NCBI RefSeq assembly: GCF_001904745.1
Contig: NZ_MRCD01000097.1
Coordinates: forward strand, 1 to 33,754
Source: Calothrix sp. HK-06
GTDB lineage: Bacteria; Cyanobacteriota; Cyanobacteriia; Cyanobacteriales; Nostocaceae
Direction of reading: 5' to 3'
DNA length: 33,754 nucleotides
Part shown: in pieces, positions 1 to 33,754 of the stretch
How the letters are laid out: each line of letters begins with the position of its first letter
Position numbering within the stretch: position 1 is the first letter of the stretch
Made by a program: the position numbers and the translations under genes
The notes under the pieces: model-generated
What the model was told of the DNA's origin: nothing
The model's database searches: none
The model's input: only the letters and a program-made list of their open reading frames with translations

Positions 1-30
1 AGGGAAGGGGTTAGGGGTTAGGTTTTTGGT
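1..30. repeat. Fragment of G-rich/C-rich interspersed repeat
   Basis: The window opens with GGGAAGGGGTTAGGGGTTAGG. The reverse complement is the 'CCTAACCCC...CCCTTCCC' type of degenerate repeat often scattered in cyanobacterial intergenic DNA. A related piece occurs on the other strand near 8257-8345. It has no coding potential in the strip; stops occur in frame 1 at 19, 31 and 37. Confidence 0.4.
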
Positions 31-39
31 TAATATTGA

Positions 40-273
40 TACTTTTCAAACATCCTCTCAGATATTGCAAAACTAATAAATCAGATACAAACAGCATTAA
101 GAGAAACAGAGGGCAGAAAGGTTGTGGTTGTGCTTAAAAATGCCCATTACCTAACTATGAAGGCTTTCTCTGTTTTATATGACTACATCTATAAGTTAAA
201 TTTTAATGTAGTTTTAGTTCTAGTTTCCAGCCATAAATCTAGAATTTTACCGCCGCTATTAGAGTATGTGTAA
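40..273 (+). pseudogene. Unidentified ORF remnant, possibly from an ATPase-like protein
   Basis: Frame 1 is open from 40 to the TAA at 271-273 (77 codons), but there is no ATG until 157 and stops lie just upstream. The translation looks protein-like: a run of valines and leucine (VVVVLKNAHYL), an Asp/Tyr-rich turn, a second hydrophobic strand (VVLVLVSSHKS), then LPPLLEYV and the stop. The alternation of buried beta strands loosely resembles the Walker B and sensor 1 region of an AAA-type ATPase, but no diagnostic motif is visible. I read it as the 3' end of a decayed gene; the family is unknown. Confidence 0.25.
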
Positions 274-306
274 GCAAATGCATAGCTTTTAAAATCCTCC
301 CTAACT

Positions 307-321
307 CCCCTTAATAAGGGG
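307..321. repeat. Short C/G-rich inverted repeat (6-3-6)
   Basis: CCCCTTAATAAGGGG is a perfect inverted repeat with 6-bp arms and a 3-base centre. It sits in a 'cctccctaactcccc' context, a common cyanobacterial intergenic repeat. It lies downstream of the ORF remnant (ending at 273) and could act as a weak terminator, but no T tract follows. Confidence 0.35.
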
Positions 322-338
322 GAATAAAATATATTTTG

Positions 339-534
339 TTATTCCTTAAATTCTTCTAACGACTCTTCAAAATCGTCTGACATCCGAACCAAACCTTTTC
401 CGCTACCTGGTTGACGGTCACGCCAATGTTATAACGGGCTGCTTATCTTTAGTAATCAATATTTCCTCATCCGTAAGGTCTAAATCAATAAACTGAGTTA
501 GATTTTCGGATGCTTCAGCAATAGAGATTTGCAT
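339..534 (-). pseudogene. Frameshifted Phd/YefM-type antitoxin remnant
   Basis: On the minus strand an ATG at 534 starts MQISIAEASENLTQFIDLDL, followed by EEILITKDKQPVITLA and a TGA at 418-420 (38 codons). The +1 frame then continues RDRQPGSGKGLVRMSDDFEE and SLEEFKE to a TAA at 339-341. Type II antitoxins of the Phd/YefM family in cyanobacteria have exactly this layout: a short N-terminal 'sxxExxxxLxxLI' helix, an 'EEIxITKxxxPVxxL' strand, then a 'GSxKGLxxMxDDFxExLExFKE' tail that binds the toxin. Both halves are recognisable but out of frame, and some central residues appear to be missing. No toxin gene is adjacent. The short upstream product could still be made, but without the toxin-binding tail. 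Confidence 0.6.
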
Positions 535-630
535 AATAACTTAATTTTAGCTTTTTTAACCCAGAGAAGGAATGAACGGCGCCTTTCTCCGTAGTATCAT
601 AGTACTTCTGCCTGTGGTTACTTCTGTAAA

Positions 631-2409
631 ATGCGACACGAATCTAAACGTAATTCCTCGGCGCCATCATTAAGGCGGGTGCTAAAAATCTTAAATACTT
701 ATCGCTTACTTGTGCTAGGCGCCATCATTAGTTTATTACTGCTAATTACAATCAATGCCATAACTCCACAGCTTTTTAGGTGGGGAATTGACCAAGGTAT
801 TGCCAAGGGTAATCTAGATGTTGTATATAAATGCGCGCTGTTTCTAGTTTTAGCAGCAGTGGGACGAGGTTTATTTAGCTTCGGGCAGAGTTTTTTCGCA
901 GAAGCAACTTCGCAAAATGTCGCTTATTATCTACGTAATCAAATTTTTACTCAAACTCAGTATTTGAGTCAGGGTTACTATAACCGCACTACAAGCGGAC
1001 AGTTACTAACGCGCATTACTAGCGATATAGACCAAATCCGCACTTTTGTTGGTACTAGTTTACTACAAATATTTAGCGGGCTAATTACTTTAGTTACGAG
1101 TGCGACTATTTTGCTTGTAATGAATTGGAAGTTAGCACTTATAACATTGCTTTCAATACCAGTAGCAGGGTTTGTGCTAGGACGGTTCTTTAAAAACAAC
1201 TCACATTTGTTTAGATTAGTTCAAGCGCAGTTGGCTAATTTGAATGGTATTCTTGAAGAGAATTTGCTGGGTGTTAGAGTAGTAAAAGCATTTGTACGTG
1301 AAAAATCAGAAGTATCCAGATATACAGCCCTTAACGGTGAGTTGTTAGAGGCGAATATGAAAACAGTAAGGATACTGCGAAATGTTTTCCCTGTTTTGTT
1401 TTTACTGGGTAATTTTATTACTTTAGCAGTTTTGGGATTTGGCGGCGCCGAAGTAATCAACAAGCAACTATCTTTAGGTGAGTTAGTCGCATTTAATTCG
1501 TATTTAGCATTTATTCTGCAACCAGTGCTACAAATAGGTTTTGCATCTGGAGTTATTGCTCAAGCATCAGCTTCAGCAGGACGTGTATATGAAGTTATCG
1601 ATGCACAAGTAGATATTCACAACCGCGCAAATCCTATTACTTTGGAAACATGTGCTGGTAAAGTAGAATTTGATAATGTAGATTTTCGTTATCCAGAAGC
1701 AAATACTAATGCGCTTTCACAAGTTTCTTTTACAGTGGAACCTGGTGAATTTGCTGCTATTGTAGGGATGACGGGAACAGGCAAAAGCACAATTGTTAAT
1801 TTAATCCCCCGCTTCTATGATGTTACATCAGGCGCCGTAAAAATAGATGGCTACGATGTGCGTGATTTAACAGTTGATAGTTTGCGTTCGCATGTTGGTG
1901 TAGTGTTTCAAGATGCAACTTTATTTTCAGGAACTATTCGTGATAATATCGCATATGGTGTACCAGAGGCGCCTTTAGAAAAAATAATCGAAGCTGCTAA
2001 ATTTGCAGCTATTGATGACTTTATTAGTAGTTTACCTGATGGTTACGACACTGTTGTTGGCGAACGGGGTATTGGGTTATCAGGAGGACAAAAACAGCGA
2101 ATAGCTATCGCGCGTACTGTACTTACTAATTTTAGTATTCTTATTCTCGATGATAGTACTTCTGCTGTCGATGCGAAAACAGCAACATTAATTCAAGAGT
2201 CTTTGAATGACTTAATGCAACGGCACCGTTGTACAGTAATAATGGTAGCTCAAAGACTCAGTAGTATCCGCAACGCTGACCGCATTTTACTTCTTGATCA
2301 AGGTAAGTTAATCGCACAGGGTACACATGAAGAGTTGTTAGGTAATAATTTATATGCAGCTATTTTAGCTTCGCAACAAAAACAAGGCGCCTTGGAAAAT
2401 GTATCTTAA
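631..2409 (+). CDS. ABC exporter half-transporter with degenerate ATP site (MdlB/TM287-like)
   Basis: 592 aa, the usual length for a fused permease-ATPase half exporter in the inner membrane. Residues about 28-310 form a six-helix ABC transmembrane domain; the nucleotide-binding domain follows. Walker A is GMTGTGKST (379-387), the signature is LSGGQKQR (483-490) and Walker B is ILILDDSTSAVD from 503. The residue after the Walker B Asp is D508 instead of the catalytic Glu, and the switch-loop His is replaced by Gln (VAQRLSS, Q541). These paired substitutions are known from the degenerate half of heterodimeric exporters such as TM287/TM288 and BmrC/BmrD, so this subunit probably needs a catalytically competent partner. 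No partner is present downstream; one could lie elsewhere. Substrate unknown, likely lipid or drug. ATG 631 is the first start that keeps the whole first helix. Confidence 0.9.
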   Translation: MRHESKRNSSAPSLRRVLKILNTYRLLVLGAIISLLLLITINAITPQLFRWGIDQGIAKGNLDVVYKCALFLVLAAVGRGLFSFGQSFFAEATSQNVAYYLRNQIFTQTQYLSQGYYNRTTSGQLLTRITSDIDQIRTFVGTSLLQIFSGLITLVTSATILLVMNWKLALITLLSIPVAGFVLGRFFKNNSHLFRLVQAQLANLNGILEENLLGVRVVKAFVREKSEVSRYTALNGELLEANMKTVRILRNVFPVLFLLGNFITLAVLGFGGAEVINKQLSLGELVAFNSYLAFILQPVLQIGFASGVIAQASASAGRVYEVIDAQVDIHNRANPITLETCAGKVEFDNVDFRYPEANTNALSQVSFTVEPGEFAAIVGMTGTGKSTIVNLIPRFYDVTSGAVKIDGYDVRDLTVDSLRSHVGVVFQDATLFSGTIRDNIAYGVPEAPLEKIIEAAKFAAIDDFISSLPDGYDTVVGERGIGLSGGQKQRIAIARTVLTNFSILILDDSTSAVDAKTATLIQESLNDLMQRHRCTVIMVAQRLSSIRNADRILLLDQGKLIAQGTHEELLGNNLYAAILASQQKQGALENVS

Positions 2410-2411
2410 GT

Positions 2412-2675
2412 CTATTGATATATATACTGCAAACGGTTAGAATATATACTTTTGTCATGCTGAGGAACGTAAACGTAGGGCGCATCAAAATCATCAGGGA
2501 CAGTAAACTCTCCAGCACATAAGCCAAATGGTCTCAATTGCTTGACAGAACTAGCAAGTTTAAGTTTAGCAATAGGTTTATCAGCTTGCATAATCACAAA
2601 GCTTTCACCTTCCTCCACTTGAAGTAGGTACTATAAAAGGTTATTTTGGATTTCATCTATTGTTATGTGCAACAT
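2412..2675 (-). pseudogene. Phd/YefM-type antitoxin with amber stop and altered 3' end
   Basis: An ATG at 2675 reads MLHITIDEIQNNLL, then an in-frame TAG (2631-2633), then YLLQVEEGESFVIMQADKPI and AKLKL. Further on comes RPFGLCAGEFTVPDDFDAP. Without the amber codon this is the standard cyanobacterial antitoxin pattern (ThrIle-Asp-Glu-Ile...Leu-Leu-x-x-Val-Glu-x-Gly-Glu...). A GTG at 2618 could re-initiate translation just after the stop. After DDFDAP the frame enters a repeat fragment (2453-2480), so the normal acidic tail (typically LPEDIL...FEG) is replaced by YVYVPQHDKS and more. No toxin gene is adjacent. Most likely a dead antitoxin whose end was overwritten by a repeat. Confidence 0.6.
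2453..2480. repeat. Fragment of TGTCATGCTGAG-type interspersed repeat
   Basis: TGTCATGCTGAGGAACGTAA and the following bases match the end of the longer element at 7654-7781, whose termini are TGTCATTCTGA and TCAGCATGACA and which also contains ACGTTTACG blocks. Here it forms the 3' end of the broken antitoxin frame. Confidence 0.5.
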
Positions 2676-2682
2676 TTGAACT

Positions 2683-5445
2683 TTACTCAATCAGGTTAGA
2701 AATAGCTTTAATTAACTCGGTTGGTTCGACAGGTTTTGTCATGTGAAGTTGAAAACCAGCATTTCGAGAGCGTTCTCTATCTTCTTGTTTTGTATAAGCT
2801 GTTAGTGCAATAGCAGGGATGTTACAGTTGTGTGTTGTTAGTTGACGTATTTTTCGTATCAGTGTGTGACCGTCTTCTTCTGGCATTCCTATATCACTGA
2901 TAATAATATGAGGTTGGAATTCTTCAAAAATCGCTAAGGCTTCTTTTGGACAGGATGCTGTTTTTACTATTGCTCCGTATTCTTCTAAAGCGTAATTTAA
3001 ATAAGTACAGTTATCGGATTCATCATCTACAACTAAGATTTTTTTGTTGGATAAAAGAGTAGAAGATATTTCCTCTTGTCCTGCTTGTCCCTCTTGTCTC
3101 GTTGCTTCCTGTTCCAATAGTGGTAGCGTTATAGTAAACGTTGCTCCCTGTCCTTCACCTAAACTAAAAGCTGTAATGGCGCCATTATGTAATTCTACAA
3201 GGTGACGAACAATAGCAAGTCCTAAACCTAACCCATCTTTCGCGCGTGTTGTGGTGTTTTCTGCTTGACGAAACCGTTCAAATATATAAGGTAAAAAATC
3301 TGCACTAATACCTTTACCTGTGTCGGTAACTGTTATTTGCGTTGTATGCTGATTAACAATTTCAAGACAAATTTCAACCCGTCCCAAAGAAGGTGTAAAT
3401 TTAATCGCATTTGTAAGTAAATTACTAACTATCTGCTGCAAGCGATTCATATCACCTAAAATCAAACACTTCCTTGCATAATTCCTGACTTGTAAATTTA
3501 TTTTCTTCGCATCTGCCGATAGACGTAAATTATTCACGGTTGTGTCAATAATTGTAGCAAGATTAACAGGTTGTAATGTTAAACGTAAATTACCCCGAAT
3601 CATTCGCGAGATGTCTAGTAAATCTTCGATTAACTGTACCTGTGATACTGTGTTGCGTTCGATGATTTCCAGCGCACGTGTAGTATTCGCTTGGTCAAAG
3701 TTACGAGTTCTTAATAACTTTGTCCAACCTAAAATCGCATTAAGAGGACTTCGTAACTCATGAGAAACAATAGCAAGAAATTCGTCTTTTGTGCGGTTTG
3801 CAAGTTCTGCTTCTTCACGTGCTGCTTGTGCTTCTGCTAAAAGCTGGTTTCTTTGCGCTTCTAATTCTTTTTGGTCATGAATATCTGTACAGCTACCATA
3901 CCATTTAATCACGTTACCCTGCTCATCTATAATTGGGTAACCTCTAACTAAATTCCAACGGTAAGTTCCGTCAATATATTTTAAGCGGTATTGTATTTCG
4001 TATAATGAATCTGTATTACTTGTAGTTGATTGCCAAAAAGCTTGAATTCGTAATACATCATCTGGATGAACAAATTGTAACCAACGCATCTGTAGCGCTT
4101 GCTCAACGTCACACCCTGTATATTCAACCCAACGATGATTTACAAAGTCAGTATTACCATCTGAACAAGCTCTCCACACTATATTTGGAACAGTTTCAAC
4201 CACGTAACGATAGCGTTCTGTACTTTCCCAAAGTGCTTCTATAACTTGTTTCCGTTCAGTTATATCCACAGCTATAGTAGTAACAATCCATGCATTCTCC
4301 TTTTTATCGTACTGAGAAGTGAAAGTATCATTAATCCACCGCAAGCTACCATCTTTATGATAAAATCTGTACTCGTAACTCACTGTTTGTTCGGCTAAAA
4401 TATTTTCAAACTTAGGTAAAATCACATTTTCTAAATCGGATGGCGCCACTCTTGACAACCACAGTTTTTTATCCTGCAATAATTCTTGACTTGTGTAACC
4501 AAAAATTTTCTCACATCCAGGAGAATAATAATCAAACTTCCAATCTTGATTTGGAAATACCCAAAATCTGCTAATTGACGCATCAACATTGTTAAGGACA
4601 AAAGCTAACTTCTCTTCAGAACGTTGCAACGCTTCTTCTGCTTGTTTACGTCGAGTAATATCAACTGTGCTACCAACTACCCTTACTGGTTGACCATTCG
4701 CATCTCGTAAAATAATTCCTTGTTCTTGTACCCACAGGTAATGACCTTGCTTATAGCGAACGCGATACTCGTTAGTATAGCGGTGCTTCGATTCTAAAAT
4801 AGTCGTCAAATCCTTACCATTGATGTAGTTTCTATCATCAGGGTGTATAAGTTGGCGCCACCATTGTGCAGTTGGTTCAACTTCAGATGATGCATAACCC
4901 ACTAATTCCATTAAACCGCGCGTTCTTTCTACAATATTGGTTTGTAAGTCGAAATCAAATATCAAGCAGTTAACTGCCTCTGCTACCAGTTCAAATTGTT
5001 CGGAAGTGCGAAAACGTGCTTCACTTGCTTGTAATTTATGTCGTAGCTCGTTAATCTCAATTGCACTGCGTACCGCTATGCGTAACGTATCAGGTGAACT
5101 AGTTTTTACTAAGTACTCACTAACTAAATTGCGAACTGAACAATTACAGGCGTCTGCCATCTCGTCTCGATATTCTGTTATTCCTATTAATGCTGGTAGA
5201 TACGATTTACCCATCTGAGCCTGTAAATTAGATATAAATTCAAATTCACCTATCTTTGACTCGATAAAATCAAGCAAAACGCAATCTAGTTTAGCCTCAC
5301 AACACAACGTCAACCCCACCGTTGATTCTGCTTCTAAAATTCGATAATTATACTTTGATTCTTCTAAAAGACAGTACCGATAAGCCACGCGGTCTTCAGC
5401 ACAATCACTAATAATCAAAATAGTACGGTCTTGATGTGTTGCCAT
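2683..5445 (-). CDS. Hybrid histidine kinase (REC-PAS-PAS-PAS-HisKA-HATPase-REC)
   Basis: 920 aa and no transmembrane segment, so a cytoplasmic sensor. Residues about 8-125 resemble a receiver with candidate phospho-Asp D59; its acidic pocket is atypical (SDCAEDR, D14/D18). Three PAS/PAC units follow (about 150-270, 280-405, 410-530), each ending in a PAC-like 'VDITRRK/ITERK/DIHDQKE' stretch, which joins the next unit through a coiled-coil linker. HisKA has phospho-acceptor H562 in SHELRSP. HATPase_c shows NLLTNAIKFT, DTGKGIS and GLGLGLAIV. A second receiver at about 798-920 has the acidic pair D807/D808, phospho-Asp D851 and a conserved TKP-type Lys. The ATG at 5445 has a GAGG about 8 nt upstream. 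The ligand is unknown; PAS domains could bind small molecules or a redox cofactor. No cognate response regulator is adjacent, consistent with a phosphorelay that uses a separate Hpt protein. Confidence 0.92.
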   Translation of the reverse strand: MATHQDRTILIISDCAEDRVAYRYCLLEESKYNYRILEAESTVGLTLCCEAKLDCVLLDFIESKIGEFEFISNLQAQMGKSYLPALIGITEYRDEMADACNCSVRNLVSEYLVKTSSPDTLRIAVRSAIEINELRHKLQASEARFRTSEQFELVAEAVNCLIFDFDLQTNIVERTRGLMELVGYASSEVEPTAQWWRQLIHPDDRNYINGKDLTTILESKHRYTNEYRVRYKQGHYLWVQEQGIILRDANGQPVRVVGSTVDITRRKQAEEALQRSEEKLAFVLNNVDASISRFWVFPNQDWKFDYYSPGCEKIFGYTSQELLQDKKLWLSRVAPSDLENVILPKFENILAEQTVSYEYRFYHKDGSLRWINDTFTSQYDKKENAWIVTTIAVDITERKQVIEALWESTERYRYVVETVPNIVWRACSDGNTDFVNHRWVEYTGCDVEQALQMRWLQFVHPDDVLRIQAFWQSTTSNTDSLYEIQYRLKYIDGTYRWNLVRGYPIIDEQGNVIKWYGSCTDIHDQKELEAQRNQLLAEAQAAREEAELANRTKDEFLAIVSHELRSPLNAILGWTKLLRTRNFDQANTTRALEIIERNTVSQVQLIEDLLDISRMIRGNLRLTLQPVNLATIIDTTVNNLRLSADAKKINLQVRNYARKCLILGDMNRLQQIVSNLLTNAIKFTPSLGRVEICLEIVNQHTTQITVTDTGKGISADFLPYIFERFRQAENTTTRAKDGLGLGLAIVRHLVELHNGAITAFSLGEGQGATFTITLPLLEQEATRQEGQAGQEEISSTLLSNKKILVVDDESDNCTYLNYALEEYGAIVKTASCPKEALAIFEEFQPHIIISDIGMPEEDGHTLIRKIRQLTTHNCNIPAIALTAYTKQEDRERSRNAGFQLHMTKPVEPTELIKAISNLIE

Positions 5446-5920
5446 TTACTTTTACCTCAATATCCAGTTACAAGTTGTTACAGTTGCAAAACAGGATAGT
5501 AATTGCCTTAACTTTTAGATTGAAACTTTCAGAAATACTTAAACCCAGAATTAAAAGTGCATATTATGCCACGAGCGGTAAACTTTATTTTGACCTGGCG
5601 CCCTTTGATTTGCAAGAGGTATTACAGTATCGAATTTAAACATTGCTTATTCCATGCAGCATCCGAGCAAAACACTTATACAAGTTACTACTTTAGAATG
5701 ATTCGCATTTCTATCTTTTGAAAGGTGTTACTTACACTATTTACTTCTAAAGTGGGTTGACAGAAACAAACTTCAAGTACATTAACATACTATACAATTG
5801 AATGGCAGAACTGTAGGTTGGGTGCAGGCTTTGCGTAACCCAACAGAAAAGTTAGACATTTGTTGGGTTCCGTTCCTCCACCCAACCTACAACCATTCCA
5901 CCATACAATTTATTTATCAC
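5446..5920. other. Intergenic region with repeat and no convincing gene
   Basis: This spacer separates the starting end of the hybrid kinase from the stop of the MarR gene. It is AT-rich and must contain the kinase promoter. A plus-strand frame at 5436-5639 is open but lacks any protein-like pattern. The only structured element is the inverted repeat at 5812-5891. Confidence 0.5.
5812..5891. repeat. 'TGTAGGTTGGG' hairpin repeat
   Basis: The outer arms are TGTAGGTTGGG (5812-5822) and CCCAACCTACA (5881-5891), perfect over 11 bp. The inner arms are AACCCAACA (5837-5845) and TGTTGGGTT (5861-5869), perfect over 9 bp. The 80-bp unit would fold into a long two-step hairpin. Elements with this 'TAGGTTGGGT...AACCCAACA' sequence are widespread in cyanobacterial genomes and behave like small non-autonomous repeats. 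It lies downstream of the MarR gene and could also act as a transcription stop for it. Confidence 0.75.
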
Positions 5921-6412
5921 CTATTGCTCAAACGTAACTAAAAGTTTACGAAGTAAGCTTGTAAGTGCTTGACGTTCTGACTCATCTAAAATCTCAAGAA
6001 TACGATGTTCATTTTTTACATGAGCTTCTACAGCCTTTTCAATTAGATTAAACCCTTTTTCTGTAAGTTCAATTAGTGTTCCTCGACGGTCGTTAGGGTC
6101 AGATAGGCGCCTAACTAGTTCAGATTTTTCTAAGCAATCAATACGATGTGTCATTGTACCAGATGTAACCATCAGCGTATTAAACAATTGTGTAGGTGAA
6201 AGCTGATAAGGTTTACCAGAACGACGTAGTGTCGCTAGCACGTCAAATTCTCCACAATTTAATCCAAACTCAGACAAAGTGTTTTGGATGGCTCGTTCTA
6301 AATGCTTCGATAATCGCCCCATCCGCCCAATTACACCCATTGGCGAAACATCCAAGTCAGGACGTTCACGATGCCACTGCGCCAAAATCATATCAATTGG
6401 GTCAGAGTCCAT
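5921..6412 (-). CDS. MarR-family transcriptional regulator
   Basis: 163 aa, normal for a MarR-type dimeric winged-helix repressor. An N-terminal dimerisation helix precedes 'GRMGRLSKHLERAI'. The recognition-helix region reads TSGTMTHRIDCLEKSELV, followed by the wing motif RRLSDPNDRRG, the family's DxRG-type signature (here DPNDRRG). C-terminal helices (EAHVKNEHRILEILDESERQ) complete the dimer interface. The gene is divergent from the membrane protein at 6525; the 106-bp spacer contains several TTGA-based palindromes and is the likely operator. Expected role: repress its own gene and the neighbour until a small-molecule ligand binds. The ligand is not predictable from sequence. Confidence 0.9.
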   Translation of the reverse strand: MDSDPIDMILAQWHRERPDLDVSPMGVIGRMGRLSKHLERAIQNTLSEFGLNCGEFDVLATLRRSGKPYQLSPTQLFNTLMVTSGTMTHRIDCLEKSELVRRLSDPNDRRGTLIELTEKGFNLIEKAVEAHVKNEHRILEILDESERQALTSLLRKLLVTFEQ

Positions 6413-6434
6413 TATCCCACTCGCTTATCTAAAT

Positions 6435-6505
6435 AACTTGATATTAAATATCTTGACATCAAAATAAAGCTATAATCTTGATATAAAGTATCTTGATGTC
6501 AAGAT
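6435..6505. promoter_or_regulatory. Divergent promoter with MarR-type palindromic operators
   Basis: ATCTTGATGTCAAGAT at 6490-6505 is a perfect 7-2-7 palindrome. ATCTTGACATCAAAAT at 6449-6464 is the same site with one mismatch. Further half-sites ATCTTGA (6474-6480) and ACTTGA (6435-6440) lie between and before them. A TATAAT hexamer at 6470-6475 sits among the sites. MarR proteins typically bind 16-20 bp palindromes, so the pattern fits cooperative binding that blocks both divergent promoters. The -35 elements could not be assigned with confidence. Confidence 0.65.
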
Positions 6506-6524
6506 TAAATAGGAGGGTATGGAC

Positions 6525-6980
6525 ATGGGTGGAAGAACTATTTATTTGTTGTCAGCACTAGTTGGTGGCGCCATTTTACCAATTCAGGTTGCACTAAACA
6601 CGCTACTTAGGCGCCATGTAGGTGAACCAATGCAAGTTACATTCGTTTCGTACTTAGCTGGGACTTTGACATCACTTACTATTTGCTTATTCGCACGATA
6701 CCCAATTCCAGCTTGGACATCACTATCCCAAAGCTCATGGTGGATGTGGATTGGGGGTTGCTTGGGAACTTTATATGTATGGTCAACAATTTTTGCGACA
6801 CCCCAAATTGGTGCAGCACTTACACTCGGACTTACAATTGCAGGTCAAATGATAGCGGCACTTTTTCTCGATAATTATGGCGCCATTGGTCTTACCAAAT
6901 ATCCCGCAAGTCCAGAGAGAATTGCAGGAGTAGTAATGGTTATTTTAGGAGTTTCGTTAGTTGCTTATGCAAAGCGGTAA
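6525..6980 (+). CDS. DMT-superfamily small membrane transporter (DUF606/YdcZ-like)
   Basis: 151 aa from ATG 6525 (153 aa from ATG 6519). AGGAGGG at 6511-6517 lies 7 nt before ATG 6525 but only 1 nt before ATG 6519, so the second start is preferred. Five hydrophobic helices span the protein. The opening GGAILPIQVALNTLLRR and the later GGCLGTLYVWSTIFATPQIG and NYGAIGL patterns are those of the YdcZ/DUF606 family, half-size relatives of EamA transporters that usually work as dimers. Gene pairing with the divergent MarR regulator suggests inducible efflux or uptake of a small molecule. The substrate is unknown. Confidence 0.85.
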   Translation: MGGRTIYLLSALVGGAILPIQVALNTLLRRHVGEPMQVTFVSYLAGTLTSLTICLFARYPIPAWTSLSQSSWWMWIGGCLGTLYVWSTIFATPQIGAALTLGLTIAGQMIAALFLDNYGAIGLTKYPASPERIAGVVMVILGVSLVAYAKR

Positions 6981-7018
6981 ATTATGGAATAATTATCTAT
7001 GATGAGAAACAGGAGTTT

Positions 7019-7228
7019 TTAGCTTACTAATTCAACCAGAGCATCCCATTGAAACCGGACTACGTGTGAGACCGAGCAGCCACGGTAATTTTCGGTTGTG
7101 AATACTGCAAGGGTGACACTAGTCTGCCCAGCATCTAAAATTTGTTTCACCTTGCAGATTTGCCTTTTGTTCTTACAGTAAGCAATGATGCGGTCACCAT
7201 CCTTTATATCCAACGCTTTAATTTTCAA
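7019..7228 (-). CDS. Small hypothetical protein
   Basis: 69 aa with a TTG start at 7228, preceded by GAGG about 11 nt upstream. The sequence (KIKALDIKDGDRIIAYCKNK, then QICKVKQILD, TSVTLAVFTT and HVVRFQWDALVELVS) reads like a small all-beta domain: short alternating strands, a DGD turn and a basic loop. It is soluble and has no signal peptide. I do not recognise the family. It is convergent with the DMT transporter gene, with a 38-bp gap. The protein-like pattern supports a real gene, but the non-ATG start lowers confidence. Confidence 0.5.
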   Translation of the reverse strand: MKIKALDIKDGDRIIAYCKNKRQICKVKQILDAGQTSVTLAVFTTENYRGCSVSHVVRFQWDALVELVS

Positions 7229-7408
7229 TTTATACTTAGCCTCATTAATAAAATTGGTTTAGCCAAAGATATAGCTGTGCTTACCGCGTTAACGGTTAGA
7301 ATACTTATTCAGTATAGCATAAAAATCGAAGGATGATATCAAAAGTTAATTGCTATGTCAAGATGCTCTATACTGTAGGTAATATAAGCCCAGAGGATGA
7401 ATGCAAGT

Positions 7409-7597
7409 ATGCCTTCAATTACATACAACCGTACTGACAGCAAGCAACCGCAGAGCATCGACATAAAAGGTTATGTTGTCCATCCAGGATTACACATCCT
7501 CTCCCACCAACAGATGAAGTTGCTACGTGAGCAAGTATTGCTCGATGACAAGCTAGAGTCCCTGGTTAATCAAGGTATCATTAAATTGATGGGCTAA
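7409..7597 (+). CDS. Small hypothetical protein
   Basis: 62 aa from ATG 7409 (66 aa from ATG 7397). AGAGG at 7392-7396 touches the first ATG, so the second is the better start. The product contains IDIKGYVVHPGLHILSHQQM and KLLREQVLLDDKLESLVNQG IIKLMG in order: a short beta region, then an amphipathic helix with Leu repeats. It has no membrane segment. I do not recognise a family. The codon pattern and clean helix periodicity suggest a genuine small gene. Confidence 0.45.
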   Translation: MPSITYNRTDSKQPQSIDIKGYVVHPGLHILSHQQMKLLREQVLLDDKLESLVNQGIIKLMG

Positions 7598-7653
7598 TAC
7601 GCCGCCTAATTGTAAACATTTTAGTAAGAGAACTCCACGAAAAAAATGCCCAA

Positions 7654-7784
7654 TGTCATTCTGAACGTAGTGAAGAATCTCTTTAAATACATAAGTTCTG
7701 CTTTAATATGCTACCCTGCGGGAAAACCACCCTGCGGGAAAACTACGTTTACGTTACGTTTACGCTGCACTCAGCATGACAACA
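7654..7784. repeat. TGTCATTCTGA...TCAGCATGACA repeat with internal tandem unit
   Basis: The ends TGTCATTCTGA (7654-7664) and TCAGCATGACA (7771-7781) are inverted with one mismatch. Inside, CCCTGCGGGAAAAC occurs twice in tandem with a 16-bp period (7714-7727 and 7730-7743), followed by ACGTTTACG-like repeats. An open frame across it (7646-7840) is a by-product of the repeat. The same terminal sequence overwrites the end of the antitoxin at 2412-2675, so this family has been active in the genome. Confidence 0.6.
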
Positions 7785-8426
7785 TTGGATCAATTATTCT
7801 GTGGGCTTCTCTAAGTGTGTTACTAAAGTGTTTACTTTGAATATTTTTTATATAAAAAAATTCGTGCCATAGCATCACCACTTGAAAAGCTCCAGTAACT
7901 AAAGCAATCTTTCCATTCAATGAAAAGTCAGATAATGTCATATTTTATTTAGATTGTTGGTGCTGATATTTTTATATCAGGAACATTGTGGTCGCTAAAC
8001 ATTATCTAAATTCGGTTTCTTTGTTCAACTGGTATTGTGGCACAATCATAAACAATGGCACAAACTGCTTGATTCCATGCCTAGGGATTTATTACTGGAC
8101 AAGATATGCATCCTTAGCCCAATAATCTGTGCTGGACTGGCGCCTAAATTATCTATTAGCTTTTGCAGTGCTGCACTGGCAACTTCATGTAGCGAAGACG
8201 GTTTATCAAATAGACATCTCCGAAAAAGATTTAGAGAACCATTATTTTCGCACAGACCTAACCCCTCTGCCCCATTACCTACGAGGGAATGGGGGTTTTA
8301 AGCTTCTCTCGGCTTCTCTTAGAGGTTTGGAGAGGGGTGTTTTTCCTTTTCCGGAGATGTCTAATAAAGGTTGGTTGGCAAGGTAAAATAAATGCTTGCG
8401 TTCGTCAGTAGTTAATCTTAGTATCC
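7785..8426. other. Decayed intergenic region
   Basis: No complete gene is supported. A minus-strand frame from about 8251 to the TGA at 8046-8048 is open for about 67 codons. It contains a protein-like stretch (PSSLHEVASAALQKLIDNLG, then ASPAQIIGLRMHILSSNKS) without an obvious start; it may be a gene fragment of unknown family. Two plus-strand frames over the same bases (8035-8301, 8129-8386) look like shadows. Bases 8257-8345 carry C-rich then G-rich repeat sequence (CTAACCCCTCTGCCCC, GAGGGAATGGGGG, GGAGAGGGGTG). Confidence 0.4.
8257..8345. repeat. C-rich/G-rich interspersed repeat
   Basis: CCTAACCCCTCTGCCCC is followed by a GAGGGAATGGGGG segment and then GGAGAGGGGTGTTTTTC. The C-rich and G-rich halves can pair. 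It is the same type of repeat as the fragment at the start of the window. Confidence 0.45.
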
Positions 8427-8905
8427 GTGCGATACTTTCCAAGACTTGTCCCAAAACTTGAATGTCACGCCCTTGTTCAAGCTAGGTATACCATGTTTGG
8501 AAAGCAAATTCAGCAAGCAGCACGTGAGGTTGATATGGTGTTAGATATGCTGGGTGGCGTAAAAAATCCAGACCCAACCATTGCTTGCATTAACGCCTTA
8601 CGTCCGCATGGAACAGCAGTATTCATGGGCGGTGTACAGTCAGATATTGCTCAAATCATGCTCAAATCATGCTCAAGGAAATTAGTATTCAAGGCGCCGA
8701 TGTGGTGTATGATGCTGTAGCTGGTGGATTAAGTGAACAACTAGTGCAAGCAACAAAAATTCAGGGACATTGGATTGTTTATGGCTTGCTTGATACCGAA
8801 AATCCCGGTACATTTCCTTGGTTAGCGATGTTCGTTCGTACTCTCCAATTCCACGTTTACAAAGTCTTTGATTTTGCAGAACATAGCATCTTTGTGAGGA
8901 TATAA
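8427..8905 (+). pseudogene. Chimeric zinc-type alcohol dehydrogenase/quinone oxidoreductase (MDR) pseudogene
   Basis: The upstream part (QQAAREVDMVLDMLGG, then NALRPHGTAVFMGGVQSDI) is the second half of the nucleotide-binding domain of an MDR dehydrogenase. An 11-bp tandem duplication (GCTCAAATCAT at 8649-8659 and 8660-8670) shifts the frame. In the next frame MLKEISIQGA continues the same protein but then runs into DVVYDAVAGGLSEQLVQATK and FVRTLQFHVYKVFDFA. That segment corresponds to another part of an MDR quinone-oxidoreductase-like protein (GADVVYDA...VYGLL) and ends early at a TAA (8903-8905). The fusion point IQGA/GADV coincides with a GGCGCC at 8693-8698. No N-terminal catalytic domain is present, so the locus cannot encode an active enzyme. 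Confidence 0.65.
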
Positions 8906-9086
8906 AATTGTCCACTTAGCTATCCGCTTGGCAGTAGTGTATAGATAATCGTGCGCCATATACTTTAGTTATGTAAAAAATAGAAATATTTAAAATCACA
9001 GTATTTTGTCGTAATCAGCTTTAGATATAACTGAAAGTTACATCAGCTTTTTAGACGCAAATCCTCTAATTTACACAGCAGCTGCT

Positions 9087-9482
9087 ATGGAAAGGCATCG
9101 AATTATGGTTATTGGTAGCAATGTCACTACTGTGCAGCGTGTCAGTAGTTACTGCCTGAAAAAAAATTTAGAAGTGCTTCCCTACTATGGTACTCCCAAA
9201 GTTGATGATATAAATCTGTTTGCCCCTCATGCGTTGGTTCTATGTCTACCCATGCCTGACGACTTTCAATGCCACATACCTATGCCCTACATTTTGTGGC
9301 CAGAACAGGTAATCAATGAGGGGCTAGTTACTACCCAAACAGAAGAATTGTATGTTCGTTTGCAAAAAGCCCTCCAGACTTTAAATCAACCCTTCGCGTA
9401 CAGCCATAGCTGCTGCCTGGACGCGATCATCAACGCTGAGTTTGTTGAGAATCATACGCACATAGGACTTGACTGTTCCTAG
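9087..9482 (+). CDS. Hypothetical protein convergent with and overlapping the response regulator
   Basis: 131 aa. The first 97 or so residues look protein-like: RIMVIGSNVTTVQRVSSYCL, KKNLEVLPYYGTPKVDDI, APHALVLCLPMPDD. This is a beta-alpha pattern that faintly recalls a receiver-like or Rossmann-like fold. The last 34 codons (from about 9381) are antisense to the response regulator gene and probably not under selection as protein. A decayed paralogue of the first part lies at the same place in block B (29774-29897), so the element was part of the duplicated unit. Function unknown. It may be a small regulator of the adjacent two-component system, but nothing in the sequence proves it. Confidence 0.4.
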   Translation: MERHRIMVIGSNVTTVQRVSSYCLKKNLEVLPYYGTPKVDDINLFAPHALVLCLPMPDDFQCHIPMPYILWPEQVINEGLVTTQTEELYVRLQKALQTLNQPFAYSHSCCLDAIINAEFVENHTHIGLDCS

Positions 9483-10067
9483 TGAAAGGTAAAGTTGGTT
9501 AGCAATCTCCTGGTTTGAATTTCCTTTGGCAATAAGTTTCAGAATTTCGCGCTCACGATTACTAAGAATTGGTTGTTGAATTTCAGATTCAGAAACTTCA
9601 GCAGTAAGGGCGCCGAATTTCAACATCCGAGCTACTTTTTGGGCTATTTGAGGGTCTAAATAAGCACCACCAGTAAGTATCAATTGAATCACAGCAACGA
9701 GTTGTTCCCATTCGATGGTCTTAAGACAGTAACCATCTGCACCCGCTGCGAGCATCCCCATTACCTGGGTATCATTGTCAAACGCACTTAAAGCTAGAAT
9801 ACGAGTCGTAAGGTGATTGGCTGGTTGCTGGCTTTTGATCTGCTGCGTGGCTGTGATTCCATCCATGACTGGCATATCAATGTCCATTAAAACAACATCG
9901 GGTTCAAGTTGAGTTGTTAATTCGATAGCCTCGGCGCCGTCACAGGCCTCTCCAACCACAGTAAAGCCAGGTTCAAGGCTAAATTGACCTTTCATACCTC
10001 GGCGAATCAAAGCGTGGTCATCGACTAATAAAATCCGCACTGTTTTCTTTTCGTTATGTAATAGCAT
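9381..10067 (-). CDS. NarL/FixJ-family response regulator (block A)
   Basis: 228 aa. The N-terminal receiver has the acidic pair D16/D17 (LLVDDHAL), phospho-Asp D62 (VVLMDIDMPVMDG), Thr/Ser at ALSAF and the conserved Lys in CLKTIE. The C-terminal LuxR/GerE helix-turn-helix covers about 169-219 (LSNREREILKLIAKGNSNQE, then LGTVKSYVRMILNKL). It is expected to bind DNA as a dimer once phosphorylated. It follows the CHASE3 kinase by 11 nt in the same direction, so that kinase is the probable partner. Its near-identical paralogue is at 29890-30567. The target is unknown; the neighbouring EPS locus is a reasonable candidate (inference). The 3' end overlaps the convergent hypothetical ORF. Confidence 0.93.
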   Translation of the reverse strand: MLLHNEKKTVRILLVDDHALIRRGMKGQFSLEPGFTVVGEACDGAEAIELTTQLEPDVVLMDIDMPVMDGITATQQIKSQQPANHLTTRILALSAFDNDTQVMGMLAAGADGYCLKTIEWEQLVAVIQLILTGGAYLDPQIAQKVARMLKFGALTAEVSESEIQQPILSNREREILKLIAKGNSNQEIANQLYLSLGTVKSYVRMILNKLSVDDRVQAAAMAVREGLI

Positions 10068-10078
10068 CGTTCCTTTTC

Positions 10079-11662
10079 CTACATTCCGTTTGCATGATGG
10101 AACCTAGCCTTATGTGTATTAACCGGGAGAATAAACCAGAAGGTACTACCCTCTCCAAGGGAACTGTCAACACCGATAGTGCCGGAGTGAGCCGAAATTA
10201 TTTGACGACACAAGTACAGCCCAAGTCCAGCTCTTCCACGCCGACCTCTTCCTTGAATGAAGCGGTGGAAGAGCTGTTCCAAGTCTGCGGGCGCAATTCC
10301 TGAACCGTTATCGCGCACGCAAACCCGCACTTGTTTTTCCCCAAAAATCGTTGTTTCAAGGGAAATTTCTTTATTCGGTTGACTCGCTCGCACAGCGTTA
10401 TCAAGCAGGTTTTGTACAACCCGTTGAATTTCTAACTCATCACCGTAGACGGTTGGCAATGATTGAGATATTTTATAAGTGAATGCTAACTCACACTTTG
10501 AAGAAGCTTTGACCTGGGCAATCGCTTTAACAAAAATCTTTTTCCAATTAAGGGGGTCATAGCTAAGGTGGGCACCACTCCCCTGTTCATAACGCCCAAC
10601 ATCCAAGAGGACGGACACAAGCTTGAGGATATCCTCGTTAGCTTGGCGGTACTCTTCAAATATTTCCCTCCAAGTGTCATTAACTGGGCCAAAAGCTCCT
10701 TTGATCATGCTATCCAAGGTAGTACGAGTAGCAAGCAGTGGAGTACGCAAGTCGTGGGAAAGCGCGCAGATCATATCCTCAAGCTGTTGGTTACGCACTT
10801 CAATCGATTCAGTACGGTGGCGAGTCTCGTCTGCCATTGCATTGAGAACTTTAGCCAGTTGACCAATTTCGTCTCTTGATGTATAGTTAAGGTGGACGAA
10901 CATTTGACCTTTGCGCCAAAGTTTGCCTATCTCCGTCAATTGCTGCAAAGGAACTTCAACTCGTCGATGTAAACGAGTCAGGTTAAAAGCTATTGCTAAT
11001 ACACTCGTTACTGTACTGAAGATATTTGTAACTGTATTTATACGGTTTAATTGAGATAAAGTGTTTCTGCGTTCACGCCAAAGTATCTTCTCACGGTCAA
11101 TTAAGACGTTAATTTCACTACGTAAACAACTGAGTAAAGGGCTTTCTTGATGGCTCGTGCTGCCGACATGAAAAGAATTTTCGTTCTGGTTCAACTTGCT
11201 TTCCCAGTAATCATGTAAATATTCAATCCTATAGAGTCCCTCAAGTTGAGTAGGGTTGCTCTTGACCAAGTTGTATAGCTTATTAAGGCTGTCGCGAAAG
11301 GCAAAGCTACTCTCAGTATAACTTTCTAAGGCGAACTGCTTCTGACTATAATCTTCTAAGATGCCTCTTTGCTCATCGATCACAGCATTGAACAAATGTT
11401 CTCCTTCATGCTGTACTACTAAAGTATTGGTAAACCAATTATATGCTTGGTGATTGAGGTGTTCTATCCAGATGTTCAACCCTTGCTGCCCCAATATCAA
11501 TAACATCAGTACCAAAAAGCTAGTATATAGAGGCGCGAATAGATGACTTTTTAAGATAGATTGACTAATCGAACGCAACAAACCAATAACTGACACTATT
11601 TTACGAATTCGTAAGCTTACGTAAGCTATATTAAATAGTCGAGTAGCAACTGGCATGTTCAT
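10079..11662 (-). CDS. CHASE3-HAMP sensor histidine kinase (block A)
   Basis: 527 aa membrane-bound kinase. TM1 is about residues 41-60 and TM2 about 210-228. The periplasmic segment between them has a CHASE3-like helical pattern with the family's 'DEQRG' turn at 96-100. HAMP covers about 229-285. HisKA carries H303 in ALSHDLRTPLL. HATPase_c shows NLLDNAVRAS, DNGSGIAP, a GRAGLGLYLC G2 box and GEGSTFWF. CHASE3 domains sense unknown extracytoplasmic cues. The gene is upstream of and almost touching the NarL regulator gene, which forms a standard kinase-regulator pair. The paralogue at 30567-32138 keeps the kinase core but has a diverged sensor segment. Confidence 0.92.
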   Translation of the reverse strand: MNMPVATRLFNIAYVSLRIRKIVSVIGLLRSISQSILKSHLFAPLYTSFLVLMLLILGQQGLNIWIEHLNHQAYNWFTNTLVVQHEGEHLFNAVIDEQRGILEDYSQKQFALESYTESSFAFRDSLNKLYNLVKSNPTQLEGLYRIEYLHDYWESKLNQNENSFHVGSTSHQESPLLSCLRSEINVLIDREKILWRERRNTLSQLNRINTVTNIFSTVTSVLAIAFNLTRLHRRVEVPLQQLTEIGKLWRKGQMFVHLNYTSRDEIGQLAKVLNAMADETRHRTESIEVRNQQLEDMICALSHDLRTPLLATRTTLDSMIKGAFGPVNDTWREIFEEYRQANEDILKLVSVLLDVGRYEQGSGAHLSYDPLNWKKIFVKAIAQVKASSKCELAFTYKISQSLPTVYGDELEIQRVVQNLLDNAVRASQPNKEISLETTIFGEKQVRVCVRDNGSGIAPADLEQLFHRFIQGRGRRGRAGLGLYLCRQIISAHSGTIGVDSSLGEGSTFWFILPVNTHKARFHHANGM

Positions 11663-12623
11663 TATTAAAATTTGCTATGCTTTAAGTGGTCTCCTAAAAG
11701 TCAGTTTTTAGTAGTGCTTATAAAGTTAGTTTACTGCTACTGCTATGTATTTACACTTAAATACTTTTTAATTTTTGCAACCGCACCACTAATAACTAAA
11801 CTAAAACTATGTAACTATATCGTATAAAGGTATACGAACAAAACGGGTATTAATCAAAATTACTCGATTAACCTTTCTAAATATAAATCTATAGATAGAT
11901 AAATAGTATAATGAAAAGCCATACACTTTAAATTTTATTTAACTCTGCCTAAAGAATTATACTTTAAAATCAGCCTTATTGAGAATATTTGTTAGCTACA
12001 CATAACATAAGTCATCCTTAAAGATCGTATTGTCATTATACGTAGTAATAACGCTATAAAACCTTATAAATTTTTCATTTCAAAACAGTATGTAAATCAA
12101 AGAATAACACGAGTTTGTCTCCTGTTTCTCTAACTTTGACGTATTATTGGACAAATTCAAAGCTTAATCTTATTATTACGAATCATACATAACATAGTTA
12201 GGCTAAAAAATATAACCATTTTTAACATTGTTAATAGTGTTAAGTATTCTATACACCTTCATTATAACTCTTACAAGTAAAAAAAGTTTTTGTCAACCTG
12301 TATCTTAAATAAGTAACACAGACTTTTGCCGCTACATGTTTTTTTTTATACTAAGCGCTGATACTGGTAGCTTATTCGAGCTTTCTAGAAATATCCTACT
12401 TTTCTTACTTTTTTAAATACACTAAAGATACCCTAGTTTTCTCATTTATTTTGCTTTTGATTTACTAGCAAAAGTTGCGATTTACTGAGATAAGATGTCT
12501 TGGCATTAACAAAAAACTTGTGTGTAAAAAGCAAAGAAAACGCCATATACATATAAAATAATCTTAAAAACACAATTTTTGCTATATCTGGAGAATGAAA
12601 AGGCAGATAAAAAAGTTATTACC
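11663..12623. other. AT-rich intergenic region between the kinases of block A
   Basis: About 960 bp, very AT-rich, with stops in all frames. No repeat, RNA or gene is recognised. It must contain the promoter of the CHASE3 kinase/regulator pair. Short stretches such as CCTACTTTTC (near 12398) recur in the equivalent gap of block B (near 32710), in keeping with shared origin. The open frame at 12506-12736 is a shadow of the GAF kinase's 3' end. Confidence 0.45.
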
Positions 12624-13862
12624 TTAACTACTTGGTAATGTAGTTTCATTTGTAACAATAGGCAGGGTAAACCATAAGGTGTTACCTTCATTGAGAGTAC
12701 TTTCAACGTTAATGATGCCTCCGTGAGCTTCCACAATTAAGCGACATAAATACAGACCTAGCTCTGCCTGGGCACATCGATTTCTGACTCGACTAAAGTG
12801 ATCGAAGAATGTTTCCTTTTCTTGAGGAGTAATTTCTACTCCATAGTCATGCACTGATACCTTTACTTTGTCAACTCCAAGCGGCGCCACCTCAAGGGTA
12901 ATTTGCCCCTTTTGATAACTCCAAAGTATAGTATTGTCAAGCAGGTTTTGCACCACCTGTTGAATTTTAAGCTCATCACCGTAAACAATAGGTAGTGATG
13001 GAGAAATTTTGTAAGTAATTTCGCACTTTTTCTGACTTATGGTGTTATTGCTCTTAATCGCTCTTTCAAAAATAGTTTTCCAATCAATAATCTCAAAGGA
13101 AAGATTCTTACCTAATTCATTTTTATAGCGAGAAACATCTAAGAGAGCTTCAAAAAGTTTAAGGACATCCTCATTGCTTTGGCGGCAATCTTCAAGCACT
13201 TCTCTCCAAGTGTTGTCTACATAACCAAAAGCTCCGCCTAACATCGCGCGCAAAATGCCGCGATTTGCTAGTAAAGGAGTACGCATATGATGGGAAAGGG
13301 CAGAGATTAAATCTTCAATCTGCTGGCGTTCATTAATAATTGTACGTTTAGTTATATGTTTCAAACTGTCTGAATTACGCCTTAACTCAAGTTGTGCAAT
13401 AACCTGATAACTTAAGGTACGCAAGGCTTGCACTTGTTCAGGGGCAAGCTGTCGTGGAACACGGTCAATTACACAGAGCGTCCCTAGCGCATATCCTTCT
13501 GATGTAACCAAGGGCGCGCCAGCATAAAACCGAATTTTGGGATCGTTCGTAACCAGTGAGTTGGTGGCAAATCGGTAATCAAGTAATGTATCCGAGACAA
13601 TTAATATATTACCAGGCTCCAAAATTGCATGGGCGCAGAACGCCAAGTCCCGTGATGTCTCATTAACATCTAATCCGACTTTGGATTTGAACCACTGACG
13701 ACTCTCGTCAATTAGGCTGATTAAAGCGATGGGAGTGCCACAAATTTGTGCCGCTAAACGGGTGAGGTCATCAAACGCAGCTTCACTAATCGTGTCTAGA
13801 ATACGATATTCGCTAAGGGCAAAGAGCCTTGCCATTTCATTTGGAGGCAGTGCAGCTTTCAT
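12624..13862 (-). CDS. GAF-domain histidine kinase with degenerate catalytic motifs (block A)
   Basis: 413 aa from the ATG at 13862 (453 aa from 13985). The later start begins MKAALPPNEMARLFALSEYR, the normal opening of the cyanobacterial 'LPxNExxRLxALxxYxILDT' GAF kinases. The block B copy diverges upstream of this point, so the extra 41 residues are probably not coding. GAF (about residues 20-160) includes [26 protein letters not shown]. HisKA has SHHMRTP: the acceptor His (H191) is followed by His instead of the usual Asp/Glu. HATPase_c keeps NLLDN, but the G1 box is DYGVEI (normally DNGxGI) and the G2 box is AELGLYL (normally GxGLGL). It has no membrane segment. The kinase may be weak or inactive, acting as a GAF sensor or partner for the CHASE3 kinase. 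Confidence 0.8.
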   Translation of the reverse strand: MKAALPPNEMARLFALSEYRILDTISEAAFDDLTRLAAQICGTPIALISLIDESRQWFKSKVGLDVNETSRDLAFCAHAILEPGNILIVSDTLLDYRFATNSLVTNDPKIRFYAGAPLVTSEGYALGTLCVIDRVPRQLAPEQVQALRTLSYQVIAQLELRRNSDSLKHITKRTIINERQQIEDLISALSHHMRTPLLANRGILRAMLGGAFGYVDNTWREVLEDCRQSNEDVLKLFEALLDVSRYKNELGKNLSFEIIDWKTIFERAIKSNNTISQKKCEITYKISPSLPIVYGDELKIQQVVQNLLDNTILWSYQKGQITLEVAPLGVDKVKVSVHDYGVEITPQEKETFFDHFSRVRNRCAQAELGLYLCRLIVEAHGGIINVESTLNEGNTLWFTLPIVTNETTLPSS

Positions 13863-14065
13863 TAATTTGTTTCTACTAATATTAATAATTGCCTGACTTG
13901 TTGTTTTGCCTCTTTTTTTAGGTTCACCCATATATGGTATGATACATTTAGGAGCATAATAAGTATTATAAATTCTATACGGCAAAAATTAAATTTTATT
14001 TTAACTATATTAATAAAGTATATCTATGGAGTATAAATCGCGCGCACAGTCCCTTATCAAACAGT

Positions 14066-14178
14066 TGTAATTACTCCAGCAACAAGTAAACTTTTCGCGT
14101 GGTAGCTATTGCAATCGTGAAAAATATTGGCGCTCCTGTTGTTGCCACAACACGCACTAGTAAAAAACGAGACATACT
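14066..14178 (+). pseudogene. Fragment of MDR dehydrogenase Rossmann domain
   Basis: A reading of GTTGTAATTACTCCAGCAAC gives VVITPATS, and after a frameshift VVAIAIVKNIGAPVVATTRT and SKKRD. MDR dehydrogenases have this 'VLITAATSSVGIAAIxIAKxxGAxVIATTRxxxKR' stretch at the start of the nucleotide-binding domain. Only about 37 codons remain. It would fit upstream of the piece found at 8427-8905 but lies on the far side of block A. Confidence 0.5.
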
Positions 14179-14179
14179 C

Positions 14180-14296
14180 AGGACTTACGCATGAAAACCT
14201 AGAAACCTGGTTTCTTCGTTGATAGCATGTAAGAAAAATGACGATTTGTCTGCGACAATGAATGCGTAGAAACCAGGTTTATGCAGCGTAAGTCGT
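14180..14296. repeat. 'GACTTACGC...AAACCTGGTTT' hairpin repeat
   Basis: The outer arms GACTTACGC (14182-14190) and GCGTAAGTC (14286-14294) are perfect, as are the inner arms AAACCTGGTTT (14203-14213) and AAACCAGGTTT (14270-14280). Elements with 'CAGGACTTACGCA' and 'GAAACCAGGTTTCT' are well known as interspersed cyanobacterial repeats. It is inserted immediately after the dehydrogenase fragment and may have broken that gene. Confidence 0.75.
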
Positions 14297-14478
14297 AATA
14301 CTACTGAATGCAGGCGCCAATTAAGTTATTGCTACTGAGCAAGAAGATTTAGTTGCGTGCGCTTCGGTCGATTACTATATAGTCAAAGTCTTTAATGCTA
14401 GAGCGACCATTAAGTTGCCATTGAATAACGTAGGAGCGTCTTTTTTTACCAAACCTACAGTGCTTTGTTCTTCATCTC

Positions 14479-14919
14479 CTAATTTTGAGTACGAGCATAA
14501 TCATCTTGAAAGCGGATGATATCATCTTCTCCTAAATATTCACCATTTTGGACTTCAATCAAAACTAAAGGAATTACGCCAGGATTCTCCAAACGATGAG
14601 TTGTACACTGGGGTACATAAGTAGACTGATTATTGTTCAGCAGAATTTCTTGATCACCACAAGTTACCTTAGCTGTACCAGATACAACAATCCAATGTTC
14701 GCTGCGGTGGTGATGCATTTGCAAGCTAAGACGGTTTCCAGGCTTAACTTCTATGCGCTTGATTTTGTATCCATGTCCTTCTTCCAAAACAGTGAAAGAA
14801 CCCCAAGGGCGCAGTTCTGTCCCACCAATGCCTACCGGAGTCACAGATGGAAGTATGGACAGTGCATTAGTTTGTGTTGTTTCTTGAGATTTAGCCATAG
14901 TGAGTTCATATGTAGACAT
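14479..14919 (-). CDS. ManC-type cupin (mannose-6-phosphate isomerase type II domain)
   Basis: 146 aa (MAKSQ at residue 8 is an alternative start). It opens with GGTELRPWGSFTVLEEG HGY and continues KIKRIEVKPGNRLSLQMHHH, RSEHWIVVSGTAKVTCGDQE, and YVPQCTTHRLENPG. This is the stand-alone cupin equivalent of the C-terminal isomerase domain of bifunctional ManC/AlgA. The metal ligands are visible: His-His-His-x-x-Glu-His, and the later His in TTHRLEN. The reaction is fructose-6-phosphate to mannose-6-phosphate, feeding GDP-mannose for EPS. It is divergent from the sugar transferase at 15292. The guanylyltransferase partner is not in the window. Confidence 0.88.
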   Translation of the reverse strand: MSTYELTMAKSQETTQTNALSILPSVTPVGIGGTELRPWGSFTVLEEGHGYKIKRIEVKPGNRLSLQMHHHRSEHWIVVSGTAKVTCGDQEILLNNNQSTYVPQCTTHRLENPGVIPLVLIEVQNGEYLGEDDIIRFQDDYARTQN

Positions 14920-15117
14920 AACAGAGGTTGAGTGCTGGAGCCGAAGCGCATGTCGTCTTGGTTTTTCAGTACTAAATAGTATTACAGGCTCAACGCTGTA
15001 TCAGCTCGCTCAAGCCGTTCATCAACTTAATATTTGTATTAGGCAATACCAATTAGGGTTTACCAAATCCTAGTAAATATAGTATGAGGCTTAGGCTATC
15101 TGACCACTACCATTATA

Positions 15118-15236
15118 TGGATAGTCAAGTGGACAATCTTACTTTCCCATAGGGATGGTGTATACACCAAGATTTAAGTAGCCATCAGATAGTATTTGTG
15201 ATGACGGTCTAGAAAGCATACTTCACTTAGACTCAA
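15118..15236 (+). promoter_or_regulatory. Upstream regulatory cassette, copy 1
   Basis: This segment, 56 bp upstream of the sugar transferase start, matches 17233-17343 along its length. Shared pieces in order are TGGATAGTCA, TGGACA, CCAT-AGGAT, then 19 identical bases TAGCCATCAGATAGTATTT (15179-15197), then GAAAG and ATACT. An inverted version of its core, GGCTATCTGA, lies just upstream (15093-15102). The conserved block is probably a binding site or promoter element for an EPS regulator. Confidence 0.6.
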
Positions 15237-15291
15237 TCAAGCCTTAAGTCTTAATACAGTCTTTAGCTAAAATTTTTGGGGTAATCAAAGT

Positions 15292-16710
15292 ATGTCTAGT
15301 AGTCAATTTAATCCAGCTCATCTAGATTTACGTGAGCCTGTATTTGCCAGAATTAGGAAGGGTTTATGGTGGCTAAGATTAGTAACACTCATCTTAGTGG
15401 ACTATATTCTTTTATTATTTGCTTGGATGTTAGCTGGGAATCATGCTTCTTTAGATTTTCCTGGATATACACAGAGCAATTCTTTACCAATAATAGCTAT
15501 TGCTATTCAAATAGCAGTACTAGCTCTGCAAGGTTCTTATCAATCAGGAAAAAAGCGTTATGACTATTTGAACATTATCAAAACGCTTACTTTCGCACAT
15601 GGATTAATAGTGTTTGTTGGTTTTTTATCTCAACCAATCGTTGATGTTACTCGTCAAACATTAATTTTGTCTTGGTTAATGAGCATATCTTTGGTTTGCG
15701 CTGGAAGAGCGACAGTGAATTTTTCTCTTCAATATCTTCGCAATCAAAAAATCCTAGGTTATAATCGTGTTTTTATTATTTGCGAACATGAGAATTATGA
15801 ACAATGCGTTGCCACTATTAAGAAAGAGAGTCGTTACATTATAAGTGGTACGGCAAGTCCTAAAGCATTAGATAGATATTATCGTCAAGAAACCTTGAAT
15901 AAGCTGAATGAATTAGATGTAACAGAAGTATTTGTATCTTGGGATGCAATCAAAAATAGAATGTTCTTGCGCTGGCTATTTCAATCATCCGGGATAACAT
16001 TACATATTTTACCAATAGAGTTAAAACCAATCTACAGAGACATAGAGTTCGAGAAGATAGGAGGAATGCCCTGCCTGAGTTTTGATTGTCCGGTAATTAC
16101 AGGAAAAGATTTTTGGATAAAGCGAATTATTGATTTTAGTGCTGCTGCTATATTTGTCGCTTTAACCTTCCCTATTTACATAGCGATTGCGATCGCAATC
16201 AAACTCGATTCTCCTGGTCCAGTATTTTTTAAGCAAACCCGTTTAGGTTTACGTGGCAAAGCATTTAAGGTCTGGAAGTTCCGTACCATGAGGACTGATG
16301 CAGAAAAATTCCAAAAAGAATTGGAAGCTTTAAATGAAACAAAAGATGGTGTTATTTTTAAAATCAAAGATGACCCTCGCATTACGCGCATTGGCAAATT
16401 TCTTCGTCGTTACAGCTTAGATGAATTACCACAACTGTTTAACGTTCTGTTTGGAGAAATGAGCTTAGTCGGTCCCCGCCCTTTGCCCATGAGAGATGTA
16501 GATAAGTTCTCCGAACACCATTTTATTCGACAAGAAGTTTTACCTGGTGTTACAGGTCTTTGGCAAGTTTCCGGTCGCTCTAATATTTTGGATTTTGAAC
16601 AAGTAATCAAGCTTGACCTTAGCTATATCGAAAACTGGTCGCTTTATTTAGATTTTGAAATCTTACTTAAAACAGTTCAGGTAGTTTTGAAAAAAGAAGG
16701 TGCTTACTAG
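15292..16710 (+). CDS. Undecaprenyl-phosphate sugar-1-phosphate transferase (WbaP/EpsE-type)
   Basis: 472 aa inner-membrane enzyme that starts the EPS repeat unit by moving a sugar-1-phosphate from a nucleotide sugar to the polyprenyl-phosphate carrier. The N-terminal part has about four hydrophobic helices and a soluble Rossmann-like insert. A further helix precedes the catalytic PF02397 domain (about 270-472). Visible motifs are KRIIDFSAAAIF, SPGPVFFKQTRLGLRGKAFK, VWKFRTMRTDAE, DDPRITRIGKFLRRYSLDEL, PQLFNVLFGEMSLVGPRP and PGVTGLWQVSGRS. The Asp-Glu and Pro-Arg-Pro active-site features are intact. It is the first plus-strand EPS gene, preceded by cassette copy 1. The specific sugar cannot be read from sequence. 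Confidence 0.93.
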   Translation: MSSSQFNPAHLDLREPVFARIRKGLWWLRLVTLILVDYILLLFAWMLAGNHASLDFPGYTQSNSLPIIAIAIQIAVLALQGSYQSGKKRYDYLNIIKTLTFAHGLIVFVGFLSQPIVDVTRQTLILSWLMSISLVCAGRATVNFSLQYLRNQKILGYNRVFIICEHENYEQCVATIKKESRYIISGTASPKALDRYYRQETLNKLNELDVTEVFVSWDAIKNRMFLRWLFQSSGITLHILPIELKPIYRDIEFEKIGGMPCLSFDCPVITGKDFWIKRIIDFSAAAIFVALTFPIYIAIAIAIKLDSPGPVFFKQTRLGLRGKAFKVWKFRTMRTDAEKFQKELEALNETKDGVIFKIKDDPRITRIGKFLRRYSLDELPQLFNVLFGEMSLVGPRPLPMRDVDKFSEHHFIRQEVLPGVTGLWQVSGRSNILDFEQVIKLDLSYIENWSLYLDFEILLKTVQVVLKKEGAY

Positions 16711-16845
16711 AAGGGTTATATGGAGGGATATAGACAAAGCAAAACCAGAAGTGCAGATGAGGTAATACTTCTCGGTTAAGCTAAAAAACGCGGCTTGCTT
16801 TTCAAACAAGTCTTGAGAATCAATTACCTAAATGCTAGTAAGATT

Positions 16846-17205
16846 ATGACTTCCACACAACCAGAATATCAAACTCAACAAAAATACCAACTGATTGTGC
16901 TTCAGCCTCAAGGATACTTAGACTTGCAGCATGGTAAGTCCTTAAAGGAACAACTGATTGGCTTGGCGCCCCAGCCCCACCAGCTTTGGGTAATCGATCT
17001 AGCTGAAGTGAATTTTATTGATAGTTCAGGCTTAGTTGCCTTAGTAGCAGCGCAAAAGGCTGCGCGTTCTAGTGGTTGTCGCTTGGTAATTTGTAACCTA
17101 CAAGCACCTGTGCGAATAGTCTTTGAACTGACTCGGTTGGATTCAGTGTTTGAAATTTTTGATACTTACGATGCTGTCCTAACCACGGTTAATCCTTGTT
17201 TTTAA
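16846..17205 (+). CDS. STAS-domain protein (anti-sigma factor antagonist-like)
   Basis: 119 aa from the ATG at 16846; a TTG at 16795 would give 136 aa, but the added residues look non-coding. The single STAS domain shows VLQPQGYLDL, LWVIDLAEVNFIDSSGLVAL and VICNLQAPVRIVFELTRL. The phosphorylatable Ser in the DSSG motif is present, as in SpoIIAA/RsbV. Such proteins bind an anti-sigma factor kinase and are switched off by Ser phosphorylation. No kinase or PP2C phosphatase is nearby, so partners would be elsewhere. The location between the first transferase and the NRPS-like gene suggests partner-switching control of EPS synthesis (inference). Confidence 0.85.
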   Translation: MTSTQPEYQTQQKYQLIVLQPQGYLDLQHGKSLKEQLIGLAPQPHQLWVIDLAEVNFIDSSGLVALVAAQKAARSSGCRLVICNLQAPVRIVFELTRLDSVFEIFDTYDAVLTTVNPCF

Positions 17206-17232
17206 GTTAGCCCTCTGCAACCTGTCGATAGG

Positions 17233-17343
17233 TGGATAGTCATTTGGACAGTTTTATTTTACCATCAGGATACTATACGTGTATGGCTCTAAATAGCCAT
17301 CAGATAGTATTTATAATTACTGCCTGAAAGATACTGTACTCAC
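17233..17343 (+). promoter_or_regulatory. Upstream regulatory cassette, copy 2
   Basis: It matches cassette copy 1 from TGGATAGTCA (17233-17242) to the ATACT region near 17331, including the identical 19-mer TAGCCATCAGATAGTATTT at 17294-17312. It ends about 73 bp before the NRPS-like start. The region between the STAS stop and the NRPS start therefore probably holds a separate promoter under the same control as the first EPS gene. Confidence 0.6.
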
Positions 17344-17415
17344 ATCGACACACAATAAATACTAATCTAAAACACAACAGTTATTTAGTTTTAATTTTTG
17401 AATTTAAAGGTGTTT

Positions 17416-20145
17416 ATGGTCATTTATACAGATTCTACATATATTACTAATACTAAATCAGGCAAAAATCTTAATATTCATCAGTGGTTTGAAGCTCAAG
17501 TAAAAGAAAAACCAGACGCTGTTGCAGTAATTTTTGAAGATAAACAGTTGACATATAGAGAGCTAAATCACCGTGCTAATCAACTAGCACACTATCTGCA
17601 ATCGCTAGGGGTTAAACCAGAGAGCCTGGTTGGTATATGCATGGAGCGATCGCTAGAGATTGTAGTGGGATTGTTAGCTATTCTCAAGGCTGGTGGCGCC
17701 TATGTTCCTCTAGACCCCGCCTATCCGAAGGAGCGCATTGCTTTTATCGCCGAAGAAACCCAAGTAGCAATACTCCTAACTCAAAAACATCTGGTTAACG
17801 AACTTCCTCAGTTAAACTCACGGCTGGTTTGTATTGATACAGAGTGGCAGACTATTGCTAGAGAAAGTGAAAAAAATCCAGTTAGTGAGGTAACACCAGA
17901 AACTCTTGCCTATGTAATTTATACTTCTGGTTCTACTGGTAAGCCAAAAGGGGTGGAAATTCCTCACGGAAATATTAGTCACTATGTTCAGGCTATGAGC
18001 AAGGCATTGCAAATAGATAGCAAAGATATTTATCTGCACACAGCATCCTTCTCATTTTCCTCATCAGTCAGGCAGCTAATGATAGCGCTTTCTCAAGGAG
18101 CTACTGTTGTCATCGCAACTGCTGAACGGATCGGCAAACCATTGGCACTGTTTGAACTTATTAAACAGCATCATATTACCATCATCGACCTTGTGCCATC
18201 TTACTGGCGAAGCTGTACCGAGGTGCTAGCAAATCTGGAAACCGACCAAAGAAACAATCTTTTAGATAATCAACTCCGGTTAATTTTAGCTGCTAGTGAA
18301 CCATTGTTGTCTGATATCCCCAAAAACTGGCGGCTTGGGTTTAAGCAGGATGTACGCTTTATTAATATGTATGGTCAAACTGAGACCACTGGCATTATTG
18401 CTGTCTATCCGATTCCAGACAAATATAAGGACGAAGTAACAATTGTCCCAATCGGCAAAGCGATTGCTAACACCCAGATTTATATATTAGATGACGATCT
18501 GCGCCCCGTAGCTGTTGGTGAGATTGGGGAAATGTACGTAAGTGGTACTAGCCTTACCCGTGGCTATCTTAAGCGTCCAGATTTGACAGAGAAAATATTT
18601 ATTCCCAATCCTTTTAGCGATCGCCCAGGCGCCCACCTCTACAAAACAGGAGATTTAGCTCGTTATCTGCCTGATGGCAATATAGCATATGTGGGTCGCG
18701 TTGATTATCAAGTAAAGATTAGAGGCAAGCGTGTTGAACTAGGTGAAATTGAATCAATTATTAGCCTTTATCCTGGTATTAAACAAACTGTGGTCATGGG
18801 TAAAGAAGATGTATCAGGTAATACGCGCCTGATTGCTTATATCGTTCCTAAAGCAACCTCAAATGAGATTAACCAAAAAATTTCTACTAGAGAACTACGA
18901 AACTACCTCACAGAGAAGTTGCCTGAATACATGATACCTTCTACCTTTATGACGCTCGCAGCTTTTCCCCTCACGGCAACGGGGAAAATAGACCGCCGTG
19001 CCTTACCAGCACCAGAGCAGGTTAGGCAAGAGAGAGAAGAAACGTATGTGGCGCCTCGAGATGAGTTGGAACTTCAGCTAACGAAAATTTGGGAAAAAGT
19101 TTTAGGTGTTCAACCTATCGGTATAAGAGACAACTTCTTTGAATTAGGAGGTAACTCCCTTATAAGTATACACATGTTAACGGAAATTAAAAAAGTTTTT
19201 AGCAAGTTGTTATCTCCATCTATCTTTGTAGATACACAAACAATTGAGCATTTAGCTAACCTTCTACGTCAGCATGATCATGCTACGCCTTCGCGTTCGC
19301 TAATCCGGCTTCAACAAGGTAACCCTAAAAAGCTTCCTCTTTTCTGCATTCATGCTATTTCGGGCAACGTTCTATTTTATCAAAATTTAATATACTATCT
19401 AGAGCCGGATCAGCCTTGCTACGGGTTACAAGCTTTAGGATTTGATGGAAGACAGGCTCCTTTGACTTCGATTAAAAAAATGGCATCTCGCTATATAGAA
19501 GAAATACAAGCGATTCAACCCGAAGGCCCCTATTTTTTATGTGGTCACTCTTTTGGAGGTATTGTAGCTTTTGAAATTGCCCAACAATTGAATATTAAAG
19601 GTCATAAAATTGCACTCTTAGCTCTATTAGACGCTGTTAACCCGCATGTTTTTAAAGCGCCTCCAATTTTATTAAATTTTCATAACTATCATACATTTAT
19701 AACCTGGTTTAATTTTCACATAAATAATTTTTTTAATTTAGGCATTAAAAAACAGCTAATCTACCTGCGAGAAAGGTTTAAATGGCACTTAAGAGTTGGC
19801 AAGCTAAGTATTTTTTATAGACTTTACCTCCGCTTTTGGCAGCAAAATTTTCCATTATTGAACCTTTTAAATATTGAAAGAGCTAATAATAAAGCAATGA
19901 AAAACTATGTTCCTCAAATCTTTCCTGGTCAATTAAGTCTCTTTACCTCTAGTCAGGTTTACCTAGGGTTTAACCATGATGATAAATTAGGTTGGAGTGA
20001 ATTAATCACTAATAGAATTGACCTTTATAACATTTCTGGTTCACATACAGAAATGATGCAAGAGCCAAACGTTCAATCACTAGCTGAGAAGTTTCAATAT
20101 TGCTTGGAACGGTCACAAAAAGATGCTACTTTATTGAAGGATTGA
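17416..20145 (+). CDS. Single-module NRPS-like synthetase (A-PCP-TE)
   Basis: 909 aa from ATG 17416, with AAAGGTG 5 nt upstream; the TTG at 17398 is less likely. Adenylation domain (about 20-510): YTSGSTGKPKG (A3), NMYGQTETTG (A5), YKTGDLARY (A7), GRVDYQVKIRGKRVELGEIE (A8), TATGKIDR (A10 Lys). The A4 region reads ASFSFSSSVRQL, so GrsA D235 aligns with Ser, 236 with Ser and 239 with Arg. The substrate is thus unlikely to be a normal alpha-amino acid. The carrier protein has LGGNSL with Ppant Ser581. The thioesterase (about 630-909) has GHSFGG (nucleophile S712), LLDAVN (Asp) and SGSHTEM (His). There is no condensation domain. A-PCP-TE enzymes include the aryl-keto-acid dimerising synthetases of fungi and Ralstonia. 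Here it sits in an EPS operon, 7 nt before the flippase gene, so it might make or attach a glycan substituent (inference). Confidence 0.9.
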   Translation: MVIYTDSTYITNTKSGKNLNIHQWFEAQVKEKPDAVAVIFEDKQLTYRELNHRANQLAHYLQSLGVKPESLVGICMERSLEIVVGLLAILKAGGAYVPLDPAYPKERIAFIAEETQVAILLTQKHLVNELPQLNSRLVCIDTEWQTIARESEKNPVSEVTPETLAYVIYTSGSTGKPKGVEIPHGNISHYVQAMSKALQIDSKDIYLHTASFSFSSSVRQLMIALSQGATVVIATAERIGKPLALFELIKQHHITIIDLVPSYWRSCTEVLANLETDQRNNLLDNQLRLILAASEPLLSDIPKNWRLGFKQDVRFINMYGQTETTGIIAVYPIPDKYKDEVTIVPIGKAIANTQIYILDDDLRPVAVGEIGEMYVSGTSLTRGYLKRPDLTEKIFIPNPFSDRPGAHLYKTGDLARYLPDGNIAYVGRVDYQVKIRGKRVELGEIESIISLYPGIKQTVVMGKEDVSGNTRLIAYIVPKATSNEINQKISTRELRNYLTEKLPEYMIPSTFMTLAAFPLTATGKIDRRALPAPEQVRQEREETYVAPRDELELQLTKIWEKVLGVQPIGIRDNFFELGGNSLISIHMLTEIKKVFSKLLSPSIFVDTQTIEHLANLLRQHDHATPSRSLIRLQQGNPKKLPLFCIHAISGNVLFYQNLIYYLEPDQPCYGLQALGFDGRQAPLTSIKKMASRYIEEIQAIQPEGPYFLCGHSFGGIVAFEIAQQLNIKGHKIALLALLDAVNPHVFKAPPILLNFHNYHTFITWFNFHINNFFNLGIKKQLIYLRERFKWHLRVGKLSIFYRLYLRFWQQNFPLLNLLNIERANNKAMKNYVPQIFPGQLSLFTSSQVYLGFNHDDKLGWSELITNRIDLYNISGSHTEMMQEPNVQSLAEKFQYCLERSQKDATLLKD

Positions 20146-20152
20146 GTTAATT

Positions 20153-21592
20153 ATGATATCGGGACGCAGAAAAATTATAAGCAACTCTATTTCAATACTA
20201 AGTAATAGATTAGTACAAAGTATTACAACTTTTGTTTTAGTAGCATCTATTGCTCGTTTTCTGGGTCCCTATAATTTGGGACAATATACTCTTGCATTCA
20301 GCTACTATTTTCTTTTTATGACCCTAGTATCACAAGGGTTTAAAACACTATTTACAAGAGAACTATCATGTAATCCACACCAAACATCAGTATATTTAGT
20401 AAGTGGCTCTCTATTGCAGCTAATTTCTAGCATCATCGGTTATGCGGCAATGGCGTTGGTAGTGTTTATATTACCCTATAATGCCGATACATCGGTAGTT
20501 TGCTATGTCTTAGGATTAATGATTATTCCATTTTCCATTTCTAATATTACTGAAGCAATTTTTCAAGCTCAAGAAAAAATGCATCTAATTGCTATCAGCA
20601 CAGTGCCAATCTATATTTTGCGTACAATCATCATGATTTGGGCAATGAAGCTCAAATATGGCATAAATTTTTTATGTTATGTTTTGGTAATTTCTGAAGC
20701 ATTAATCCTGTTTATTGAATGGATTTTAATATTACAGTTTGTCAAACCTAAATGGCAGATTGACTGGAATTTTATTCGGAAAACTTTGAAGTCTTCTCTA
20801 ACATTTTTGGCGATTGAGGGTATCGCTGTTCTAAAAAGCAGAATGTTAGTGATAATTTTATCTTTATTATCGGGTGAAGTTATTGTTGGCTTGTATGGTT
20901 CAGTAGTTCAATTGATACAACCTTTTGAAATTATTGCCTATAGCCTTGTAATGGCTACATTTCCTAGTATGTCCAAGGCAGTCACATTAGGGAAAGAAAA
21001 GCAGCGTTATATAGCTGAGAGTGTTGTTGAGATATTACAGGGTGTCGCATTACCGTTAATTATCGGGCTGTTCTTTATTGGAGGTGATATACTAACTTTA
21101 ATCTATGGTAGCCCTAAATTTGCTCAGGCTGCTGTACCACTTAACGTGGTTGCCTTGGGATTAGTAGTAGCTTCATTTACACGTCCTTTAGGATATTTGC
21201 TAGTAGCTAATGGCTTTGAGCGTGTTAATCTGATTGAAGTGACTAGCACTAGCGTTTTAACAGGCTTTATTGGTGTACCACTAATCTCGAAATATGACTT
21301 GATGGGGGCTGCACTAACTGTACTTATAGTTCAAATTGCAACCTCTAGTCAATATATATATGCAGTTTATAATCATCTATTTTCTTTACATATATGGCGG
21401 ATTCTAGCTCGTCCAATAATAATTAGTATTTTTATGCTGGTTGTATTTTTAATCTTAAAAATATTTAATCTAAATATTCTTGTTGAGATGAGTGTTGCCA
21501 CTCTCGCTTACACTTTATTCGCAGGTATCATGGCTACTTATGCTATTGGTGGTTTTAAAGTTATTTTGGCAAAAATATTGCCTGATAAATAA
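20153..21592 (+). CDS. Wzx-type lipid-linked oligosaccharide flippase
   Basis: 479 aa polytopic membrane protein with about 12-14 hydrophobic helices. The N-terminus (SNSISILSNRLVQSITTFVL, then ARFLGPYNLGQYTLAFSYYF) is typical of the MATE/MOP polysaccharide transporter family (PF01943/PF13440). It would turn the polyprenyl-linked repeat unit across the inner membrane for Wzy polymerisation. It begins 7 nt after the NRPS-like stop and is probably cotranscribed with it. Confidence 0.88.
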   Translation: MISGRRKIISNSISILSNRLVQSITTFVLVASIARFLGPYNLGQYTLAFSYYFLFMTLVSQGFKTLFTRELSCNPHQTSVYLVSGSLLQLISSIIGYAAMALVVFILPYNADTSVVCYVLGLMIIPFSISNITEAIFQAQEKMHLIAISTVPIYILRTIIMIWAMKLKYGINFLCYVLVISEALILFIEWILILQFVKPKWQIDWNFIRKTLKSSLTFLAIEGIAVLKSRMLVIILSLLSGEVIVGLYGSVVQLIQPFEIIAYSLVMATFPSMSKAVTLGKEKQRYIAESVVEILQGVALPLIIGLFFIGGDILTLIYGSPKFAQAAVPLNVVALGLVVASFTRPLGYLLVANGFERVNLIEVTSTSVLTGFIGVPLISKYDLMGAALTVLIVQIATSSQYIYAVYNHLFSLHIWRILARPIIISIFMLVVFLILKIFNLNILVEMSVATLAYTLFAGIMATYAIGGFKVILAKILPDK

Positions 21593-21675
21593 GCAATATT
21601 GTTGAGATAAAAGCGTAACAGCAAAGACTATCGAATTACAATCTTAGTCCTTATTTTTTTATATTGGTGAAAAAA

Positions 21676-22770
21676 ATGACAGATATAGCCTTCTTTTTAA
21701 TGGATGTTGGTGGTGGTGGTGCGGAAAAAGCAATGCTCACTCTAGCAGGTGGATTTGCAGAACAAGGGCTAAAAGTAGATGTTGTGTTAGTTAAAACCGA
21801 AGGAGAATACTTATCATTCATATCTCCAAAGGTACGACTGGTAAAACTGGAAGGGCAGCGGTTAATAACAAGCCTTCCTTTACTGGTAAATTATTTAAAA
21901 CGAGAGCAACCGAAAGTATTAATCTCTACCTTAGACGACCCGAATGCTATAGCACTTTGGGCTAAACAGTTTGCTCGTGTCTCTACGCGCGTAGTAGTCA
22001 CTGTACAAAATCATCTTTCCCGTAGCTGTCAAATGTCAGATCAGCTGAAACGACGACTAACACCTCTATTTGCTCGTTTGTTTTACCCTTGGGCAGATGA
22101 AATTGTGGCCGCGTCTCAAGGAGTTGCCAAGGATGTGGCATGTATTACTGGTTTACCCCCAGAACAAATTGAAGTCATCTACAATCCAATTTTTACCTCA
22201 GATTTACTAGAAAAATTTCAACAGCCTGTTAATCACCCCTGGTTTTTAGACAAGCATCTGCCAGTAATTTTGGGTGTAGGACGATTGGTAAAACAGAAGG
22301 ATTTTCCTACTCTTATTCGTGCCTTCGCTCTAGTGCAACAGCAGTATAGCTCTCGACTCATGATTTTGGGACAGGGAGAAGAATTACCTCATTTACAAAG
22401 GCTTGTAAAGGAACTTAATTTGGAAGAATCTGTAATTTTTCCTGGGTTTATTGCTAATCCCTATGCTTACATGGCGCAAGCCAAAGTGTTTGTACTTTCT
22501 TCAGCTTTTGAGGGTTTTGGCAACGTGCTTGTAGAAGCAATGTTAGCAGGGACTCCAGTGGTTTCTACTGATTGTGAAAGTGGTCCTGCAGAAATTTTAG
22601 AAAACGGAAAGTACGGTAAGTTAGTGGCTGTAGGAGATGTTCCAGGTTTAGCAGAAGCAATTATTAGCACATTAAACAACCCTGTTAACCCTGAATTACT
22701 AAGACAAAAGGGACGTGAATTTTCTTTAGAAACAATTTCATCAGAGTATCGAAAAGTATTTAATTTATAA
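21676..22770 (+). CDS. GT4-family glycosyltransferase
   Basis: 364 aa from ATG 21676; in-frame TTG 21664 and GTG 21667 lie just upstream and no clear Shine-Dalgarno decides between them. GT-B fold: the N-terminal domain has a Gly-rich loop (DVGGGGAEKAML), and the C-terminal donor domain (from about 190) has VGRLVKQKDFPTLIRAF, SSAFEGFGNVLVEAML and TDCESGPAEIL. These are the EX7E-type and 'GxGxExxxL' signatures of retaining GT4 enzymes. It adds a sugar to the growing lipid-linked unit in the cytoplasm. The donor is unknown. Confidence 0.9.
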   Translation: MTDIAFFLMDVGGGGAEKAMLTLAGGFAEQGLKVDVVLVKTEGEYLSFISPKVRLVKLEGQRLITSLPLLVNYLKREQPKVLISTLDDPNAIALWAKQFARVSTRVVVTVQNHLSRSCQMSDQLKRRLTPLFARLFYPWADEIVAASQGVAKDVACITGLPPEQIEVIYNPIFTSDLLEKFQQPVNHPWFLDKHLPVILGVGRLVKQKDFPTLIRAFALVQQQYSSRLMILGQGEELPHLQRLVKELNLEESVIFPGFIANPYAYMAQAKVFVLSSAFEGFGNVLVEAMLAGTPVVSTDCESGPAEILENGKYGKLVAVGDVPGLAEAIISTLNNPVNPELLRQKGREFSLETISSEYRKVFNL

Positions 22771-22797
22771 GTTTTTACAGGGTGATTATAAGACTTA

Positions 22798-24078
22798 ATG
22801 AATACCATGAAAAACATTTTAAAATTATTAGAATATGGATTTACAGTTTTATCTTTGATGCTTTATACAGGAGGACCTCTAACTGTAATTGTTTCTGGAG
22901 GAGTTAATGAAGGAGAGGCTGAATTTTATCAAGGAAGCGATAATACTGTAATTAAGTTAGTTTTTTTACTTATCTATTTCATTACATTTTTGCTACTGGT
23001 TGCTCGATGGAAAAAAGTTATTTATACCCTAAGTAAAGATAAGTATATATTAGTAATGGTATGTATTGCTGTAATTTCAATTTTGTGGTCTTATGCACCA
23101 GAAGCAACAATAACTCGTTCCCTAGGTATATGTGGAACAACTTCTTTTGGTCTTTACTTAGCTACCCGTTATTCTTTGAAAGAACAGATAAGTTTATTAG
23201 GCTGGACGTTTGCAACAGTAATATTATTAAGTTTGCTCTTTGCTGTGGCATTACCCAAATATGGAATTATGGGAGGCATTCATACAGGAGCGTTGCGAGG
23301 AATATACAACCATAAAAACGTTTTAGGCAAAATGATGGTTATCAGTACAACAATATTTATACTGCAGGCTCTTAATAATACTAAAAATCGCTTACTAATA
23401 TATTTGGGCTTAAGCTTCTCGGTTATGCTTCTATTGCTCTCAAGGTCTTCTTCAGCAATGGTAAACTTGCCGATTATTATTGGTCTAATTATAATATTTC
23501 ACACTTGGCGATGGCGCTATGAGGTGATGATTCCTGCCTTAATCGCCATATTAACCCTAATTGGCAGCTTTTATCTTTGGTTTAATGAGAACTCAGATGT
23601 TCTATTTGGTGCTGTTGGTAAAGATGCAACTCTCACTGGTCGCACAGAGATATGGGCTGTAGTATGGAATATGATTTGGAAAAGACCTTGGCTAGGTTAT
23701 GGTTACGGTGCATTTTGGTTCGGAGGCGATTTATCTTATGAGGCTTGGTATGCTGCTGGTTGGCGAGCTCCTAACTCACACAATGGGATGTTAGATCTTT
23801 GGGTGAATGTCGGATTATTAGGAGTATTTATATTTGTATTTAGTTTTTTAAAAACTTTAGTCAATGCCTTTATTTGTTTACGATATAGAAATAAATCTCA
23901 GTGGTTCTGGCCATTAATATTTATTGTATATCTCATTTTATCTAACTTAACTGAGAGTGCATTAATGTTGCAAAATGATATTTTTTGGGTACTTTATGTA
24001 GCTGTAGCTTACTCAGTTTTAATACCGACTGAAGAGTCAATAAATACTGACAAAGTGATACATTTTTCAAAAGGTTGA
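22798..24078 (+). CDS. O-antigen ligase/Wzy-like polysaccharide polymerase
   Basis: 426 aa with about 10-12 membrane helices and a large periplasmic loop. The motif region DATLTGRTEIWAVVWNMIWK and RPWLGYGYGAFW, followed by NSHNGMLDLWVNVGLLGV, is the PF04932 (Wzy_C/O-antigen ligase) signature; NHKNVLGKMM is also typical. In a Wzx/Wzy locus it most likely polymerises repeat units on the periplasmic face. Its position between two GT4 genes fits. Confidence 0.88.
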   Translation: MNTMKNILKLLEYGFTVLSLMLYTGGPLTVIVSGGVNEGEAEFYQGSDNTVIKLVFLLIYFITFLLLVARWKKVIYTLSKDKYILVMVCIAVISILWSYAPEATITRSLGICGTTSFGLYLATRYSLKEQISLLGWTFATVILLSLLFAVALPKYGIMGGIHTGALRGIYNHKNVLGKMMVISTTIFILQALNNTKNRLLIYLGLSFSVMLLLLSRSSSAMVNLPIIIGLIIIFHTWRWRYEVMIPALIAILTLIGSFYLWFNENSDVLFGAVGKDATLTGRTEIWAVVWNMIWKRPWLGYGYGAFWFGGDLSYEAWYAAGWRAPNSHNGMLDLWVNVGLLGVFIFVFSFLKTLVNAFICLRYRNKSQWFWPLIFIVYLILSNLTESALMLQNDIFWVLYVAVAYSVLIPTEESINTDKVIHFSKG

Positions 24079-24182
24079 AGCTAGATAATGAAAGTCAGAC
24101 GCGATAATGGTGGCTGTAACTTGCTAGTCTCAATAATTCACATTCAGTAAATAGAAATAAACATACAAATAAGCAAGTCATT

Positions 24183-25283
24183 ATGGTACTTAAAATTGCA
24201 ATGGTTGGGGCTAGCCTAGAGCAAAATGGAGGCATAGCCACAGTTGAAAAACTTATCTTAAAGTATGCTCCTTGTGATATTGAAATTCAGCATATTGTTA
24301 GCCATGATGAAGGCTCTATCACCCATAGGCTGATGGTGTTCGGACAGGCTTTGGGCAACTTATTGTATAGGCTGCTATCTCAAAAAACAGATATTGTATA
24401 TATTCATCTTTCAGATGGTGGTAGCCTTTTAAGAAAAGCCATTATTGCTCTTACTGCTTTTTGTTTTCGTAAGCCAGTATTGATGCACGCTCATGGAGCT
24501 GAATTTCATTCAACTTACTCTCGACTTCCTCAACGGGCAAAACAATGGTTAAGCAATATATTCCGCCGATGTGATGGTTTTATTGTTCTATCTAATACTT
24601 GGAAAGATTTTTATGTTCTTAATCTGGGTTTGAACCCACAACAGGTTTTTGTTCTGCCTAACCCTACAGAATTACCTCTACAAACTCCGCAACGCTTAAA
24701 TGCTAATAAAGTGACTCTGCTTTTCTGCGGACGTGTTGGTCAGCGTAAGGGAGCGTTTGATTTAATTAGAGCGTTTGCCAAATTGCCTGCTCAACAACAA
24801 AACTGCTCGGAGCTGATACTGGCAGGAGATGGAGATATAGAACAAGGACAAAAGTTGGTTGAAAGCCTCAATATCGAGAAACACATTAATTTTTTGGGTT
24901 GGTTAAACTCAGAGCAGCGGGACAAACTTTTAGCGTCAGCAGATGTATTTGTATTGCCTTCTTACAATGAAGCCTTACCAATGGCAATACTGGAAGCAAT
25001 GGGTTGGGGTTTGCCAGTGATTAGCACTCCTGTTGGAGGAATTCCTGAATTAGTGATTTCAAACAAGAATGGTTTTCTGGTTAGTCCGGGTGATATTCAA
25101 CAGTTGTATGAGGCAATGCAAACTTTGATTGAAAATAAGGCTTTAAGGTTATCTCTAGGAAACGCTGCCAGAGCAACAGTTACTCCTTTTGATGTAAGGA
25201 ACTATTCTTGTCAGTTAGCACAAATTTTTCGACAAGTACTACAATCTAAACTCATAAAGTATGAAAAAAAATTGCCAGCATAA
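24183..25283 (+). CDS. GT4-family glycosyltransferase
   Basis: 366 aa GT-B enzyme, intact. N-terminus: VGASLEQNGGIATVEKLIL. Central His-rich strand: VLMHAHGAEFHSTYSRLP. The donor-binding half has CGRVGQRKGAFDLIRAFAKL, VLPSYNEALPMAILEAMG and GLPVISTPVGGIPELV, with the conserved EX7E glutamates. It is separated from the polymerase gene by 104 bp in which no other gene is seen. The sugar specificity is unknown. Confidence 0.9.
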   Translation: MVLKIAMVGASLEQNGGIATVEKLILKYAPCDIEIQHIVSHDEGSITHRLMVFGQALGNLLYRLLSQKTDIVYIHLSDGGSLLRKAIIALTAFCFRKPVLMHAHGAEFHSTYSRLPQRAKQWLSNIFRRCDGFIVLSNTWKDFYVLNLGLNPQQVFVLPNPTELPLQTPQRLNANKVTLLFCGRVGQRKGAFDLIRAFAKLPAQQQNCSELILAGDGDIEQGQKLVESLNIEKHINFLGWLNSEQRDKLLASADVFVLPSYNEALPMAILEAMGWGLPVISTPVGGIPELVISNKNGFLVSPGDIQQLYEAMQTLIENKALRLSLGNAARATVTPFDVRNYSCQLAQIFRQVLQSKLIKYEKKLPA

Positions 25284-25378
25284 TTAAATATTTTTCCAAA
25301 TTTCTACAAGTTGCTGCTGTAAAGAAAGATAATTAATTACATGCAAGCATCTGATTTATATTGCCCAAGAAATCATCT

Positions 25379-26173
25379 ATGTACAAACCTATGAAGATAA
25401 ATATTGCTGGTATCCAAATTGATAAATATAGCTTTGATGAAGTTGTCGAACGTATTATGAACACAGCGCTTTCAAACGATGCACCAGAATATGTAGTTAC
25501 CCCAAATGCACAGCACGTTCTGACACTCCAAAAAGATGCTCGTTTTCGTGAAATCTATCGCAAGGCTTTTTTAGTAGTACCAGATGGCGTTTCACTGCTA
25601 TGGGCAGCTAAGTTTTTGCAGACACCATTACAAGGTCGAGTTAATGGCACGGATTTGTTTGAAAGCCTTTGTTCCATTGCGGCAGAAAAAGGACTAAAAA
25701 TATTTTTACTGGGTGGTCGTCCGGGTGCCGCTGATAAAGCAGCAGAAATTTTACAGGCTCGGTATCCAGATTTGAACATTGTTGGTACTTATTGCCCGCC
25801 TTACGGATTTGAGTCAAACCCAGTAGAACTAGCACTCATCAACGCTAAAATTAAAGCAGCAGCACCACATATTCTCTTTGTCGGACTCGGCGCCCCTAAA
25901 CAGGAGAATTGGATATATAATAATTATCAACAGCTAGGGGTGCCGATTTCAATTGGTATTGGGGTTAGTTTTGAGCTAGTCGCAGGTATGGTTAAAAGAG
26001 CACCAGTTTGGATGCAGAAAAGAGGATTAGAGTGGTTATTTCGCTTGATAGTTGAGCCTTATCGCTTGTGGCAACGTTATATAATTGGCAATCCCCTATT
26101 CATTTGGTTGATTATAAAACAGAAACTAGGGCTATCAAAGAAGTTTCAATCTAGAATTAAACTTAATGTATAA
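25379..26173 (+). CDS. WecG/TagA/CpsF-family glycosyltransferase
   Basis: 264 aa from ATG 25379; ATG 25391 (MKINIAG) is an equally plausible start and TTG 25361 unlikely. Typical GT26 pattern: PNAQHVLTL, VPDGVSLLWAAKFL with the putative catalytic Asp, RVNGTDLFE, LGGRPGAADKAAEIL, LFVGLGAPKQENWI. Enzymes of this family transfer N-acetylmannosaminuronic acid, ManNAc or glucose to lipid-linked acceptors, usually as a second sugar. A C-terminal hydrophobic/basic tail may tether it to the membrane. Its stop overlaps the following glycosidase by 8 nt, so the two are translationally coupled. Confidence 0.93.
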   Translation: MYKPMKINIAGIQIDKYSFDEVVERIMNTALSNDAPEYVVTPNAQHVLTLQKDARFREIYRKAFLVVPDGVSLLWAAKFLQTPLQGRVNGTDLFESLCSIAAEKGLKIFLLGGRPGAADKAAEILQARYPDLNIVGTYCPPYGFESNPVELALINAKIKAAAPHILFVGLGAPKQENWIYNNYQQLGVPISIGIGVSFELVAGMVKRAPVWMQKRGLEWLFRLIVEPYRLWQRYIIGNPLFIWLIIKQKLGLSKKFQSRIKLNV

Positions 26174-27347
26174 AGATTCATTCTTAACTAGACGACGTGC
26201 TGTTAAATTAGGTTTTGGAATGCTTGCAGGTGCTGTAGGTGCTGTGACAACTTCCAAAGCAATTGATCTTAATAACCAAATTCAAGCACTTGATAATCCC
26301 AACAGAAAGTTTCCTGTAAATGGAAAACTTTCTTTAAAAGAGCGTGCCACTGCTAAAGGATTGATTTATGGAGCAGCTATTCAATACTCTCAACTGTCAT
26401 TGGATAGGGAAATTGCAACCAATGTAAAGCGCGAGTGTGGAATGCTTATCCCAGAATGGGAACTCAAGTGGTTTGTGGGAAAGCAACCCTTACGTCCTAG
26501 TCCATATACTTTTGACTTCCGTGCAGCAGATTGGATGGCTAATTTTGCTAAAACTCATGGTCTGCTTTTACGAGGACATACTCTAGTTTGGCATGAGTCT
26601 TTACCACCCTGGTTTGAGAAGACGGTTAATAACCAAAACGCAAAACGATTCTTGGAAGAACATATTAAAACCGTTGTACAGCATTATGCCGGAAAAATTC
26701 ACTCTTGGGATGTTGTAAATGAGGCTATTAATCTGAGTGATGGTAGGTCTGATGGGTTACGAAAAACTCCATGGTTAAAGTTTTTAGGCTCAGATTATAT
26801 CGAATTGGCATTTCGTCTTGCCGCTGAAGCTGATCCACAGGCATTATTGGTTTACAATGATTTCGGCTTAGATTATGATACCTCTAAAGATGAAGCTAAG
26901 AGAAATGCTGTTTTGAAGTTGTTAGAGCGTTTAAAGACTAAGGGTACGCCGATTCATGCGCTTGGTATACAAGCTCACTTAACAGCAAATGAGGCTAAAT
27001 TTAGCCCAAGTAAGCTCCGGCAATTTCTTAGAGATGTTGCTAGTTTAGGCTTAAAAATTTTGATTACAGAAATGGATGTAGTGGATAAAAAGCTACCTGT
27101 AGACATTAAAGTACGCGATCGCATTGTTGCTGGAGTCTATGAAGATTATCTCTCAGTTGTCCTGGATGAGCGAGCAGTCATTGCAGTTTTAACCTGGGGA
27201 CTAAGCGATCGCTATACATGGCTCTCCCACTTTCAGCCCCGGCGAGATCGTGCAGCGGTGCGCCCTTTACCGCTAGATGCCAATTTTAGGCGTAAATTAG
27301 CATGGAACGCAATCGCTCGTGCTTTTGATCAAGCTCCGAGGCGCTAA
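26166..27347 (+). CDS. GH10-family glycosidase (endo-xylanase-like) with Tat signal
   Basis: 393 aa. The N-terminus has TRRRAVKLGFGMLAGAVGAV, a twin-arginine-type signal, so the enzyme is exported folded. The catalytic domain follows from about residue 55. GHTLVWH, then WDVVNEA with acid/base E186, and ITEMDVV with nucleophile E302 match GH10. Classical GH10 enzymes cut beta-1,4-xylan. Here, with an EPS locus and a start that overlaps the WecG-type gene (26166-26173), it more likely trims, releases or transglycosylates the cell's own polysaccharide (inference). Length and motifs are complete. Confidence 0.9.
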   Translation: MYKDSFLTRRRAVKLGFGMLAGAVGAVTTSKAIDLNNQIQALDNPNRKFPVNGKLSLKERATAKGLIYGAAIQYSQLSLDREIATNVKRECGMLIPEWELKWFVGKQPLRPSPYTFDFRAADWMANFAKTHGLLLRGHTLVWHESLPPWFEKTVNNQNAKRFLEEHIKTVVQHYAGKIHSWDVVNEAINLSDGRSDGLRKTPWLKFLGSDYIELAFRLAAEADPQALLVYNDFGLDYDTSKDEAKRNAVLKLLERLKTKGTPIHALGIQAHLTANEAKFSPSKLRQFLRDVASLGLKILITEMDVVDKKLPVDIKVRDRIVAGVYEDYLSVVLDERAVIAVLTWGLSDRYTWLSHFQPRRDRAAVRPLPLDANFRRKLAWNAIARAFDQAPRR

Positions 27348-27467
27348 TAGTATAGTATTTTAGATTTTAAATTGATAAAGGCAGAACCTGTAGATAATTT
27401 AGTTTCTGGTTTAAAATTTAAGTATATATTTTAGATTATCGCCTAAAAGTTTTATTTTTAGATATTT

Positions 27468-29657
27468 ATGTCCAAAAATCCTATGGAATCTAGAGAATCG
27501 CTTGATGTAGATTTTAGCCGATATTTGTTAGGCTTGAAACGGCGGTGGTTACCTGCTGTCAGCATCTTGGCAGCTACAGTTGCTCTGAGTGCCTTATCTA
27601 CAAACTTACTAAAGCCATCTTATGAAGCAGAAGGAAAACTATTATTTAAAGTACCCTCTTTTAACGTAGTAGGTTCTAATCTCTTGCCTAGTAGTTCTCA
27701 AGGAGAAGACACAGGAGATTTGCGCTCGCTAGTTTCAACTCAAAATCCTATCAGTAGTCAAATAGAAGTTATATCTTCTCCCCCTTTGTTACAGCGGACA
27801 ATAAACGAACTACAACTCAAAAATAAAAAAGGTGAACTCTTGAAAGTTGAAGAGCTTGAAAAAGCTCTGACTCTAAAAATTGTTGGTGGTACGGATGTTT
27901 TAAAAATTACTTATAAAAGCCGTGACCCCGGAGAAGCAGCGGCAGTAGTCAATAAAATAATGAATCTTTATTTAAAAAATGATATTCTTACAAGTCGCTC
28001 CGAAGCGGAATCAACTCGTCAATTTATGGCGATGCAGCTTCCTAAAACCCAAGCTGCGGTTAACCAAGCAGAAGTAGAACTACGCATATTTAAACAGAAG
28101 AATAATATTGTTGATCTATCAGAAGAATCTAAGACAGCTGTTGCAAATATTGGAAATTTAGACACTCAAATTGATAATCTTAAGGCTGAACTAAACCAGG
28201 CAAATGCCCTAACTAATGAGCTTCGCCAAAAAGTAGGTCTAGATTCCCAGCAAGCGAGCGCAGTGAGTGCCCTCAGTCAATCGCCTGCCGTGCAGGGAGT
28301 TCTTACACAACTTCAAGATACAGAACGACAGTTAGCAACTCAGCGCAGCCGTTTTTTAGATGACAACCCGATAATTATTGATTTAGAAGCGAAGAAAGCC
28401 AACTTACAAACCCTCCTTCAAAAACAAATAGAACAAACTGTTGGCAGTCAAACAAAAGTTGCACCAGCATTGTTGCAGATTGGAGAACTTAGACAAAGCC
28501 TGATCAAAGATTTTTTGCAATCAGATGTGCAGCGTCGTAGCTTGGCTCAAAAACTAGCTTCTCTGTATAATTCCCGCTCTGCCTACGAACAACGGACAAA
28601 AGTTATACCCCGATTAGTACAAAATCAGCGTGAGCTAGAGCGAAGACTTGAAGTAGCCCAATCTACCTATCAAACTTTATTAAAAAAAGTTCAAGAATTA
28701 CAGGTTGCGGAAAATAAAAATACAGCTAATGCTCGGATCATTGCTAAAGCCTTAGTTCCCGAAAAGCCAGGAGCGGGCAATAAACTTATCGTTTTAGTGT
28801 TAGGCGTCATGTCCGGCGCCTTTTTGTCCACTACTACAGTTCTTTTCCTAGAATTGAGAGATAGATCTCTAAAATCACTTAAGGAAGTTAAAGAAGTATT
28901 GGATTATACTTTACTAGGGGTTGTGCCGTTGTCTACGAGTAAGGTTCGCTCCCGTCATCGTGATTTAGAATCAACTACAAAAGAAATAGCTGTTAGAGAT
29001 AAGCCCCACTCCTTAACTAGCGAAATGTATCGCATGATTCAAGCTAATCTGAAATTTCTGAGTTCAGATAAAGTACTGAAAACTATTGTCGTAACTAGCG
29101 CAGTTCCCAAAGAAGGCAAATCCACAGTTTCAGCAAATTTAGCAGCTGCGATCGCTCAACTAGGGCGTAAAGTTTTACTAGTTGATGCTGATATGCGGCT
29201 TCCTTCTCAGCATCATTTCTGGGAACTCACCAATGCAGTCGGTTTGAGCGAGGTACTTGTGGGACAGGCTCAATTTAGCACCGCTACGTCTAAGGTAATG
29301 AATAATTTAGATGTCTTAACTGCTGGAGTTACACCTCCCAATCCATTAGCTTTGCTTGATTCTAAACGGATGGCATCACTTATTGAGGGTTTTTCATCTC
29401 AGTATGACTTTGTCATTATCGATGCTCCTCCCCTTCTTCTTGCCGCCGATGCTCTTACTTTAAACCAAATGACTGATGGAATTTTGTTAGTAGCTCGACC
29501 TGGAGTGATTGATTCTAACAGTGCCCATGCTGCTCAAGATATGTTAGAGCGTTCAGGTCACAACGTCTTAGGTTTGGTGGTTAATGGGATCGTTGATAAA
29601 AATGAATCTAGCAGTTATTTCTCTCATGCTAAGGAATATTTTCCGTTAAAGACTTGA
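27468..29657 (+). CDS. Wzc-like polysaccharide co-polymerase and tyrosine autokinase
   Basis: 729 aa (ATG 27483 is an alternative start). The Wzz-type chain-length domain has one membrane helix near residue 30, a periplasmic part rich in coiled coil (about 185-430), and a second helix near 440-460 with Pro-Gly (PGAGNKL). The cytoplasmic BY-kinase domain carries Walker A PKEGKST (K551), Walker A' VDADMR (573-577) and Walker B VIIDAPP. The C-terminal tail has only two tyrosines (SSSYFSHAKEYF), fewer than the Tyr cluster of E. coli Wzc. It controls chain length and export together with the polymerase. It is the last gene of the EPS run. Confidence 0.93.
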   Translation: MSKNPMESRESLDVDFSRYLLGLKRRWLPAVSILAATVALSALSTNLLKPSYEAEGKLLFKVPSFNVVGSNLLPSSSQGEDTGDLRSLVSTQNPISSQIEVISSPPLLQRTINELQLKNKKGELLKVEELEKALTLKIVGGTDVLKITYKSRDPGEAAAVVNKIMNLYLKNDILTSRSEAESTRQFMAMQLPKTQAAVNQAEVELRIFKQKNNIVDLSEESKTAVANIGNLDTQIDNLKAELNQANALTNELRQKVGLDSQQASAVSALSQSPAVQGVLTQLQDTERQLATQRSRFLDDNPIIIDLEAKKANLQTLLQKQIEQTVGSQTKVAPALLQIGELRQSLIKDFLQSDVQRRSLAQKLASLYNSRSAYEQRTKVIPRLVQNQRELERRLEVAQSTYQTLLKKVQELQVAENKNTANARIIAKALVPEKPGAGNKLIVLVLGVMSGAFLSTTTVLFLELRDRSLKSLKEVKEVLDYTLLGVVPLSTSKVRSRHRDLESTTKEIAVRDKPHSLTSEMYRMIQANLKFLSSDKVLKTIVVTSAVPKEGKSTVSANLAAAIAQLGRKVLLVDADMRLPSQHHFWELTNAVGLSEVLVGQAQFSTATSKVMNNLDVLTAGVTPPNPLALLDSKRMASLIEGFSSQYDFVIIDAPPLLLAADALTLNQMTDGILLVARPGVIDSNSAHAAQDMLERSGHNVLGLVVNGIVDKNESSSYFSHAKEYFPLKT

Positions 29658-29773
29658 CGAATATTCAAAAAACCCTAACGTAAGTCAGGCTTGTCGTGAA
29701 GTTACGTGTGTGGCTCGGACAAGTCGTGTATAAATAAAACCTTCAATTAACTACTATAGAAAGAGATAGAATT

Positions 29774-29897
29774 ATGGTGATTAGTAGAAATGCAACCGAC
29801 GATCGTGGAATTTGTTGTTAGCTATAGCCCTGAAAAAGAATTTAGAAGTGTTTTTTTACTACGGTATTCCTGTAGTTGAAGATATAACTTTAAATTA
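29774..29897 (+). pseudogene. Decayed paralogue of the 9087 hypothetical gene (block B)
   Basis: ATGGTGATTAGTAGAAATGC begins like the block A copy (IMVIGSN versus IMVISRN) but has several stops. Further on, LKKNLEVFFYYGIPVVEDIT aligns with LKKNLEVLPYYGTPKVDDIN, then LN and a stop. Comparison with block A shows about 165 bp missing between GATATAA and CTTTAAAT. The remnant cannot encode the protein. Confidence 0.6.
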
Positions 29898-30567
29898 ATC
29901 CTTCGCGTACAGCAACAGCTGCTGCCTGGACGCGATCATCAACGCTAAGTTTGTTGAGAACCATACGCACATAGGACTTGATGGTTCCTAGTGAGAGGTA
30001 AAGCTGATTGGCAATCTCTTGGTTTGAGTATCCTTTGGCAATAAGTTTAATAATCTCGCGCTCACGATTACTAAGATTTGGTTGTTGGAGACTTTCAGAT
30101 TTAGAAACTTCAGTGTTCTCAATACTTGGCTTGAGCATTTTGGCAACTTTTTTGGCAATTAGAGGATCTAAATAAGCACCACCAGTAAGTATTAATTGAA
30201 TCACCGCAACGAGTTGTTCCCATTCGATGGTCTTAAGACAGTAACCGTCTGCACCAGCTGCGAGCATCCCCGTCACCTGGGTATCATCGTCAAACGCACT
30301 CAAGGCTAAAACACGAGTGGTAACGCGCTCGCTTTTTATGCGCTGCGTGGCTGTGATCCCATCCATGACTGGCATATCAATGTCCATCAAAACGACATCT
30401 GGCTCGAATTGAGTTGTTAATTCAATAGCCTCGGCGCCGTCAGAAGCTTCTCCAACCACAGTAAAGCCAGGTTCAAGGGTAAATTGACCTTTCATACCTA
30501 GACGCATCAAAGCGTGGTCATCGGCTAATAGAATCCGCACTGTTTTCTGTTCGTCATTTACTGACAT
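29890..30567 (-). CDS. NarL/FixJ-family response regulator (block B)
   Basis: 225 aa, nearly the same sequence as the block A regulator. The acidic pair D16/D17 (LLADDHAL), phospho-Asp D62 (MDIDMPVMDG), CLKTIE lysine and the LuxR helix-turn-helix (LSNREREIIKLIAKGYSNQE, LGTIKSYVRMVLNKL) are all intact. Differences concentrate in the linker (residues about 144-166). Its ATG overlaps the stop of the CHASE3 kinase by one base (TAATG), so the two are translationally coupled. With recognition helices almost identical to those of block A, both regulators probably bind the same sites. Confidence 0.93.
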   Translation of the reverse strand: MSVNDEQKTVRILLADDHALMRLGMKGQFTLEPGFTVVGEASDGAEAIELTTQFEPDVVLMDIDMPVMDGITATQRIKSERVTTRVLALSAFDDDTQVTGMLAAGADGYCLKTIEWEQLVAVIQLILTGGAYLDPLIAKKVAKMLKPSIENTEVSKSESLQQPNLSNREREIIKLIAKGYSNQEIANQLYLSLGTIKSYVRMVLNKLSVDDRVQAAAVAVREGLI

Positions 30568-32138
30568 TATTCCTTCTCCTGTATCTCCTTTACGTCATGA
30601 AACTTAGCCTTATCTGTATTAAGCGGGAGGGTAAACCAAAAGGTGCTACCTTCTCCAAGGGAACTGTCAACACCAATAGTGCCGGAGTGAGCCGAAATTA
30701 TTTGACGACACAAGTACAGCCCAAGCCCTGCTTTTCCATGCTTACGTCTTCCCATGCGGAAGCGGTGAAAAAGCTGTTCCAAGTCTTGCGTCGCAATTCC
30801 TAAACCGTTATCACGCACGCTAACTTTTACTTGTTCCCCAAAAGGGGCTGCCTCAAGGAAAATGGATGATAATGGCTCACTCACTCGCACAGCATTACCA
30901 AGCAGGTTTTGCATAACCCGTTGAATTTCTAACTCATCACCGTAGACGGTCGGCAGTGATTGAGAAATTTTATATGTGAAGCTTAACTCACACTTTGAAG
31001 AAGCCTTGATCTGAGCAATTACTTTGCCAAAAATCTTTTCCCAATTAAGGGGATCGTAGTTGAGGTGCGCGCCACCACTAGCTTCATAGCGCCCAATATT
31101 CAACAGAACTTCTACAAGCAGTAGAATATCCTCGTTACTTTGACGATACTCTTGTAATACTTCTTTCCAAGTCTCCGAAACCTCACCAAAAGCCCCCTTA
31201 ATCATGCCATCTAAGGTATTGCGCGCGGCAAGCAGTGGAGCTCGTAGGTCGTGGGAAAGAGCGCATATCATATCTTCAAGCTGTTGGTTTTGCACCTCAA
31301 TACTTTTCTGCCGATTTTGAGTCTCGTCTGTTATGGCGTTGAGAACTCTAGCCAACTGAGCAATTTCGTCTTCATACGAATAACCAAACTTGACGGACAT
31401 CTCACCTTGGCGCCAAAGCTTGGCTATTTCGGTCAATTCGTGCAAAGGTACTTGAAATCGTCGATGCAAAAACTGAACGTTCAAACCTACTGCTACTAAA
31501 ATTACTACTGCACTAAAGATGTTTATGGTAGTGTTTATATTGCTTAATTGATATAATTTATTTCTGCGTTTGTCCAATAGCATCTCCTCACTCTCTATCA
31601 AGATGCCAATCTCACGCCGTAACTCACTAAAGGGCGCATCTTTCGTTAAGTCATAGCTGCTTGTGCTAACATCATCAGAACTTGTCTTGTAATTCAACTT
31701 GCTTCGCCATTGGTCATATAGATAGTTAATACGATTAAGTTGCTTAAGTTGGGCAGGGTTATTTTGTAGTAAATTATATAAATTATTAAAGCTGTTACAA
31801 AAATTAAAATTACTCTCATTCTCTTGACATGGACTGAATTGGTATTGATTGTAATATTTGATACAAGCTTCTTCCTGATCTATTAAACTGTTGAGTAAAT
31901 GTTTTTCTTCACGCTCTACTACTAAAGTGTGAGTTATCGCTACAGCGACTTGGTAATTCAAATGTTCTGTCCAAAGGTTTAATGTTTGCTGCCCCAATAT
32001 TAATAGCACCAGCACTAAAAAGGTAATGTATAAGGACGCAAACAAATTACTTCTTTGCCATAATTTCGCTAGTGATCGCACCAAATTTTTAACAAACACT
32101 ATTCCAAAAATCCGTAAGCTTATATTACTATCAATCAA
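30567..32138 (-). CDS. HAMP sensor histidine kinase with diverged CHASE3-like sensor (block B)
   Basis: 523 aa. TM1 is about 31-50, the periplasmic helical segment 51-205, TM2 about 206-224, then HAMP, HisKA with H296 (ALSHDLRAPLL), and HATPase_c (NLLGNAVRVS, DNGLGIAT, GKAGLGLYLC, GEGSTFWF). The kinase core is close to the block A kinase, but the sensor segment differs strongly, and the CHASE3 'DEQRG' turn is replaced by DQEEACIKYY. It overlaps the regulator start by one base. It looks like a functional kinase retuned to another signal. Confidence 0.92.
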   Translation of the reverse strand: MIDSNISLRIFGIVFVKNLVRSLAKLWQRSNLFASLYITFLVLVLLILGQQTLNLWTEHLNYQVAVAITHTLVVEREEKHLLNSLIDQEEACIKYYNQYQFSPCQENESNFNFCNSFNNLYNLLQNNPAQLKQLNRINYLYDQWRSKLNYKTSSDDVSTSSYDLTKDAPFSELRREIGILIESEEMLLDKRRNKLYQLSNINTTINIFSAVVILVAVGLNVQFLHRRFQVPLHELTEIAKLWRQGEMSVKFGYSYEDEIAQLARVLNAITDETQNRQKSIEVQNQQLEDMICALSHDLRAPLLAARNTLDGMIKGAFGEVSETWKEVLQEYRQSNEDILLLVEVLLNIGRYEASGGAHLNYDPLNWEKIFGKVIAQIKASSKCELSFTYKISQSLPTVYGDELEIQRVMQNLLGNAVRVSEPLSSIFLEAAPFGEQVKVSVRDNGLGIATQDLEQLFHRFRMGRRKHGKAGLGLYLCRQIISAHSGTIGVDSSLGEGSTFWFTLPLNTDKAKFHDVKEIQEKE

Positions 32139-32850
32139 CTAGCTGCATGTTAATGAAAATTTTGAATTAGATTTGTTGTGTTCTAACACGCTTGCCGACC
32201 TTTCCCCAATATTGCACCAGCATTATTAAGGCAAATACATGCCGCATGTTACACACTAACATTCTTCGACTTCATTAACCGCAGGAGTAATACTTCTCCT
32301 CTCGCTCGAATCAGGGAAACAAAAAGGTTTTTGAGAAAATTTTTATACTATTAACCATAGCGATATCATCAGAAGCATACTTCATTAAAGTTATCTTCAT
32401 ATAAATTTACACTATGAATTATTGAATTTTCTCTATCAAAATAATGATACTCGTTAGCTAGGTGCTAAAAGACTCTCATTAAAAATAAGTAATCCTCTAG
32501 CTGTCGTTTTAAGGTACAGCTTATCAGCCCCATTATATAGACAGTAGTGTCTAGAGGTAATTTTAGGTGAATTCCCATATTTTACCAAAAACCACTGTTT
32601 TTAAAGATACAATAATTTGTTATTTATACAATAGCATTACTTAAGTATAATAAACAAAAATTGATGGATTGTATATAAATATTTTACTTTTCACGCCCCT
32701 AGATAAAAAAACCTACTTTTCCTACTCTTATAAGTTAGCATTTGTATGCTATAGAGGTTACCGTTTGCATGAGGTACAGTACGGTAAGCCAGTATTGCTC
32801 TATTATTTTTATAGAGTGCCCCATTTCTTGCAATTGGTGTAGGAGGTGTG
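32139..32850. other. AT-rich intergenic region of block B
   Basis: No gene, RNA or repeat family is recognised. It should contain the promoter of the block B kinase/regulator pair. It is the counterpart of 11663-12623 and shares short stretches with it, such as CCTACTTTTC near 32711. Confidence 0.4.
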
Positions 32851-33400
32851 ACTTGGATTGGGCACAACAGGCAGGGTAAACCAGAAGGTATTACCGTTCT
32901 AGCTTATGTAAATTAAGCTTTAAATCTAATTGGGCAATGACTTGACGACTTAAAGTATGCAATGCTTCCACTTGTTCAGGAGTAAGCTATCGTGGAACAC
33001 GGTCAATTACACAAAGTGTCCCTAGCGCATATCCCTCTGATGTCACCAGCGGGACACCAGCATAAAAGCGTATATGGGGGTCGTCCGTAACTAGTGGATT
33101 GGTGGCAAATCGGTGGTCGAGTAGTGTATCCGAAACAATGAAAATGCTATTGGGTTGCAAAATGACGTGCGCGCAGAACGCCAAGTCCCGTGAAGTTTCA
33201 TTAACATCTAATCCAACCTTTGATTTAAACCACTGACGAGACTCATCAACTAGGGTGATTAAAGCTATAGGAGTAGCACAAATTTGTGTCGTTAAACGGG
33301 TGAGGTCATCAAAGGCAGCTTAATTAATAGTGTCTAGAATACGATATTGGCGAAGTGTAAAAAGCCTTGCCATTTCATTTATGGGTAGTACAGTTTTCAT
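32850..33400 (-). pseudogene. GAF histidine kinase pseudogene (block B), internal deletion and nonsense codons
   Basis: From the ATG at 33400 the reading MKTVLPINEMARLFTLRQYR ILDTIN matches the block A kinase, then a TAA replaces a Glu codon. The GAF domain continues ([49 protein letters not shown]), then a TAG replaces a Gln codon (near 32989). The frame goes on to QVIAQLDLKLNLHKLE. Immediately afterwards, in another frame, GNTFWFTLPVV appears, which is the last part of the HATPase domain in block A (GNTLWFTLPIV). HisKA and most of HATPase_c are therefore deleted. The only intact open frame left is the GAF core (32987-33184). Confidence 0.8.
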
Positions 33401-33754
33401 TCATTTGAGCATCGATGATTGCTGTTTGACATAAAATTTTGCTTAAGAGTCCTATTGCAGTTTGCCCTCAAAACAGTAATACGAAACACTATTTGAAGGT
33501 TGAGGTCACCTTAATGCAGACAGTATCCGATGGGAGAACTAAAATTAAGTACTTAGACAGGATTAATTACACAAAATGAGACCTGAAACCTTTATTCAGC
33601 CGAAGACGCATGTGTAAATATTTCCGTCCGGGTACTTATCTACTCAGTTATCTGGTGTCGGCTATCTAGAGTCGATGATGAACTTATTCACACAGTAATT
33701 GCGGTTCGCCATTAAACTCTTTTCTCTGTGTTATCTGTACCTCTGTGGTCAAAT
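33401..33754. other. Terminal intergenic region
   Basis: No gene is supported. The last bases (about 33719-33754: CTCTGTGTTATCTGTACCTC and TGTGGTC) resemble the 'TCTCTGTG...CCTCTGTGGT' repeat seen scattered in many bacterial genomes. Confidence 0.4.

What the first reader, a model, noticed from the sequence alone, without database searches (positions are those of the whole stretch)
17416..20145. A-PCP-TE synthetase inside an EPS operon with no Asp235 in its substrate pocket
The adenylation domain lacks the Asp that binds the alpha-amino group; the aligned positions 235/236/239 are Ser/Ser/Arg. There is no condensation domain, but a complete PCP and thioesterase are present. This architecture is known for enzymes that dimerise aryl keto acids (such as atromentin, TdiA and RalA-type synthetases) and for some loading enzymes. 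An Arg in the pocket could pair with a second acidic group. Its place between sugar-chain genes and 7 nt before the flippase suggests an acyl or other non-sugar group added to the glycan, or a signal molecule made with it. I know of no described example of this combination, but I could not search.
Basis: partly seen in the sequence, partly recalled or inferred. Interest (0 to 1): 0.8.

Follow-up and report, generated by a model that had tools for sequence, protein, structure and literature searches.

The report
Peptide-synthetase module inside a slime-sugar operon
In this cyanobacterium the genes for a surface slime sugar include a small peptide-synthetase enzyme with an unusual substrate pocket, and related bacteria carry different peptide synthetases in the same spot, which suggests that such enzymes decorate the slime with amino acids or similar groups.

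Summary
An intact A-PCP-TE gene (17416-20145) lies between the initiating sugar transferase and Wzx of a Wzx/Wzy exopolysaccharide (EPS) operon. Its A domain has Ser/Ser/Arg/Asp at 235/236/239/278 and Gln for the A5 proline.

The pocket marks one clade of cyanobacterial A domains. In seven sampled NRPS loci it follows a TauD hydroxylase plus interface domain, a slot that elsewhere holds aspartate codes. The substrate is probably aspartate or a related C4 diacid with a nucleophilic group. The keto-acid-dimer comparison is not supported.

The broader finding is the slot. Syntenic EPS loci in other genera carry other NRPSs there: half-C-A-PCP-TE (codes DILG, DIED), a three-module NRPS, and a TE remnant. 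A domain and PCP-TE were swapped independently: window vs L011, A 80%, TE 40%; L011 vs L233, A 41%, TE 64%. A TE clade tracks EPS loci (10 of the 14 closest TE hits). Stand-alone enzymes with this pocket occur outside glycan loci about as often (5 glycan, 6 not, 1 unknown).

Best reading: it loads an acidic acyl group that the TE passes to the lipid-linked repeat unit. Transfer and substrate are inferred, not shown.

The parts
17416..20145 (+). A-PCP-TE one-module NRPS-like gene (909 aa)
   Evidence: SD-like AAAGGTG before ATG 17416
17476..19020 (+). adenylation domain (residues 21-535), motifs A1, A2, A4-A10 matched
   Evidence: Pfam PF00501/PF13193; motifs (the A3 regex failed only because it was too narrow, YTSGSTGKPKG is in the translation)
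18055..18081 (+). A4 pocket segment F-S-S-S-V-R-Q-L-M (Ser235, Ser236, Arg239 in GrsA numbering)
   Evidence: alignment to LgrA; pattern hit
18187..18189 (+). Asp258 (GrsA 278), invariant in 20 of 20 clade members
18376..18378 (+). Gln321 in place of the A5 proline (LgrA Pro483), invariant in 20 of 20
19078..19266 (+). peptidyl carrier protein, Ser581 in LGGNSL
   Evidence: Pfam PF00550; motif
19291..20142 (+). thioesterase domain, GHSFGG serine 712, Asp and His aligned
   Evidence: Pfam PF00975; triad alignment
15292..16710 (+). initiating sugar-phosphate transferase (EPS_sugtrans)
   Evidence: TIGR03025 above cut-off, PF02397
16795..17205 (+). STAS / anti-sigma-factor antagonist
   Evidence: TIGR00377 above cut-off
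20153..21592 (+). Wzx-type flippase
   Evidence: PF01943
21664..22770 (+). GT4-type glycosyltransferase
22798..24078 (+). Wzy-type polymerase / O-antigen-ligase family
   Evidence: PF04932
24183..25283 (+). glycosyltransferase
25361..26173 (+). WecG/TagA/CpsF glycosyltransferase
   Evidence: TIGR00696 above cut-off
26166..27347 (+). GH10 glycoside hydrolase
   Evidence: PF00331, 293 bits
27468..29657 (+). Wzc-type chain-length regulator / tyrosine autokinase
   Evidence: TIGR01007 above cut-off

Best explanation
The gene is the one-module form of an NRPS component that occupies a conserved slot in a family of cyanobacterial Wzx/Wzy EPS operons. The A domain activates an acidic acyl group, most likely aspartate or an aspartate-like C4 dicarboxylic acid (malate-like, or aspartate held in an unusual way), using Arg239/Asp278 instead of Asp235. 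The PCP holds it as a thioester. The TE then acts as an acyltransferase and passes it to a sugar of the lipid-linked repeat unit before Wzx flips it. In related operons the same slot installs other amino acids or short peptides. Shown: intact domains, the pocket, slot conservation in several loci, independent swapping of A and PCP-TE, and a TE clade that tracks EPS loci. Inferred: the substrate, the transfer to the glycan, and its timing.
For: Slot: L233 and L236 have BacTransf-[half-C-A-PCP-TE]-Wzx-...-WecG-GH10-Wzc, L257 has BacTransf-[3-module NRPS-TE]-Wzx-GT-Wzy, and L231 keeps a 42-aa TE remnant there. Swapping: window vs L011 A 80%, PCP 57%, TE 40%; L011 vs L233/L236 A 41/46%, PCP 76/71%, TE 64/63%; L233 vs L236 A 46%, PCP 83%, TE 77%. 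TE tracks EPS: of the first 14 places in a ranking by similarity to the L011 TE (itself from an EPS locus), 10 lie within 10 kb of Wzx/Wzy/Wzc genes, 2 do not, 2 are on contigs of 5 and 8 kb; label changes on the TE tree 4 against a shuffled mean of 13.8 and minimum of 9 in 1000. Acyl transfer: in L113 the A(SSRD)-PCP is followed by an Acyl_transf_3-like region in place of the TE (27.7 bits, cut-off 31), and L109 has an Acyl_transf_3 gene next door (85 bits). Substrate: TauD-interface-A(SSRD)-PCP in L115, L122 and L138 sits where clusters of the same layout have DLTK..H (canonical Asp) codes (L154, L155); TauD relatives of 60-71% identity stand before DLTK..H, DLTK..E, VSAK and SSRD modules alike; CcsK/CcsL of cyanochelin B make beta-OH-Asp (PMC12628792 section 5 read). 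A 2015 review (PMC4390846, passages seen) lists 'the introduction of peptide moieties' among cyanobacterial EPS modifications.
Against: No biochemistry. The window's own TE is outside the main EPS TE clade. Stand-alone A(SSRD)-PCP-TEs also occur in surroundings without glycan genes (L118-L120, L263, L268, L271). No acyltransferase family was hit among the window proteins scanned (not every window ORF was scanned). Loss of Asp235 plus loss of the A5 proline is also what a keto-acid A domain (StsA) shows (PMC11253843 sections 9-10, passages seen). Of 20 GH10-type EPS loci fetched by rank, only 2 show an NRPS and 1 a remnant, although several were cut by contig ends or the 20-kb limit before the slot.
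Confidence: 0.45

Rival explanations
1. The enzyme makes a free small molecule. It loads an amino acid, a trans-acting enzyme modifies it on the PCP and the TE releases it (as recalled for beta-hydroxy-amino-acid supply in aminocoumarin and glycopeptide pathways), or two residues are joined and released. The EPS operon is only its neighbour.
For: Same-pocket A-PCP-TEs occur without glycan genes around them (L118, L119, L120, L263, L268, L271). TauD hydroxylases matching the SSRD-associated one at E<=1e-10 are encoded in 9 of 12 genomes searched, including G000:C220 of the window's own genome.
Against: Different NRPSs occupy the same slot of syntenic EPS operons and are swapped by domain, which is hard to explain for an unrelated small molecule. 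The TauD search found no match on the window's own contig.
Confidence: 0.27
2. An aryl- or alkyl-keto-acid dimerising enzyme of the atromentin/RalA type.
For: A-PCP-TE architecture, no Asp235, and the A5 proline replaced (Gln321 aligned with LgrA Pro483), as in the keto-acid domain StsA (PMC11253843, passages).
Against: Position 235 is Ser, not hydrophobic, and Arg239/Asp278 are invariant in 20 of 20 clade members (235, 236 and 239 partly by selection through the search pattern). The same A domain is used directly behind a genuine C domain (L121 HHIIFDG) and behind interface domains with TauD, which points to an acceptor nucleophile. The A5 proline is present in only 53 of 74 sampled domains outside the clade, so its loss is not diagnostic.
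Confidence: 0.08
3. The pocket activates the distal carboxyl of an amino diacid (iso-aspartyl or gamma-glutamyl type): Arg239 grips the alpha-carboxylate and Asp278 the alpha-amine.
For: Charge arrangement of the pocket. Arg239 in distal-carboxyl-activating domains (ACV synthetase, Lys2, McyE) is recalled, not tested here. The interface/TauD slot points to aspartate.
Against: VinN-type beta-amino-acid domains keep Asp235 and have a beta13-beta14 loop one residue shorter (PMC11253843 section 8, whole section read). The window shows no gap against LgrA there. The placement beside beta-alanine-type domains in the first tree was not reproduced.
Confidence: 0.2

Closest known systems
AlmE (AlmEFG, glycylation of Vibrio LPS) and DltA (D-alanylation of teichoic acid)
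   Same: An A domain plus carrier protein loads an acyl group that ends up on a cell-surface polymer (PMC11253843, passages).
   Different: There the A domain keeps the alpha-amine Asp (D247 in AlmE, D197 in DltA); separate proteins and a dedicated transferase are recalled. Here A, PCP and TE are one protein in a Wzx/Wzy operon and Asp235 is absent. The window scores 298 bits with TIGR01734 against a cut-off of 560.
Cyanochelin B NRPS (CcsK/CcsL, Leptolyngbya NIES-3755)
   Same: TauD plus interface-A-PCP layout shared with seven sampled loci of the SSRD clade.
   Different: The Ccs modules carry DLTK (Asp) codes and the cluster makes a siderophore. The window enzyme has no interface domain and has a TE.
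A-PCP-TE keto-acid synthetases (atromentin, TdiA, RalA)
   Same: Domain order A-PCP-TE (recalled).
   Different: Genomic context differs, and use behind C and interface domains in relatives argues against a keto acid. Their pockets were not compared by a tool here.
Exosortase-A-associated EPS acyl ligase (TIGR03098)
   Same: An AMP-forming ligase named for an EPS-related system (one search hit).
   Different: 253 bits against a cut-off of 592, so not a member. It is not part of an A-PCP-TE protein (recalled).
PKS-saccharide-NRPS hybrid cluster noted in Gloeocapsopsis UTEX B3054 (PMC6513891)
   Same: Saccharide and NRPS genes in one cyanobacterial cluster (passages seen).
   Different: An antiSMASH label only; slot, pocket and function are not described in the passages seen.

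Membership tests
NRPS A-PCP-TE module | A, carrier and TE domains above Pfam cut-offs with catalytic residues | tested here: met
   AlphaFold model matches 1AMU with TM 0.90 normalised to 1AMU, rmsd 2.3
canonical alpha-amino-acid A domain | Asp at GrsA 235 | tested here: not met
   Ser215 aligned to the LgrA Asp
alpha-keto-acid A domain (StsA type) | Asp235 replaced by a hydrophobic residue | tested here: not met
   Asp235 lost, but to Ser
alpha-keto-acid A domain (StsA type) | A5 proline replaced | tested here: met
   Gln321 aligned with LgrA Pro483; not diagnostic, only 53 of 74 sampled non-clade domains have Pro
beta-amino-acid A domain (VinN type) | Asp235 kept and beta13-beta14 loop one residue shorter | tested here: not met
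   Ser at 235, no gap against LgrA in that stretch; criteria from PMC11253843 section 8
Asp beta-hydroxylation module (interface type) | interface domain before A and TauD upstream | tested here: not met
   window gene starts directly with A, no TauD match on its contig; met for relatives L019, L115, L122, L117, L138, L195 and L196
Dlt/AlmEFG-like glycan aminoacylation | acyl group transferred to a surface glycan | not testable with these tools
   only genomic context and an AT3-like fusion in a relative
Aryl-keto-acid dimerising A-T-TE (atromentin/RalA) | dimer-forming activity on keto acids | not testable with these tools
   no activity data; indirect evidence against from C-domain and interface contexts

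The most novel reading that the evidence does not exclude
Cyanobacteria have a modular 'NRPS slot' in Wzx/Wzy EPS operons. NRPSs of one to several modules, ending in a TE that works as a peptidyl- or acyl-glycan transferase, attach amino acids, peptides or diacids to the lipid-linked repeat unit. A domains and PCP-TE units are exchanged between strains much as glycosyltransferases are, giving serotype-like variation and the genetic origin of the peptide moieties reported in cyanobacterial EPS. At least one relative (L112) puts this under c-di-GMP control through PilZ domains inserted in the A domain.
Probability: 0.4. Interest if true: 0.8.

Novelty: new variant of a known kind. Interest (0 to 1): 0.62.

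Why it matters
If right, NRPSs are a recurrent way to add amino acids, peptides or diacids to Wzy-dependent exopolysaccharides, a function not described in the paper listings and passages seen here. It could explain the peptide moieties mentioned for cyanobacterial EPS, give a genetic handle on EPS charge and metal binding, and turn NRPS genes that might be read as orphan metabolite clusters into glycan genes. It also makes a pocket without Asp235 directly testable, because close relatives sit in siderophore-type assembly lines with predictable products.

Tried and rejected
A. Keto-acid dimer enzyme: weakened (see rivals). B. Sister relation to beta-alanine-type A domains (VDW[VI]; the substrate name of that code is recalled): seen weakly in FastTree, not in IQ-TREE, so dropped; a larger IQ-TREE run timed out. 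C. Idea that the hydroxylase next to SSRD modules is specific for a substrate without an amine: rejected after 62 TauD-module pairs showed the same hydroxylase subgroup next to DLTK Asp and Asn-type codes (the Asn reading, and the His reading of DSAL codes, are recalled). D. AAGK codes in L072 and L194 are misalignments of DLTK and were not used. E. EPS association of the pocket itself: 4 of 21 SSRD loci (any length, window not counted) against 1 of 63 other A-domain loci of at least 12 kb have core EPS genes (Fisher p 0.013), but the sequences are related and stand-alone enzymes split 5 to 6, so I do not claim it. F. Plasmid collection search: 3069 records matched, the 40 listed have at most 42.6% identity over the best places, none near the 65% relatives. 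G. Paper searches for the pocket codes (6 papers, titles unrelated), for PilZ with NRPS A domains (0 papers) and for NRPS with Wzx/Wzy (8 listed; 20 of 65 listed; 14 listed) showed no title or abstract start describing this slot; only open-licence PMC papers were searched, and of these I opened passages of PMC6513891 and PMC4390846 only. Other searches.
Full report
1. Observation. The gene at 17416-20145 (+) is intact and is an A-PCP-TE protein of 909 aa with no condensation domain. It lies 7 nt before Wzx. The operon around it has an initiating sugar transferase, STAS protein, Wzx, two GT4-type transferases, Wzy, WecG, GH10 and Wzc. The pocket, mapped through the LgrA alignment and in script, is S235 S236 R239 D278 I299 A301 M322 G330 I331 K517, and Gln replaces the A5 proline.

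2. The pocket is a family trait. The same code (SSRD, with variation at 299-331) is found in L011, L012, L013, L014 and L019, which came from a similarity search whose patterns did not cover 235-239 or 278. A 27-base degenerate pattern for the A4 segment hit 19 of 388 genomes of the order; of the 20 places, 17 (window included) carry the SSRD code and 3 (L098, L102, L106) gave no A-domain match. A class-wide draw of 388, partly the same genomes, had 5 hits: the window, L102 again, one place not examined (L135), and G581 and G615, new; G581 is SSRD (L138), G615 (L139) has the motif in broken reading frames. Later searches added L195, L196, L263, L268 and L271. In FastTree 20 of 20 SSRD A domains form one clade, and in IQ-TREE on a reduced set 14 of 14 do; what is sister to it is unresolved, since the two trees disagree. 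Asp258, Gln321, Gly326, Trp264, Tyr190, Tyr206 and His208 are invariant in 20 of 20; these were not part of the A4 pattern, whereas Ser215, Ser216, Arg219, Gln220 and Met222 were.

3. What the substrate may be. Seven sampled loci have TauD - interface domain - A(SSRD) - PCP: L019, L115, L122, L117 and L138 and L195 and L196; L115 and L122 are close sister loci (TauD 94%). L014 has the interface domain, and a TauD lies near a contig end of the same genome. The interface domains of these modules lack HHxxxD and are 34-42% identical to the interface of cyanochelin CcsL, against about 23-31% for genuine C domains compared with them. Clusters of the same layout as L115/L122/L138 have DLTK (Asp) in that slot (L154, L155) or VSAK, an Asp-like code with Val at 235 (L153). 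CcsK/CcsL make beta-OH-Asp in a compound solved by NMR (PMC12628792 section 5 read). Stand-alone TauDs 60-71% identical to the L115 one stand before SSRD, VSAK, DLTK..H and DLTK..E modules; the L117 one (55%) is an exception. The simplest inference is an aspartate-like residue with a nucleophile. L121 has a genuine C domain directly before A(SSRD), which also calls for a nucleophile. Whether the residue is Asp bound in an unusual way, Asp activated at the distal carboxyl, or malate-like is open.

4. Variants. L113 has A(SSRD)-PCP followed by a membrane acyltransferase-3-like region instead of a TE (27.7 bits, below the Pfam cut-off of 31, but profile 6-326 of 326 is covered); L114 has the same length and a near-identical A domain but was not scanned. 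L112 has a PilZ insertion in the A domain (two stretches, E 1.8e-20) with one RxxxR and two [DN]xSxxG motifs, in an EPS locus with GH10, WecG, Wzx and Wzy. L110 and L112 have two A-PCP-TEs in tandem, the first of each incomplete. L116 is an A domain alone. L117 lies among glycosyltransferases, with a Wzy-like protein below the Pfam cut-off (26.7 against 31.7).

5. The slot. I searched 195 genomes of the order with the window's GH10 protein (39 have a match) and fetched 20 further loci, the best-ranked one per genome without the window and G115. Several are cut before the slot by contig ends or the 20-kb limit. Two carry an NRPS in the window's slot: L233 (code DILG) and L236 (code DIED), both half-C-A-PCP-TE between BacTransf and Wzx; L231 has a 42-aa TE remnant there. 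Searching with the L011 TE (100 of 388 genomes at E<=1e-55) and fetching 20 stretches showed more: L257 with a three-module NRPS between BacTransf and Wzx; L252, L253, L254 and L255 with C-A-PCP-TE proteins beside Wzy or Wzx in GH10 loci; L256 with the TE end of a cut ORF beside Wzy; L258 and L259 beside Wzx. L252-L256 were also picked because TE and GH10 hits lay close together. In the TE ranking itself 10 of the first 14 places are within 10 kb of Wzx/Wzy/Wzc, 2 are not (L261, L262) and 2 are on contigs of 5 and 8 kb (L110, L263). Places further down the ranking that I fetched (L260, L264, L266, L268-L271) show no such genes.

6. Domain swapping; window vs L011 A 80%, PCP 57%, TE 40%. L011 vs L233: A 41%, PCP 76%, TE 64%. 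L011 vs L236: A 46%, PCP 71%, TE 63%. L233 vs L236 (same genus label): A 46%, PCP 83%, TE 77%. So one PCP-TE chassis carries at least three A-domain codes in the same slot or operon type, and one A domain sits on two TEs. On the TE tree (75 sequences, 15 labelled EPS; L109 and L117 not so labelled) the label changes 4 times against a shuffled minimum of 9; sampling was partly guided by EPS genes, so this is support, not proof. The window's own TE lies outside the main EPS clade.

7. Mechanism. Shown: competent domains, slot conservation, swapping. Inferred: the A domain loads an acidic acyl group, the TE transfers it to the lipid-linked repeat unit, Wzx exports it. A pure hydrolase TE on a one-module protein would waste ATP, so transfer to some acceptor, or release of a modified residue, is likely.

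8. Known or new. AlmE and DltA (PMC11253843, passages) are precedents for carrier-based loading of surface-polymer substituents. A review of cyanobacterial glycans (PMC4390846, passages) mentions peptide moieties in EPS, and the listing counts no 'nonribosomal peptide synthetase' in it. Another paper labels one cluster PKS-saccharide-NRPS (PMC6513891, passages). The listings showed no description of this slot or pocket. I file it as a new variant of a known kind.

Noticed in passing
L112:2392-5766: A(SSRD) domain interrupted by a tandem PilZ insertion, the second copy with RxxxR and NxSxxG motifs, before PCP-TE: a possible c-di-GMP-controlled NRPS-like enzyme in an EPS locus.
   Followed up: partly
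L113:9030-11852 (and probably L114:7704-10526, not scanned): A(SSRD)-PCP followed by a membrane acyltransferase-3-like region (below Pfam cut-off) instead of a thioesterase.
   Followed up: partly
L257:682-11610: Three-module NRPS with TE between the initiating sugar transferase and Wzx.
   Followed up: partly
L231:7044-7169: 42-aa thioesterase remnant in the NRPS slot of a syntenic EPS locus, next to a methyltransferase gene.
   Followed up: partly
L153:6015-14798 and L080:3850-8439: Aspartate-like A domains with Val at position 235 (VSAK, VSTK) behind interface domains of siderophore-type clusters.
   Followed up: partly
window 9381-11662 and 29890-32138: Two gene pairs that look like response regulator plus histidine kinase (regulators judged by eye) flank the EPS operon and match the same pair in L011, so they look like paralogues.
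   Followed up: no
L118, L119, L120, L271: A(SSRD)-PCP-TE near the same creatininase-like gene (named by eye, no family search) in two families, outside any glycan locus.
   Followed up: partly
L269:934-3573 and L270:9149-11800: Stand-alone A-PCP-TE with another code lacking Asp235 (SIFH).
   Followed up: no
L013:1807-4617: A-PCP-TE with code MGRH beside a C-A(SSRD)-PCP-TE, a glycosyltransferase-like gene between them.
   Followed up: no
L156:2415-7710 (G000:C220): The window's own genome has a TauD plus interface-A module with a DAWQ code, a cyanochelin-like layout with a different residue.
   Followed up: no
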